Shown one piece after another: positions 1 to 64,000 of a stretch of DNA of 64,000 nt. The stretch comes from Oscillospiraceae bacterium. Lineage in GTDB: Bacteria; Bacillota; Clostridia; Oscillospirales; Ruminococcaceae. The stretch lies in assembly GCA_031280965.1 (NCBI GenBank), contig JAITFZ010000033.1, positions 1 through 64,000 on the forward strand. The letters are read 5' to 3'. The position numbers and the translations under genes were made by a program. Each line of letters opens with the position of its first letter. The first letter of the stretch is position 1. Under the pieces are notes generated by a model, which had not been told where the DNA came from, made no database searches, and saw only the letters and a program-made list of their open reading frames with translations.

Positions 1-279
1 CGGTGATAAATCCGTCACCGCACTGCACATAACGTAAACCTTTTTCAGATTCTTGCGGTGTTGGTGTTTCCCGCACACCTCGGCGAATCGTTCATTGCTG
101 CCGCCGCGAAATGTCTTATATGGAACGATGTTTATAACAGTTGTTTTGACCGAAATGTAGATTATTCTATGATTTTCATTGAATGGCTCTTATTTTTGAC
201 AAAAAAATTATCGGCGAACCGCTCTCCATGCGGAGTTCAGTATATTTATAAAGCGTTTTGAAATTTTACTAAAATTCTC

Positions 280-308
280 TTGACGAAAATGACGTACCAT
301 GCTACACT
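280..308 (+). promoter_or_regulatory. SigmaA-like promoter
   Basis: TTGACG (280-285), 17-nt spacer, TACACT (303-308), followed by a long non-coding leader before the ORF at 585. Confidence 0.5.
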
Positions 309-584
309 AATATATATCAAAAGAAATAACCAACACAAAATCGCTCTATATTTATATGCACCACAAAAACGCAACCACCCACGACTCGTCCCGACCAAAG
401 GCTGTCGCAGGTGGCACTCGCACTCTTAATAAGATGAACACACACGTTTGCTAAAAGAAGCACGACGTATGTTGTGCTTGCCATCTCTGTGTATTACTAT
501 ATCATGTTTTTTATTAAAAGTCAAGCGTAAATTTATAGGCAAAAGGATTTTTTTCAATAATTAAAGCTAAGGGAGTGAGAATCA

Positions 585-1421
585 ATGAAATGTACGATAA
601 AAGACATTTTAACTAAGCGCGGACTGTCAGTTCGTAAGTTTGCGGAAATGTGGGAGGGCGTTCCACACGCATTGAATTACCCCACCATCGACAATTTTAT
701 AAGAAAAGGAAGCGGAAATCTCGATACTGCATGGGCTATAACAAGAATGTTAGGTATAACGCTTGACGAAGCCTTCGTGCCGAGCAATGATGAACCGATT
801 TCGTCTGATGCAGATACAAGAGGGTATAAATATAAAGAATTCGAGGAATTGCTTAAAGAGGTAACTGCTTATCATGAAAACAATAACTCAAAAAACGTAG
901 GCGGGGTTGAAATGAATAAGTATAAAAATGAAGCACTTTTACAAAGAATAAACGAATACACGAAGAACAATTCCTCTGCAACAGGAGAAGCTGCGAAGAG
1001 ATTTGCGAAAAAACTTGAAGAACAGATAAAAAGCACAAATTTTAACTCTCCTAACTTTAATGATACTGTTATATCATTCCTTACCATAAAAGCAAAGGAA
1101 TTGAATGAGTTAGACGAAGATATAATTGTTCAATTCCTCGAAAAATGCCAACATAACCACGCACAAAGCGTTGTTGAAAGATTTGTTGATATTTGTACAT
1201 CAGCACAATTTGAAATTGAACTTGACCGCCTTACGTTTATAGGGCAATGCTTAGGCGAAACAGGATTCGATGAAGATGGCTCTCGTTGCTTTAAGCCTTT
1301 TGCGCTGTCAAGGCCGTCAGCGGCGGCTATATATCGCACGTTGTTATCGTCAAACTGTCGCTTAATCAGACCGACTTTCATGCCGCACTCGCCGAAGGCG
1401 GAATGGATGACGAGAGCATGA
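585..1421 (+). CDS. XRE/Cro-like HTH protein, element-encoded; C-terminal about 40 aa probably out of frame
   Basis: N-terminus MKCTIKDILTKRGLSVRKFAEMWEG...IDNFIRKGSGNLDTAWAITRMLGITLDE resembles an HTH_3-type domain. Confidence 0.6.
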   Translation: MKCTIKDILTKRGLSVRKFAEMWEGVPHALNYPTIDNFIRKGSGNLDTAWAITRMLGITLDEAFVPSNDEPISSDADTRGYKYKEFEELLKEVTAYHENNNSKNVGGVEMNKYKNEALLQRINEYTKNNSSATGEAAKRFAKKLEEQIKSTNFNSPNFNDTVISFLTIKAKELNELDEDIIVQFLEKCQHNHAQSVVERFVDICTSAQFEIELDRLTFIGQCLGETGFDEDGSRCFKPFALSRPSAAAIYRTLLSSNCRLIRPTFMPHSPKAEWMTRA

Positions 1422-1501
1422 GAATGGAAACGGCATTGAACAGCGAAACGTGTCAGCACATTATATTCTTGGCACAGTATAATAGTTAGGGGGATAGTAA
1501 A

Positions 1502-1714
1502 ATGGAAAAGCACGAAAAAGCACTTGACAGATTTATGGAGCAGATTTCCGAGTTCCGAGAAAGGCTCGCTGAACTTCAAGAGTTCGCAGACGAACATATG
1601 GGCTACAACCCCGATGATATAAATTGGGGACACGTTGGTACGGCGGGTTGGTACTTGGAACGGATTACCGAGTTGACGGATTGTGCTTACAAACGCGGCG
1701 AATATGCGGAGTAA
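1502..1714 (+). CDS. Small hypothetical element protein (70 aa)
   Basis: ORF with upstream purine-rich GGGGGATAGTAA; acidic/amphipathic composition. Confidence 0.5.
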   Translation: MEKHEKALDRFMEQISEFRERLAELQEFADEHMGYNPDDINWGHVGTAGWYLERITELTDCAYKRGEYAE

Positions 1715-1985
1715 GTCGAAAACATATGCGATGCCCCTGCGGTCGGCAGGGGCTTTGCTTTGCTGAAACGAGGCGATATTTGCGGAATAAGGGCGAATGA
1801 ACCGAAACCCAAGCAAACTCTCGCAAAGCCGAAAACGGCGGTATGTGGCTTGGTTATGCGGTTATTTGCAGATAGTCCTTAACAGGAACTGGCACGGGCG
1901 AATCGGACGGCGATTAAGAAAGTAACCGACATAAAAAGAACTATTATCTAAATTCGGTTCAGATAGACCGAAAGCAGAAAGCGAG

Positions 1986-2007
1986 CAGGACAATCATGCC
2001 TGCTCGT
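1986..2007 (+). terminator. Stem-loop, possible terminator
   Basis: GAGCAGG acaatcat CCTGCTC-type inverted repeat followed by a T-containing stretch. Confidence 0.35.
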
Positions 2008-2063
2008 CATTGTGCTTTTGGAAGTGCAAAAACTATACTTTCTATATAAGGGTGGATTAGGAA

Positions 2064-2258
2064 ATGAAAAACAGAGATATGACGATGACCTTGACGTTGT
2101 GCCAGACTTGTCGCAACTCATTTGACCTCATACCGGGGCGAGAACTCTTGCTTGTGCAACAGCGAACCCTTGATAAGTGCGTTTATTGCAATGTCCGTTA
2201 CGGATTCGATTATCTTCTTGTCGATAAGACAAGAAAAAACAAGCAGGCATCAATATAA
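2064..2258 (+). CDS. Small hypothetical protein with two CxxC motifs (possible zinc ribbon)
   Basis: CQTC and CVYC in a 64-aa ORF. Confidence 0.45.
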   Translation: MKNRDMTMTLTLCQTCRNSFDLIPGRELLLVQQRTLDKCVYCNVRYGFDYLLVDKTRKNKQASI

Positions 2259-2340
2259 TTCGTAGATTTTAAGTATAAATCTCGAACAACCTTAATATCA
2301 TTAAACATAGAGAAAACAACGACGGCGAGGGGGGATTAAT

Positions 2341-2472
2341 ATGAGCAATGAAGAAAAATTGAAAAACGTAGAAGTCGAGATTAAGCTACATATTAATCAA
2401 CGGCTGTACGAAAAAGGGCTTATCACGGAAGAAATGTACTCCGAAGCAAAAAATTATATTTTAACCTCTTGA
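2341..2472 (+). CDS. 43-aa protein, SHOCT-like (MSNEEKLKNVEVEIKLHINQRLYEKGLITEEMYSEAKNYILTS)
   Basis: Read directly; below the ORF-track length cutoff; GGGGGATT upstream; lies immediately upstream of the recombinase gene. Confidence 0.55.
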   Translation: MSNEEKLKNVEVEIKLHINQRLYEKGLITEEMYSEAKNYILTS

Positions 2473-2497
2473 CTTGTTGTTTTAGTTATGGTATACT
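2469..2497 (+). promoter_or_regulatory. SigmaA-like promoter of the recombinase gene
   Basis: TTGACT (2469-2474), 17-nt spacer, TATACT (2492-2497); AGGAGG RBS before ATG 2535. Confidence 0.7.
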
Positions 2498-2534
2498 GTA
2501 ACAAAGAACAAACAAAATACAGGAGGTTAATTTT

Positions 2535-4241
2535 ATGGATTTATACACTATCCGCAATTTACTCAACTCCGGCAAGAGCGTTTTTGACATTCCCATGAAG
2601 GTCACTTACTACGCAAGGGTCAGCACAGACAAAGACGAGCAACTCCATTCCCTGTCCGCACAAGTCGGGTATTACAGCGAATTCATTCAGAAAAACCCAC
2701 GGTGGACTTATGTAGAGGGTTATGTTGACGAGGGGTTGAGTGCCACAAGCGTAACCAAGCGTGAATCGTTCCTTAAAATGATTAACGATGCGAAACTCGG
2801 CAAGTTTGACTTCATCGTTACAAAAGAAATCAGCCGTTTCAGCCGCAATACCTTAGACAGTATCAAATACACGCAAGATTTATTAGCCGTAGGGGTCGGG
2901 GTTCTGTTCCAGTCCGACAACATCAACACGCTTCACGCTGACAGCGAACTTCGCCTTACTATTATGTCGAGTATCGCACAGGACGAAGTGCGGAAAATCT
3001 CCGAACGTGTCCGCTTCGGGTTCAAACGAGCCATTGATAGTGGGGTGGTTCTCGGCAGTAACAGTATCTACGGCTACGTCAAAGACAGCGGAAAGTTAGT
3101 CATTGTAGAAAAAGAAGCTGAGATGATTCGCCGAATTTACGACCTATACGTTAATAGTAAGGTGGGAATCCGTAAGATTTCCAACATCTTAGCCGAGGAA
3201 GGCTACTTCAACAAAGAGGGCAACCACTTCTCTTTCAGTACCATTAAGAATATAATATCAAATCCTAAATACAAAGGCTTCTACTGCGGAAACAAAACTC
3301 AAAAACTCGACTACCGCCGGAACGACAGAAAAGAAATCGACAGTTCCGAATGGGTAATGTACAAAGACCACGATGCTGTACCTCCGATTGTCAGCGAGGA
3401 ATTATGGGATAAAGCAAACAGAATTCTCCACAAACGCAGTGAAGCAATGGCAGACAACAAAACAAGTTACCAAAACAAGTACGCTTACAGCGGAAAAATC
3501 ATCTGCATGGAGCATAACACCTCATACCACAGAGCCGAATTCAAGTACAAAGACCATTCGAGAGAAGTATGGCGATGCAAGAAATACTCCGAGCAGGGAA
3601 AATCAATCTGCAACAGTCCTACGATTTACACAACCGAACTTGACGAAATCATGCGTAGGCTGATGAACACAATCATCACCGACAAAGCGAAGATTATCCA
3701 CGACATGATAAAAATGTACTCAGAAATCAATGCGAAATCTTCTCTCAAAACTGATATTTCCAAGACAAAAGTGGAACTCAACAGCATACTCACCATGAAA
3801 GACAAGCTGCTCGACTTGAACATCAAGGGTAAAATCGACGATGACGAGTTTGAAGTACGCAACAAGAAGTTCAACAAAGAAATGGCTGACTTAAAAGAAC
3901 GTATTGCCGACTACGAACGTCAGTCCGAACAGAACGACGAGTTCCAAAAAAGCGTAGAAGTTTTGCGTGGTGTAATCTCTAACGAATTATCCTTTGACGA
4001 TATTATCAGCGACGGAATGGTTGACAGTTTACTCGACCGAATTGAAGTTCACAAAGTGGAAGAAAAGAACAGCGTAAGATTAAAAGTGTTCCTTCGGGTC
4101 ATAGATGACTCTTCTGACTTCGATGTTACCAGAAAAAGGAACAAGCCGCCGGTCGTAACCGAGGCTTGTTCCGATAAATCCGCAAACGCCCATTTGGAGG
4201 GGAATTCTGAAAGTGTCCTTTGTTCCAATCAATATGGATAG
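2535..4241 (+). CDS. Large serine recombinase (site-specific integrase/excisionase)
   Basis: YYARVSTDKDEQLHSLSAQVGYY resolvase N-terminus, KEISRFSRNT catalytic-domain motif, recombinase domain (GYVKD...EAEMIRRIYDLY...GIRKISNIL), zinc-ribbon and coiled coil. Confidence 0.95.
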   Translation: MDLYTIRNLLNSGKSVFDIPMKVTYYARVSTDKDEQLHSLSAQVGYYSEFIQKNPRWTYVEGYVDEGLSATSVTKRESFLKMINDAKLGKFDFIVTKEISRFSRNTLDSIKYTQDLLAVGVGVLFQSDNINTLHADSELRLTIMSSIAQDEVRKISERVRFGFKRAIDSGVVLGSNSIYGYVKDSGKLVIVEKEAEMIRRIYDLYVNSKVGIRKISNILAEEGYFNKEGNHFSFSTIKNIISNPKYKGFYCGNKTQKLDYRRNDRKEIDSSEWVMYKDHDAVPPIVSEELWDKANRILHKRSEAMADNKTSYQNKYAYSGKIICMEHNTSYHRAEFKYKDHSREVWRCKKYSEQGKSICNSPTIYTTELDEIMRRLMNTIITDKAKIIHDMIKMYSEINAKSSLKTDISKTKVELNSILTMKDKLLDLNIKGKIDDDEFEVRNKKFNKEMADLKERIADYERQSEQNDEFQKSVEVLRGVISNELSFDDIISDGMVDSLLDRIEVHKVEEKNSVRLKVFLRVIDDSSDFDVTRKRNKPPVVTEACSDKSANAHLEGNSESVLCSNQYG

Positions 4242-5436
4242 ACGGCGCGGCAGCTCTCAATCTAACACCATACTTTCCACCCTGCTTGACAATTTCAGGT
4301 TCATCGAGCGATAATTCATCTATACTCGGCATAACGATTCCGTAGCCGGTCGCCTGCACTTCTTCCAGCGCGCTCTTAACTTTTTCGTACTTCTTTTTAA
4401 TTATCGCTAATTCAATCATACAAGGCATAAGGTCACTCTCATCTTTAAGCGACAGCCCCGTGGTTTCACCCAGCACACGGTAGAACAGCTCTGCTTTCAG
4501 TGTCACCGAGATAAATCCCGCGCCCCTGCCCATATCTATGGTTTCAACTTCACAGTTGCTGATATATTCGCAGTCAGGCAGATTGCAGATAACATTGTTG
4601 ATTTCGCTGATGTTTCTGATATTCTGCGCGGAATTCTTGAGCGCGGCAAAAATTTCATTCTTGAGCCAATGCCCTTTTTCTAATACCGTCAGCCACTTAG
4701 GAATTTTAATGTTAATTTCTTTAACAGGAAATTGCAGGAGAATTTCGGCTAAGACTTCGGCGATTCTGTTTTCATCGACTTCGAGGCAGTTGAGCGGAAC
4801 GACGGGTTTACCGTATTTTTCGCTCAATTCATCAGCCATAGCCTTGGATTGCTCGCTCTTCGGGTTTTGACAGTTGAGGATAATCACAAACGGTTTTTTA
4901 ATTGCCTCAAGCTCGGTTATTACACGTTCCTCGGCTTCTTCATATTCCGAGCGCGGAATGTCGGTTATGCTACCGTCCGTAGTTATAACAAGCCCGATAG
5001 TGGAATGCTCGTTAATAACTTTCTGTGTACCGACTTCGGCCGCCATGTTAAACGGCACTTCGCCCTCAAACCACGGCGTAACCACCATACGCGGCATCTC
5101 GTTCTCGATGTAGCCGATTGAACTCGGCACTATGTAGCCCACACAATCAATCAGCCGGACATTCATCACTGCATTGCCCTCAAGCTCAACCGAAATAGCT
5201 TCTTCCGGCACGAACTTAGGTTCGGTGGTCATAATAGTTTTCCCCGCCGCCGCCTGCGGAAGCTCGTCGATTGCGCGCTCACGGCGATACTCGCTCTCTA
5301 TGTTCGGAATTACGAGGCTTTGCATGAATTTTGCGATAAAGGTGGATTTCCCCGAACGCACGGGCCCGACGACGCCGATATAAATATTACCGTCCGTCCT
5401 TTGCGCGATGTCCTGATAAATGGATGTAGTAGTCAT
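4126..5436 (-). CDS. spoIVA: Stage IV sporulation protein A, 3' end missing (true homology about 4231-5436)
   Basis: YQDIAQRTDGNIYIGVVGPVRSGKSTFIAKFMQSLVIPNI...IDCVGYIVPSSIGY...TTDGSITDIPRSEYEEAEERVI...; homology stops at RLRAAAPSIHI. Confidence 0.93.
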   Translation of the reverse strand: MTTTSIYQDIAQRTDGNIYIGVVGPVRSGKSTFIAKFMQSLVIPNIESEYRRERAIDELPQAAAGKTIMTTEPKFVPEEAISVELEGNAVMNVRLIDCVGYIVPSSIGYIENEMPRMVVTPWFEGEVPFNMAAEVGTQKVINEHSTIGLVITTDGSITDIPRSEYEEAEERVITELEAIKKPFVIILNCQNPKSEQSKAMADELSEKYGKPVVPLNCLEVDENRIAEVLAEILLQFPVKEINIKIPKWLTVLEKGHWLKNEIFAALKNSAQNIRNISEINNVICNLPDCEYISNCEVETIDMGRGAGFISVTLKAELFYRVLGETTGLSLKDESDLMPCMIELAIIKKKYEKVKSALEEVQATGYGIVMPSIDELSLDEPEIVKQGGKYGVRLRAAAPSIHIDWNKGHFQNSPPNGRLRIYRNKPRLRPAACSFFW

Positions 5437-5447
5437 TTCTTCTCCTC

Positions 5448-7010
5448 CTAAACTATCGGAATCAGTAGCATACTGGGAGTTTCCACCCTGTCGCCCTCAA
5501 GGTCGTTTTCGGTAATAATTGCTTCGGCGCTCGTGTTATACCGTTTAGCTATTCCCCAAATATCCTCGCCGTCCTCCGCGTAATAAAGCTTTAGCGCATA
5601 TTCGCTGTTTTTTTCCTTTGGCTTTTCCTGATTAACCGTGATGTCGCGTATCACATTGATTGAATTTATAAGGTAAAGACAGGCGTTCAGAGAGAGATTA
5701 ATTCTGATGTCTACTCGGTTATCGCCGTTTATGCTGAAAGCAACATGCGTAACTTGTAAATTCGGCTCGATTGAATACTCGGAACTTAGCATCGGCACTT
5801 CGATTATAAGCTCAAACGGCTCTGCTTTTTCGATAAAGACAGGTGCGCCGCCCTCAATGGTTCCGATTGCCTGCATATTAATCTGTCCCGTGACAGCAAG
5901 CTCTGACGTTCCGCGCGCTCTGCATACTATATTGCTGATGTCGCAACGGGCATCGAATATTTCCGCGAGATTCCCCTCGGTGCTTTCGAGCGAACTCTTT
6001 AAGTTAAGCTGCTGCATGATAATATGCGGCAGGGTTTCGGTTTTTATTGTCGCCATTGTGAACGCGCTCTCGAATTCGGTCGAATAAATATCCGAGACAG
6101 GCGAAACATTGCTTTCAAGGTGAGCGGTAACAGAACAGTCTATTGTCAGGTCACAGGCAAAAATCCGCGTTTCTCCCGCTTCTCCCGGCTTAACCTCAAG
6201 GTCGCAGTCCATAACCGTGAGATTCGTGAAGCAGGTATGATTTTCAGTCACGCCCTCTAAGTCTAAAATCTGACTTATCGGAATCGTTGCTTCCATAACC
6301 TCGGTGGTGTTGTTCTCGCCGCCGTCCGCATCCGCGCTGCTGATTATGTAAAGCGCTTTAATTTGTGCCTCGCCCTTGACTATAACCTTGTTGGCAATAA
6401 TTTTGCAGTCGGTTACAGCAATGTTTGCGTCGTGGTGAATCAGGCTGATTGTACCCGAAGCGGATGCGCCCGTTTCTATATCTTCACGCGATACAAACTG
6501 ACGCGAAGTCACGAGCTTTTCGCCGCAGTAAGAGAGCGCGGTTTTCTTAGTTTCAATGCCCATGCCTTCCGCGCCTGTAATCATCTCGGTTTTACGCGCA
6601 CAATTAACCTTGATTTTACAACTGACCGCTCCGCGTACGTCGATTCTGCGGCCGCTGGTTGCGCGGCAGTTGCAATAATCTGTCTTGGGGCTTACGCTGA
6701 CTACTGCGTTTTCCGCGTTCTTGACTAAATCCACTGTCTTTGAATAGGTGTAGCGCTGTTCGATGCAATAAACACGATTACTGCCCGCCGTCATGTACAG
6801 CACTTTAATATAAACCACGCCGTCGCAGAAAAGCTGCGAACCCGACACGCTGTATGAAATGATTGCCGGTGTGAGGGTGCATTTTAATACTTTAAAGATA
6901 TCGGGATAATAATCCGGCAGAACATAGTCGAATTCCACCCCCTGCTCTGTCTGTCCGTCATAAACGACCTCGTTTAGAAAAACAGGTTCTTTGTTGAGTT
7001 TTAACTCCAT
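5448..7010 (-). CDS. sipL: SPOCS (DUF3794)/LysM spore morphogenesis protein, SipL-like
   Basis: DUF3794-like repeats plus C-terminal LysM (YALKLYYAEDGEDIWGIAKRYNTSAEAIITEND...LLIPIV); 11 nt upstream of spoIVA on the same strand. Confidence 0.8.
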   Translation of the reverse strand: MELKLNKEPVFLNEVVYDGQTEQGVEFDYVLPDYYPDIFKVLKCTLTPAIISYSVSGSQLFCDGVVYIKVLYMTAGSNRVYCIEQRYTYSKTVDLVKNAENAVVSVSPKTDYCNCRATSGRRIDVRGAVSCKIKVNCARKTEMITGAEGMGIETKKTALSYCGEKLVTSRQFVSREDIETGASASGTISLIHHDANIAVTDCKIIANKVIVKGEAQIKALYIISSADADGGENNTTEVMEATIPISQILDLEGVTENHTCFTNLTVMDCDLEVKPGEAGETRIFACDLTIDCSVTAHLESNVSPVSDIYSTEFESAFTMATIKTETLPHIIMQQLNLKSSLESTEGNLAEIFDARCDISNIVCRARGTSELAVTGQINMQAIGTIEGGAPVFIEKAEPFELIIEVPMLSSEYSIEPNLQVTHVAFSINGDNRVDIRINLSLNACLYLINSINVIRDITVNQEKPKEKNSEYALKLYYAEDGEDIWGIAKRYNTSAEAIITENDLEGDRVETPSMLLIPIV

Positions 7011-7134
7011 AACGTACCTCCGTTTGATGTTGGCGGTAATCTCGCGGGATTACTGTCAATCTTTGTCTACATCAATATATGTTGGGACGGGCGGTTATAT
7101 GACAAGCTAAATAAAAATTGTAGCGGAGTGAAAG

Positions 7135-7236
7135 ATGTTGACGCACGCAAACTTATCAAATGTAAGCCTTAACGGCAACGAAATTACCGACTGGTCGCCC
7201 GTAGCTCATGTAAGGCAGGTTTTCGGCAGACCTTAA
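7135..7236 (+). pseudogene. Fragment of a leucine-rich-repeat protein (C-terminal end)
   Basis: MLTHANLSNVSLNGNEITDWSPVAHVRQVFGRP*: LRR-type LNGNEITDWSPVAHV motif in a 33-aa ORF with no upstream partner. Confidence 0.45.
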
Positions 7237-7276
7237 AAAAGCAGTAAGCTGATTTTTACTCAGCTTACTGCTTTTT
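7237..7276. terminator. Strong bidirectional intrinsic terminator
   Basis: AAAAGCAGTAAGCTGA loop TCAGCTTACTGCTTTTT. Confidence 0.85.
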
Positions 7277-7286
7277 AATTTTAAAA

Positions 7287-8705
7287 TCACTCACACGGAA
7301 ACTCAAACCAAAACATACTGCCTTTTCCGGGCGCGCTGTTTACGCCGTAGGAAAACCGATGCAATTCCATTACGCTTTTAACGATGGAAAGACCGATGCC
7401 GGTACCTACCGTAGTGCGCTTATGGAACTGCGATTTCTGCGCCTTGTAATACTTTTCCCAGATATAAGGCTGCTCCTCTTTGGCAATCCCGCTACCTGTG
7501 TCAATAACTTCAAAACGGGCAATCGTTTCTTTTCTTCTTATAAGCTTGATTGTAACCTTGCCGTCATTGCCGGTGTGATTCACCGCGTTGTTAATGAGGT
7601 TATAGAGTACCTGCTCTATTTTCGTTATATCAGCTTTAATTAATATGTTTTTTTCAATCTCGGATATAAACCTAATTTTATGTTCCTGTGATAAGTAGCT
7701 GAAGCGTTCAAGCACTTCACACAGGTGCATTGAGAAGTTGAATAAAGTTACATTCTTTTTAGCTACGCCGCTTTGCAGTTTTGAAAGGTCGAGCATATCT
7801 ATAACCAAACCGTTAAGCCTGTCGGCTTCGTCTATTATAACCTGCACGTGCTTTGCGCGCTTGCCGGGGTTATCGCCCGAAAGGTCGCGAATCATCTCGG
7901 CGTAAGCCTTAATCATGGTCAGCGGAGTTTTCAGGTCATGAGAAACATTAGACAGCAGGTCTTTACGAAGGTTTTCGGTTTTGGCTATTTCACGGGAAAT
8001 TTTATTTAGGTTTTCGGTAAGTGTTTTGATTTCGGCATAGTCGCTTTTGCGTGTTTTAACATTAAAGTCACCCGTGGCGAGCTTTCTCGCATCGCGGGAT
8101 ATTTTTATTATGGGGTTGGAAATATTAAGCACCACAAACGCCGACAAAGCAAATGCGAGCAGAAAAAGCACACACGCCGAGAGGAAAAACTGGCTTTGCA
8201 AAACATCCTGTGTATTTCCGAGCGGCTGGAGGAAGTTATACACAACTATAAGCCCGTGAATATCGTTTCTTGTACCGACCAATGCCGCATAGCACAGAGC
8301 GTCCTGCCCTTCTGCCGTTATAATATGCGTTACGGTACCGTTATTGCTTTCCAAAACATCATTAAGCAAAGAATCATTTTCGGGCGCGGTGAATGCCCCG
8401 CGAGCGAACATGTTTCGGGAATCTGCCGTGAACTGCGGAACAAGCTCGCCGTTTTCGTATATTTTAGTGACAATCTTCATATCCTGCTCTCTCGAAAACT
8501 GCCGCATTTCATCAAGCAGATGTTCGCTGCCCCAGCTTCTCATTAAAGCCCGAACTGTTCCGGTGGTTTCCTGAGTTTTTATAAACGTATAAAAATTCGG
8601 GAGCAGTATAATTTGGCTTATGTAAAGAAAACCGAGTATGATTATGGTGAAGCCGATAAAAAGCAGCCACACGCGAAACCTCATACTGTTAATAAATTTA
8701 AACAT
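7287..8705 (-). CDS. HAMP-domain sensor histidine kinase
   Basis: Two TM segments, HAMP, SHDLKTPLTMIKAYAEMIRD H-box, N/G boxes (NLINNAVNH, DTGSGI, GTGIGLSIV). Confidence 0.93.
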   Translation of the reverse strand: MFKFINSMRFRVWLLFIGFTIIILGFLYISQIILLPNFYTFIKTQETTGTVRALMRSWGSEHLLDEMRQFSREQDMKIVTKIYENGELVPQFTADSRNMFARGAFTAPENDSLLNDVLESNNGTVTHIITAEGQDALCYAALVGTRNDIHGLIVVYNFLQPLGNTQDVLQSQFFLSACVLFLLAFALSAFVVLNISNPIIKISRDARKLATGDFNVKTRKSDYAEIKTLTENLNKISREIAKTENLRKDLLSNVSHDLKTPLTMIKAYAEMIRDLSGDNPGKRAKHVQVIIDEADRLNGLVIDMLDLSKLQSGVAKKNVTLFNFSMHLCEVLERFSYLSQEHKIRFISEIEKNILIKADITKIEQVLYNLINNAVNHTGNDGKVTIKLIRRKETIARFEVIDTGSGIAKEEQPYIWEKYYKAQKSQFHKRTTVGTGIGLSIVKSVMELHRFSYGVNSAPGKGSMFWFEFPCE

Positions 8706-8725
8706 AAATAATCATATCCTTTAAA

Positions 8726-9394
8726 TCAGACCTCGAATTTATACCCCATACCGCGAAGTGTTACGATGAATTTTCTGTATTCGCCGATATTATTTCGCAG
8801 CATTTTTATATGAGTGTCAATCGTTCTGTCGTCACCGAAAAAATCGTAGCCCCAAACCGACTCAAGCAGTTTGTTTCGAGAAAGGGCGATGTTTTTATTA
8901 CGCACTAAGTAAAACAGCAGGTCGTACTCTTTAGGGGTAAGGCTGATTTTCTCGCCGTCAACTTTAACGTCACGCGCAGTAAAGTTAATATCCAAACCCT
9001 CAAAAACAGCAATATCGTTTTGTATCACCTGCGTCTGATTGCGTTTTATAATCGCGTTTACACGGGCTAAGATTTCCTTTGGCGAGAACGGTTTTACCAC
9101 GTAATCATCAGCCCCTATTTCAAACCCGAAGAGTTTGTCGTATTCCTCGCCGCGCGCCGAAAGCATAAGCACGGGAGTGACGCTGAATTTACGGATTTCT
9201 TTGCAGGCAGAAAATCCGTCAAGCCGCGGCATCATGATATCCATTATTATGATGTCGAAACTGCCGTTCTTTGCAAGCTCCACCGCCTGCATACCGTCAA
9301 CGGCTTCTTCCACATAATGTCCCTCGAACTCGGCGTATTCGCGCAGTACCTCGCGTATTTTCTGCTCGTCGTCGGCGATTAGTATTTTGTACAT
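8726..9394 (-). CDS. OmpR/PhoB-family response regulator
   Basis: KILIADDEQKIRE, IIIMDIMMPRLDG, VKPFSPKEIL, winged-helix C-terminus. Confidence 0.95.
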   Translation of the reverse strand: MYKILIADDEQKIREVLREYAEFEGHYVEEAVDGMQAVELAKNGSFDIIIMDIMMPRLDGFSACKEIRKFSVTPVLMLSARGEEYDKLFGFEIGADDYVVKPFSPKEILARVNAIIKRNQTQVIQNDIAVFEGLDINFTARDVKVDGEKISLTPKEYDLLFYLVRNKNIALSRNKLLESVWGYDFFGDDRTIDTHIKMLRNNIGEYRKFIVTLRGMGYKFEV

Positions 9395-9591
9395 TAGAAG
9401 TCCTCCTTATATTTCTGTGAATCAGTCATTTGCGAAACCCATAAAAGCGTTTAACAACGCGGCTTTATGAGATTCAAAATAAATGTGTGCAAATGTTATT
9501 ATACGCGATATTTTTCAAGCAAGTCACTTTTACCGCTCATGCACCCCTCCGAAAATTAAAAATCGTGCGAGCCGCTTCGCGGCATAGATTA

Positions 9592-9611
9592 GTTTCGCCT
9601 GCGGGCGAAAC
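9592..9611. other. Perfect 8-bp stem / 4-nt loop hairpin 3 bp after the stop codon of the 9615-10322 gene
   Basis: GTTTCGCC-TGCG-GGCGAAAC; no immediately adjacent T-run. Confidence 0.7.
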
Positions 9612-9614
9612 GGA

Positions 9615-10322
9615 TTACAGATTCAGCCACAAAGCGGGGCGAACCCCACCGTGGTTGTAGTAGACGTTGCCACCACCCACGCGGACACCCCCGCCCTCGC
9701 CGCCTTCGTAGACATTACCGACTCCGTAGACAATGGCGGCATAGTTACAAGAGTCACCGGGCGACCGAAGCCACCACCAGCTCGCTTCGCCATTAGCGTT
9801 TAAAGCAATTCTCGAAGCATTGTCTGTGAAGTAATTGTTTGCTTCGTCAATGCTGAGCAAGAAAATATTATCGGTTGTGTTGTTTCCGCCTGCCGTGCCG
9901 CGTGTCGGGTTGTTGCTGTTGATTATCGTTGTTTCTATAATCCGTCCTTGTTCTGATGACGAAAAACTATTGTAAAACTCACCATTAAGATAGGCTCGCA
10001 GACTGCTGTGTTCCCATGTTATATCGCCGCCGTCTGCATGATAGGGTCTGCGGTCTATTACATCTTCGGTAATAATTAATGCCATGCCGTCCTGTATTTC
10101 AAGCACTCGCCATTCAAGTGCGCCGAATTGTATAACATCACCAACGCTCACAGAGTCGATGGGATTGTTTTCACTGCCTGTATTATTGTCGCTTGCATTG
10201 TCGAGTGTGTCTTGCAGTCTGTCGGCTTCCGCTTGTGAAATGCCTCCGCCTCCTCCATTACCGCAAGCTGTGAAGCTCAATACGAGTGCCAGTGTCAGAA
10301 TGATTGCCATTAACTTTTTCAT
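9615..10322 (-). CDS. Lipoprotein with C-terminal DUF6273-like (possible C-type-lectin/FGE-like) domain
   Basis: Lipobox LSFTACG; IQFGALEWRVLEIQDGMALIITEDVI...WWWLRSPGDSCNYAAIVYGVGNVYEGGEGGGVRVGGGNVYYNHGGVRPALWLNL. Confidence 0.8.
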   Translation of the reverse strand: MKKLMAIILTLALVLSFTACGNGGGGGISQAEADRLQDTLDNASDNNTGSENNPIDSVSVGDVIQFGALEWRVLEIQDGMALIITEDVIDRRPYHADGGDITWEHSSLRAYLNGEFYNSFSSSEQGRIIETTIINSNNPTRGTAGGNNTTDNIFLLSIDEANNYFTDNASRIALNANGEASWWWLRSPGDSCNYAAIVYGVGNVYEGGEGGGVRVGGGNVYYNHGGVRPALWLNL

Positions 10323-10492
10323 TGTGTTTCTTTCCTTTCTTAATTTGTGTCGTTAAACTTTGAAAAAATGCTGTTTTTGTAATATTGGAGCATAAAAAGT
10401 ATTCCCTGCGGTTCTGTTGCTCCGAAACTCCGCTAATGCTTACTGTAGGGGGCGCCGCACACTACAACATATTATATAAACACTGCACATAA

Positions 10493-11389
10493 TCATTTTT
10501 TCGCCGGATTCACATGCACCATGCAGTGCTTAACGTTCGGGAAGCCGGCTTCAACCGCATCATGCACACGCTCGGCAATAATATGCGCTTCATGTAGGGT
10601 TAAATCGCCGTCTGCCGCAATTTCTATATCCACGAAAATCTTCGAGCCGAATATACGGGTTTTAAGCACATCTATTCCCATTACGCCCTTCTGCTCCGAA
10701 ACAACTCTCTCAAGCCGTTCAAGCGTCTCGGGGTCGCAGGCTTTGTCAACCATTTGATTGACCGCATCTTTGAATATAGTAACCGCTGTTTTCACAATAA
10801 AAACGCAGATAATTAATCCCGCAACCGAGTCAAGCACCGGGAACCCCATTCTCGCGCCGAGTATTCCGAAAAACGCGCCGACCGTCGCCATTGCGTCCGA
10901 GCGGGAATGCCACGCATCTGCCATTAAAGCGCCGGAACCCGTTTTCTTGGCGGCGGCACGGGTATACCAAAACATCCATTCTTTCGCGGCTATGGTCACG
11001 AGCGCGACTGCAAGCGCGGCAATCTCCAACGATATAGGTTCGTATGTGCTGTAAATAATATCCATAATCGCACTGTAGCCGATTCCGAGCCCGACTACAG
11101 CTAAAATTACAGCCATAATCATCGATGCCACACATTCAAAGCGCTCGTGACCGTATTGGTGCGAACTGTCGCGCTTTTTCCCGCCGACATTCACGCCGAT
11201 AATTACAATAATCGTAGTTGCGCCGTCCGATAATGTGTGGATTGCGCTCGAAACAAGCGCCGCCGAGCCCGCTAATATTCCTATTATGATTTGGAATATT
11301 GTTAAAATAAAATTAATAACCATGGTTCTGATTGAAACTTTATTGGCTATTTTTATGTTTTCTCTTGTGTCGTTCATAGTGTTTGTCAT
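10493..11389 (-). CDS. Cation diffusion facilitator (CDF) transporter
   Basis: NIKIANKVSIRTMVINFILTIFQIIIGILAGSAALVSSAIHTLSDGATT, HEAHIIAERVHDAVE C-terminal domain. Confidence 0.92.
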   Translation of the reverse strand: MTNTMNDTRENIKIANKVSIRTMVINFILTIFQIIIGILAGSAALVSSAIHTLSDGATTIIVIIGVNVGGKKRDSSHQYGHERFECVASMIMAVILAVVGLGIGYSAIMDIIYSTYEPISLEIAALAVALVTIAAKEWMFWYTRAAAKKTGSGALMADAWHSRSDAMATVGAFFGILGARMGFPVLDSVAGLIICVFIVKTAVTIFKDAVNQMVDKACDPETLERLERVVSEQKGVMGIDVLKTRIFGSKIFVDIEIAADGDLTLHEAHIIAERVHDAVEAGFPNVKHCMVHVNPAKK

Positions 11390-11440
11390 AATATAACAGT
11401 TCTCCTAAAAATAATGGTCGGGCGGATTACCCATCCGCCC

Positions 11441-12283
11441 CTACTCGCGTCCTCTTTCAACGCGCTCTTTGCGTTCTCTGCCGTCTTTTAGTAAAGCTTT
11501 GAGTTTTTCAGTATCGCCGTTTTCAAGGGCTTTTTTATATTCTGCAAGGCTCCCGGTGAGAAAATCAAGTTCTTTGAGTAAATTCCCGCGATTTTCCAAG
11601 AACAGCTCCGTCCACATTTCTTCATTAAGCCGCGCAACCCTTGTCAAATCCTTGTAACTGCCTGCCGAAAAGCCCTTATGTTCGGAAGCTGTGGGGCTTT
11701 TTACATATGCGTTTGAAACAATATGCGCGAGTTGTGAGGTGTAGGCTATTCTGCGGTCATGCTCATCGGGCGTGGTGAATACCACACTTCCGAAACCTAT
11801 TCCGATAAAAAACTTTTTGGCTTTTTCGAGGGTTTTTATGCTTTCTTCAGCATCGGGGACGAGCAACATGGGCGCGCCTTTGAAGAGCGAACCGCGTGAA
11901 TTGCGGAAACCTGTAAGCTGTGTTCCCGCCATGGGATGTCCGCCGATAAAAAAGAAGCCGTTCTTCTTTGCAAGCGGTTGAATTTCCTCGCAAATTCTTT
12001 CCTTTGTTCCTGCCGCGTCAACAACAATCGCGCCTTTTTTAAAGAATTCAGCGTTATCTTTTATATAGGTTATCGTTGCTTTAGGGTAAAGTGCGATTAT
12101 AACAATATCGCACTCAATAAGGTCAACGGGCAACAGAAGCCCGTCACTTGCGCCTTCTAATTTTGCCTGTAGATTAATGCTTGTGTTTTTATCGAAAACC
12201 AAGACTTTGCAGTCTGTGTTTTCTTTTATGGCTTTGGCGAATGAACCGCCGATTAAACCTAAGCCTATGATTCCTACTGTCAT
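11441..12283 (-). CDS. tyrA: Prephenate dehydrogenase
   Basis: VGIIGLGLIGGSFAKAIK Rossmann motif, GGHPMAGTQLTGF; overlaps aroF. Confidence 0.88.
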   Translation of the reverse strand: MTVGIIGLGLIGGSFAKAIKENTDCKVLVFDKNTSINLQAKLEGASDGLLLPVDLIECDIVIIALYPKATITYIKDNAEFFKKGAIVVDAAGTKERICEEIQPLAKKNGFFFIGGHPMAGTQLTGFRNSRGSLFKGAPMLLVPDAEESIKTLEKAKKFFIGIGFGSVVFTTPDEHDRRIAYTSQLAHIVSNAYVKSPTASEHKGFSAGSYKDLTRVARLNEEMWTELFLENRGNLLKELDFLTGSLAEYKKALENGDTEKLKALLKDGRERKERVERGRE

Positions 12284-13281
12284 AAAATCGCCTCACGTAC
12301 TTTCTTCACGCTTTTCACCAAATCCGCGAACTGTTCCGGCTTCAGCGACTGCGGCCCGTCGCAGAGTGCGCGTTCGGGGTTGTTGTGAACTTCTACGATG
12401 ATTCCGTCCGCTCCCGCCGCCGCCGCCGCAAGCGTCAGCGGCCTTACGTACCGCGCAATTCCGCAGGCATGGCTCGGGTCGATAATCACCGGTAAATGCG
12501 AAAGCTCTTTCAAAACCGGCACAGCCGCAATGTCAAGGGTGTTTCTCGTTGCAGTCTCGAAGGTTCTGATTCCGCGCTCACAAAGGATAATTCGCTCGTT
12601 TCCGCCTGCCATAATATATTCTGCGCTCATTAACAACTCTCTGACCGTGCTGGAAAGCCCGCGTTTAAGCAAAACCGGCTTATCGGTCTTACCGAGCGCT
12701 TTTAAAAGTTCCATGTTTTGCATATTCCGCGCACCGACCTGAATTACGTCAACTTCCCCAAACAGTTCAAGATGCGATAAATCCATAATTTCAGTGACTA
12801 TTGGCAAGCCCGTCAACTTCTTGGCTTTAAGTAAAAGTTCAATCCCTTCACCTCTCATACCTTGAAAATCGTAAGGTGATGTGCGCGGCTTGAACGCGCC
12901 GCCGCGAAGCATCTGCGCCCCCGCTTTTTTAACGCTTCCGGCAATATCGCAGATTTGCTCCTCGCTTTCAACCGAGCAGGGTCCGGCGATGATTAAAAAA
13001 TTCCCGTCTCCGATTTTCTCGCTTCCTATATCAAAAACGCTGTCGTCATCGTGAAATTTCCTGTTAGCTTTTTTGAACTGCTCTGTAATCCGCGTTACCT
13101 TTTCGACTATTGAAAGCCCTTCAATCAGCTCGGTGTCTATACCGGCGGTGTCGCCGATTAAGCCGAGTACTGTCTGGAATTTCCCTTCGCTGAGGTGAAC
13201 GTCTAAGCCGAGACTTTTAATCCACTCGATTAAATCCCCGCGCTGTTCGATTGTTGCGTCTTTTTTTAGTACAACTATCAT
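12280..13281 (-). CDS. aroF: 3-deoxy-7-phosphoheptulonate synthase (DAHP synthase, AroH/KDPGal type)
   Basis: IIAGPCSVESEEQ, GGAFKPRTSPYDFQGMRGEGIELL, IIDPSHACGI. Confidence 0.92.
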   Translation of the reverse strand: MIVVLKKDATIEQRGDLIEWIKSLGLDVHLSEGKFQTVLGLIGDTAGIDTELIEGLSIVEKVTRITEQFKKANRKFHDDDSVFDIGSEKIGDGNFLIIAGPCSVESEEQICDIAGSVKKAGAQMLRGGAFKPRTSPYDFQGMRGEGIELLLKAKKLTGLPIVTEIMDLSHLELFGEVDVIQVGARNMQNMELLKALGKTDKPVLLKRGLSSTVRELLMSAEYIMAGGNERIILCERGIRTFETATRNTLDIAAVPVLKELSHLPVIIDPSHACGIARYVRPLTLAAAAAGADGIIVEVHNNPERALCDGPQSLKPEQFADLVKSVKKVREAIL

Positions 13282-13361
13282 AGTTAATTTTTTTCCTTTA
13301 AAATGTTAATACTCTTATTCTATATTATTAAGAGCCTTTTGTCAATAGGGAAACGCAACTG

Positions 13362-13390
13362 TTGACTTATTTAACTTTTAATGTTATAAT
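13362..13390 (+). promoter_or_regulatory. SigmaA-like promoter of dockerin gene
   Basis: TTGACT, 17-nt spacer, TATAAT. Confidence 0.7.
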
Positions 13391-13443
13391 GTATGTATGA
13401 AACAGCTGTGTAACTGCAAAATAGCTTGCGGGAGGAATAAACG

Positions 13444-13881
13444 ATGCGAAAAAATCTCTTTTCAGCTATTATCACAATAGCGGTAATTTTAATCTTGATT
13501 TTCGTTATGACGGCGACGGCAGATGAAACCCACCCTCTTTGTGTCGATGAGTGGGGCGAATGGAGCGAATGGGAACTTGATGACGACTTTTATGAGTTCA
13601 GGGAAAGAACATGCGATATATGCGACAGACCCGACACGGATTACCGTCTTTGGGACGGAGCGCTAATCTTAAAAGGCGATGTTAATGGTGACGGGGTAAT
13701 TGACAGCTTAGACGCGCTCGAAATATTGAAGTATGAGGTCGGGCTTCCGAGTGTGCTTTTGACTATCGGTTGGGAACTCAATATGGCAAGAGCCGATGTT
13801 AACGGCGACGGGGTAATTGATAGCTTGGACGCACTTGAAATCCTGAAATACGAAGTCGGACTTCCAAGCGTACTTGATTGA
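13444..13881 (+). CDS. Small secreted protein with duplicated dockerin type I repeat
   Basis: Signal peptide; two near-identical DVNGDGVIDSLDALEILKYEVGLPSVL repeats. Confidence 0.85.
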   Translation: MRKNLFSAIITIAVILILIFVMTATADETHPLCVDEWGEWSEWELDDDFYEFRERTCDICDRPDTDYRLWDGALILKGDVNGDGVIDSLDALEILKYEVGLPSVLLTIGWELNMARADVNGDGVIDSLDALEILKYEVGLPSVLD

Positions 13882-13895
13882 ATTTGTTTGCAGAA

Positions 13896-13928
13896 GAACC
13901 TCGTCGCCTGACGAGGTTCCATTTTTTG
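13896..13928 (+). terminator. Intrinsic terminator
   Basis: GAACCTCGTC gcct GACGAGGTTC + CATTTTTTG. Confidence 0.85.
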
Positions 13929-13956
13929 CCGCTTGTATTACTTTGATTTTATTCTC

Positions 13957-14589
13957 TCACAGAGCTTCCGTCAAGCACCGCACTTCTTTAGCTATGTCTT
14001 CAGGCGTTAAAATTTTGCCGCCTTTATTGAAAGTGCAGGCATCGAGCATTTCTTCTTCGGAAAACCCTGCGTTCATCGGACTTTCAACCGCACCGGGTGC
14101 AATATAATGCACCCTTATCCCCGACGGTTCAACTTCTTTCGCCAAAGCCTTGGAAAAACCTATCAATCCTGCTTTCGCCGCGCTGTAATGAACCTCGCAC
14201 GATGCGCCGATTTCTCCCCAAATTGAAGAAATGTTGATTACCACGCCGCTTTTCCGCCTAATCATCGCTGGCAAAACAGCCTGCGTAACGTTAAACGCAC
14301 CCGTTAAATTTACAGCGAGCATCCGCTGCCAGTCTTCGGGCTTTAAATCCGTGAACAGCTTTACCTGCGAAATACCCGCATTATTGATGAGTAAATCAAA
14401 GTGCGGGTATTCATCTGCTATTTTTAAAACAGCTTCTCTGTCGGTGATGTCGCATTTTATGCCTGTTGCGCCGCTCTGCGCTTCATTATTTTTAAAGCGG
14501 GTGAATATTACTTCGTAGTCCGAACTAAACTCCTTCACCAATGCTTTTCCGATTGCGCCCGAGCCGCCTGTTATTAATGCTCTTTTCAT
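13957..14589 (-). CDS. SDR-family oxidoreductase (3-oxoacyl-ACP reductase-like)
   Basis: ALITGGSGAIGKALVKEF, NNAGIS, YSAAKAGLIGFSKALAKE. Confidence 0.85.
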   Translation of the reverse strand: MKRALITGGSGAIGKALVKEFSSDYEVIFTRFKNNEAQSGATGIKCDITDREAVLKIADEYPHFDLLINNAGISQVKLFTDLKPEDWQRMLAVNLTGAFNVTQAVLPAMIRRKSGVVINISSIWGEIGASCEVHYSAAKAGLIGFSKALAKEVEPSGIRVHYIAPGAVESPMNAGFSEEEMLDACTFNKGGKILTPEDIAKEVRCLTEAL

Positions 14590-14590
14590 G

Positions 14591-16948
14591 CTACTTTGTG
14601 TGTGCGGGAGCTTGAATTACCACTTGAATCTGCGTCACGTAAAGCCGTTCGCCGTCAGAGGTAAGATTAATGCCGCCAATTTCGGCTTCACCATTTTCGA
14701 TGATTAAAACCGCGATTTCATCTTCAAGCTCTTTGCGAATTACACGGCGGATGTCACGACCGCCAAACTTGCCGCCGTAAGCTTTTTTTGCGATATAATC
14801 GTAAACCGAAATATCTACATTAAGCTCAATATTTTTCTCGCGTAGCGGTTCGCGCATTTCCTCAATCATAAGTGTGGCGATTTGCTTATAACTTTCCTCG
14901 TCAAGCGGCTTAAAGACGACAACTTCGTCAACCCTGCTCATGAATTCGGGGCGCAGGAAATCTTTAAGCGCTTTCAACGCTTTATCTCTTGAAATATCAC
15001 CGCCCGTTTTCGCGAAACCCACGCCTGTTGACTGGTCGGTCGAGCCGGCGTTGGAGGTCATTGCAACAACCGTATTCTCGAAATTAATCGCACGTCCGTG
15101 CGCGTCGTTAACCTTGCCTTCATCAAGAATTTGCAGGAGTATATTCAAGACATCGGGGTGCGCTTTCTCGATTTCGTCAAAAAGGATTACCGAATAGGGC
15201 TTTCTGCGGACTTTTTCTGTAAGTTGCCCTGCTTCATCATATCCGATATATCCCGGCGGCGAACCGATAATTCGCGATACGCTGTGCTTTTCCATGAACT
15301 CGGACATGTCGAGCCTGATTAACGGCTCTACCGAATTGAAAAGCTCGCCCGCCAATACTTTTACAAGCTCGGTTTTCCCTACACCTGTAGGCCCTACGAA
15401 TATAAACGAAGCCGGTCTGCGTCGGCTACTGAGTTGAACACGTGAACGGCGGATTGCCGCCGCTACAAGCCCGCACGCCTCGTCTTGTCCGATTACCTTG
15501 GCTTTTAATGAATTTTCGAGTTTGCCGATTTTTGTGAACTCGGTTTCCATGATTTTTGTAGCGGGTATGCCCGTCCACAACTCAATCACGCGTGAAATAT
15601 CCTCATCGGTTACGTTGATATTTTTTACAAGCGGCTCTAATTCCTCAATCCGCACGTTGTTCCGGGCGTGGCGGGTTTTTATTTCGGCGATACGCTCATA
15701 GTTGATTTCATCCCCCGCGTTTAAAACTTCGTTTTCTTCTTTTTCAAGTTTTTCGTTTTCCGCGCTTAGTTTCTCATATTCGGCAAGGTCAGCGCTTTTT
15801 ATGCTTGCGCACGCCGCCGCTTCATCAAGTAAATCTATCGCTTTATCGGGCAAAAATCTATCGCTTATATATCTTTCCGATAAGACAGCGCAGGAAGCTA
15901 AAATTTCCTCGGAAATATGGATTTTGTGATGTTCTTCGTAGTATTTTTTTATCCCGCGCAACAGTTCTGTGGTTTCCTCAATTGTAGGCTCGTTTATGGT
16001 TACAGGCTGAAAGCGGCGCTCAAGTGCGCTGTCTTTTTCGATATGCTTGCGATACTCGCCGAAAGTCGTCGCGCCGATTACCTGCATATCCCCGCGTGAA
16101 AGCGCAGGTTTGAACATATTCGCGGCGTTCATTGTACCCTCGCTGTCGCCGGTACCGACAAGGTTATGAACTTCATCTATGAAGAGCAGAATATTTCCTG
16201 CGTTCTTGATTTCCTCTATCAGCGATTTCACGCGGCTCTCGAACTGCCCCCTGAACTGCGTTCCTGCAACAAGCGAGGTTAAATCAAGCATATACAGCTC
16301 TTTACCTCTTAATCTGAACGGCACTTCGTCTTTAACCAACCTCTGTGCTATTGCTTCGGCAATCGCGGTTTTACCAACGCCCGGCTCGCCAATCAGACAG
16401 GGATTATTTTTGGTTCTGCGGGACAAAATCTGGGTTACGCGGTCGATTTCCTTCTCTCGCCCGATTACTTTGTCAAGTTCGCCGTTTTTCGCTCTTACAG
16501 TTAAATTAGTGCAGAAAGTATCAAGGAATTTGTGCTTCTTTTCGGATTTTTCCTTTTTTGCCTTGAGGCGCTCTCTTTTAGGAGGGGCGTCGCTTTCATT
16601 CTGCAACTTAGGATTAGGTTTTTTCTCGCTCTTAAAGTCGCTGTTAAAGAGATTTTGTAAGAACTGCGGCATGGTTCCCGCGCCGCCGACCTTAAAGCCG
16701 CCTATATCGTCCTCGTCGTCATCGAAGTCGTCTATTTCATCTAATTCATCATCACCGAATATAGCCTTGTAGCTCTCCTCGAATTCTTCTTCGGAAATCC
16801 CCATCTGCTTTATATATTCGCTGACCTGCGGGACGCCGAGTTCTTTCGCGCATACAAGACACAACCCCTCATTGCGCTTTTCGTTGCCCTGCATTGTTGT
16901 TATGAAAACAACTGCCATGCGCTTTCTGCATTTTGTGCATACCATCAT
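14591..16948 (-). CDS. Clp-family AAA+ ATPase (ClpE/ClpC-like) with N-terminal zinc finger
   Basis: CTKC...CLVC N-terminus; two AAA modules (GEPGVGKTAIAEAIA, GPTGVGKTELVKVLAGELF), ClpB/ClpC-type C-terminus. Confidence 0.92.
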   Translation of the reverse strand: MMVCTKCRKRMAVVFITTMQGNEKRNEGLCLVCAKELGVPQVSEYIKQMGISEEEFEESYKAIFGDDELDEIDDFDDDEDDIGGFKVGGAGTMPQFLQNLFNSDFKSEKKPNPKLQNESDAPPKRERLKAKKEKSEKKHKFLDTFCTNLTVRAKNGELDKVIGREKEIDRVTQILSRRTKNNPCLIGEPGVGKTAIAEAIAQRLVKDEVPFRLRGKELYMLDLTSLVAGTQFRGQFESRVKSLIEEIKNAGNILLFIDEVHNLVGTGDSEGTMNAANMFKPALSRGDMQVIGATTFGEYRKHIEKDSALERRFQPVTINEPTIEETTELLRGIKKYYEEHHKIHISEEILASCAVLSERYISDRFLPDKAIDLLDEAAACASIKSADLAEYEKLSAENEKLEKEENEVLNAGDEINYERIAEIKTRHARNNVRIEELEPLVKNINVTDEDISRVIELWTGIPATKIMETEFTKIGKLENSLKAKVIGQDEACGLVAAAIRRSRVQLSSRRRPASFIFVGPTGVGKTELVKVLAGELFNSVEPLIRLDMSEFMEKHSVSRIIGSPPGYIGYDEAGQLTEKVRRKPYSVILFDEIEKAHPDVLNILLQILDEGKVNDAHGRAINFENTVVAMTSNAGSTDQSTGVGFAKTGGDISRDKALKALKDFLRPEFMSRVDEVVVFKPLDEESYKQIATLMIEEMREPLREKNIELNVDISVYDYIAKKAYGGKFGGRDIRRVIRKELEDEIAVLIIENGEAEIGGINLTSDGERLYVTQIQVVIQAPAHTK

Positions 16949-17030
16949 GTAATTATCCCTCTCTTTGTTTTACGGCTGATTCGTTTTGCGAGTGAGCAGA
17001 CCGATTGCGTAACAAACGCCCGTCCTCACA

Positions 17031-18086
17031 CTACGATGCGCCGAACTTAATTAAGTCAAAATTATATATGTGCCTGAAAATAACGCTCTCTTCTATTGTC
17101 ATTGTGTTTAGGAATATAATATCGTTCCCGGTTATGGTAATCAATATGTTTAAGCTTATGCAAACAAGCAGTATAATCACCGCGGATTTAAGCAAGCCGG
17201 TTACTCCGCCGAGTATTGAATTAAACGTTCCGACAAGCGGAATACGGTTAACAACCGCCAGCTTTTTTGCAGTAAACGACAGCACCAAACATATTATAAC
17301 AAATAAAATGAAAAAAATCAAGGTGCGAAGCGGAATCATAATTACGGGTGCGATTAAATTATCAAGTAATGCGGCTGTTATGCCGCCGCTGCCCGATTCA
17401 ATAATCGTGACTATGACCTGCGTTACCGCCTCGCTTACTCCGCCACTGAAGTTCCCGGATACCTGCGGAATAAAATTCCCGACGGCGGCGGCGGCATCCG
17501 CGACCGCATCATATTCTGCACCGTTTTGCATAGTATTCGCAAGCACTTTCGCAAGCACCAAAGCTTCAAGCTCGCTATTTGCGAGTTCTGCCGAAGTGAT
17601 AATAGCGCGCCCCGCGTCAACCCCCGAAAGGTCTTCCGACGTCAAACCCCAAAATGCCAAATTGAGTTCGTCAATACCGGTTCCGCTCAGGTCAACGTTG
17701 CCGAGGTCAATATCAATGTTCCCTACCGTATCGGGTGTTAAGTCGATTTCGGAAAGCGGGAAGCTTCTGATTACCTCGCCTGAGTTATCGGTTTCATTGA
17801 GTATGATTTTCGATAAATCAAGCGATGACAGCATAACTAAAGGTTCGGTGTCAATCATGTTTTCAAGGCTTTTGTTTATGTGGTTCAGAGCGTTTTGCCT
17901 TATGATGCCGTTATAGATTGCCGAAGCCAGTACGCCGCTCAGGAATAATCCCGCTAAAAACGCGGCGATTACCGCGACAAGGCTTACAACCGTTGATACA
18001 AAACCCCGCTTGAAGCACCTGAATGTAACCCCTAAGATAATTGCTATAACAAGAAGGTCGTAAAACCATGAAAATTGTGTTCCCAT
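17031..18086 (-). CDS. CvpA-family membrane protein
   Basis: FYDLLVIAIILGVTFRCFKRGFVSTVVSLVAVIAAFLAGLFLSG; C-terminal TM segments. Confidence 0.75.
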   Translation of the reverse strand: MGTQFSWFYDLLVIAIILGVTFRCFKRGFVSTVVSLVAVIAAFLAGLFLSGVLASAIYNGIIRQNALNHINKSLENMIDTEPLVMLSSLDLSKIILNETDNSGEVIRSFPLSEIDLTPDTVGNIDIDLGNVDLSGTGIDELNLAFWGLTSEDLSGVDAGRAIITSAELANSELEALVLAKVLANTMQNGAEYDAVADAAAAVGNFIPQVSGNFSGGVSEAVTQVIVTIIESGSGGITAALLDNLIAPVIMIPLRTLIFFILFVIICLVLSFTAKKLAVVNRIPLVGTFNSILGGVTGLLKSAVIILLVCISLNILITITGNDIIFLNTMTIEESVIFRHIYNFDLIKFGAS

Positions 18087-18105
18087 ATGTACCTCATTTT
18101 TTATT

Positions 18106-19266
18106 TTATTCTAACGCAAAACGCTCAATTGTTTCATATCCGAGAAGCAATGCGTAGTTTCCGGCTATGATGAAGCCGCGGTATTCGTCCCCGAGTTCCG
18201 TTACACCAACCGGATTCAGGAACATATCATGCTTTTCGATAGTGCCTCCTGTTAAAGTATACACGATTCCTCCGGAAATTTCAACTTGTTTTGCTTCAAA
18301 GGGCATAATTTCCGATTTTATAAGATTGCTTTGCGCATCGAGCGTTACAAAAAGCGTCTTTCCTGTGGCATAATCGCGCAACTCTATCAGGTTAAATTCC
18401 GTGCCGTAAACGTCTTTGACAAGCCTTCCCGCGTCAAAGCGGTAGCTCCCCGCCGGTTCGCCGTCACTTGAATTAAATGACATGACGGCATTATCCGCGA
18501 GTACTGTAATATAGTTTCCGTTTTCGCTGACCTGAAGCGCCCACGCGCCGAACGGAAGCTCGCGTTCCCATATAAGGTCATCTTCTGTGTCGGTGCGGAG
18601 TCTGTAGATTTTGCTAATTACATCACCGTTTCTTACCGTGGAAGTCGCGGCAATAATTTCATTGTTTTTCGATGTAAACGCCACAGCATTAACTTCTTCG
18701 TCTGTGAACCATCTTGTGTACCGCCGCCTTCCGCTTCTGTCATATATGTGCAATCTGTTTGAGAAAGCTGCCGAAACTGTCACCGCCGCTACCATGTCAC
18801 TGCTCCCGAGTTCCGCTAAGATAATCCTTTCGTCAAGCTTAACTTCATAAACTCTTCCGGTTCTGCTGAAAAGCGAAAACTCGTGCGCGTTGAAGTTGTA
18901 CAGCAGAATTCTGCGGTTAGTGCTTCGCTGTCTCGGGGCGTTGTAATGATGGCGATGCGCGAGCATCTGCCCGCCTCTGTAGTTGTATGTGTATAAATAT
19001 GTGTCGCTTAGCAGGAGAAAATTCGAGTCGAAGAGGTTCATCGCATATCCCGCGCTCCCCGAAAGCACAATCGGAAAACCTTCGCCGCCTGTTCGCGGAT
19101 TTATCCGTGAAACAATCCCGCGAAACGGCTCGAACATAACTCCCCTGAACGTCCATATAAGGAATATTCCGAGAATTGCAACAGCGATTGCAAGCAGTTT
19201 GTGCAGATTGCTTCTGCGCTTTTTCTCTTTACGATAAGCTGTGCTGTCGTTAAGATTATGTGACAT
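18106..19266 (-). CDS. DUF5711-like membrane-anchored beta-propeller protein
   Basis: N-terminal TM then propeller-like repeats; start chosen at MSHNLND. Confidence 0.65.
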   Translation of the reverse strand: MSHNLNDSTAYRKEKKRRSNLHKLLAIAVAILGIFLIWTFRGVMFEPFRGIVSRINPRTGGEGFPIVLSGSAGYAMNLFDSNFLLLSDTYLYTYNYRGGQMLAHRHHYNAPRQRSTNRRILLYNFNAHEFSLFSRTGRVYEVKLDERIILAELGSSDMVAAVTVSAAFSNRLHIYDRSGRRRYTRWFTDEEVNAVAFTSKNNEIIAATSTVRNGDVISKIYRLRTDTEDDLIWERELPFGAWALQVSENGNYITVLADNAVMSFNSSDGEPAGSYRFDAGRLVKDVYGTEFNLIELRDYATGKTLFVTLDAQSNLIKSEIMPFEAKQVEISGGIVYTLTGGTIEKHDMFLNPVGVTELGDEYRGFIIAGNYALLLGYETIERFALE

Positions 19267-19310
19267 TCTTTCTCCTTTCCGGCGGACACGCAAACATGCG
19301 ACCCGGTAAG

Positions 19311-20045
19311 CTAATAAAATACACGGTTTAAATATAGTCCGCAAGGCGGCAGGGTTTTCCCCGCTTTTTCCCTGCTGCCGGTTTCAAAGGCTTGTAAAAT
19401 ATCACCGACACTTAGTTTCCCCTCATTTATATAAATCAATGTTCCCGCCATAATCCGTACCATATTGTATAAAAAGCCGTTTCCGCGCACTATTAATTCC
19501 GCGAAGCCGCCGCTTTCTTTCACATCGAACGAGAAAATTTCACGCACTGTCGAATTTACGGCTTCCCTGCCCTCGCTTCTGCAAAATGCCGCAAAGTCAT
19601 GCTCGCCGACGAATAATTGTGCAGTTTCCTGCAATAATTCTAAATTTAGCGCGTATGGGTAATGGTATGCCTGCAAAAATACATCGCGCTGTTTTTTGTT
19701 GTTCACAAGATAGACGTATTCTTTGCCTTTCGCCGAGAACCGCGCATTGAAATTTCCGTCGGTTTCTTCACAAGAAAGAATTACTATATCAGACGGAAGC
19801 TGTGTATTCAAAGCCCGCACAAGATTTTCTTCCGGAATGTTGCTTTCAACAGATGCATTGAAGCAAAAACTTCGCGCATGGACGCCCGCATCGGTGCGCG
19901 AACAGCCGGTTATGCTTACGCTCTGATTCAAAATTTTATGAAGCGCGCTTTCGATTTCCCCCTGAATTGTCGGTAACTCCGGTTGCCGCTGAAAACCGTG
20001 ATAACCGGCGCCGTTAAAGGCGGTTATAAATTTTAAGTTTCTCAT
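19311..20045 (-). CDS. truA: tRNA pseudouridine(38-40) synthase
   Basis: FNGAGYHGFQRQPELPTIQGEIE, GCSRTDAGVHA, GNGFLYNMVRIMAGTL. Confidence 0.95.
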   Translation of the reverse strand: MRNLKFITAFNGAGYHGFQRQPELPTIQGEIESALHKILNQSVSITGCSRTDAGVHARSFCFNASVESNIPEENLVRALNTQLPSDIVILSCEETDGNFNARFSAKGKEYVYLVNNKKQRDVFLQAYHYPYALNLELLQETAQLFVGEHDFAAFCRSEGREAVNSTVREIFSFDVKESGGFAELIVRGNGFLYNMVRIMAGTLIYINEGKLSVGDILQAFETGSREKAGKTLPPCGLYLNRVFY

Positions 20046-20048
20046 ACA

Positions 20049-20852
20049 TTAAAAAGCGAAATTATTCGCAATAATTATCCCGAACACACACAGAATTAAC
20101 CCGAAAGCGAGAAAATCAAGTATTGAGGCTTTAAGCTTTTTGAGTCTTGTGCGTCCCTCGCCGCCCCTATAACAGCGGCACTCCATTGCCATTGCAAGTT
20201 CGTTTGCCCGCTTGAACGCAGAGATGAACAGCGGTATAAGTATAGGAATCAGTGCTTTTGCTTTTTTAATTAAGCCTTTAGCGTCAAGGTTTGCCCCCCG
20301 GGCTTTTTGTGCCATCATAATCTTGTCGGTTTCTTCTATTAACAGCGGTATGAACCTTAACGCAATCATCATCATCATAGCCAACTCGTGTACGGGAAAG
20401 CGCAGTTTCTTCAGTGGTGAAAGCAGGCTTTCGATTGCATCGGTGAGCATAATAGGCGATGATGTGTAAGTAAGCAGTGACATACCTGTGATTAGCGTGA
20501 TGATTCTGACGACCATAAACGCCGATGTTCTCAGTCCGTCGGTGTGAATTGTAATAATCCACCAGCTAAGCAATATTTCCTCGCCTTTTATAAAAAACAA
20601 GTTTAAAACTCCGGTGAAGATTATTAGCGGCACAATCGGTTTGAGGCTTTTTAAAATCATTCTGAACCGAATTCCGCTGACAGCGTAGCACATTATGATG
20701 AAAACCGCCGCGATTCCGAGTCCGATGAAATTCTGCGCAGTAAAGAGCATTGCCGCCGCCAAGATGCTGAAAACAATCTTGAAGCGGGCGTCAAGCCGGT
20801 GTATGACCGAATCTCCGGGGAAATACTGACCGATGGTTATGTCTTTGAGCAT
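20049..20852 (-). CDS. ecfT: Energy-coupling factor transporter transmembrane protein
   Basis: IGQYFPGDSVIHRLDARFKI, AQKARGANLDAKG, AMAMECRCYRGGEGRTRLK. Confidence 0.93.
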   Translation of the reverse strand: MLKDITIGQYFPGDSVIHRLDARFKIVFSILAAAMLFTAQNFIGLGIAAVFIIMCYAVSGIRFRMILKSLKPIVPLIIFTGVLNLFFIKGEEILLSWWIITIHTDGLRTSAFMVVRIITLITGMSLLTYTSSPIMLTDAIESLLSPLKKLRFPVHELAMMMMIALRFIPLLIEETDKIMMAQKARGANLDAKGLIKKAKALIPILIPLFISAFKRANELAMAMECRCYRGGEGRTRLKKLKASILDFLAFGLILCVFGIIIANNFAF

Positions 20853-21256
20853 TAAGCAAAACTATCCTTTATTGAGTTTTTAGTTTTTTCTCTTTTTATG
20901 ATAAAAGAAATAGTAAATATAAGCAGGGAAATTAACATAAAAGGCGCGGAATAAAAAACAGAAACGTAAAATGTCGATAAATATTGAAGAAAACCGCCTG
21001 TAATAAAATCGTTTATAAACACCCAAAATGAAAATAATAAAAATCCAGACAACAAAAACAGAATATTACAAGGCTTGAATTTAAAGAAAAGGACAATAAT
21101 TACAATCGTAAAAATATACATTAATACAACGCAGAGAAAAATTATATCGGCTCTGTATAATTCCCAAAACAAACGATAAATCCCAACTAAGAAAACAGCC
21201 GAAACACTCGGTATGAGTGTATATAAAACCGAAAATATTATTCTTTTTAGTTTCAT
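20852..21256 (-). CDS. Hypothetical four-TM membrane protein
   Basis: 134-aa hydrophobic, AT-rich ORF overlapping both ecfT and ecfA2. Confidence 0.6.
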   Translation of the reverse strand: MKLKRIIFSVLYTLIPSVSAVFLVGIYRLFWELYRADIIFLCVVLMYIFTIVIIVLFFKFKPCNILFLLSGFLLFSFWVFINDFITGGFLQYLSTFYVSVFYSAPFMLISLLIFTISFIIKREKTKNSIKDSFA

Positions 21257-22113
21257 TTTTTCGCCTTTCCGAGCAACTCCAAAATTCTCGCCTTTGCTCT
21301 TTCAACCGTGTAAATATCATCGCCTATATCTATTCCCCGCGCCTTCAAAAGCCGCGCAAGGCGCGTGATTTGCGGGACATCAAGTCCAATTTCGACAATT
21401 TCATCAGCGTGTGAAAAAACCTTGTCGGTTTTCTCGTAAAGGAAAAGCCCGCCTTTATTCATGACGATAACTTTGTCGGCGTATTTTACAATATCTTCCA
21501 TAGAGTGGGAAACAAGCAAAATTGTAATACCCGAGTTTTCATGATATTCCTTGATTTTGGTTAAAACCTTATCCCGCCCGTAAGGGTCAAGCCCTGCCGC
21601 CGGCTCATCCAAAACGAGAATCTGCGGTTCCATCGCGATTACGCCCGCCAAAGCTACCCGCCGCTTCTGTCCGCCCGAAAGGTCGAACGGCGAGCGGGAA
21701 AGCCAGTTTTCATGTACACCCATAGCCTGTGCCGCGCGCATTACGCGGGCTTTTATTTCTTCCTCGGATAAGCCGATGTTTTTAGGTCCGAATGCGATGT
21801 CCCTGAACACGGTTTCTTCAAAAAGCTGATGTTCAGAATATTGAAAAACCAATCCGACCTCGAACCTTATGCTTCTTATATTGACTTCTTTTGTCCATAT
21901 ATTACGCTCGTTGATTAAAATTTCGCCGTGCGTGGGTTTGAGAAGTCCGTTGAGGTGCTGAATCAATGTGGACTTTCCGCTGCCGGTATGCCCTATTATG
22001 CCGAGAAAAGAGCCTTTTTCAACCGTTAAACTTATATCATCGACCGCTTTAATCTCAAAAGGCGTGCCGATGCCGTATTTATAGGATAATTTTTTTGTTT
22101 CTATAGCCGTCAT
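21253..22113 (-). CDS. ecfA2: Energy-coupling factor transporter ATPase
   Basis: [27 protein letters not shown]..., Walker [32 protein letters not shown]. Confidence 0.95.
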
Positions 22114-22982
22114 TGCAATAAGTCCCGTCCTTCTTTCAGAATGACCGCCAGTTCTTTCGCGCACTCATCCTCGTTTAATATATTCGCAGGCAGTTTTACT
22201 CCTGCTTTTCGCAGTTCATACGCTAATTCCGTCACCTGCGGCACATCAAGTCCGACTGCTTTTAATTTTTCAACCTCACTGAAAATCTCCTTGGGGGTGC
22301 CGTCCATGATGATTGCACCCTTATCCATAACCACAACGCGGCGCGCCTGCGCGGCTTCCTCCATGTAGTGCGTAATCAGGACGATTGTAATTCCTTTTTC
22401 GTTCAGCATTTTAATAGTTCCCATAACTTCCTTGCGACCTTTCGGGTCAAGCATGGCGGTAGGTTCATCTAATACAATGCACATTGGGCGCATGGCAATT
22501 ACGCCCGCGATTGCAACCCGTTGTTTCTGCCCGCCGGAAAGCCGGTGCGGTGCATGTTTGTGGTATTTATAAATGTCAACCAACTTCATAGCCTCGTCGA
22601 TTCTCTCGCGAATTTCATCAGGCGGTACGCCTAAGTTTTCGAGTGCGAAAGCTACATCTTCTTCCACGATTGCGGCGACTATCTGGTTGTCGGGATTTTG
22701 AAAAACCATGCCGACTGTTTGGCGGATTTCGTAGATTCTGCTGTCGTCGGAAACATCGATGTTATTTACAAAAACCTTGCCGCGTGAGGGTAGCAATATG
22801 CCGTTGAAGTGCTTGGCGAGCGTGGATTTCCCGCTACCGTTATGTCCGAGAACAGCTAAAAATTCACCTTTTTGCACGGTTAAGTTAACCCCGTGAAGCG
22901 CAGGATTTTTCTCAACAACATTACCTTTATCATCGTATATTTCATAGTCAAAATATAAGTTTTCGGTTTTGATTATTTCCAA
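22110..22982 (-). CDS. ecfA1: Energy-coupling factor transporter ATPase
   Basis: [43 protein letters not shown]. Confidence 0.95.
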
Positions 22983-23056
22983 TGTTTTTACCTTTCGGGT
23001 TGTGGTTTTTTAGTAATTGTATATAATGCTTTGTTATATCGAAACTCCGCCGATAC

Positions 23057-23094
23057 TTATTAATAGAAAAAATAATTATTATTTCTATTAATAA
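23057..23094. repeat. AT-rich perfect inverted repeat (13-bp arms)
   Basis: TTATTAATAGAAA -12 nt- TTTCTATTAATAA. Confidence 0.75.
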
Positions 23095-23104
23095 CCATGC
23101 TTTT

Positions 23105-25096
23105 TTAGCCCTCGGCTTCTTCAACCCTAAACGGAACACCCATTACAAAGGTTTCGTCGGTGTAAACATAATCCTGACGATATAACCTAATCTCATATTC
23201 AAGAGCAATCCACGGCGCAGTGAATGTATGCTCGCTCTCGCCCGCGCTCGGATATCTGTATTCCTGATATCCCCAATGTTCGGCTTCAGCTTCATAAATA
23301 GCGATGAACGCACTTGCCGCCGCCATTTCCGGCGGAAGATTTTTCACCGTTACGGTCATAGTTTCCCCCGGTTCATAAACTTCTTTGCAAAGCTCAATGA
23401 CGATTCCTTCATGTATTACGATAAATATGGGGGGACCGAAAGGCGGCGTTGTGGTTACGGGCGGGTTGTCGTTGTCTTCCGGTGGTTGCGGTCTTCTGCC
23501 GGGAGGAGTGGTTATTATTACGGGCGGGGGGTCATCATCTTCATCCGATTGTGGCGGCCTTTCGCCGGGAGGAGGAGTAGTCGTGATTACGGGCGGTTCG
23601 TTGCCGCCTTCCGGTTGTGGCGGCCTTTCGCCGGGCGGGTCTTCACCGCCTCCCGGCACAGGGTCACAGCACCAGCAGACGTCAAAAAAACTGCTGCCGC
23701 CGTCATGTAATCCTACAATGTCGCCTCTTTTCCAAGCTGCCTGCAAGGCGTCTTCAAGTTCCCCGCCGGTTGAAAAACCAATAGGCAGCGGAATAGACCG
23801 GTCACTGCGTATTTTACGCAAAAATCCATACGAACCTGTTCCGTAATAAAGCCAACTTCCCGCAACCACAAGATATTCCTGTGCGAATCTGAATAATTCC
23901 ATGTCTCCGGAGCCGTCTGTACGGACTCTCCTGAAACCACGGGAGTCATAATAAACCCAACCGTCCGCCACTCTTATCTCGTGGCTTGTTGTCCAATGTT
24001 CCTCCGGGAACTTAACAACCGTTTTAAAATCTGTGCCGTTCGGGTTCATGCTGTATATGCCGTCGTCCGATACAAGAAGATAAATCCTGCCGTCATGAAT
24101 TCTTACATCTCTGAATTTTATTTTGGTTGCCGGGTAGCAGTGACCCGGTCTTTCGGATGTTTCGGGCGTACACCAGCCGTCGGGCGAAGAGCAATCATGC
24201 CCGGGCAAGATATCGTCAAATGTTACAAGTTTCTCTTCTTTTTTGGTTTCGAGGCAGACTCGAGTGACCCTATCGTTGCCCGCGTAGAAGATAAATCCGT
24301 CATGCACCGTAAAAGAATTCAAAAATGCCGCGCCGAAAAGTTCGGTCTCTGAGCCGTCGGTCTTAGTGCGGTAAACGTTGTGGATGGCATATGTAACATT
24401 TCTCAGCAAGGCATAGTAAACCCAGTCTCCGGCGACGATAATTTTGCCCGCACCGCAATGTACGTCTCTTAACTGCGTTAAATCTGAACCGTCATGACGA
24501 ATTTTATATAATCCCGGTTCTTTTGTCTCGCCGCGCATAAAATAGACCCAGTCATCAGTAACGGCAATGCCGATAACACTGCCTTCGTACAATGTGGTCA
24601 AACCCGAGCCGTCCGCACGAACTCTCATCAAATTAGCAGTAGTAGCCATTTCTGTGCCTGCGAAATAAATCCACTGCGCTTCGTTTGAATAATCTCGTTC
24701 AGCGCTGTCTCCGCCGCCACCACCGCTGACAGGCTCGCGCTCGCTCTCTCTGCTTTCGGAGCCGCGCTCGCGCGAATATACTGACGGCGGACTGCTGTTA
24801 TCATATAACAGCCACATTATAAATATGCCCAGCAGTAAAAGAGCCAGAAGCACCGCGCATATCAGTACTTTTTTGCCTAATAACGTTTTAAGAATTTTCT
24901 TCTTTGCATAACCTTTAGCGGCATCCTTTGCCTGCTTTTTCGCTTCGTTCTTATAATCTTCCGCTGTCCAGTTTTTTATGTTTGCATATCTTTCTAAATC
25001 GTTTACTGCGCTTTCCAGATTTTTTTGGCTGATTGACGCGGTCATATCAACAACTGCATCAACAGCTTTATCTATTCCGCTTTGTTTTTGAGACAT
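23105..25096 (-). CDS. Membrane-anchored DUF5050-like beta-propeller protein with Pro/Thr-rich linker
   Basis: Single TM, WIYFAGT/WVYF/WVYYALL-type propeller blades, PPGERPPQPEGGNEPPVITTTPP repeats, C-terminal Ig-like segment. Confidence 0.75.
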   Translation of the reverse strand: MSQKQSGIDKAVDAVVDMTASISQKNLESAVNDLERYANIKNWTAEDYKNEAKKQAKDAAKGYAKKKILKTLLGKKVLICAVLLALLLLGIFIMWLLYDNSSPPSVYSRERGSESRESEREPVSGGGGGDSAERDYSNEAQWIYFAGTEMATTANLMRVRADGSGLTTLYEGSVIGIAVTDDWVYFMRGETKEPGLYKIRHDGSDLTQLRDVHCGAGKIIVAGDWVYYALLRNVTYAIHNVYRTKTDGSETELFGAAFLNSFTVHDGFIFYAGNDRVTRVCLETKKEEKLVTFDDILPGHDCSSPDGWCTPETSERPGHCYPATKIKFRDVRIHDGRIYLLVSDDGIYSMNPNGTDFKTVVKFPEEHWTTSHEIRVADGWVYYDSRGFRRVRTDGSGDMELFRFAQEYLVVAGSWLYYGTGSYGFLRKIRSDRSIPLPIGFSTGGELEDALQAAWKRGDIVGLHDGGSSFFDVCWCCDPVPGGGEDPPGERPPQPEGGNEPPVITTTPPPGERPPQSDEDDDPPPVIITTPPGRRPQPPEDNDNPPVTTTPPFGPPIFIVIHEGIVIELCKEVYEPGETMTVTVKNLPPEMAAASAFIAIYEAEAEHWGYQEYRYPSAGESEHTFTAPWIALEYEIRLYRQDYVYTDETFVMGVPFRVEEAEG

Positions 25097-25279
25097 AATA
25101 AATCCTCTCTTATTAACTTTGTTGTCTTAATTTATAACCATACCTTTTTTCGCGTCCGGCGTTACCGCAACTCCGCTGATGCTTATACTGCGGGGTTCTG
25201 TACTTTTTGCACGAGCAAAAAGTGACGTCCTTCGCTCGCGAAGCATAGCTTCGCATTATATAAATAATATAAACCACCC

Positions 25280-26320
25280 CTACAATTGCTGCTGTCCCAT
25301 CTGCTCAATTCCCAAATGCTGATACGCAAGCGCCGTTGCCGTTCGCCCTCGCGGCGTCCGCGCTATAAACCCGAGCTGCATCAGGAAAGGCTCGCAGACA
25401 TCCTCAAGCGTCACGGATTCTTCCCCGAGCGCCGAAGCAAGGGTGTCAAGCCCGACCGGCCCGCCGCCGTAGCCCTTTATAATCATTGAGAGCAGCCGCT
25501 TGTCAAGGCTGTCAAGTCCGAGGCTGTCTATTTCAAGTTTGTCAAGTGCGATTTTTGCCAAGTCCTGCGTAATTTTTCCGTCTCCGAGTACTTCCGCGAA
25601 GTCACGCGCACGTTTTAACAGCCTGTTTGCAATCCGCGGCGTACCTCTTGAACGGCAGGCGATTTCTCTTGCGCCCGCCTGCATTGTCGGGATTGCAAGA
25701 ATTACCGATGAGCGTGTTATAATGTCGCAAAGCTGTTCTTCCGTATACAGCTCCAATCGCATAATAACGCCGAACCTGTCACGAAGAGGCCCTGTGAGTT
25801 GTCCTGCGCGGGTGGTCGCGCCTATCAGCGTAAAGCGTTTAAGGTCGATTTTAATTGACTGTGCGGCAGGACCCTTACCGATAATTATATCGAGAAAATA
25901 ATCTTCCATCGCGGGGTAGAGAATTTCTTCAACCTGCCTTGAAAGCCGGTGAATCTCGTCTATGAAAAGCACATCGCCATCCTGTAAATTCGTCAGTAAT
26001 GCCGCCAAATCGCCCGGCTTTTCAATCGCGGGACCGGAAGTTGACTTGATATTAACGCCCATTTCATTGGCAATTATGGAAGCGAGCGAGGTTTTCCCGA
26101 GTCCCGGCGGACCGTAAAGCAGGACGTGGTCAAGGTTTTCACCGCGCGCTTTCGCCGCTTCAATGAAAATTTTAAGGTTTTCCTTGAGCTTTTCCTGTCC
26201 GATGAACTCGCCAAGCCGCTTGGGACGGAGCGAATACTCGAAGTCGGTGTCTTCAGCGGTGTATTCGGGCTCGACGATTCTTTCGGTATTTTCGGAATTC
26301 AAACTTGTTTTTTCTATCAA
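25280..26320 (-). CDS. ruvB: Holliday junction branch migration helicase RuvB
   Basis: [60 protein letters not shown]. Confidence 0.98.
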
Positions 26321-26390
26321 TTTTATTTCCGTCCTTGTGGTTTAATTTACAAAATGTTTATAATATAATTATACCGCATTATATATTTCA

Positions 26391-26999
26391 TCAATTCCCT
26401 ATCTTTTTAAGCGCTAATTTCACAAGTTCCGATGTCGGCAGGGTTCTGTCGGCGCCTTCAAGTGCCTTTGCCGCCTGTGCTGTCGTGAAGCCGAGCGCAG
26501 AAAGCGCGGCAATGGCTTCCGAAGCGTTATTTCCCGCCGAACCTGCGGGAACGGAGTTTGCTTGTCCGTCGGTAAGGCTGAAGCCGTTAGTAGGGTCGAT
26601 TTTATCTTTTAGTTCAAGCACAATGCGCTGAGCTATTTTTGTGCCGATGCCCTGCGAGCGGGTTAGAAGCTTACTGTCGCCCGAAGCCACACAAAGCGTA
26701 AAGCCCTGCGGCGATAAATCTGACAGAATCGACAGCGCCGCTTTCGGTCCGACGCCCGAAACTGTAATCAACAGCTTAAAAGCCCGCAATTCCTCATTAC
26801 TGCCGAAGCCGAAAAGCTCAACTGCGTCCTCCCGAACGTGCAGATATGTAAAAAGCCGCGTTTCTGCGCCTTTTTGAAGCGCTGTTAATTGCGATAATGT
26901 ATTTGCGGTCGTGCGGCAGGCAAAACCCACGCCGCCCGCTTCAATTACCGCCAAATTCGGTTCTGTGTGTATTACGTTTCCTTTTACGCTGTAAATCAT
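26391..26999 (-). CDS. ruvA: Holliday junction branch migration protein RuvA
   Basis: MIYSVKGNVI..., SGVGPKAALSILSDL, GIGTKIAQRIVLELKDKI. Confidence 0.97.
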   Translation of the reverse strand: MIYSVKGNVIHTEPNLAVIEAGGVGFACRTTANTLSQLTALQKGAETRLFTYLHVREDAVELFGFGSNEELRAFKLLITVSGVGPKAALSILSDLSPQGFTLCVASGDSKLLTRSQGIGTKIAQRIVLELKDKIDPTNGFSLTDGQANSVPAGSAGNNASEAIAALSALGFTTAQAAKALEGADRTLPTSELVKLALKKIGN

Positions 27000-27014
27000 A
27001 ATTGTTATCTCCTG

Positions 27015-27506
27015 TTACGGGCGGGCATTTAATTGTGACTTATACGAATGTGCAAGGCAGATTGCCACTGCGAGCGCGTCAGCCGCATCGTCGGGCTTAG
27101 GTATGGTATCAAGCGAAAGAATACGTGCCGTCATCTCCTGAATCTGCTTCTTGGTAGCTTTTCCGTAGCCTGTGACGGCTGATTTCACCTGAAGCGGAGT
27201 GTATTCGATGATTTTAATGCTGCGGGTCTTGGCTGTCAGGATTATAACCCCCCGTGCCTGCGCCACATCAATCGCGGTCTTTTGGTTGGTTGTGAAAAAT
27301 ATTTTTTCAAGCGCCATGTATTCCGGTTTGTATTCGTCAAGAATCGTGCCTAAGTCAAGGTGGATTTCCTCAAGCCGCCGGTCAAAACTCATGTCCGGCT
27401 TTGTTGTGATTGCGCCGTAATCTATAGCTTTAAACCGCCCCGCCGCGTAATCAGTAACGCCGTACCCCACAATTGCGTAGCCGGGGTCGATTCCGATAAT
27501 TCTCAT
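27015..27506 (-). CDS. ruvC: Crossover junction endodeoxyribonuclease RuvC
   Basis: MRIIGIDPGYAIVGYGV, ALEKIFFTTNQKTA, DAADALAVAICLAHS. Confidence 0.97.
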   Translation of the reverse strand: MRIIGIDPGYAIVGYGVTDYAAGRFKAIDYGAITTKPDMSFDRRLEEIHLDLGTILDEYKPEYMALEKIFFTTNQKTAIDVAQARGVIILTAKTRSIKIIEYTPLQVKSAVTGYGKATKKQIQEMTARILSLDTIPKPDDAADALAVAICLAHSYKSQLNARP

Positions 27507-27644
27507 TTTTTTCTTCCTTTTTCCGTCATTACATCAATTTAGTATACCATAAATCAGGTTCGTTTGTAAATAAAAAATAAACTTTTCTGCTTTTTCCACA
27601 TAAATTACTTGATATTTTTCTGACTTTAGTGTAAAATTGAAAAG

Positions 27645-28652
27645 ATGAAGGTTAAAATTTTAATATTGGCAGTTGCAACTCTCCTCTTCGTGCTTTCCGG
27701 ATGCGATGCTTCGGATAGCTCTCCGGCTTCTTTTACACGAACGGAGTTCGCGCTCGGTACTTTTGTTACTGTCCGCATTGACGGAACAAGCGGGAAGGAC
27801 GCAAACCAAGCGCTTGACGGCACTTTCGCCCGGCTGTCCGAAATTGAGCTGACTGCAAGCACGAAAAATCACGGCAGTGAGCTGTCTTACGTCAATCAAA
27901 ACGCCTATGAGCGCGGCATTACTGTTTCGGAAGAGCTGTTTTTTCTGCTCGAATCGGGGCTTTTCTACTCGGCGTTAACAGACGGCGCGTTCGACATTAC
28001 TTTGGGTTCGGTTGTCGAATTATGGGGAATCGGCACGGATAACGCCCGCGTCCCCGCACCGGATGAGCTTGCGGAAGCCCTTGAAAACAGCGGTTTTGAA
28101 AACCTTTTACTGAGCGCTGAAAACCGTACGGTGCGCTTTTTGAAAGAGGGGCTGAAAATTGACCTCGGCGCGCTTGCCAAAGGTTATGCCGCCGATGAAA
28201 TGAAGCGGGTTTTGTTAGAAAACGGCGTAACAAGCGCGGTTCTCAATTTGGGCGGGGATATAATTACAATCGGCGACAAAAACGGCGAGGACTGGCTTAT
28301 CGGGCTTGCCGACCCGCTTGCCCCCGGAGAAAGTTGCGCCATACTGCGCGTTTCGGGTTTGGCTGTGGTGACGAGCGGAAATTACGAGCGGTATTTTATG
28401 CATGAGGGTGCGCGCTATCACCATGTTTTTGATTCACAGACAGGCTTCCCTGCCGAAAGCGGAGTTGTTTCCTCGACGATAATCACGGACAGCGCTATGA
28501 TTGCCGACGCGCTCTCGACAGCGTTTTTCGTGATGGGAATTGAACGCGCAGTTGAATTCGCCGTCTCAATTCCTGATACAGACTATGTTTTAATCGATGG
28601 CGGCATGAATTTTATGTGCTCGGAGAACATTAATCTTGAAATTATTAAGTAA
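27645..28652 (+). CDS. apbE: FAD:protein FMN transferase (ApbE), lipoprotein
   Basis: Lipobox LSGC; GTFVTVRI, DLGALAKGYAADE, NLGGDIITIG, HVFDSQTGFPAES. Confidence 0.93.
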   Translation: MKVKILILAVATLLFVLSGCDASDSSPASFTRTEFALGTFVTVRIDGTSGKDANQALDGTFARLSEIELTASTKNHGSELSYVNQNAYERGITVSEELFFLLESGLFYSALTDGAFDITLGSVVELWGIGTDNARVPAPDELAEALENSGFENLLLSAENRTVRFLKEGLKIDLGALAKGYAADEMKRVLLENGVTSAVLNLGGDIITIGDKNGEDWLIGLADPLAPGESCAILRVSGLAVVTSGNYERYFMHEGARYHHVFDSQTGFPAESGVVSSTIITDSAMIADALSTAFFVMGIERAVEFAVSIPDTDYVLIDGGMNFMCSENINLEIIK

Positions 28653-29019
28653 GCAAAACATTGTATTTTTCTGTATTATCGGCGTGATTTTTGTGGTTTC
28701 GGTGATTGTGTGGCTTGTCGTAAGCGACATTCAAACCGAAAACACAACCGCCCTTGTTTACAAGAACGGCGTGTTAATTGAAACCATCAGCCTTTCAGCG
28801 GTTGAAACGGAATACGAATATGCAATTAACGACGACGGAGTAAATGTAATTCTTGTCAAGTCCGGTGAAATCGGCGTAATTAGCGCCGACTGCCCCACTC
28901 AAATCTGCGTTAATACCGGATTTATCGGAAGCGGCGTAATTCCGATTATTTGTATCCCGAACCGGCTTGAAATCCGCATTGTAGGCGGCAGTCATGAACT
29001 TGACGCCGTTGCAGGGTAA
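28636..29019 (+). CDS. NusG domain II-containing protein
   Basis: N-terminal TM; SGEIGVISADCPTQICVNTGFIGSGVIPIICIPNRLEIRIVG. Confidence 0.85.
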   Translation: MKLLSKQNIVFFCIIGVIFVVSVIVWLVVSDIQTENTTALVYKNGVLIETISLSAVETEYEYAINDDGVNVILVKSGEIGVISADCPTQICVNTGFIGSGVIPIICIPNRLEIRIVGGSHELDAVAG

Positions 29020-29024
29020 ACGAC

Positions 29025-29564
29025 ATGAGAACTAACGTACGAAAGCTTTCACTGACTGCGCTTTTCGCCGTAATCGCGCTGATTATATTCATTGTGGAAG
29101 CGCAAATCCCGCTCCCTGTCAACGCTCCCGGGCTAAAGCTCGGACTCGCGAATATTATAATCCTGTTCATGCTTTTTCTTGGCGGAATGTGGAAAACGCA
29201 GGATATTTTCATGGTTTTTCTTGTGCGGGTTTTGCTCGCCGCGCTGATTACAGGAAACGCTCAGGCACTGCTTTTCAGCTTTACGGGAGGGCTCTTCGCT
29301 CTGCTTGTTATGCTGTCAATGAGGACGGCGTTCAAGGGTGCCGCGATTCCGGTTGTCAGCGTGGCGGGAGCGATTGCACATAACGCAGGACAAATCACGG
29401 TTGCGGCGTTAATTACAAGTGCCGGTGTTTTCGTTTATCTTCCGGCGCTCGTTGCGGGCGGCATAATCAGCGGCTTGCTTACAGGCTTCGCGGTATATTT
29501 TATTTACAAAGCACATCCGAAATTTATTAGTTATATTGGAGGTATGAATAATGACATTCGATGA
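29025..29564 (+). CDS. Gx transporter family protein (HepS component I-like)
   Basis: ALFAVIALIIFIVEAQIPLPVNAPGLKLGLANIIILFMLFL. Confidence 0.85.
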   Translation: MRTNVRKLSLTALFAVIALIIFIVEAQIPLPVNAPGLKLGLANIIILFMLFLGGMWKTQDIFMVFLVRVLLAALITGNAQALLFSFTGGLFALLVMLSMRTAFKGAAIPVVSVAGAIAHNAGQITVAALITSAGVFVYLPALVAGGIISGLLTGFAVYFIYKAHPKFISYIGGMNNDIR

Positions 29565-30570
29565 TTTAAGAAGCTTTCTTGAAAAAAAGAACAGGCGGTC
29601 GGCAATCTTAGATGCTGACTTTAAACTGCTTTGGGACAAGGACGGATTTTTCGGTTCGTGGAAAATCGTTTATCCAAAAAAAGATGATTTTTTTGACCGG
29701 AAAGAAATAATAATTTCCATTGGTACAAACAAGGCGAAAACGCCGGTAAGCATAACAAAATTCACGCTCGCCGGCGGGGAAACCCGTTACATCTGCGAGG
29801 CGTTTGACCGCGATACGGTTTCGGAGCTTGCCTCAAAGTCGGAGATTTCAGAACTGCTTAAAAATTATCTCACGGGTATTAACGACAAGATTCAAGCGAT
29901 TCAGTTTCTCGCCGACCAGTGCGCGCAGAATCCGCTCGTTCAGAGCGACAGGGTATTGCTCGGAAATTACAGAACACAGGCAGGTGCGGCATTTGATTTA
30001 TTAGCGCTCAGCACTAACCTGAACTATTTTTTCAACACGTTTTCTTATGCGGACAACGACAGTAAAATTGATATATTCAAGACGATTGACGGGCTTGTTA
30101 AAAAGTGCAACGAACTGCTCGGCTATTCAGCGATTTTGCTTAGCTCGAAGGAAAGCGGGCGCTTAGCGAAAATTCCCGAACGTGTGTTCACCGTAGTTTT
30201 TCTGAACCTTATTCAAAACGCACTGCTTTATTCAAAGCCGGAAAGCAAAATTGAGGTTAAGCTGTTCTATGACAGTGATAATGCCACGATTAGCGTAACC
30301 AACGAGATTGCGGTCAATCCGCCGCCTGTTTCCGAAAACATAAGACTCGGAATAGGCTTGCCGCTTGTTGAAAGAATCGTGACAAACATAGGCGGCAGGG
30401 TTTTCAACGAGCAAGTCGGCAGTACCTATAAAGCGCATATTGCGTTACCCCTGCATGTAAGAGGCAACGCGGAAAGTATAGCGTTTGAGCATATGTCAAC
30501 CGAATTCATCACGCAGAACATGAGTTATATAAAACGTTATCTTAACAGATTCACAGAAATAGCCGATTGA
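29551..30570 (+). CDS. Soluble sensor-kinase-like protein with HATPase domain
   Basis: NLIQNALLYSKPES, IGLPLVERIVTNIGG; no TM segment. Confidence 0.7.
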   Translation: MTFDDLRSFLEKKNRRSAILDADFKLLWDKDGFFGSWKIVYPKKDDFFDRKEIIISIGTNKAKTPVSITKFTLAGGETRYICEAFDRDTVSELASKSEISELLKNYLTGINDKIQAIQFLADQCAQNPLVQSDRVLLGNYRTQAGAAFDLLALSTNLNYFFNTFSYADNDSKIDIFKTIDGLVKKCNELLGYSAILLSSKESGRLAKIPERVFTVVFLNLIQNALLYSKPESKIEVKLFYDSDNATISVTNEIAVNPPPVSENIRLGIGLPLVERIVTNIGGRVFNEQVGSTYKAHIALPLHVRGNAESIAFEHMSTEFITQNMSYIKRYLNRFTEIAD

Positions 30571-30888
30571 GAAACCTGGCCAAAACCTTGACAAACCCGT
30601 TAAAACATAAACAAGAAAAGCAAAATTCCAAAAAGACACAGCAAAGCTCACCATGTCAAAATATAAAACACGAATCATGCAATAAGTTTACGGAGCGATT
30701 TATAAAGTTCAATTTTATTAACGGCTTTAGCAATAATTACGCCAACTAATTGAGTGATTCCTGCAAAAATAAGATTGGATTTTATTTTAACTTATATAGG
30801 GACACCAGATTTAAAAAATGATGGAAATCCTTTGATAATGGTGTTTAATCATGGAATTTATACATTGCGAGGAGAAAAGTAACTGATA

Positions 30889-31371
30889 ATGATTACACAT
30901 ACTATGAAAAGCAATCTGTCTGGTGCAAGAGCCGAGCAGTTTTATGAGTTTATGATAAACTCTCCACAAGACGTATACGCTCACTGGTTGCCCGATGAGC
31001 ATCATGAATTTTATGTTGTAAAACAAAGCAAGACAACTCCTGTGGGTGATTTGATTTATTTCGACCAACACATCAGTCCGAAACATAGGTTAAGGTTTTA
31101 TGCGGTTACAAAAACAGCAAATAAACCTAATCGTGTCGTGTTTCAAATGCGTAAATTGGGTGTGAATATACCCGGATTCTTGGAACTGAATTTCTGTGAT
31201 ACTCCTGACGGGCTATTGCTCATTGAAACACTCCGTATCGGGTTTGCTGGTTTAGGTAGATTGCTTGACCCTTTCATCAGAATAGTATATAACAAGTCTT
31301 TTTTTGAAGCGTTAAATGCACATCATATAAGAGAATGGTTAAATTTAGCCGAAGTGTTGAATAATCATTAG
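30889..31371 (+). CDS. Hypothetical protein, possibly SRPBCC-like
   Basis: 160-aa ORF (SNLSGARAEQFYEFMINSPQDVYAHWLPDEHHEFYVVKQ...). Confidence 0.5.
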   Translation: MITHTMKSNLSGARAEQFYEFMINSPQDVYAHWLPDEHHEFYVVKQSKTTPVGDLIYFDQHISPKHRLRFYAVTKTANKPNRVVFQMRKLGVNIPGFLELNFCDTPDGLLLIETLRIGFAGLGRLLDPFIRIVYNKSFFEALNAHHIREWLNLAEVLNNH

Positions 31372-31567
31372 AGGGCTTACATATTTTGTAAACCCTCTAA
31401 TCACCGCTATTCCCCTATAATTCGTTATCATGCTCCTTTCGTTTCACCCTCGATTGCGTAGGTGGTGGCTGTATTTCGGGCGGTTCTCGCTTGATTTCCG
31501 CTAAAACACGTTTAAGCTTTTGCGGTGAGCGTTGCGCGAATGTTAAGGAATGTTGCGGAACGGCTCC

Positions 31568-32743
31568 CTACATTTTTCCTTTTGTACCGCCGAGTCTTGC
31601 GCCGGATAGAATATTCGTTTCAAACGAGAAGTTCACGGACTTATTTTCGCGTTCCCGCTTCAATGCCAAACCTATCATTTTATCAAGCAGGTCGGGATAT
31701 TTTACGCCCACAGGCTCCCATAAATAAAACGCCAAGCTTCCCGGAATTGTGTTAATTTCGTTATAGAACAGTTCGTCGCTTGAATTATCGTAAAGAAAGT
31801 CAATTCTCGCTACGCCCGAACAACCGAGCGCCTGAAAAGCCCTAACTGCCAAAGCGCGGACTTTTTCGCGCAGTTCAGGCGGAATGTCGGCGGGGATTTT
31901 TCTTGATAACGACACCATTCCCGAGTTCTTGCCTTTCACGCCGCTTTTATATTTATCGTCGTAGCTTAAAATCTCATCGGCAGCGATTGGTTCTTCACAC
32001 TCGCCGGCTTCTGCTTCACTGCTGTCGCCGAGTACGGAAACATTGATTTCCCGCAGATTTTGAACTGCGCGCTCAGCAATGATTTCCGAGGCGAAGAGGA
32101 AGCCGTGTTCAAGCGCTTCAGATGCGTTTTCGGCGTTTTCAGCAATTTTTATTCCAACGCTTGAGCCGAGGTTAATCGGCTTTACAACGGCAGGAAATCC
32201 GATTTGTTCTTCAATTAACTTTACGGCGGCTTTGCTGTTGCTGTAAAAATCCGAGCTTTTTATTTTAACGCAATCAAGTACGGGAATCCCCTCATGTCTC
32301 AGTAAAATTTTCTGTGTATATTTATTCATGCCGCACGCCGCCGAAAGCACGTCACACCCGACATAAGGCACACCGAGAAATTGTAAAAACCCTTGCAAAA
32401 CGCCGTCTTCAACATTAGTTCCGTGTCCCATCGGGAAAGCGACCTCAATTTCGCTTATAACTTTTTTTCCGAAGCGTGACGGGTATTTTACAAGCAACGC
32501 TTTACCGCCGTCACACACGGGGACAACACGGATGCTTTGCCTTATGAGGGTGGGGATATCGGCGTAGGATTCAATCCGGGCGGTCATAATACCTGTGTAC
32601 ATGCGGTTATTTTTGTCGATGTATACGGGGATTATATCGTATTTATCGGGGTTTAATGCGCGGATAGCCTGTAATGCAGTGATTACGGAAACCTCGTGTT
32701 CTACGCTCTTTCCGCCGAAAAAGACAGCTAATTTAATTTTCAA
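31568..32743 (-). CDS. ddl: D-alanine--D-alanine ligase
   Basis: LAVFFGGKSVEHEVSVITA, GSSVGI, NEINTIPGS. Confidence 0.96.
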   Translation of the reverse strand: MKIKLAVFFGGKSVEHEVSVITALQAIRALNPDKYDIIPVYIDKNNRMYTGIMTARIESYADIPTLIRQSIRVVPVCDGGKALLVKYPSRFGKKVISEIEVAFPMGHGTNVEDGVLQGFLQFLGVPYVGCDVLSAACGMNKYTQKILLRHEGIPVLDCVKIKSSDFYSNSKAAVKLIEEQIGFPAVVKPINLGSSVGIKIAENAENASEALEHGFLFASEIIAERAVQNLREINVSVLGDSSEAEAGECEEPIAADEILSYDDKYKSGVKGKNSGMVSLSRKIPADIPPELREKVRALAVRAFQALGCSGVARIDFLYDNSSDELFYNEINTIPGSLAFYLWEPVGVKYPDLLDKMIGLALKRERENKSVNFSFETNILSGARLGGTKGKM

Positions 32744-32785
32744 AATAATTTCCTCCGTTCGGGCTATTTATAATAACCCATACAA

Positions 32786-34225
32786 TCAATAATTATCGGG
32801 TAAATCGTTTTCAAGCAGAATTACTTTTTGTTTTCCTTCGGAATCCATTGCATACACAAACTCAAGCCCTTCGTCAATCGTTTTAAACACCTTGATTTTT
32901 TCTTCGGCGAAATTACTTTCCAATAGTCCTGCTTTAATCGGTGCGGCTTGCTTTTCGCCGATTAAGACAGCGATGTCACAGCATGAGCCAGCATGCGCGC
33001 CGAATTCCTTGTTTAATTCATATTCTTTATCTCCGAGTTCAATCATGCCCGGTGTGACTAAAATTCGCAAGCCGCCAAACATTTTTAAAACGTCCAAAGC
33101 CGCATTTGCGCCGACCGGATTTGAATTGAAAGCATCGTCGATTATTACAATATCGCCTTTATTAATAATCTGTAATCGGTGCGGCACAGGTTCAAGCCGT
33201 TTCACAGGTAAAACCAAATCCCGCATATCAATGCCGAGCTTGTTTGCGGCGGCAATCGCGCCTGTTATGTTCTGCACATTATGCGCACCGAGCAACCGCG
33301 TTGAAAACTGCGTTTCCTGTCCGTCGGGCGCGGTAATCGTGAAGTCTGTGCCTTTTTCCGAAACGCTCAGGGCAGAAGCGCGGTAATCTTTATCCCCCTC
33401 TGTTATGCCGTAACGGACGATGTTTTTGTCAATTTCACGGTTTTTTATATATTTATTATCGTAGTTCAAAAAAACCATGCCGTCGGTAACAGCGTCCGCG
33501 ATTGTGAATTTTTCCTCAATGATGTTTTCAAGCGTTTTCATGGTTTCCAAGTGTTGGGGGCCGATTGAGGTAAGCATGGAATGGCGGGGTTTTACTATAT
33601 CACAGATTTCTTTTATATCGCCTTTCCACTTCATTCCCATTTCGCAGATGAAAATCTCATGGGTTGCTTTTAAGTCGTTCCGGACTGTTTTGACTACTCC
33701 GAGGGTGGTGTTGAAGCTTTCGGGGGTCATAAGAGTGTTGTATTTCACGCTCAGCAGTTTATGAAGGAAGTATTTGGTTGAAGTCTTGCCGTAACTGCCG
33801 GTTATGCCGATGGTAATTAAATTTTTGTGGTTATTAATTATACGCTTGGCATCGTTAATGTAGCGGAGGTTATTAAGCTTTTCAACAGGTGCATTGATGA
33901 TGTTGGCGATTATAGGGAGGAACAAAGCAAGCGGAAGCAGTGCAAACGAAAACAATGCATTAATATAATCACCCCAAATTATGAACTCCGCTGCGCCGAA
34001 AACTATTAAAGAGGTTGCACACATACGAATTACTCTGCGCGTAAAAACTAACGGTTTTTTAGCTTTCTTAAAGCTTAGCCATTTTAGCGGATTCGTCAAG
34101 AGCCATTTAAAATGTGCGATATTCTTGTATGAATTCAACTGGAGCATATGCATTGAACGGAGAAACAAAAGCATTGAAAGCGCAGTAATAAATACTAAAG
34201 AGCTGTAGTAAATTATATCGCTCAT
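32786..34225 (-). CDS. murF: UDP-N-acetylmuramoyl-tripeptide--D-alanyl-D-alanine ligase
   Basis: GITGSYGKTSTKYFLHKLL, DDAFNSNPVGANAALDVL. Confidence 0.93.
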   Translation of the reverse strand: MSDIIYYSSLVFITALSMLLFLRSMHMLQLNSYKNIAHFKWLLTNPLKWLSFKKAKKPLVFTRRVIRMCATSLIVFGAAEFIIWGDYINALFSFALLPLALFLPIIANIINAPVEKLNNLRYINDAKRIINNHKNLITIGITGSYGKTSTKYFLHKLLSVKYNTLMTPESFNTTLGVVKTVRNDLKATHEIFICEMGMKWKGDIKEICDIVKPRHSMLTSIGPQHLETMKTLENIIEEKFTIADAVTDGMVFLNYDNKYIKNREIDKNIVRYGITEGDKDYRASALSVSEKGTDFTITAPDGQETQFSTRLLGAHNVQNITGAIAAANKLGIDMRDLVLPVKRLEPVPHRLQIINKGDIVIIDDAFNSNPVGANAALDVLKMFGGLRILVTPGMIELGDKEYELNKEFGAHAGSCCDIAVLIGEKQAAPIKAGLLESNFAEEKIKVFKTIDEGLEFVYAMDSEGKQKVILLENDLPDNY

Positions 34226-35049
34226 AAGGTTTTGTCCCCCAAATACGAATCTAAAATCCTCCCGAACTGTTCCGGCTGGTCAAAAAAAGCGTAATGCCCT
34301 GCGTTTTTTATAACTGCAAGCCCTGCGTTCGGCATTTTCCGCTCCATTAAAAGCCCGTCGGACAGCGGCGTCTGGTCGTCGTTCTCGCCCCAAATGAGCA
34401 AAACCTCACGGTCAACGCCCGGCAAAAGCGGCGTCAAATCCTCGTTCACGATTTTAACAAGACAACTTCTCATCATAGGTGAAGCCGCACGGTAGTCCGC
34501 CGAACCGCTTCGATTTTGCAATTTCAGGAATAGACGCGGGAAAGGTTTAAGAAAAAGCTTGCCTGTTTTAAAAACGCAGGTTTTTATTTTACGGGGCAGA
34601 CTTTTCCGGGACTTAATCCCCGCCGCACCCGTAAGTACAACCTTACCTTGGGGAACGGACGACTCTGCCCGTCCGTCTGCCAACAGTTTAATTATTATTC
34701 TGCAACCGAGGCTATGCCCGAAAAATGTAATATTGTGCAGATTCAATTTTTCGCAGAACGCCTTTATAAGCGCGGCATAATCGCCGACACCCCATGCCTC
34801 AGACGGCTCCGGACTGTCTCCGAAGCCCGGCAGGTCAGGCGCGATTATACGGAAGCGGCTTGATAAACTGCCGATGATTTCCTGATAAGTCCCGCCTCTG
34901 CAACCCCAGCCGTGCAAAAGAAGCAGAACGGGATTCACGCCGCCTGTATCGAGATAATGCACTTTTACGCCGTCTATATCTGAAAACAAGTAAAAACCTC
35001 CGCTGACTGTCAACTGTACACTGTTTATTATATGGGTAATTCTATCCAA
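34222..35049 (-). CDS. Alpha/beta hydrolase
   Basis: LLLHGWGCRGGTYQE, FFGHSLGCRI, WGENDDQTP, GHYAFFDQP. Confidence 0.88.
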   Translation of the reverse strand: MDRITHIINSVQLTVSGGFYLFSDIDGVKVHYLDTGGVNPVLLLLHGWGCRGGTYQEIIGSLSSRFRIIAPDLPGFGDSPEPSEAWGVGDYAALIKAFCEKLNLHNITFFGHSLGCRIIIKLLADGRAESSVPQGKVVLTGAAGIKSRKSLPRKIKTCVFKTGKLFLKPFPRLFLKLQNRSGSADYRAASPMMRSCLVKIVNEDLTPLLPGVDREVLLIWGENDDQTPLSDGLLMERKMPNAGLAVIKNAGHYAFFDQPEQFGRILDSYLGDKTL

Positions 35050-35104
35050 ATAAGTATAACATTTTAGAAATTAACTGTCAAGCAAATAAAATCACCCAAA
35101 ACAC

Positions 35105-35133
35105 TTGTATTTATTGTTAATCTTTGTTATAAT
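35105..35133 (+). promoter_or_regulatory. SigmaA-like promoter upstream of tandem leader repeats
   Basis: TTGTAT, 17-nt spacer, TATAAT. Confidence 0.5.
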
Positions 35134-35163
35134 TAATTTTAAGTACCATAAAAGCACTATGGA

Positions 35164-35410
35164 AGTTTGAAACAAAATACAACCGAAACGGGGAAAACGT
35201 TGTTTTCATTCCTTATTAGTGAAGAAAGGACTTTATGAAAATAAGTTTAAAACAAAATACAGCCGAAACGGGGAAAACGTCGTTTTCATTCCTTATTTAG
35301 TTAAGAAAGGACTTTATGAAAATAAGTTTAAAACAAAATACAACCGAAACGGGGAAAACGTCGTTTTCATTCCTTATTTAGTTAAGAAAGGACTTTATGA
35401 AAATATGAAT
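35164..35410 (+). repeat. Three tandem copies of an 80/81-bp leader cassette
   Basis: AGTTTRAAACAAAATACARCCGAAACGGGGAAAACGTYGTTTTCATTCCTTATT...AAGAAAGGACTTTATGAAAATA repeated with 80- and 81-bp spacing. Confidence 0.95.
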
Positions 35411-35830
35411 ATTCAGGGGACAGAGAAAGCCACAGTCTTGCTCATTCACAATCTGTCGGAAAAGCTGTTGTCGCTCAGGGACGCAATTTCCGATTCTGTA
35501 CGTGTTTACGCCGTTAAATCAGGGAGTTCGGCTATGCTCACGCTTGAAAAAACAGAAAATATCAAGCTTATTGTGCTGGATTTAGAGATGCCTGTTATGT
35601 CAGGGTACGAGTTTCTGGATTATTTAACCGTTTCGGGTAAGTACAAAGATATTCCCGTGCTGGTGATAACGGAAAGTCCGCAGCATGAGATTACCGCCGC
35701 GCTAAAGAGATACGGAAATGTAGCGGGCGTAATCGGCAAGCCCTGTGATATAAGGGAGTTTCGCGAAATAACGGCGGAAGTACTCGGCTTCGGGGTTTCA
35801 ATTATTGAAAAGGAGGAGGCGCCGTGTTGA
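35405..35830 (+). CDS. Single-domain response regulator (REC)
   Basis: ATVLLIHNLSEKL, IKLIVLDLEMPVMSGYEF, VIGKPCDIREF; start assigned after the repeats. Confidence 0.85.
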   Translation: MNIQGTEKATVLLIHNLSEKLLSLRDAISDSVRVYAVKSGSSAMLTLEKTENIKLIVLDLEMPVMSGYEFLDYLTVSGKYKDIPVLVITESPQHEITAALKRYGNVAGVIGKPCDIREFREITAEVLGFGVSIIEKEEAPC

Positions 35831-38800
35831 ACAAGAAACTGTCCGAAGGCAAAATAACCGTCATAATTACGCTTGCATTATTGCTTGCCGTTATGGGCGT
35901 AATGATTTATCTGACGCTGATTTTCACAATTCCTGCCGTATCTGTGGTTAGCGATAAAAATATTGAAAGAGGCGAGCTGAATCTGCGGGAGCAGAGCGGT
36001 TTTGATTATGAAAGAGATTTATTTTTATTAAACGGCGAGTGGGAATATTATCCGAATCAGCTTTTGTTTTCCGATGATTTCGCGGACGGTAAGGTTGATA
36101 ATGTAAGATATGTGAGGTTTCCGCACTATTGGCGGGACGACAGCGTTAACTTCCCGGACGGCAAAGGTTTCGCTACATACCGCATTGTGGTTTCTGCACC
36201 GGTCGAAGCCGACGGCATGGGTGTTTTCAGCGAATTCCAATACGGAGCCTACAGAATCTTTTTGAACGGGCAGTTAGTCAGCAAGGGCGGCGCGGTTTCC
36301 GAAAACCCTGACGAGCATTACTTTGCCTATAACGGAGACAGCGGCTATATACGTCCCGCACCCGGAGGTTATTATGAGGTAATAGTTCATGTCCAGTGCT
36401 ACGACCATATAGACGCGGGATTGTCTAACAACATCATCATGGGCGCACCGGATTCAATTATTCGTTACAGCGGGTTCATGGGTGCATTGGTGGGATTGTC
36501 GGGCGGCGCAGTAATGGTTCTGATACTCTATTTTCTTATTTTATTTATACGCAATACAGATAAGAGCGAGTATCTGAATTTTGCGATTTTATCATTCTGC
36601 GCCCTGTACTTTGTGCTGACCATCATCGGAAGGGGTCACGCTTATTATTTAGTCCCTGCGATAAGCAGCCGCCTGATTTACGCACTCGAACACATTACGC
36701 CTATAGCCGGCGCTTATTTCGCTTCTGTTCATGTTATAAAAAAGCATATTAAATATAAACATGCAGTCAAAATCACTGCAATATACACGGCAGTTCATTG
36801 TATTCTCTTAGCGTTACTGTCGTCTTATCAGGTCAGCCTGATTCGTGTATACTCGGGTATAGCGGCAATGGCAATTATAGTTACCGCGTTCGTAATAAGC
36901 CTTGTCTTTACGATTAACGGCAGGCGGAGAAATGACGAAAATTATCTGTTGCTTGAGCCTGTAAGCCTTTTGGTGCTTATACTTTCCGCAACGGTGAACA
37001 GGCTCGGACTTGTGTTATTTATAGGATTCGACCTATTCCCTGTCGGCGTAATTATCTTCTGTTTCATGCAAATCTTTGTATTATCGGGATACTACAGTGC
37101 GGTAGGAAAAGACCTTGTGGCGCTTACAAAGACGCTTGAAAACCGGGTAGCCGAACGTACCGCCGCGCTTGTTGAAGTAAACAGGCGGGTAGAAGCGGCG
37201 AACGAAATAAAAAGCGAGTTTCTTACCCGCATGAGCCACGAGATGCGTACACCGATGAACGCTATTGTAGGCATGAGTGAATTATTCGATACCGGCAATC
37301 TCAGCGAAACCCAGAAGAATTACTTCAAGGATATAAAAGAAACCTCGCACTCGCTTCTTAATTTAATCAACGATATTCTCGACTTTTCCCGAATAGAAGC
37401 AGGAAAGCTGGAGCTTGTACCGTCGCATTTCTGTTTCAGTACATTCATTGATGATATATGTACAACGGCGAAGTTCTCGGCTGATATAAAAACGCTCAGC
37501 TTCGAGTGTGCGATTACGGAAAACCTGCCCGATGTTATATACGGCGATGAAAACAGAATGAAACAGGTGATTGTCAATATTATAAGCAACGCTTATAAGT
37601 ATACCAATGAGGGCGGCGTGAAATTTGAAGTATCGACAGCCACGAAGCCGCAAAGCCCGGAAAGTATGCTTCTGTTTACTATACGCGATACCGGAATAGG
37701 TATGCGAAAAGAGAATATTCCGCGCATGTTCGATGCGTTCATGAACCCGAATTCAACAAGGAGCCGCGGACTTAAAGGCATCGGACTGGGGCTTGCTATA
37801 TGCAAGAGACTGATGGAAATGCAAAAAGGTGCAATTGAATTTGACAGCGAAGAAGGAAAGGGCAGCGTGTTCAGACTGTACTTCCCTCTTAAAATCGGGA
37901 ACAAAGAACTTGTGGAAGAAACGCACGTCAACGAGAAGATTTATGCCAAGAACGCAAAAATTTTATTAGTTGAGGATAATACAATAAACGTTACTGTCGC
38001 GCTCGGAATTTTAGCGGCGCATGACATTCGCCCCGATGTGGCAAAGGACGCCTATAAAGCGCTCAGTATGGTTAAGGAAAAGGACTACGACCTTATTTTC
38101 ATGGACCAGTTTATGCCTTCTATGGACGGCATAGAAGCCACACAGCGAATCCGCGAGATGGGCGGCAAAAATGCCGTATTGCCTATTATTGCGATGACCG
38201 CGAACGCGGCGCAGGGCGTAAGAGACATGTTGATTTTCAAAGGCATGAACGATTACTTATCTAAGCCGGTAGACCATAATCAGCTTAATGATATATTAAT
38301 CAGGTGGCTTCCGCATGATAAGATTTGTTCTTCGCTCGGCAGATTTGACGACAGCGAACAAAAAAGCGAGCTTTTCAACGAACTCCCGCGTGAACTTGTC
38401 GAAATCAGTGAAATCAACTGTAGCGCCGCGCTTAAAAACATGGACGGAAATGTTGAGATTTATATAGGATTACTGCGTCAGCTCGTAAGAGAAGCGGACG
38501 ATTATTCCGAAAGCCTTTTTGAATATCTCAAAGCCGTTGACTTCGTGAATTACATAATAGTTATAAACGGTGTAAAAAGCTTGTTATACAATATCGGCGC
38601 GAAAGCATGCGGCGACATGGCGGCGCGCCTTGAAGAAGCTGCTTGTGAAAAGAACGAGCAGTATTGCGACGAAAGGACTGATACATTCTGCAAGAGTTTA
38701 CGCTGGCTCTCACAACGTATATCGCTGGCGCTCCCGCATGAAAGCAAAGCAGATACAGCGGAAAAGGAAGAAATCCCGCACGAATCAGTAAAATTAACGG

Positions 38801-39024
38801 TAATTATGCAGAAATTGTCGCTTGCGCTCTCTATCGGAGACTGCGACACAATTGACGGATATATCGAAATATTAAAAGAAGACGGAGCGAAAAGCGATGG
38901 TGAACAGGACGAAGTTTCCAGAACTGTTTCTGCGATTATAAGGGAAACACAGGTAATGGAATACGAAAAAGCCGCAGAATTGTGCAGTGGTTTCTTAGAA
39001 ACATCTGTGAATAAGCAAAGTTAA
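35824..39024 (+). CDS. Hybrid histidine kinase: 7TMR-DISM sensor, HisKA, HATPase, REC, possible HPt
   Basis: NGEWEYYPNQLL jelly-roll-like extracellular region, 7 TM, SHEMRTPMNAIVGMSELFD, ILLVEDNTINVTVA, LIFMDQFMPSMDGIEATQRI. Confidence 0.93.
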   Translation: MLNKKLSEGKITVIITLALLLAVMGVMIYLTLIFTIPAVSVVSDKNIERGELNLREQSGFDYERDLFLLNGEWEYYPNQLLFSDDFADGKVDNVRYVRFPHYWRDDSVNFPDGKGFATYRIVVSAPVEADGMGVFSEFQYGAYRIFLNGQLVSKGGAVSENPDEHYFAYNGDSGYIRPAPGGYYEVIVHVQCYDHIDAGLSNNIIMGAPDSIIRYSGFMGALVGLSGGAVMVLILYFLILFIRNTDKSEYLNFAILSFCALYFVLTIIGRGHAYYLVPAISSRLIYALEHITPIAGAYFASVHVIKKHIKYKHAVKITAIYTAVHCILLALLSSYQVSLIRVYSGIAAMAIIVTAFVISLVFTINGRRRNDENYLLLEPVSLLVLILSATVNRLGLVLFIGFDLFPVGVIIFCFMQIFVLSGYYSAVGKDLVALTKTLENRVAERTAALVEVNRRVEAANEIKSEFLTRMSHEMRTPMNAIVGMSELFDTGNLSETQKNYFKDIKETSHSLLNLINDILDFSRIEAGKLELVPSHFCFSTFIDDICTTAKFSADIKTLSFECAITENLPDVIYGDENRMKQVIVNIISNAYKYTNEGGVKFEVSTATKPQSPESMLLFTIRDTGIGMRKENIPRMFDAFMNPNSTRSRGLKGIGLGLAICKRLMEMQKGAIEFDSEEGKGSVFRLYFPLKIGNKELVEETHVNEKIYAKNAKILLVEDNTINVTVALGILAAHDIRPDVAKDAYKALSMVKEKDYDLIFMDQFMPSMDGIEATQRIREMGGKNAVLPIIAMTANAAQGVRDMLIFKGMNDYLSKPVDHNQLNDILIRWLPHDKICSSLGRFDDSEQKSELFNELPRELVEISEINCSAALKNMDGNVEIYIGLLRQLVREADDYSESLFEYLKAVDFVNYIIVINGVKSLLYNIGAKACGDMAARLEEAACEKNEQYCDERTDTFCKSLRWLSQRISLALPHESKADTAEKEEIPHESVKLTVIMQKLSLALSIGDCDTIDGYIEILKEDGAKSDGEQDEVSRTVSAIIRETQVMEYEKAAELCSGFLETSVNKQS

Positions 39025-39050
39025 ATATATAGCTCGTAAGGGGGAATTTT

Positions 39051-40337
39051 GTGGAAAATAAGACTCGCCTTCACGCGCATCTATACTTGCCGTATATTGT
39101 ACTTCTTTCGGTGAATTTCGGTTTCTTGTTAGTTGCGTTTGTGATAGACGAGCCGGCAGAGATAATTGGCGGCTTTTTAAGGATTATTACCTCGCGTTCA
39201 ATCTTAGTTACGGACTACATAGCGGTAGGCGGGATTGGCGCGGCGTTACTCAACGTATCACTCGTGGGATTCATGAGTGTGTTTACGCTTATGTTTTCGG
39301 GAGTGAAGCCGAACGGCGCTTCCATTATGGCGCTGTGGTTAACGGCGGGTTTTGCGTTTTTCGGTAAGAACGTGCTGAACATGCTCCCGCTTACTTTCGG
39401 CGTGTGGCTGTTTGCGAAATATAAGAAGGAACCCTTCATCAACTATTCGCTTTCTGCGTTGTTGGTTGCGACATTAACGCCTGTGGTGAGCGAGGTAGGC
39501 TTCTTCGGAGCTTTTCATCGTCCCGTTGAAATATTGACAGGGGTTCTGCTCGGATTCTTAATAGGCTTTATATTTCCCGCGATTTCTGCCCATACCGTAA
39601 GAATACACGGCGGTTATGACCTCTATAATATGGGTTTTGCGGGCGGGTTAGTTGCCTTGATGTTTTCAACCGGATTTCGGAGTTTCGGGATTGAAATTGA
39701 GCCGTCTGATGAACTAAGCAGCGGTAATAATTTTATTTTGGCGGTTCTGCTGTATTCCATTTCCGCTTTAATGCTTGGTATAGGCTTTTTTGTAGGCGGT
39801 TTTAAGAAAAATATAGGTGGCTTAAAGAAAATTTTCAGCCATTCCGGTCGCTTAGTTACGGATTATTATTTTTTGTACGAGAACAGCGTCTTTTTAAACA
39901 TGGGGGTGCTTTGTGCGTTTGCAACTACTGTTGTACTTGTTATAGGCGCACAGCTTAACGGCATAGTAATTGCTGCAATACTTACAATCACGGGCTTCGC
40001 CTGTTTCGGGAAACATCTGAAAAACATTCTTCCCGTTATGTCGGGCGCAGTCATTTCCTCATATATCTCTGCATATTTTACCGAGTGGGAATTTATATCT
40101 CCCACCATTGTTGCGGCAATATTATTCTCAACGGCACTTGCGCCGATTGCGGGGCATTACGGCTGGATTTGGGGAGCGGTTGCCGGATTTTTGCATGTTA
40201 ATGTAACTTTATTTGTCGGTGATATGAACAGCGGGCTGAACCTGTACAACAACGGCTTTGCCGCCGGATTTGTAGCAATGTTTCTGCTCCCGCTTATAAC
40301 TACTTTCAGAAAGGATAAAAACAGTCATGAAACTTGA
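39051..40337 (+). CDS. DUF1576 multi-pass membrane protein
   Basis: Long hydrophobic ORF with duplicated halves (FFGKNVLNMLPLTFGV / CFGKHLKNILPVMSGA). Confidence 0.75.
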   Translation: MENKTRLHAHLYLPYIVLLSVNFGFLLVAFVIDEPAEIIGGFLRIITSRSILVTDYIAVGGIGAALLNVSLVGFMSVFTLMFSGVKPNGASIMALWLTAGFAFFGKNVLNMLPLTFGVWLFAKYKKEPFINYSLSALLVATLTPVVSEVGFFGAFHRPVEILTGVLLGFLIGFIFPAISAHTVRIHGGYDLYNMGFAGGLVALMFSTGFRSFGIEIEPSDELSSGNNFILAVLLYSISALMLGIGFFVGGFKKNIGGLKKIFSHSGRLVTDYYFLYENSVFLNMGVLCAFATTVVLVIGAQLNGIVIAAILTITGFACFGKHLKNILPVMSGAVISSYISAYFTEWEFISPTIVAAILFSTALAPIAGHYGWIWGAVAGFLHVNVTLFVGDMNSGLNLYNNGFAAGFVAMFLLPLITTFRKDKNSHET

Positions 40338-40668
40338 ATTTGAGAAGAATATGAAGATGGCGAGCGACTTGTTGTCATACTGTCACTTACAGGGTGCCGC
40401 CGAATATCATCTTGACATAAAATCAACCGGCGATTCAACGGTATTTACGGTTAAATCAAGCCCGGTGAATATCTCCGAGGAAGGTATGGAGAAACTGCAA
40501 AAGTATCTCAGCGCGCCGCGTCAGAGGGAAATGGAGCAGGATTTTTGGGAACTGATGGGGAATTCTGAGGAATACTGCGAGATGACGCTCATCGGTATGA
40601 TGTCTGACGAAGCGGAAGCTGTGCTTTCCGGGGACGTGCTGACGATTATGGTAGAGAGGTATGACTAA
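40327..40668 (+). CDS. Hypothetical 113-aa cytosolic protein, coupled to the DUF1576 gene
   Basis: Overlaps the preceding stop by about 11 nt. Confidence 0.65.
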   Translation: MKLEFEKNMKMASDLLSYCHLQGAAEYHLDIKSTGDSTVFTVKSSPVNISEEGMEKLQKYLSAPRQREMEQDFWELMGNSEEYCEMTLIGMMSDEAEAVLSGDVLTIMVERYD

Positions 40669-40686
40669 GGAAAACAATTTGCGATG

Positions 40687-41511
40687 TTATTCAACAATTG
40701 CCTTAACAAAGAAGTTGTTAAAATTTTCCAATTCATCGTAAATAATTCCGTGCGCCGAATGTTTGAGCGAAAACAGCGTTGAGCCTTTTATTTCTCTCTG
40801 CTGATAATCGGTAATCGACGGCGGTACTACAGTGTCTTTTTCGCCGCGTATAATGAAAGTCGGCACGTTTATAAACTTTAAGTCGTCAGTTCCGTCTTCA
40901 TCGCGGAGGGAACAGGCGGCTTTTATTGTGCCGATTCCCGATGCCGACATAGCGATTCCGGTAAACCAGTTTTTAACCGCACGACTATGAGGCTGTGCAA
41001 ACAGCTTTTCATCAACAAAGCTTCTGCATAATTCGGGACGGTCGCTGTTGGCTTTTTCAATCATATCGTCAACATCGCGCTTTTCAATACCGTAAGGGAA
41101 GTCCGCTGTTTTTGTGAAGCGAGGTGCGGCGGCGGCAAGAAGAATGAGTTTTTTAACTCGCTCGCCCTTAAAAAGCCGCATGTAACGTAAGGCAACAGCC
41201 CCGCCCATCGAAAACCCGGCGATTGAAATTCCGGAAAGCCCGAGAACCCGTATAACAGCGTGAATATCCCGCGCCATCTGATTATAATCGTAACCGCAGA
41301 CAGGCGCCTCGGAAGCCCCGAAGCCCCTGAAATCCACGCCGACTACATGACAGCCAAGCTCGGTGAGCAGATTAATTTGATACTCGAAGATTAAATGCGA
41401 GAGCGGCCAGCCGTGCAGAAGCAGAACCGTGTTTGCGCCGCACTCGCGGCTACATTCGCGGTTATATTCATAGACGGCGATTTTTGCGCCGTTTGAATTA
41501 ATATGTACCAT
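40687..41511 (-). CDS. Alpha/beta hydrolase
   Basis: VLLLHGWPLSHLIFEYQ, GVDFRGFGASEAP, IAGFSMGGAVALRYM. Confidence 0.92.
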   Translation of the reverse strand: MVHINSNGAKIAVYEYNRECSRECGANTVLLLHGWPLSHLIFEYQINLLTELGCHVVGVDFRGFGASEAPVCGYDYNQMARDIHAVIRVLGLSGISIAGFSMGGAVALRYMRLFKGERVKKLILLAAAAPRFTKTADFPYGIEKRDVDDMIEKANSDRPELCRSFVDEKLFAQPHSRAVKNWFTGIAMSASGIGTIKAACSLRDEDGTDDLKFINVPTFIIRGEKDTVVPPSITDYQQREIKGSTLFSLKHSAHGIIYDELENFNNFFVKAIVE

Positions 41512-41627
41512 AAAAAATTACCTCGCTTTATTAAGTATATTTTTACAGTTTATGCCGCTTTGTAATTTATGGCTTTGTGAATAAAAACGCTGAATTAAAC
41601 GAAAAATAAGAGAAAAAGGAGTTCTTT

Positions 41628-41960
41628 ATGAGAAGAGTGTCTTATTTAAGCGTAATTCTTTTTATAATAGCCGCGTGGTTTACCGTATTCTTTTTTTGGA
41701 ATTTCATCGAATACAATAATCACGTGCGCGGAATCATGAATACAGGAAGCATAACCTTCCGCGGTAACGCGCATGAAATCGTAGGTTATTATATGTCAGG
41801 CTGTGCGCCTTACGCTTTTTACGCGCTTGTAACGGGCGTGTTGGGCTGGTTGTTAATAAAGATGAAGCCGAGGCGGGTTGTCGTCGCCGCTCCGGAAACA
41901 TCGGTTGTTAATATAACAAATCATTTTGACGAAGCCAGAGAAGAAAAGCCAAAAGAATAA
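41628..41960 (+). CDS. Hypothetical two-TM membrane protein
   Basis: Good RBS (AAAAAGGAG), 110 aa. Confidence 0.6.
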   Translation: MRRVSYLSVILFIIAAWFTVFFFWNFIEYNNHVRGIMNTGSITFRGNAHEIVGYYMSGCAPYAFYALVTGVLGWLLIKMKPRRVVVAAPETSVVNITNHFDEAREEKPKE

Positions 41961-41968
41961 ATAAAGAA

Positions 41969-42000
41969 CGCCGGTCATTGCGCCGGCGTTCTTTATTATG
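41969..42000. terminator. Intrinsic terminator
   Basis: GAACGCCGG tcattg CGCCGGCGTTC TTTATT. Confidence 0.8.
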
Positions 42001-42526
42001 ATTTTGTATACTTTAAGGCTCGTCTTAACACCGGCAGAATAATTATCGCAATAGTCCCGCCTATGGAAGCGGTTATCAGCTGCGGAAAAGACATCATAAC
42101 CAGGATGGGCGCAGGCAAAATAAAGAAAAGCGAAGCTATCTGCACCACGCCGATATACAGAACAAGAAACTTCCCCGCGGCACCGGCTATTAGTGCGGTA
42201 ATATATGAAATGTACTTGTTAATTATGTTCCTGTTACCTATAAGGAACCAAAGCAGAACCAGCACAAAATTCCCGAGGCTTATGAACGGGATTATAACAG
42301 GGAATTGTGTCGGGCCTACCCCGAACAGGAAAGCTACTCCCGGTGAAAGTACGGCAACCGATGAACCTGTCGCAAAACCGCAGGTCATAACCGAGATAAT
42401 CAAGATTAAATTAATGACGGAACCCGTTACAAACTGATTGCCCAAAGCGGCGGTTGCGGCTTGCAGCGCTATTAACAGCGCGATGAACAGCGCGGTGCGG
42501 GTAATCCAAAGAATTCTTTTGTTCAT
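41996..42526 (-). CDS. ECF transporter S component-like membrane protein
   Basis: Hydrophobic 5-6 TM protein MNKRILWITRTALFIALLIALQAATAALGNQFVTGSVINLIL...; start set at the leader-cassette ATG. Confidence 0.7.
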   Translation of the reverse strand: MNKRILWITRTALFIALLIALQAATAALGNQFVTGSVINLILIISVMTCGFATGSSVAVLSPGVAFLFGVGPTQFPVIIPFISLGNFVLVLLWFLIGNRNIINKYISYITALIAGAAGKFLVLYIGVVQIASLFFILPAPILVMMSFPQLITASIGGTIAIIILPVLRRALKYTKS

Positions 42527-42575
42527 ATTTTCACAAAGACCTTTCTTAATCAACGTAGAATAATTGTATTACGTT

Positions 42576-42830
42576 TCATATAATTTCACGTTTTGACACA
42601 ACGGTTTTAACTGAAACATCCGGCATTTTTCCAAGTTTTCCGGTAAAGCTGTTGATTTTGTCCATGTCCGCGATTACAACAAGTGAAATAACCCCGATGT
42701 TATGCTCACTGAAAGGAAGCCCCATGCGTCCTTTAATAATGCCGCTGTAATCGGATACAATACTGTTGAATTCATCCTGACTTTCGGGCGGGTTTTCCAA
42801 AACAACCCCAATGACTGCTATACGTTTCAT
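42576..42830 (-). CDS. TM1266-family iron-only hydrogenase system regulator-like protein
   Basis: MKRIAVIGVVLENPPESQDEFNSIVSDYSGIIKGRMGLPFSEHNIGVISLVVIADMDKINSFTGKLGKMPDVSVKTVVS. Confidence 0.85.
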   Translation of the reverse strand: MKRIAVIGVVLENPPESQDEFNSIVSDYSGIIKGRMGLPFSEHNIGVISLVVIADMDKINSFTGKLGKMPDVSVKTVVSKREII

Positions 42831-42913
42831 ATTTTCATAAAGTCCTTTCTTCATATTGTAGGGTTCGATGCCCTCGGCGCACCAAAAAATGAATTTCGCA
42901 ATTACTTAACAAA

Positions 42914-42980
42914 CAAAAATGCGCCTTAACATAGAAAGGCGCATAAAAACAAAGCTATAAGAAAATGTTTCCGCGCCTTT
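42914..42980 (-). promoter_or_regulatory. Attenuator-like leader: two mutually exclusive hairpins, the proximal one terminator-like
   Basis: Minus strand: AAAGGCGC (1) ... ATGCGCCTT (2) tctatgtt AAGGCGCAT (3) TTTTTGTTTG; 1:2 and 2:3 pair exclusively. Confidence 0.6.
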
Positions 42981-43017
42981 CAAATCAGTTTATACTTTTT
43001 TGTCAGGTACATTTTTT

Positions 43018-43046
43018 ATTTTAACATAAAATAATTGCTGTGTCAA
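43018..43046 (-). promoter_or_regulatory. SigmaA-like promoter upstream of the attenuator-like leader
   Basis: Minus strand TTGACA, 17-nt spacer, TAAAAT. Confidence 0.75.
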
Positions 43047-43069
43047 CTGTTGCAACAGCGCCATCCCTA

Positions 43070-43100
43070 AAATCCAATAAACAAGTTTATTGGATTTTAG
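43070..43100 (-). terminator. Intrinsic terminator-like hairpin after the lipoprotein gene
   Basis: AAAATCCAATAAAC aa GTTTATTGGATTTT. Confidence 0.7.
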
Positions 43101-43106
43101 TATTAA

Positions 43107-44660
43107 CTATCCCCGGGCAGTCCGAACCCAACCCTGATTTTCACTCAGCATTTCCCACCATTCATTTTGGTCGTACCAATCCAGTTCTTCTATGGCATCC
43201 GCGTTGCTTACCCAATAGTCGTCCTTAGGAATTCTTCCGAGCAAAGAACGCACGAATTGAAACCATGTATGACCATGCTGACTTTGCTCTTCTCCTTCCC
43301 GCTCAAGTTCAATGTAAAAATATCCGTCCGCCTCATAAAGGATTGTGGTCGGGGGGTCTTCACCCATATTTTGCTTTGTCCTGAGCGTAATTTCCGTAAT
43401 CTTTCTTGCGACGGAATCATAAATGAAAAGTTCGTTTTTTACGGTGTGATAAGGTCTGCTCCAGTCGTTAGCGGCATTATCTACAAGCAAGAATATCCGT
43501 CCATCAATCTCTTCCTGAATGTATATGAACCCCGGCAGATTATCGGCGAGCAGGGTTTTTTCTCCCGTCCTCACGTTAAACCGGAAAAGTGATTCTTCCC
43601 TTCGTGAATGGAAAATGAATTTCCCGTCTTCGCAAGTATTGTAAGCGTTGGAATTAAAGCCGTAACTTACATCGCTAAAAATTACGTTCCTCTCATCTGT
43701 TTCGGGGTTTAGAGTAAAGATTGAAATTTCCTGGTTGTTTAAGTAATTTTCAATCTCCTCGGGAGAGCTATCGCCGCGCCCGATTTCGGGATAAAAGGTT
43801 TCCATCAGGTAAAACATCCCGTTCCATAAGCCCAAAACATCAAGACTGTTATTCACATTGCCTTCAAAAACTTCTCTGACAGTTTTATTGATGTAATCCA
43901 CTTCGAGTATAACATACACATTCGTATAAGTATACTCAGATATTTCAACATTATAACTAACCATCATATACAGCTTCCCGTTCATAAGCCAGTTGCCGAA
44001 TCCGCCTATATTGTATTTTTCGGGGAGCTTCATATGCTCGGTTCTTCCGCTGCCGTCTAAACCTAAACGATAGAAGGTTCTGCCGCTGTTTAAGGCATAG
44101 ATATGCTCGCCGTCTATGAAAAGGAGGGAACCGCCGCCAGCGCCCGAAAGCGACCTTGCTACCCAAACGCGTTCATTAATGAAAATGCCGGGCTCAACAG
44201 GTTCATCAGGCAAATAAGCCCCGCAGTCCTCCGAATCATGCGAACATGTAACCCGGCTGCATAAAACCATTGTGTTGCCTGTCGCGCTGTCAACTATATG
44301 AAGCAGAGTGGAACTTTTAGTTATATCGGTCTTGCTCAGCGCGAAATCCGCATTAGGTGTGACGGTTTCTACAAAATATGCGCCGTGTTCCGTGACCCAC
44401 ATTGACGGAACCCTCAACGCCACGCCCGAAGCCGCATCCGGGATTCTTGTCAGGTTGTCGAAGTCCGGTGTTTCGCGGGGTGTGTCCCACGGGTTCGTCG
44501 CGTTCGTCGTGTTTCCGGGATTTTCCTGCGAATCCGGCAGACTGAATTCGCCGTCGCCCACGCTCTCGCCCGAACCCGTTACTGCGGCACCACCGCCCGA
44601 GCAAGCGGCAAGACTAAGCAAAAGCGCCGTGATTAGTGTAATCGCTAATAATTTTTTCAT
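43107..44660 (-). CDS. Lipoprotein with beta-propeller-like repeats
   Basis: MKKLLAITLITALLLSLAACSGG lipobox; start set at the leader-cassette ATG. Confidence 0.75.
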   Translation of the reverse strand: MKKLLAITLITALLLSLAACSGGGAAVTGSGESVGDGEFSLPDSQENPGNTTNATNPWDTPRETPDFDNLTRIPDAASGVALRVPSMWVTEHGAYFVETVTPNADFALSKTDITKSSTLLHIVDSATGNTMVLCSRVTCSHDSEDCGAYLPDEPVEPGIFINERVWVARSLSGAGGGSLLFIDGEHIYALNSGRTFYRLGLDGSGRTEHMKLPEKYNIGGFGNWLMNGKLYMMVSYNVEISEYTYTNVYVILEVDYINKTVREVFEGNVNNSLDVLGLWNGMFYLMETFYPEIGRGDSSPEEIENYLNNQEISIFTLNPETDERNVIFSDVSYGFNSNAYNTCEDGKFIFHSRREESLFRFNVRTGEKTLLADNLPGFIYIQEEIDGRIFLLVDNAANDWSRPYHTVKNELFIYDSVARKITEITLRTKQNMGEDPPTTILYEADGYFYIELEREGEEQSQHGHTWFQFVRSLLGRIPKDDYWVSNADAIEELDWYDQNEWWEMLSENQGWVRTARG

Positions 44661-44741
44661 GTTTTCATAAAGTCCTTTCTTCACCAGCGAGGAATGAAAA
44701 CGACATTTTCCCGTTTCAGTTGTGTTTTGTTTCAAACTTTA
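44658..44741 (-). repeat. Fourth full-length copy of the 80-bp leader cassette
   Basis: Minus strand AAAGTTTGAAACAAAACACAACTGAAACGGGAAAATGTCGTTTTCATTCCTCGCTGGTGAAGAAAGGACTTTATGAAAACATG. Confidence 0.9.
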
Positions 44742-44750
44742 ATACCTCCA

Positions 44751-47174
44751 TTATGTTTTTCCGAATTTTCTTATGACATACCAACCGCTTCCTGCGGTAA
44801 TAATTACGAATACCATGACCTGTACCGCCTTGAAAGCGGACGAGGCGACTATAAGACCGTTTGCCGTTATAAGTTCAAGCACGCTGACCGGAGCAAACAG
44901 ATTAAGCCCGAAGCGGTACATGAACAAAGGGAACAGCAATATTCCCGCGCTTATTAAAGCCGCATAAGCATTGTTTCGGATTTTAAGCGACAGTGCCAAT
45001 ATAATCAGCATAATTCCCGTAAATATGATTAAACGCAGAGTCAGCATAATCATTATGTAGAGCAATATAGGCAGTCCGCCCATGAATACGGGGAATCCGC
45101 CTGTTTCCGTCGGCGGGATACTTGCCAAGGGCGCGCCGAGACCTCCGTAGCCGAAATACCGTCCGATATAAATTAAATCCGGCAACGACGCGATAATCAA
45201 GATAACCAGCATAGTTCCTGCGGATAAAAGCAGTTTCAGACGGACGGTGTCGGCATGTCCGCGCGGTGAGGCGTTCAGAATCTTGTACATGCCGGTTTTA
45301 TATTCCAACGGAAACACACCGCACAGGCATAAAATCATAACCCCGATTATCCACATTCCGCTCGTCAGTCCCGCATCGGGATTATTCATTCCGAAAAGCC
45401 TTATATAACCTGAATCATACAAAAACTGTGCATGTTTTGTGTCGCGGACATATTCAAAACGCTCGTATGTTTCGTGAAAGCCGAACATGCCGCTAACAAT
45501 TTCATCGTAGGGTCTGCGTTGTTCAAAATACTCAAACGGGCCTATTCCTCCCCGCATATATTCCGTGGTAAGCCGATTCAGCTCGAATTCCGCCCTGTCA
45601 AGTTTTTCTTTTTCCGAAACGATTAAATCGTGCTTTTCACGGGTAAGCGGCCCCTGTAGTGACAGCAGACTTTCTCTTGTGTGATTATGCCCCCACCCGA
45701 GGTAAGGCTCCCGCGTATTGTAAACGTTGTATCCCTGTATAATCGCGAACACTGCAATTATAACAACTGCTTTATTAGTGAAGGCAAGCTTCTTGAACTC
45801 ATAAAACTTATAGCTTGTGTGGACTCGCGCAGGTAATCCGAGTTTCTTAAATTTAAACAGTTCGAGATTGCTTTCAAGCGCATGTTTTTTCAAATAAGAG
45901 AAGCATATTGCGGCTGCAAGAATTACACACATTACAAAAGCGAAAATTATGAAAACAGGCGCTAAACGGACAGGATAGCCGAACATATTAAGGTTAAAAT
46001 AATCCCCGAATATTCTATGCGGTCTGATTAGGGAATACAGGTTCAGGAAGCGCAGAATATTCCAGCCCGAAATCATGGGAATCGCCGAAAGCAGAACATT
46101 CGCGGCGGCGGCAAGAATCGTTGCACCCATTAATATTATGGAATGTCGCGCATGTATCGCGATAAGCATAACCGCCATTCCGATACAGATTAATGCCGCT
46201 GTTTTTACAGCAAGATAAAGAACCATAAACCCCGCGACCGACGTTTGCAGCGTACTTCCCATAAACATCGGGACGGATTGAACCGAGCGCAGAACATCGC
46301 CCAAGCCATATGTGTATTCGGCGAATAAAATGCCCGATATAAACACAAGCACACTCATAAATGTAACACAGACCGCCAGTGCGCCGAGCTTTGCGATAAT
46401 GGTATGAATGTGACCCTTAGGCGCCGACTTGATAATCAGGAATAATCTTTTGTCCTTTTCATCGGTAATAAGAGCGATACAAACAGCTATAATAAGCAGA
46501 AGAATAATTAAATCCGCAGACGGCGAATCAAATAAAACCGCAATTCCTGTATTAACATCGTAGCTTATTATTATATCGCGCATGTCTTTGAAGTCGTTCT
46601 GTGTCATCGAAGCACTACGGAACAAAAAAGTATCAGGGTCGCTTCCGAAGATAGCAGAACCGAGACGCATACTCGCTTCTTCATCAATTCTGCTGAGATA
46701 CGCGGAATATGTGTTTACCGTTAAGTCGTTTTCAATAGAACTGTAAAGTGATTTCCTGGCGTTGGTTATTTCCCACGGGAGGTCTTCATCTAATCTCCCG
46801 CCAAATCTCTCGCGCGCTTCATCGTACTGCATTTGAAGCTCTGCTATGTACTCGCTCCAATAATCATCTTCGCCAAACATTAAGCCGCCCCTGCCGGTCA
46901 TGTTTCTTTGAGCCGTGAAGCTGAGAAATGACTCTTTAAGAAAATACGCATCCATTAAATCCTGCTCGTTCTGAAGCCATTTCAGTTTTTCGTCAAGGGG
47001 CATAGAGCGTAACGTGTCGTACACTTCCTTAACCTCAAAGTGCGGCAGTTCGGTAAACGCGGGACGGTTCAAAAACCATAAAGCCAATACATTTACGATA
47101 AGTGCCGCCGCTAATATTCCCCAAAAAAACTTTTTGGTAATAACCTTATATAATTCATATTTAAATAATTTCAT
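44751..47174 (-). CDS. ABC transporter permease (ABC-2-like, duplicated)
   Basis: MKLFKYELYKVITKKFFWGILAAALIVNVLALW; two halves each with multiple TM segments. Confidence 0.8.
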   Translation of the reverse strand: MKLFKYELYKVITKKFFWGILAAALIVNVLALWFLNRPAFTELPHFEVKEVYDTLRSMPLDEKLKWLQNEQDLMDAYFLKESFLSFTAQRNMTGRGGLMFGEDDYWSEYIAELQMQYDEARERFGGRLDEDLPWEITNARKSLYSSIENDLTVNTYSAYLSRIDEEASMRLGSAIFGSDPDTFLFRSASMTQNDFKDMRDIIISYDVNTGIAVLFDSPSADLIILLLIIAVCIALITDEKDKRLFLIIKSAPKGHIHTIIAKLGALAVCVTFMSVLVFISGILFAEYTYGLGDVLRSVQSVPMFMGSTLQTSVAGFMVLYLAVKTAALICIGMAVMLIAIHARHSIILMGATILAAAANVLLSAIPMISGWNILRFLNLYSLIRPHRIFGDYFNLNMFGYPVRLAPVFIIFAFVMCVILAAAICFSYLKKHALESNLELFKFKKLGLPARVHTSYKFYEFKKLAFTNKAVVIIAVFAIIQGYNVYNTREPYLGWGHNHTRESLLSLQGPLTREKHDLIVSEKEKLDRAEFELNRLTTEYMRGGIGPFEYFEQRRPYDEIVSGMFGFHETYERFEYVRDTKHAQFLYDSGYIRLFGMNNPDAGLTSGMWIIGVMILCLCGVFPLEYKTGMYKILNASPRGHADTVRLKLLLSAGTMLVILIIASLPDLIYIGRYFGYGGLGAPLASIPPTETGGFPVFMGGLPILLYIMIMLTLRLIIFTGIMLIILALSLKIRNNAYAALISAGILLFPLFMYRFGLNLFAPVSVLELITANGLIVASSAFKAVQVMVFVIITAGSGWYVIRKFGKT

Positions 47175-47884
47175 TCTTCAAACACCTTCATATAAACAGA
47201 CTCCAAATCGGGAGCGCCTAACTTCTCGCATAAATCTGACGGACTGCCCTTTTCGACAACCACACCTTTTTTCAAAAGTATAACCTCGTCTGCAATTGTT
47301 TCTATGTCGGAAACAACATGTGTGGCGAATATAATGATTTTTTCGCCCGCCATAGACTTTACGATTTCACGTGTGCGAATCCGCTCTTTCGGGTCAAGTC
47401 CGGCGGTCGGCTCATCAAGAATAATTATTTCGGGGTCGCCGATAATAGCGGAAGCGATTAATACCCGCTGCTTCATACCGCCCGAATACCCCGAAAGCCT
47501 GTCGCGCAGACGGTCAGTAAGGTTCACAAGACTTGCGACCCTTTCCACTTCCGCACGGATTCGTTTTTTCGGAATGTCCTTTAAAGCGGCTATGTAACAC
47601 AGAAAATCCACGCCCCGGAAGCCATCGTATAATCCCTGCTGCTGCGGCATATATCCGAGAATGGCACGGTAATCCTTTCCGGCTTCTTCGATTCTTTTTG
47701 CGCCTTTCCACAAAACCTTGCCCTCATCTGCGCGAAGGCTCAGTGTAAGAATGTTCATGAGCGTGGATTTGCCCGCGCCGTTCGGTCCGAGAAGTGCATA
47801 AACACCGTTCACAAGGTCGAGGCTTATATTATTAAGCGCCTTGTTTTTCCCGTAAGATTTACTTAAATCCTTAATTACAATCAT
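47171..47884 (-). CDS. ABC transporter ATP-binding protein
   Basis: MIVIKDLSKSYGKNKALNNISLDL, GPNGAGKSTLMNIL, YSGGMKQRVLIASAI. Confidence 0.95.
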   Translation of the reverse strand: MIVIKDLSKSYGKNKALNNISLDLVNGVYALLGPNGAGKSTLMNILTLSLRADEGKVLWKGAKRIEEAGKDYRAILGYMPQQQGLYDGFRGVDFLCYIAALKDIPKKRIRAEVERVASLVNLTDRLRDRLSGYSGGMKQRVLIASAIIGDPEIIILDEPTAGLDPKERIRTREIVKSMAGEKIIIFATHVVSDIETIADEVILLKKGVVVEKGSPSDLCEKLGAPDLESVYMKVFEE

Positions 47885-47968
47885 ATTTTCTCCTTGTGCG
47901 GGCAAAATAAATTCATGCCTGCCCCTAATATATAAACGACAGAGAAAAGGAAAAAGTTTCATTTTTAG

Positions 47969-47997
47969 TTGACAAATTTATTTTTTTATGTTATGAT
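47969..47997 (+). promoter_or_regulatory. SigmaA promoter
   Basis: TTGACA, 17-nt spacer, TATGAT. Confidence 0.8.
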
Positions 47998-48012
47998 GAA
48001 AATGCAGAACAG

Positions 48013-48118
48013 AATAACTCACGAGGGAGTAGTTTGCACGGATTTGAAGCAAACCCGTGCGGCAAGCCGTCATCACGGTCTTACGACCTGGTTTTGTCTT
48101 AATTAACGAGACTCAAGT
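48013..48118 (+). ncRNA. yybP-ykoY-like (Mn2+) riboswitch aptamer
   Basis: AACTCACGAGGGAGTAGTTTGCAC...GCAAGCCGTCATCACGGTCTTACGACCTGG...AACGAGACTC matches the family pattern as recalled. Confidence 0.8.
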
Positions 48119-48157
48119 ATAGCCCGCTTTAAGGCTGTGCTTGAGTTGTTTGTTTTT
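48111..48157 (+). terminator. Riboswitch expression-platform terminator
   Basis: ACTCAAGTATAGCC loop GGCTGTGCTTGAGT (G-U allowed) + TGTTTGTTTTT, overlapping the aptamer 3' end. Confidence 0.75.
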
Positions 48158-48171
48158 AGGAGGTTGAAAAA

Positions 48172-50685
48172 ATGAAACAAAATACAGTATTTTACAATAA
48201 AGGCATTTCACAATCTTTACAGATACTGAACGCCAACGCAAGTCAGGGTTTAACCGCTGACGAAGCGGCGCGGCGATTACTGCAAAACGGTGCAAACCGC
48301 CTTCAAAGCGCGAAAAAAAAGTCTCTGCTTCTGCGAATTTTAGCACAGTTCAAAGATTTTCTCGTGATTATATTAATAACGGCGGCGGTTATATCCGTAA
48401 TTGCGGGCGACGGACTGAAAGACGCAATCATCATAACCGCCATTCTAACAGTCAACATGATTATCGGTATAACACAGGAGAACAAAGCGGACAATGCGCT
48501 TAAAGAGCTTAAAGACATGTCAAGCCCGAAAGCCAAAGTTAAAAGAGACGGACAAGTTATAAAAATTGATTCCGACGGTTTGGTAACGGGTGATATTGTT
48601 ATTTTGGACGCAGGGGATTACGTGCCGGCGGATATTAGAATTATCGAAGGCACAAACCTTAAAATAGACGAGTCTGCTTTAACGGGGGAGTCCGCGCCTG
48701 TTGAAAAAGACGCTGAAACTGTGCTTGAAAGCGGCACGGGATTGAGCGACAGAATAAACTGCGCGTCCATGGGTACGGTAGTTACCTGCGGCAGAGGAAC
48801 CGGAGTCGTTTGCGCCACGGGAACGGACACCGAAATGGGCAAAATCGCGGCACTTCTGAATGAAACCGATGAAGCCGCCACACCTTTGCAGGATAAGCTT
48901 AATTCAATGGCGAAAACGCTCGGCATAATCTGCATAATAACCTGCGCTCTGATTTTCGGAATCGGCTTTTTATATTCAATGGATTTGCTTGAAATGCTTA
49001 TGGTGTCGGTATCATTGGCAGTCGCGGCTGTTCCCGAGGGCATTGCAATCATCGCCACGGTCATACTCGCAATCGGCGTACAAAAAATGGTTCGCCGCAA
49101 TGTGATTGTAAAGAAACTGCGGGCGGTGGAAACCCTCGGCAGTACAACAGTCATTTGCTCTGATAAAACCGGCACAATGACGCAGAATAAGATGACGGTG
49201 ACAGAGCAGTGGACGATTGACAATAAACAATATACAATTGATTTACTTTTAAAGTGCGGGGCGCTTTGTAATAACACCATCAAGCAAGCTGATACGGGAG
49301 GATATTTAGGCGACCCTACCGAAATCGCGCTGATGACAGCGGCGGTACAGGCGGGAGTCGATATTTCCGGCTATGAGCGAATCGGCGAAATACCGTTTGA
49401 TTCGGCAACTAAATTTATGCAGGTTAGCTATGCCGGGATGGATTACCTTAAAGGTTCATTGGAAGCAGTTATGTTGCAATGCAATACTAACGATAATAAA
49501 ATTAAAGCCGTGGCGGATGAAATGGCGGGTAAGGCGCTCAGAGTGCTGGCGTTTGCATACAGGAAAACAGGCGAAGAGCGGTTTACGTTTATAGGAATTC
49601 AAGGCATGATTGACCCGCCGCGTGAGGAAGTAAAAGAATCGGTGGAAATGTGCCGCACCGCCGGGATTAACGTCAAGATGATTACAGGCGACCATAAGAT
49701 TACCGCCGGAGCGATAGCCAAGACGCTCGGGATTATGAATGACGGCGATATGACTTTGGAGGGCAGTGAGCTTGATAATTTAACAGATGAAGAGTTGCGG
49801 GAAAAGGTTAAAACCGTCAATGTTTTCGCCCGCGTTTCGCCCGAACACAAAGTCCGCATAGTAACCGCGATTCGCGAGAACAACAACATCGTCGCAATGA
49901 CCGGAGACGGCGTAAACGATGCACCCTCACTTAAAAAAGCCAACATCGGCATAGCGATGGGCATTACAGGTACAGATGTCTCAAAAGAAGCCGCCGACAT
50001 GGTTCTGACCGATGATAATTTTGTAAGCATAGTCGGCGCGCTTGAACAGGGCCGAACGATTTACGACAATATAAGAAAGGTTACGGGGTATCTTTTTTCC
50101 TGCAATATCGGCGAACTTTTAATTATATTTTTAGCAATTGCTTTCGGCTTGCCTGTACCGCTTGTGGCCACACAGCTGCTATTCATGAATCTGCTGACGG
50201 ACGCCTTCCCTGCTTTCGCTCTCGGCATGGAAAGAAAAGAAGCCGGCGTCATGAAGCGCTGCCCCCGTGACCCGAAAGAACCTATTATAAATAAGAGCAT
50301 GAAAAGCTCGGTTGCGCTACGGTCGTTGCTTGTGTGCGCGGGTGCGCTCGGCGCGTTTCTGTACGGATTTAATTTCCACAGTTATGAAATTGCCGTCAGC
50401 ATGTGCTTCTTCACATTAGTAGCAAGCGAGCTTTTAATAGCATATCCGTCAAAGACGGAAGCGCCGCTGTGCTTCAGGCGCGGGTTATGGGAAAACCACT
50501 TTCTTAATATATCAATCGCACTGTCTTTAGTAATTCTGATTGCCGTTATGTATCTGCCGGTTTTAAACGGGCTGTTCATGACCGTGCCGCTGAATATTGC
50601 GCAATTTGCGGTTTGTACGGGATTTACAGCACTCCCGCTCACAGGAAGCGAACTTTCAAAAAAACTGTTCCCCCGAAGCTTTTAA
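48172..50685 (+). CDS. P2-type cation-translocating ATPase (Ca2+/Mn2+-like)
   Basis: ICSDKTGTMTQNKM, GDPTEIALM, MTGDGVNDAPSLKKANIGIAMG. Confidence 0.95.
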   Translation: MKQNTVFYNKGISQSLQILNANASQGLTADEAARRLLQNGANRLQSAKKKSLLLRILAQFKDFLVIILITAAVISVIAGDGLKDAIIITAILTVNMIIGITQENKADNALKELKDMSSPKAKVKRDGQVIKIDSDGLVTGDIVILDAGDYVPADIRIIEGTNLKIDESALTGESAPVEKDAETVLESGTGLSDRINCASMGTVVTCGRGTGVVCATGTDTEMGKIAALLNETDEAATPLQDKLNSMAKTLGIICIITCALIFGIGFLYSMDLLEMLMVSVSLAVAAVPEGIAIIATVILAIGVQKMVRRNVIVKKLRAVETLGSTTVICSDKTGTMTQNKMTVTEQWTIDNKQYTIDLLLKCGALCNNTIKQADTGGYLGDPTEIALMTAAVQAGVDISGYERIGEIPFDSATKFMQVSYAGMDYLKGSLEAVMLQCNTNDNKIKAVADEMAGKALRVLAFAYRKTGEERFTFIGIQGMIDPPREEVKESVEMCRTAGINVKMITGDHKITAGAIAKTLGIMNDGDMTLEGSELDNLTDEELREKVKTVNVFARVSPEHKVRIVTAIRENNNIVAMTGDGVNDAPSLKKANIGIAMGITGTDVSKEAADMVLTDDNFVSIVGALEQGRTIYDNIRKVTGYLFSCNIGELLIIFLAIAFGLPVPLVATQLLFMNLLTDAFPAFALGMERKEAGVMKRCPRDPKEPIINKSMKSSVALRSLLVCAGALGAFLYGFNFHSYEIAVSMCFFTLVASELLIAYPSKTEAPLCFRRGLWENHFLNISIALSLVILIAVMYLPVLNGLFMTVPLNIAQFAVCTGFTALPLTGSELSKKLFPRSF

Positions 50686-50768
50686 CAAACTCGCTATTGA
50701 CGAAATGGCAAAAATATGCTATAATTTATTTTGAAATATTTTTAGAAGTATAAAAGGTATCGCAATTC

Positions 50769-52307
50769 ATGTTGACAATTTTATCACTGCTTCCAATAAT
50801 AAGCCTTCTTGTCTGCCTTATTTTCATTAAACTTAAAGTTGCGAAATCGGGGACAATCTCGCTCGCCTTGGCGCTTATAATCGCGTTTGTTTTCTTCGGA
50901 TTTACTCCGTTCGGGCTGTCCGTTGCGGTGGCAAAAGCGCTGTGGTTAGCGTTATTCGTTTCACTAATCGTATGGTGCGCGCTGTTTTTGTACCATTTGG
51001 TCAGCGACTTCGGAGCGATTGAAGTAATAAATAAAAACATAGCGGTTTTAGTGAGGGACAAGTTTATTGCGTTTTTACTTTTAGCGTGGCTGTTCACGGG
51101 AATGTTGCAGGGAATCGCCGGCTTCGGAATCCCTTCCGTAATTGTTGCGCCGATTTTACTTGCGCTCGGATTTAATCCCGTTAAATCGCTTGCCGCAGCA
51201 TTGCTCGGACATTCCTGGGCGGTTACGTTCGGCTCAATGGGCGCGGCGTTTTTTGTAATTCAAGGCATTACGGGAGTGGAGGAAGTTACCCTCGGACTTC
51301 CCGTGTGGGTATTTAACACAGCGACTATTTTAATGACAGGGATTGGCGTATGCTGGATTTATGACGGTTTTAGGGGTATAAAAAAAGGCTTGTTATATGT
51401 ATTGCCTGTGTGGGCGGTAATGGCGGCTGTACAATTCTTCATTATTTTCTTTAAAATGTATTCGCTTGCTACTTTGATTACAGCGCTTGCCGGACTTGCT
51501 GTTATGTTCCTGTTATATAAATTACGCTTTAAGGGCGGCGGCAAGAGCCGCTTATACAGAGGCAAACTCACTTTACTGCAATCGGTATTCCCTTACGCGC
51601 TTATTATGCTGTTATTGCTGTCGTTTCAGTTTATTCCGGCGCAGATTCGTAATGCCGCCGCAATATCGCCTAACTTCCCCGCAACCGCAACCACAGCGGA
51701 AATCCCCCATGAGGTAAGCGAAGAAGCTAATTACAACCCGATACGACTGTTCGTGCATCCGGGAATAGTGCTGTTGCTTGCCGCAGGAACCGCCTGCATA
51801 ATCTATAGAAAAGCGGGTATCTGGGATTCGGGAGTATTTCGCGACGCAACCAAAAAAACCGTGAATAAGGGTATTCCCGCTACGCTGGCACTGCTTGCTT
51901 TCGGGAATATGTCGCTCGTTATGATGGATTCGGGCATGATGTTCCGCCTTGCTAAGACGGTTGCCGATATTACAGGGGATTTCTACCCTTTTGCTTCCCC
52001 GTTCATAGGTGTACTGGCGAGCTTTCTGACCGGAAATAACACTAACTCAAACGTCATGTTCGGTGAATTCCAGTATACCGTTGCTAATGAATTAGGCTTG
52101 AGCGGCGCGGTTATGTCTGCCGTCCAGTCAATTTCGGGGGCGCTCGGTTGTGCAATCGGCTCTACGCTTGTGTTAATGGCTGCACTGGCGACTAAACAAA
52201 CCGATAAAATCCCGCTGATTTTAAAAAAGCTGATTCCGCTTATATTGTTAATTGCCTTAGTACTGGGCATTATAAACTTTATAGTCATTAATTATATAAT
52301 AACGTAA
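50769..52307 (+). CDS. L-lactate permease (LctP) family transporter
   Basis: GIAGFGIPSVIVAPILLALGFNPVKSLAAALLGHSWAVTFGSMG; GVLASFLTGNNTNSNVMFGEFQ. Confidence 0.85.
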   Translation: MLTILSLLPIISLLVCLIFIKLKVAKSGTISLALALIIAFVFFGFTPFGLSVAVAKALWLALFVSLIVWCALFLYHLVSDFGAIEVINKNIAVLVRDKFIAFLLLAWLFTGMLQGIAGFGIPSVIVAPILLALGFNPVKSLAAALLGHSWAVTFGSMGAAFFVIQGITGVEEVTLGLPVWVFNTATILMTGIGVCWIYDGFRGIKKGLLYVLPVWAVMAAVQFFIIFFKMYSLATLITALAGLAVMFLLYKLRFKGGGKSRLYRGKLTLLQSVFPYALIMLLLLSFQFIPAQIRNAAAISPNFPATATTAEIPHEVSEEANYNPIRLFVHPGIVLLLAAGTACIIYRKAGIWDSGVFRDATKKTVNKGIPATLALLAFGNMSLVMMDSGMMFRLAKTVADITGDFYPFASPFIGVLASFLTGNNTNSNVMFGEFQYTVANELGLSGAVMSAVQSISGALGCAIGSTLVLMAALATKQTDKIPLILKKLIPLILLIALVLGIINFIVINYIIT

Positions 52308-52326
52308 AAAGAAAAGGAGAACGTTT

Positions 52327-55300
52327 ATGAAAGAAATAAAGAAAGTTTTAATCGCGAACAGAGGTGAAATCGCGATTAGGATTATCAGAGCCTGCAACGA
52401 TATGAACCTGAAAACCATCGCAATCTACTCAAAAGAGGATAAGTTGTCGCTCTTTCGCACCCTCGCAGATGAAGCGTATTTAATCGGCGAAAATCAAAGC
52501 CCGCTCGGCGCGTATTTAGATATACACCAAATCGTCAGACTTGCAAAACGCAAAGGCGCAGACGCTATTCACCCCGGTTACGGCTTCTTGTCGGAAAACG
52601 CCGCCTTCGCTAAGGCTTGCGAGGACGCCGGCATTATATTTATAGGTCCGCCTTCCGATGTTCTTGCGAAAATGGGCGACAAGCTTAACGCCAAAAAAGT
52701 TGCGGTTGAATCCGGTGTTCCTATTATCCAGGGAACAGAAAACCCGCTCATCTCGCTTGAAGAAGCGAAAAAATACGTTGAAAAGTTCGGCTATCCGGTT
52801 ATACTTAAAGCCGCGGCGGGCGGCGGCGGGCGCGGTATGCGCCTGATTACAAAGGCAGAAGAGCTTGACAGCTCTTTTGATGTCGTGCAGAGCGAAGCGC
52901 TGAAAGCATTCGGCAGTGCCGATGTGTTCCTTGAAAAGTTCCTCGAAGAGCCTAAGCACATAGAAGTGCAAATCCTCGCCGACAGCCACGGAAATGTTCT
53001 GCATTTATACGAGCGCGACTGTTCTGTACAAAGACGCTACCAAAAAGTCGTGGAAATTGCACCCGCTTTCACTATTCCCGATGAAAAGCGGGCGGCTATT
53101 AACGACGATGCCGTAAAAATCGCAAAGGCGGTAGGCTATATAAACGCCGGAACTGTTGAATTCTTAGTTGACCGTCACGGCGACCACTACTTTATTGAAA
53201 TGAACCCGCGTGTTCAGGTAGAACACACGGTTACTGAAATGGTTACGGGCGTTGATATTATACAATCGCAGATTGCTGTTGCACAAGGACATAAGCTTTC
53301 CGACCCCGTAATCGGCATAACCTCACAGGAAGATGTGCGCCTTTTCGGCTGTGCAATTCAAAGCCGCGTAACTACCGAAGACCCTAAGAACAACTTCGCG
53401 CCCGATACAGGTAAAATCACAGCGTATCGCTCGGGCGGCGGCTTCGGCGTAAGGCTTGACGCCGGAAACGCATTCACGGGAGCAGTAATCACGCCGTTTT
53501 ATGACAGCCTGCTTGTTAAAGTCACCACCGCAGACCGTACTTTCGACGGAGCAAGACGCAAAATGCTGCGCGCTCTTAAAGAAATCCGCATTAAAGGCGT
53601 AAAAACCAACATTTCATTCCTCAGTAACGTGCTGACTCACGACACTTTCGTATCCGGAAAGTGTCATACAAAGTTTATTGACGAAACCCCGGCGCTGTTT
53701 GAATTAAAAGATTCAAATGACCGCGACAGAAAAGTCCTGACTTATATCAGCACGGCTATTTTAGCAAACCCGAACAGCGAGGATAAACCGTTTTTCGATG
53801 ACCCGCGTATACCGTCGGGCTACAGTGAAGAAAATATTCCGAACGGTATAAAACAAATTCTCGACCGCGAAGGTCCCGAAAAGTTCTCCAAGTGGATTCT
53901 CGGTCAGAAGAAACTGCTCATTACCGACACAACCATGCGTGACGCACAGCAATCGCTGATTGCCACACGTATGCGTACCCGCGATATGCGCCGTATTTCT
54001 ACCCCGACCGCGCATATTTTAAAGGACTGCTTTTCGCTTGAAATGTGGGGCGGTGCAACATTCGACACAACTTACAGATTTTTGCATGAATCGCCGTGGG
54101 TACGCCTTGACGAACTTAGGCGCAAAATCCCGAATATACCTTTCCAGATGCTGTTCCGCGGCGCAAACGCCGTTGGTTACAGCAGTTACCCCGACAGCTT
54201 AATAAAAGCCTTCATTCAGGAAGCAGCAAGCGGCGGCATAGACATCTTTCGTATATTCGACTCGCTCAACTGGCTTCCGAACATGGAATTTGCTATTCAG
54301 GAAGTAATAAAGTCCGGCAAGATCGCCAATGTAACCATGTGCTATACAGGCAATATTCTTGAAGCAAGCCGCGATAAATATGACTTAAAATACTATGTTG
54401 AACTCGCTAAGGAAATTGAGAAGCGCGGCGCGCATATTCTTACAATCAAGGATATGTCCGGCTTGCTTCGCCCCTATGCCGCAAGAAAGCTTATCCGCGC
54501 ACTCAAGGACAGCATAAATATTCCGGTTCACCTGCACACTCACGATACAAGCGGCAACGGTATCGCGACCTATATGATGGCTTGTGAGGAAGGCACGGAT
54601 ATAGTAGACACCGCTATTTCGTCCATGAGTTCGCTTACGAGCCAGCCGTCGATGAACTCGCTTGCCGCCGCACTTGAAGGCAGTGAAAGAGACCCCGGCT
54701 TCTCCCGCTCCGAACTGCAAAAACTGACCGATTACTGGGCTGATGTGCGCCCGTATTACAGTCAGTTTGAGGGAGATATTATCACGCCTGAAGCGGAAAT
54801 CTACGAGCTTGAAATACCGGGCGGACAGTACACGAACCTGAAGTCGCAGGTTGCACAGCTCGGGCTCGGCGACAGATTCGATGAAGTCAAGAAAAAATAT
54901 ATCGAAGTAAACGAAATCCTCGGCGACATAGTAAAGGTCACGCCGTCCTCAAAGATGGTCGGCGACTTGGCAATCTTCATGGTTCAAAACGACCTGACCG
55001 CCGAAAACATCGTAAAGCGCGGCGAAATGCTGACATTTCCTGATTCTGTCGTGAGTTATTTCAAAGGGCTGATGGGTCAGCCGGCTTTCGGTTTCCCGGA
55101 AGACTTACAAAAAGTGGCACTTAAAGGCGAAACGCCGTTCACCGGTCGCCCCGGCGCGGAACTCCCGCCGGTTGACATTGAAAAAATTAGAGAAGACTTA
55201 AAGAAAAAGTTCCCCGAAAATCCAAATCCGACAACCCGCGACGCAATAAGCTGGTGCCTGTATCCGAAAGTTTTCGAGGATTATCTTGCGCGGTGCGAGG

Positions 55301-55761
55301 AATACAGCGATATAAGCCGCATGGTTTCGCACGTTTTCTTCATGGGTATGTCGAAGAATGAATCTACGGAAATCTCCATCGAAGACGGAAAGAACCTGAT
55401 GGTTAAATTCATCGGAACAGGCGAGGAAAACAACGACGGCACACGTGTTATGCAGTTTGAGCTTAACGGCGTTCGCCGCGATGTGACGGTTGCGGATAAA
55501 ACCATACAGGTGGCTTCCGAAAAAACACGGCTTGCCGACTTTGAAAACAGAAAGCACGTGGGCTCAAGCATACCGGGCGCGGTTTCAAAGATATATGTTA
55601 AGCGGGGCGACACAGTCGAGAAGAATCAGCCGCTGTTCGTAATCGAAGCTATGAAAATGGAAACAAGCGTTGTGGCGATGATTTCCGGCACGGTGAACGA
55701 AATTTTTGTGCGCGAGGGGCAAATCGTAAAGGCAGGGGAGTTACTCGCAATCTTGCAGTAA
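52327..55761 (+). CDS. pyc: Pyruvate carboxylase
   Basis: Biotin carboxylase N-terminus (KVLIANRGEIAIRIIRAC), carboxyltransferase (TTMRDAQQSLIATRMRT), biotinyl motif EAMKMET. Confidence 0.97.
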   Translation: MKEIKKVLIANRGEIAIRIIRACNDMNLKTIAIYSKEDKLSLFRTLADEAYLIGENQSPLGAYLDIHQIVRLAKRKGADAIHPGYGFLSENAAFAKACEDAGIIFIGPPSDVLAKMGDKLNAKKVAVESGVPIIQGTENPLISLEEAKKYVEKFGYPVILKAAAGGGGRGMRLITKAEELDSSFDVVQSEALKAFGSADVFLEKFLEEPKHIEVQILADSHGNVLHLYERDCSVQRRYQKVVEIAPAFTIPDEKRAAINDDAVKIAKAVGYINAGTVEFLVDRHGDHYFIEMNPRVQVEHTVTEMVTGVDIIQSQIAVAQGHKLSDPVIGITSQEDVRLFGCAIQSRVTTEDPKNNFAPDTGKITAYRSGGGFGVRLDAGNAFTGAVITPFYDSLLVKVTTADRTFDGARRKMLRALKEIRIKGVKTNISFLSNVLTHDTFVSGKCHTKFIDETPALFELKDSNDRDRKVLTYISTAILANPNSEDKPFFDDPRIPSGYSEENIPNGIKQILDREGPEKFSKWILGQKKLLITDTTMRDAQQSLIATRMRTRDMRRISTPTAHILKDCFSLEMWGGATFDTTYRFLHESPWVRLDELRRKIPNIPFQMLFRGANAVGYSSYPDSLIKAFIQEAASGGIDIFRIFDSLNWLPNMEFAIQEVIKSGKIANVTMCYTGNILEASRDKYDLKYYVELAKEIEKRGAHILTIKDMSGLLRPYAARKLIRALKDSINIPVHLHTHDTSGNGIATYMMACEEGTDIVDTAISSMSSLTSQPSMNSLAAALEGSERDPGFSRSELQKLTDYWADVRPYYSQFEGDIITPEAEIYELEIPGGQYTNLKSQVAQLGLGDRFDEVKKKYIEVNEILGDIVKVTPSSKMVGDLAIFMVQNDLTAENIVKRGEMLTFPDSVVSYFKGLMGQPAFGFPEDLQKVALKGETPFTGRPGAELPPVDIEKIREDLKKKFPENPNPTTRDAISWCLYPKVFEDYLARCEEYSDISRMVSHVFFMGMSKNESTEISIEDGKNLMVKFIGTGEENNDGTRVMQFELNGVRRDVTVADKTIQVASEKTRLADFENRKHVGSSIPGAVSKIYVKRGDTVEKNQPLFVIEAMKMETSVVAMISGTVNEIFVREGQIVKAGELLAILQ

Positions 55762-57645
55762 AAGCCATTCATCCGTTAAATCCGAAAGTTGCGATTTCGT
55801 TTGCTCATAGAGCGCAATCTTCTCACTAAGAATTTGATAATCGGCGCAAATATCAGGGTTTTCCATATCCTGTTGCAATTCGGCAACTAAAAGCTCGGCG
55901 CGGCGTATTTCGGACTCAAGTTCCTTAATACGTACGCGCTTTTTTGTTTCGTGAGCGCGCTGTTCTTTTGTGCGGTAGTTGCCGACGGACTGCGGACGCT
56001 CTATGCGCTCCCCTGTAATAACGTCAGCGACATTTTGCTGTTTACGTTTCAGCTCCATGTATTCGTCGAAGCCGCCGTCAATGCAACGCGCATTGTTTTC
56101 CTTTATTTCAAGTATGCGGGTGGAAAGTTTGTTAAGCAGATAACGGTCGTGCGACACGAATATAATTGAGCCGTCGAATTCACAGAGCGCGTCTTCGAGC
56201 GTCTCCCGCGTATCTATGTCAAGATGGTTCGTCGGCTCGTCAAGGATAAGCACGTTCCCGCGTTCGAGCATCATGATGGCAAAGCGCAGTTTCGCCCGTT
56301 CGCCGCCCGAAATAACCCCGACTTTCTTGTAAACGTTCTCGCCTGTAATCCGTACACTTCCGAGCAAACTACGAACTTCAAGCTCTGTCATCTTAGGATA
56401 AAGCCTGTGAACAGCATTCATGACCTTATCGTTCATATTGAAATAATCGTTAGCCTGCTCGAAATAGGCGGTTTTTACATAATCGCCCCACTTAATTTGC
56501 CCGCGTGAATACGGCAGTTTCCCCTGAATTACTTTTAACAGTGAAGATTTTCCAATCCCGTTCGCGCCCACGATTCCGAGCTTTTCGCCCCTGCGTAATC
56601 CGAATGACAGCGATTCAATAAGCGTTATATTTTTACCCACCGTCAAGTCAATGTTCTCGACCGCCAAAAGTTCCTTAACCGGCATACGGTCATATGTGAA
56701 GCGGATTTTCGCGCTTTTTTCAAACATCACGGGTTTTTCAATTATGTCCATGCTTTCAAGCTTTGTTCTGCGGCTTTTCGCCATGTTTGAAGTTGAAGCC
56801 CGCACCAAATTACGGTCAACATAGTCCTGCAATTTCGCAATTTCGGCTTGCTGAGCCTCGTATTCTTTCAATTGCCTCGTTACCAACTCTGCCTTTTGCG
56901 CGGCGAACGCCGAGTAATTCCCCTTAAAACGCCGCAGAACCCCGCGCTCGATTTCACAGGTTGAAGTAATCAGCTTGTCTAAAAAATAGCGGTCGTGCGA
57001 AACTACCAAAAGTGCGCCTTTATAATCCCGCAGATACTCTTCAAACCACATAATTGTATCAAAATCAAGGTGATTCGTGGGTTCATCGAGAATAAGCAGT
57101 CCCGGGTTTTCGAGCAGAAGCTTAGCAAGCGCAAGACGGGTTTTTTCGCCGCCGCTTAGTGTCGAGATTATCCTCTCATAAGTTTCCGGCGGAAAGCCCA
57201 TACCGTTCAGGATTTTGCTTATTTTAACGTCAATTAAGTAGCCGTCATTCGCTTCAAAATAGGCTGTTTTCCCGGAGTATTCATCTGCAAATTGCTCGGT
57301 AAGGTTGCTGTTCCGCAGTTCTTCAAGCCTTGCGGAAATATCAAGAAGTTCCCTGAACACACCTTTCATCTCATTGATAATAGTGCAGTTCTTTTCAAGC
57401 CCCGAATCCTGCGCCAAAAAGCCGATTACCGCATCTTTATTCTTAGAAATACGAGGGATATAAGGCTCCGGTTGCGTGTCAGGAATTTCAAGCCCGGTGA
57501 TAATTCTGAGCAATGTGGATTTTCCGCAACCGTTAATGCCGATTAAACCTATGCGGTCATTGTCTTCTATGGTTAAGGCGGCGTTTTTAAGCACCTGATT
57601 TCCGCCGTAATACTTACTTATGTTTTCAAGGGTTATAATCATCAT
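55741..57645 (-). CDS. ABC-F family ATP-binding protein
   Basis: Two ABC domains with LSGGEKTRLALAKLLLENP and ISGGERAKLRFAIMML, no TM; coiled-coil C-terminus. Confidence 0.93.
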   Translation of the reverse strand: MMIITLENISKYYGGNQVLKNAALTIEDNDRIGLIGINGCGKSTLLRIITGLEIPDTQPEPYIPRISKNKDAVIGFLAQDSGLEKNCTIINEMKGVFRELLDISARLEELRNSNLTEQFADEYSGKTAYFEANDGYLIDVKISKILNGMGFPPETYERIISTLSGGEKTRLALAKLLLENPGLLILDEPTNHLDFDTIMWFEEYLRDYKGALLVVSHDRYFLDKLITSTCEIERGVLRRFKGNYSAFAAQKAELVTRQLKEYEAQQAEIAKLQDYVDRNLVRASTSNMAKSRRTKLESMDIIEKPVMFEKSAKIRFTYDRMPVKELLAVENIDLTVGKNITLIESLSFGLRRGEKLGIVGANGIGKSSLLKVIQGKLPYSRGQIKWGDYVKTAYFEQANDYFNMNDKVMNAVHRLYPKMTELEVRSLLGSVRITGENVYKKVGVISGGERAKLRFAIMMLERGNVLILDEPTNHLDIDTRETLEDALCEFDGSIIFVSHDRYLLNKLSTRILEIKENNARCIDGGFDEYMELKRKQQNVADVITGERIERPQSVGNYRTKEQRAHETKKRVRIKELESEIRRAELLVAELQQDMENPDICADYQILSEKIALYEQTKSQLSDLTDEWLLLQDCE

Positions 57646-57660
57646 ATTATTTTTTCTAAG

Positions 57661-58707
57661 TTAAAGCTTCGCGTTCATCTCTACCCTGTCTGTAGCATAG
57701 GCCAGCGCGGTTTCTTTTGAAATAAGCATGTTCCTGTAATAATCCACGATTACATCGTCCATAAGACTCATGCCGAGACTCTTACCCTGTTGCATTATGG
57801 TTTCAAGCTGATGACACTTATTTGAGCGAATCATGTTTTTACATGCATCGGTTCCAAGCAGAATTTCAAGCGCGGCGATTCTTCCCGAACCATCCCTGAG
57901 CGGCATAAGCGACTGGCTGATTACACATTCCAAAATCTGTGAAAGCTGAACCAACATTTGTTGCTGAATATTGTGAGGGCAGGCGTCGATTATGCGGTTT
58001 ACAGCGTGAATCGCACCCCGTGTATGTAAGGTCGCCAGTACAAGGTGCCCCGTTTCCGCCGCCGTAACGGCGAGCTGCATAGTTTCATAATCGCGCATTT
58101 CGCCTACGAAAATAACGTCGGGGTCTTCACGAAGCGCACTTCTGAGCGCAGTGCTGAAGCTTTTGACATCGGTTCCGATTTCACGCTGATGAATAGTCGC
58201 CATTCTTTTTTCATAACGGTATTCTACAGGGTCTTCAATAGTTATGATGTGGCAGGGGCGCGTAGCGTTAATAAAGTCGAGTATAATCGAAAGCGTGGTT
58301 GTTTTCCCGCTGCCCGATACTCCGGTAACAAGGATTAACCCGCTTCTCTTTTTCGATAATTCCTTCAGCGTTAACGGCAGGCGCAGGTCTTCCATAGAAG
58401 GAATTGTGCTGTTGAGCAGACGGATTGCACACGCAAGCCTGCCCATCTGACGGAACACGTTACAGCGCTGTCTTGCGCCGCTTTTAAGCTCAAACACAAA
58501 GTCAATGTCGTCGCCGTTATTGAACCGCTCCTCCTGGTCAGCGTTAAGAAGTTGAATAATCATACGGTTGGTAACCGGAACATTACTAAGTTCGTCAATT
58601 TTTGCCAAATCGCCGTTTATACGGAAAACAGGCTCCGAACCAACTGATAAATGTATGTCGGAGGCATTTTTCTCCCTCGCAGCAATAATAAATTCTTCAA
58701 AAGTCAT
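57661..58707 (-). CDS. pilT: Type IV pilus twitching/retraction ATPase
   Basis: KNASDIHLSVGSEPVFRINGDL, VTGVSGSGKTTTLSIILDFIN, AIRLL, ATLHTRGAIHAVNRIID. Confidence 0.92.
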   Translation of the reverse strand: MTFEEFIIAAREKNASDIHLSVGSEPVFRINGDLAKIDELSNVPVTNRMIIQLLNADQEERFNNGDDIDFVFELKSGARQRCNVFRQMGRLACAIRLLNSTIPSMEDLRLPLTLKELSKKRSGLILVTGVSGSGKTTTLSIILDFINATRPCHIITIEDPVEYRYEKRMATIHQREIGTDVKSFSTALRSALREDPDVIFVGEMRDYETMQLAVTAAETGHLVLATLHTRGAIHAVNRIIDACPHNIQQQMLVQLSQILECVISQSLMPLRDGSGRIAALEILLGTDACKNMIRSNKCHQLETIMQQGKSLGMSLMDDVIVDYYRNMLISKETALAYATDRVEMNAKL

Positions 58708-58748
58708 AAGTCAAATTCCTTTCTTGAAATTTTTGTTTCGGGTTCCGA

Positions 58749-59303
58749 TTATACGCCGTCACCTTTAATCTTAAAGGTAATTCCGCTCGCCGAGAGATAC
58801 ACCTCGTTTGAAATATTGGCAATCCGCTGATTTACATTGCCGAGGATTTCCCTGAACCAGCGCGCTTCCTTTTCCGCAGGAAGCGGACAGTATCCGAGTT
58901 CAGTCGAGATGATTATAAGGTTGCCGTTAGATTCTCTCACAGCGGTTAAAAGTTCTGTAATCTCAGCTATAGCCTGCTGTTCGATTTCTCTTCTGATTTC
59001 ATTATCGATGTCGGAAATGTCGGGGCATTTTTTCGCCGCAATACGGTTCACGTACGCACCTAAGTTGTCAAGAATCGAAAACTTACGCCCTCTTGCCATT
59101 TCAGCTAAATTCTCGGCTGACAGCTTTATATCCCATTCAACATCGCGCTCCTTGCAGTTGAATTCGACCCTCCTTGCGGTATCGCTGTCAAGCTTTCCGG
59201 CAACAGCCATGTATAAAACATTGTCGCACGCCGCGAAGTTAGTTACCGCCCAGCGCGTCTTGCCGCTTGCCGTACCGCCTGTGATAAATGTTATTTTTGC
59301 CAC
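58749..59303 (-). CDS. cobU: Bifunctional adenosylcobinamide kinase/guanylyltransferase
   Basis: ITFITGGTASGKTRWA, LYMAVAGKLDSDTARRVEFN, ISTELGYCPLPAEKEARWFREILG. Confidence 0.88.
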   Translation of the reverse strand: MAKITFITGGTASGKTRWAVTNFAACDNVLYMAVAGKLDSDTARRVEFNCKERDVEWDIKLSAENLAEMARGRKFSILDNLGAYVNRIAAKKCPDISDIDNEIRREIEQQAIAEITELLTAVRESNGNLIIISTELGYCPLPAEKEARWFREILGNVNQRIANISNEVYLSASGITFKIKGDGV

Positions 59304-59451
59304 ATCGCTTCGTTCCTTTCTGTTAAATCAACCGTAACAGTACTTAAAATTAATTATAACATATAAAAAAATTTTTTGCAATATTTATATTGATTTTTTA
59401 TAAAATTATGGTAGAATATAGGTAAGAGTATGAATAGTGGAGGTTCTCATT

Positions 59452-60888
59452 ATGAAAATTTTATACGCGGCGAGTGAAGCGCAACCCTTTGCCGCCTCCG
59501 GCGGTCTCGCCGATGTGGCGGGTTCCCTGCCCAAGGCATTAGTGAAAGAAGGACATGAATGTGCCGTTGTCATGCCTTATTACAAGAATACAATCAAGCC
59601 GGAACATCAGAAGAAGATTACATTTCTTACAAGTTTCAACGTACCTGTCGGCTGGCGCGCACAATACTGCGGCGTATTTACATACGACGCGCCCGACGGG
59701 GTGAAGTACTTTTTCCTGGACAACGAGTATTATTTCAAGCGCGATTTCGGGATTTACGGCTACTACGATGATGCCGAAAGGTACGCTTTCTTCTCCCGTG
59801 CCGTCCTTGAAATGCTTCATCACGTTGATTACAAACCTGAAATTATTAACTCCAATGACTGGCAATGCGCTTTAATCCCTGTTTATTATCAGATTTATTT
59901 CAAGTATGACAGCGAACTTAAAAACATCAGAAACGTCTTCACGATTCACAACATCGCCTATCAGGGGCAGTACGGAATGAACCTGCTTGAGGAAATTCTT
60001 TCGATTCCGCGTCATATGGCGAACATTGTTGAATATGACCGCGACATCAACTTCATGAAAGGCGCCATTGAAGTCGCGGATAAAGTCACCACGGTTTCGC
60101 CAACCTACGCAACCGAAATTCTCGACCCGTGGTTCTCGCACGGGCTTGACCGGGTTTTAACAAGTAAGCAATATAAAACCTGCGGTTTCCTCAATGGTAT
60201 AGACACCGACATGTACAACCCGCAAACCGACCCGGATATTCCCGCGAAATTCTCGGTTAAGTCAAAAGCCGGCAAGAAAATCTGCAAAGCCAAGTTGCTT
60301 GAGGAAGTTGGTTTGGCAAGCGATTCCGACGAGCCGGTTATCGGCATAATCTCGCGCCTTGTCGAACACAAAGGCTTCGACCTGATTAAACAGGTTTTCG
60401 ACCGGATTGTAGAGCAGGGCTTCAAGGTTGTTATTCTCGGCTCGGGCGACCCGCATTATGAGCAGTTCTTTATTGATGCACACCGCCGCCATCCCGATAA
60501 AGTCAGCTTCACCTGCGGCTATTTCCCGCCGCTTGCCAAGCGAATCTATGCAGGTTCCGACATGTTCCTTATGCCGAGCAAGAGCGAACCTTGCGGGCTC
60601 GCGCAGATGATTTCACTGCGATACGGAACCGTGCCGATTGTCCGCGCAACCGGCGGTTTAAAGGACAGTATTATTGATTGCGGTGAAAAGGACGGCACGG
60701 GCTTTACTTTCCTTAATTATGACGCTGAGGATATGTTCGGCGCGACAGAACGCGCCTTTAACGCCTACAACGACAGAAAAGCGTGGAACGCGCTCGTCAC
60801 CCGCGCTATGAAAGCGGACTTTAGTTGGAGTGTTTCGGCGAAACTGTATATAGGGCTTTATGAAGAATTAATCAGTTGGAATCTATAA
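59452..60888 (+). CDS. glgA: Glycogen synthase (ADP-glucose)
   Basis: MKILYAASEAQPFAASGGLADVAGSLPKAL, TVSPTYA, SEPCGLAQMISLRYGTVPIVRATGGL. Confidence 0.97.
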   Translation: MKILYAASEAQPFAASGGLADVAGSLPKALVKEGHECAVVMPYYKNTIKPEHQKKITFLTSFNVPVGWRAQYCGVFTYDAPDGVKYFFLDNEYYFKRDFGIYGYYDDAERYAFFSRAVLEMLHHVDYKPEIINSNDWQCALIPVYYQIYFKYDSELKNIRNVFTIHNIAYQGQYGMNLLEEILSIPRHMANIVEYDRDINFMKGAIEVADKVTTVSPTYATEILDPWFSHGLDRVLTSKQYKTCGFLNGIDTDMYNPQTDPDIPAKFSVKSKAGKKICKAKLLEEVGLASDSDEPVIGIISRLVEHKGFDLIKQVFDRIVEQGFKVVILGSGDPHYEQFFIDAHRRHPDKVSFTCGYFPPLAKRIYAGSDMFLMPSKSEPCGLAQMISLRYGTVPIVRATGGLKDSIIDCGEKDGTGFTFLNYDAEDMFGATERAFNAYNDRKAWNALVTRAMKADFSWSVSAKLYIGLYEELISWNL

Positions 60889-60896
60889 AAATAACT

Positions 60897-60917
60897 GCCC
60901 CGCTTCAAAAGCGGGGC
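60897..60917. terminator. Bidirectional intrinsic terminator
   Basis: GCCCCGCTT caa AAGCGGGGC with A/T flanks between convergent genes. Confidence 0.85.
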
Positions 60918-60928
60918 AAAATTTTCGC

Positions 60929-63310
60929 CTACATCTCAACTAAAATTTCGTTTTTCTCTTTAAGAATTTTCTCCTCAATAAGCAGTCCCGCGATTTTCTC
61001 CCTGTTAACGCTTACAGCCTTAACTCCGCTCTCCGCGCCGTTCGGGTTGCTTATTTTTATGTTCAGCTCCTTGCCCCTGAAGTTCTTCTTGATTTCAAGC
61101 TCCTTCCACTCCGAAGAAATCGACGGATTTATTACTATGCCGCCTATTTCGGGGCGCAAACCGAGTATACCCTCAACCGAACCGACCATAACTGTTGACG
61201 CCGTCCCCGTAAGCCAGTGAACATGCGAGCGTCCGGCGAACGGACTGCCCTTCCCTTCCGTGAACTGCCCGTGAACATACGGTTCAAGCACCCTTTTATC
61301 CGCGTCATCGTTCATGTATGCGGGGCAGGAGTTACGCCAGTATTCATAAGCGCGGTTTCCGCGTCCGAGCAACGACTCCGCTAAAATCGCCCAACCCTGC
61401 GGCTGTGAGAAAATCCCGGCGTTTTCTTTGACATAGCCGTTGAAGCAGACCATCAGCGCACCGTCAAATGCGTGGTTTGCGTACGGCGGGTTCATAACCT
61501 GTATACCGTAAGGTGTGTTCAGTTCGCGGTATACGCTGTCCATAGAAGTTTTTGCCTGTTCTTCGGACGAGAATCCGGAAATAATCCCCCACGACTGCGG
61601 ATTAAGCCACATCGAAGCTTCCGGGTCGGTTTTCTGCCCGATAATATCGCCGTTCTCGCGATACCCGCGAATCCAGCGGTCATCATTCCAACATTCCGCG
61701 AGAACAGGTTCAAGCTCCCCGCTTATTTTACTTAAATACTCTGCATAATCTTTATCGTTTTTATACTCTGCGAATTCTTTAAGCAGTTTAATTGCATAAA
61801 CAAGCTGAAACGCCACAAACACGCTCTCACCCTTTTTTCCGAGCCGCAGACAGTCGTTCCAGTCGGCGTGAAGACCCGCCGGCATTCCGTGATTGCCAAG
61901 GTTGTTAACAGAAAAATCAACGGCGCGCTTTAAATGCTCATAAACGCTCTCTTGGTCGGGTGTTTCGGCGTAGCAAATTTTTTCATCAAGAAACGCCATA
62001 TTCCCCGATTCTGTAATGTACTTGTAAATCGTCGGGAACAACCACAGCGCATCATCGGCACGGTAACTGGGATGCCCGGTTTCACGGTCATAATCGGGGT
62101 CGCCGGGGGTGCCTTCATGACCGGCATTATGATTAAATTTAACAAGCGGCAGTCCCGCGCCGTTCGATACCTGCGCCGAAAGCATGAAACGAATCTGTTC
62201 CAGCGCCATTTCGGGAGCGAGATGAATTATACCTTGAATATCCTGAACCGTATCGCGGTAGCCGTATCCGTTTCTGAGCCCGCAATAACTGAAAGAAGCC
62301 GCCCGCGACCAGATAAATGTGATGAAGCACTGATAAGCGTTCCAAACGTTGAGCATGTTGTTGAACTTCTCGTCCGGCGTCTTGACAACTAAGTTTTCAA
62401 GCTTTGCGTGCCAGTAGCTTTTAAGCTCCTCAAGTTCTTTATCGGCGGCGCGAATATCGCTGTAGAAAGCGATAAGCTTCCTTGCCTCGGCTTCGGGTTT
62501 TTGTCCGAGCAGAAAGACAAATTCTGCACTTTCGCCGTCCCGCAGAAGTATCTCCGTCTGTAAAGCGCCGCAGGAGTTACCGCAGTAATTCAAGTCGTTA
62601 TTGAGCCCTTCGGCGATGCCGATTGGATTTTCGTAACCCCTGTATTTGCCTACAAAACGTTCACGGTCGCCGCAGTACTTACTCACTTCAGTGCCCGCAA
62701 GCCCGAAGAATCTTTCCTTATCAGGGTCTTTGAAGTTCTCGTTATACACCTGCTTAATAAAATTTTCCTTAAAATAAGTACGTGAAATAAACTGGGTGTA
62801 TTGTAAGTTAACCTGGTCCTGTTCATAATTTGATTCGTTGGTAAACTCAACGTAACCCGTTACCGACAGTTTACGCTGTCTGCCGCTGTTGTTGAAAATA
62901 TTAACGCGCCAAACCTCATGCTCTGCACCCTGCGGCACGAAATAATTAACCTGCGCCTTTATACCCGTATAATCAGAGCTGATTTGCGTATAGGCGGTTC
63001 CGTGGCGGCACTCGTATTTGAATTCCTGCATATCCTTGCACACAGGCGCCCATGACGCGCTCCAGTAATTCCCGTTCTCTCTGTCTTTGATATAAACGTA
63101 ACGTCCGGGTTGGTCGTGCGGTACGCCGTTGAAGCGGTAGCGGGTTAAACGCCCGTTCGCACCCGACTTCACAAAGCTGTACCCTCCCGCGTTCCCGGAA
63201 ATAATCGCACCGTAAAGCGGCGAACCGAGATAATTCGCCCAGGGTGCGGGCGTATCGGGTCGCGTTATGACGTATTCTTTGTTCTTTTCATCGAAAAAGC
63301 CGTAATTCAT
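60929..63310 (-). CDS. GH94-like glycoside phosphorylase (cellobiose/chitobiose phosphorylase family)
   Basis: MNYGFFDEKNKEYVITRPDTPAPWANYLG, NGYGYRDTVQDIQG, HADWNDCL. Confidence 0.9.
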   Translation of the reverse strand: MNYGFFDEKNKEYVITRPDTPAPWANYLGSPLYGAIISGNAGGYSFVKSGANGRLTRYRFNGVPHDQPGRYVYIKDRENGNYWSASWAPVCKDMQEFKYECRHGTAYTQISSDYTGIKAQVNYFVPQGAEHEVWRVNIFNNSGRQRKLSVTGYVEFTNESNYEQDQVNLQYTQFISRTYFKENFIKQVYNENFKDPDKERFFGLAGTEVSKYCGDRERFVGKYRGYENPIGIAEGLNNDLNYCGNSCGALQTEILLRDGESAEFVFLLGQKPEAEARKLIAFYSDIRAADKELEELKSYWHAKLENLVVKTPDEKFNNMLNVWNAYQCFITFIWSRAASFSYCGLRNGYGYRDTVQDIQGIIHLAPEMALEQIRFMLSAQVSNGAGLPLVKFNHNAGHEGTPGDPDYDRETGHPSYRADDALWLFPTIYKYITESGNMAFLDEKICYAETPDQESVYEHLKRAVDFSVNNLGNHGMPAGLHADWNDCLRLGKKGESVFVAFQLVYAIKLLKEFAEYKNDKDYAEYLSKISGELEPVLAECWNDDRWIRGYRENGDIIGQKTDPEASMWLNPQSWGIISGFSSEEQAKTSMDSVYRELNTPYGIQVMNPPYANHAFDGALMVCFNGYVKENAGIFSQPQGWAILAESLLGRGNRAYEYWRNSCPAYMNDDADKRVLEPYVHGQFTEGKGSPFAGRSHVHWLTGTASTVMVGSVEGILGLRPEIGGIVINPSISSEWKELEIKKNFRGKELNIKISNPNGAESGVKAVSVNREKIAGLLIEEKILKEKNEILVEM

Positions 63311-63459
63311 TAAGCTGTCCTCCGTTGTTATATTATTTTTACATTTGCCTACTGCAATGATAGCACGTAAATGATTATTGCACAAGGGCGGTTTTTTTCA
63401 CAAAGTTTAGGTTGCTTTTTTGTGCAATTATACCAAATAACAGACTGCCCCGCACCTAC

Positions 63460-63488
63460 TTGACAAAAATTGTAAAAAAATGTAAAAT
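63460..63488 (+). promoter_or_regulatory. SigmaA-like promoter
   Basis: TTGACA, 17-nt spacer, TAAAAT. Confidence 0.7.
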
Positions 63489-63547
63489 AGTAGGGGCGTA
63501 CAACTATGGTCTGCTCGAAAATTTATCACCCGCAATGGAGTAAAAAA

Positions 63548-64000
63548 ATGTTTGCAAAAATAAACGGTTTGGGTCTTTACGGTATGAACGCCTTCCCTGT
63601 TTCTGCTGAAATAAGCACATCCGGCGGAAGCGTTCCCGCTTTTGATATAGTAGGGCTTGCGGATATTTCGGTTCAGGAAAGTCGAATGAGAATCCGCTCG
63701 GCTCTTAAAAATTCCAACATAGCCACAAAGCCGCTTAACACAATCGTAAACTTAGCCCCTGCGTCCATAAGAAAAATCGGTTCTCTTTACGACCTTACGA
63801 TTCTGACGGCTGTTTTAGCGGCACAGGAACTGATAAAAATAAACGTCGATGACTGCGCGTTTTTCGGAGAAGTTTCGCTCGGCGGCGACGTTAATCCGAT
63901 TCATGGCGCGCTGACCCTTACAATCGCCGCCCGTGAAAACGGTATAAAGAAAGTCTTCCTCCCTGCCGCCAATGCGCGGGAAGCCGGCGTCTCTGAAGGC
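63548..64000 (+). CDS. YifB/ComM-family Mg chelatase-like ATPase (N-terminus, runs off the window)
   Basis: MFAKINGLGLYGMNAFPVSAEISTSGGSVPAFDIVGLADISVQESRMRIRSALKNS; absent from ORF track because no stop in window. Confidence 0.92.
   Translation, partial: MFAKINGLGLYGMNAFPVSAEISTSGGSVPAFDIVGLADISVQESRMRIRSALKNSNIATKPLNTIVNLAPASIRKIGSLYDLTILTAVLAAQELIKINVDDCAFFGEVSLGGDVNPIHGALTLTIAARENGIKKVFLPAANAREAGVSEG

Follow-up and report, generated by a model that had tools for sequence, protein, structure and literature searches.

The coding frame of a sporulation gene, spoIVA, is cut after codon 402 by an element carrying a large serine recombinase (LSR), both in the window, by which we mean the whole 64,000-nucleotide stretch of Oscillospiraceae contig JAITFZ010000033.1 that was analysed, and in a congener. 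The locus probably belongs to an LSR clade whose elements intervene in spoIVA and would work like skin, excision in the mother cell restoring the gene; the element here is inverted. For the family, a skin-like arrangement is strongly supported at the sequence level, because two in-phase spoIVA halves are found at one site together with a dedicated LSR clade, a selected 3' half, and sister recombinases sited in sigK and in spoVD. A skin-like element in spoIVA had been proposed in a sequence-only reading of this DNA, and the split, the LSR, the site and the family-wide in-phase halves bear this out, while the 3' half and the far att site of the window's own element are absent from the assembly.

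Interruption of spoIVA in the window

The window spoIVA ORF (4126-5436, minus strand, start side at 5436) encodes 436 aa. The SpoIVA family TIGR02836 matches it with 556 bits over residues 1-402 of 492, and PF09547 and PF20438 also match, the latter only to position 165 of 179. The SpoIVA reading ends at codon 402 (..APSIH), whose His codon occupies 4234-4236, and the 5' part of the gene, from codon 1 to the CA of this His codon, spans 4235-5436. The last 34 residues of the ORF are the antisense of the LSR 3' end. The switch from spoIVA to element was placed at 4232-4236, with ATATG common to both sides. These results agree with the sequence-only reading, which had described good SpoIVA up to APSIH followed by low-complexity sequence, a tail antisense to the recombinase C-terminus and a switch at about 4231-4236. 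It had also put the missing C-terminus at roughly 80 residues; the C-terminus is indeed gone, but the loss is slightly larger, at about 90 residues, comprising 14 of the middle domain and the 76-position SpoIVA_C domain.

The LSR and other genes of the element

The visible part of the element covers 1-4234; window base 1 is contig base 1, which puts the element's left end beyond the contig. The LSR gene (2535-4241, plus strand) encodes 568 aa, has its 3' end on the junction and takes its stop codon from spoIVA DNA. Its domains, a resolvase followed by recombinase and zinc-ribbon domains (PF00239, PF07508 and PF13408), all score above cut-off, and the catalytic S30 is invariant in three kin. 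A sigma-A-type promoter, TTGACT-N17-TATACT, precedes it at 2469-2497 (plus strand); many kin of the spoIVA clade have a perfect or near-consensus promoter of this growth type at a similar distance, and in several the consensus is perfect.

We propose a conserved small ORF of 43 aa (2341-2472, plus strand) as the best candidate for a directionality factor. Kin of this protein, which weakly matches phrog_2996 (function unknown), were found in the congener element G023, in L087, L094 and L227, and in elements from Bacilli, with no recognisable copy in most kin elements. These kin precede the LSR in G023 and L087; in Marasmitruncus and L227 they are the first gene behind the spoIVA 5' half. A search of compact elements for a sigma-E promoter serving a directionality factor gave nothing convincing. 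The other element ORFs, all on the plus strand, encode a 278-aa protein weakly like phage transcriptional repressors (585-1421; phrog_3, E 6e-5), a 70-aa protein of a phage-type family without known function (1502-1714; phrog_14596, E 6e-22) and a 64-aa protein with no family match (2064-2258).

Attachment sites and orientation

The element has its own site-specific recombinase (2535-4241) and a matching att site. At the attL junction (4205-4245), the element arm (TTTGTTCCAATCAATA in LSR sense) is followed by TG, which is CA in spoIVA sense (4235-4236), and then by spoIVA, the shared ATATG lying at 4232-4236. Kin elements have ..PSI-CA as their 5' boundary and CA-TATG.. as their 3' boundary, and the two arms make up an imperfect inverted repeat, ACTTCTGTTTG..CA..CAAACAGAAGT, in which 17-21 of 26 positions are symmetric. 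The window arm after CA, TATTGATTGGAACAAAGG, was compared with the reverse-complemented LSR-side arm of its nearest kin, L101 and L103, and is identical at 15 of 18 bases with no shift of register, a match that occurs nowhere else among 127,982 positions; the arm length of 18 bases was chosen after the arms had been seen. The 30-base arm consensus by itself matched at 17/30, which, unlike the 18-base match, is not significant. While attR is seen only in kin, the attL arm of the window matches theirs, and from the comparison of attL with attR, in which L103 was the most informative, we infer that CA is the crossover dinucleotide. The idea that the palindrome CATATG permits either orientation was dropped in favour of a fixed CA crossover, the L103 join having CA alone in common.

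In the window the LSR 3' end abuts the spoIVA 5' half, whereas in most kin it abuts the 3' half, and the window element is therefore inverted; by LSR orientation the element of G023 is likewise inverted. As the arms are nearly symmetric, this call rests mainly on LSR position. The orientation of skin is also flipped between B. subtilis and C. difficile (PMC5025042).

Comparison with congeners

Close relatives were compared, a check that the sequence-only reading had suggested, and most congeners proved to be full-length: the SpoIVA C domain was found in 54 of the 71 genus genomes searched, almost all in full-length frames. In one, G023 (Oscillospiraceae MAG Emb289P3bin72, WQYC01000024.1), spoIVA is cut at the window's codon, and an insert of 17.2 kb, which holds a type I restriction-modification system, is followed on the same strand by an intact SpoIVA C-terminus. 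The G023 LSR is 76% identical to that of the window, and its rejoined spoIVA is in frame for the part on its contig. Another genome, G020, combines an intact spoIVA with a duplicate of the 3' end 5.7 kb downstream. The duplicate starts from the same CATATG, preceded by an arm similar to that of G023, and appears to be the remnant of an element that carried in or preserved a spare 3' end. A third, G036, joins at a second site, some 7 to 12 codons further on, where ACCGAGGTC is shared.

A family of LSR elements in sporulation genes

GTDB genomes were scanned using an alignment of three spoIVA-type LSRs as the query. The scan yielded 80 loci, of which 34 were in spoIVA, 25 in sigK and 6 in spoVD, while 15, several at contig ends, had no assigned target; as it was seeded with spoIVA LSRs, these shares are not unbiased frequencies. 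The 34 spoIVA loci have a detached SpoIVA C-terminus, mostly directly 3' of the LSR, and in eight of them the N half of spoIVA is on the same stretch. The window's junction codon is cut in 31 further GTDB loci besides G023, and two of the 34 (L102 and L149) join some 7 to 12 codons further on, like G036. Among the 25 sigK loci, 16 have the C-terminal half after the LSR and nine are inverted, with the LSR beside the N-terminal half, and both orientations occur among spoIVA as well as sigK elements. LSRs with 45-48% identity to that of the window occupy sigK in other Clostridia. On the LSR tree the target genes are clustered, requiring 12 changes against 42.7 with shuffled labels, a difference to which near-copies contribute, and the window LSR falls inside a 100/100 clade in which 24 of the 27 rows have spoIVA as their target.

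The smallest spoIVA element seen is 3.5 kb long and the largest about 46 kb, and the carriers include many gut Clostridia, uncultured Bacilli and cultured strains. Of the isolates, Marasmitruncus massiliensis carries a 5.2 kb spoIVA element, in Flavonifractor sp. An10 about 46 kb separates the spoIVA halves, which share a contig and a strand, and the corresponding distance in Flavonifractor An92 is 42 kb. No second spoIVA copy was found in the cultured carriers, where the split gene is the sole copy. A search of phage records returned distant LSRs alone, under 45% identity, and the SpoIVA middle domain was absent from five IMG/VR carriers.

Conservation of the split gene

Eight records, representing seven distinct loci since L245 repeats L086, have both halves on a single stretch, and in each of them rejoining at CA left the frame open as far as the natural stop. 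No stops were present in the detached SpoIVA C-termini; 42 of 43 matches, among which a few rows duplicate a locus or are intact copies, were complete, and the remaining one was cut by a contig edge. Where dS was unsaturated, dN/dS of the detached C-termini was 0-0.08, although some of the low-dN/dS pairs may have gained the element separately, and the close carriers L088, L090 and L091 displayed zero nonsynonymous changes in the detached part at a dS of 0.09-0.31. These values indicate that the detached C-termini are under purifying selection, and a gene that was never rejoined should not show such conservation.

Search for the 3' half in the source genome

The source genome is a draft assembly of 2.01 Mb, estimated at 98.8% complete. 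As the sequence-only reading had noted, there is no trace of the SpoIVA C-terminus in 1-4230, and profile and protein searches found no such piece elsewhere in the 2.01 Mb assembly either. One protein-search match for the missing 3' half was rejected as chance, as it sits in a chemotaxis-type gene. An intact second spoIVA, which had been raised as a possibility, was likewise absent from the assembly. None of the other contigs overlapped the element end and allowed a walk leftward. The 3' half was also sought via its downstream neighbour gene and not found, a weak test, given that the genes downstream of spoIVA vary in order from genome to genome.

The absence of a SpoIVA_C match from so complete an assembly would fit a dead insertion, in which the usual site was entered, the spoIVA 3' part was lost and sporulation was lost or is fading. 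Papillibacter shows that spoIVA halves can become separated: its halves are interior to two different contigs and its LSR is on a long branch, so that some carriers may be dead. However, the contig ends within the element, leaving the far side unassembled rather than proven absent, and the LSR frame, its promoter and the junction arm are all intact. The congener G023 retains the spoIVA 3' half, and sigE and a SigK-type gene are uninterrupted and intact in the source genome, so the sporulation programme is not plainly decayed. A dead insertion is unlikely for the source genome, which may well still have the spoIVA 3' half.

Proposed mechanism and alternatives

We propose that a dedicated LSR clade recognises a single site in spoIVA, its APSIH|M codons (attB ..ATA-CA-TATGATG..), and that the LSR, made in growing cells from its sigma-A promoter, would use the CA of the His codon as the point of insertion. 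Since only the mother cell requires spoIVA, the element would be a small burden. Once the cell sporulates, a directionality factor encoded by the element would let the LSR recombine attL with attR, whereupon the element would leave as a circle and spoIVA would be rejoined in frame, the forespore copy retaining the element. The timing of excision and its restriction to the mother cell are proposed by analogy with known systems. A bolder version, which we regard as doubtful, is that the spoIVA elements of Clostridia and uncultured Bacilli make the start of the spore coat depend on mother-cell excision at the sigma-E stage, and that in some, such as Marasmitruncus, a small directionality-factor gene just behind the cut and codirectional with spoIVA allows transcription of the broken gene to trigger its own repair.

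Alternatively, spoIVA could be a mere safe landing site with no developmental cue, its carriers being asporogenous or excising at random. Many carriers are gut Clostridia known solely as MAGs and the LSR promoter is of the growth type, as this would have it; but the detached C-termini, without stops and under strong purifying selection, and the repeated insertion of sister LSRs into sigK and spoVD, which likewise belong to the mother-cell programme, make it distinctly improbable. An assembly or binning chimera at about 4235, a concern of the sequence-only reading in a draft-assembly contig that ends 4.2 kb from the junction, can be discarded along with chance, because the same codon is cut in G023 and the 31 further GTDB loci, with similar LSRs in independent assemblies that include cultured isolates, and the window junction arm agrees with its kin to the exact base.

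Excision of a developmentally used spoIVA element thus remains our preferred reading, and as there are cultured carriers, the excision question is directly testable. The family would extend the list of developmentally rejoined genes, and could account for 'truncated' spoIVA annotations in supposed non-sporulators. It is also a source of site-specific recombinases with readable attachment sites, and one LSR family across spoIVA, sigK and spoVD, in two orientations in spoIVA and sigK, offers a natural series for the evolution of recombinase target and direction.

Comparison with known systems

In skin, as in the spoIVA elements, an LSR element splits a mother-cell sporulation gene in frame, the gene being sigK and the recombinases SpoIVCA in B. 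subtilis and CD1231, with the directionality factor CD1234, in C. difficile. The C. difficile LSR is made constitutively, and excision is confined to the mother cell by the directionality factor, which sigma-E and SpoIIID control (PMC5025042); like the C. difficile LSR, that of the window has a growth-type promoter. The window element is not skin proper, as it sits in spoIVA, at a fixed His codon, rather than in sigK, and the SigK-type and SigE genes are uninterrupted. Its LSR belongs to a clade separate from the sigK LSRs of our scan, a comparison confined to scan sequences.

SP-beta (spsM), vfbin (spoVFB), gin (gerE), yin (yabG) and phi12-5 (kamA) are, as here, serine-recombinase elements in sporulation genes, but their target genes differ from spoIVA; several such elements have been shown to be excised during sporulation (PMC5595907, PMC10747680, PMC6957869). 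Gin resembles the An10 element, whose cargo genes, as scanned, include no phage structural genes. The fdxN element of cyanobacteria (XisF) similarly undergoes developmental excision from a gene needed solely in a terminal cell, although in another phylum and another gene, and the XisF family matches the window LSR weakly, at 88 bits against a family cut-off of 375.

The interrupted sporulation genes named in the literature searched are sigK, spsM, spoVFB, spoVR, gerE, yabG and kamA (PMC5025042, PMC10747680, PMC5595907, PMC6957869). Nothing relevant on interruption of spoIVA was found in this literature, whose scope left out preprints and most subscription papers. Coat assembly begins with SpoIVA, which every spore-forming bacillus and clostridium surveyed possesses (PMC3533761). 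The class of mechanism is already known, and what appear to be new are spoIVA as the target, the dedicated LSR clade and its breadth.

Variation among spoIVA elements

A second spoIVA 3' end was found in a congener of the window genome (G020), where a duplicate of the last 91 spoIVA codons lies 5.7 kb downstream of the intact gene (L037, G020:C40) and begins exactly at the attachment core, CATATG. The two copies of this C-terminal part, which differ with a dN/dS of 0.05, enclose genes that we judged by eye to be AbiE-like. In G036, from another family of the same order (L074, L075), spoIVA is cut 12 codons later, with ACCGAGGTC as the shared sequence, and the frame of the large serine recombinase (LSR) continues in phase through the SpoIVA C-terminus, giving a single frame of 625 aa. 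The spoIVA element of Flavonifractor An10 (L241-L243) spans ~46 kb and carries dynamin-like GTPases, a HerA-type ATPase, IS transposases and a macro-domain protein as cargo. A viral contig of 124 kb (L162, IMGVR_UViG_3300014643_000020), which stops just behind a spoIVA-clade LSR and attachment-arm-like sequence, is possibly a large temperate phage using the spoIVA attachment site.

The spoIVA halves of Papillibacter cinnamivorans (L246, L247) are interior to two separate large contigs and its LSR forms a long branch in the LSR tree, which together suggest a decayed or rearranged case. In G021, spoIVA is intact, and an LSR of the spoIVA clade whose gene has two in-frame stops lies away from it (L072/L085, G021:C7); this LSR is a decayed, relocated copy.

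Related recombinases at spoVD and sigK

In uncultured Bacilli, related LSRs were located directly 5' of a detached spoVD C-terminal part, as identified by TIGR02214 (L141, L143, L150, L151, L154, L161), and the literature searched yielded no spoVD-intervening element. In Clostridia, sister LSRs split sigK, in one orientation at 16 loci (L106, L110-L112, L115-L118, L120, L121, L123, L124, L128, L130, L132, L146) and in the other at nine (L105, L107, L113, L119, L126, L127, L129, L131, L137). These sigK loci amount to many new skin-like elements.
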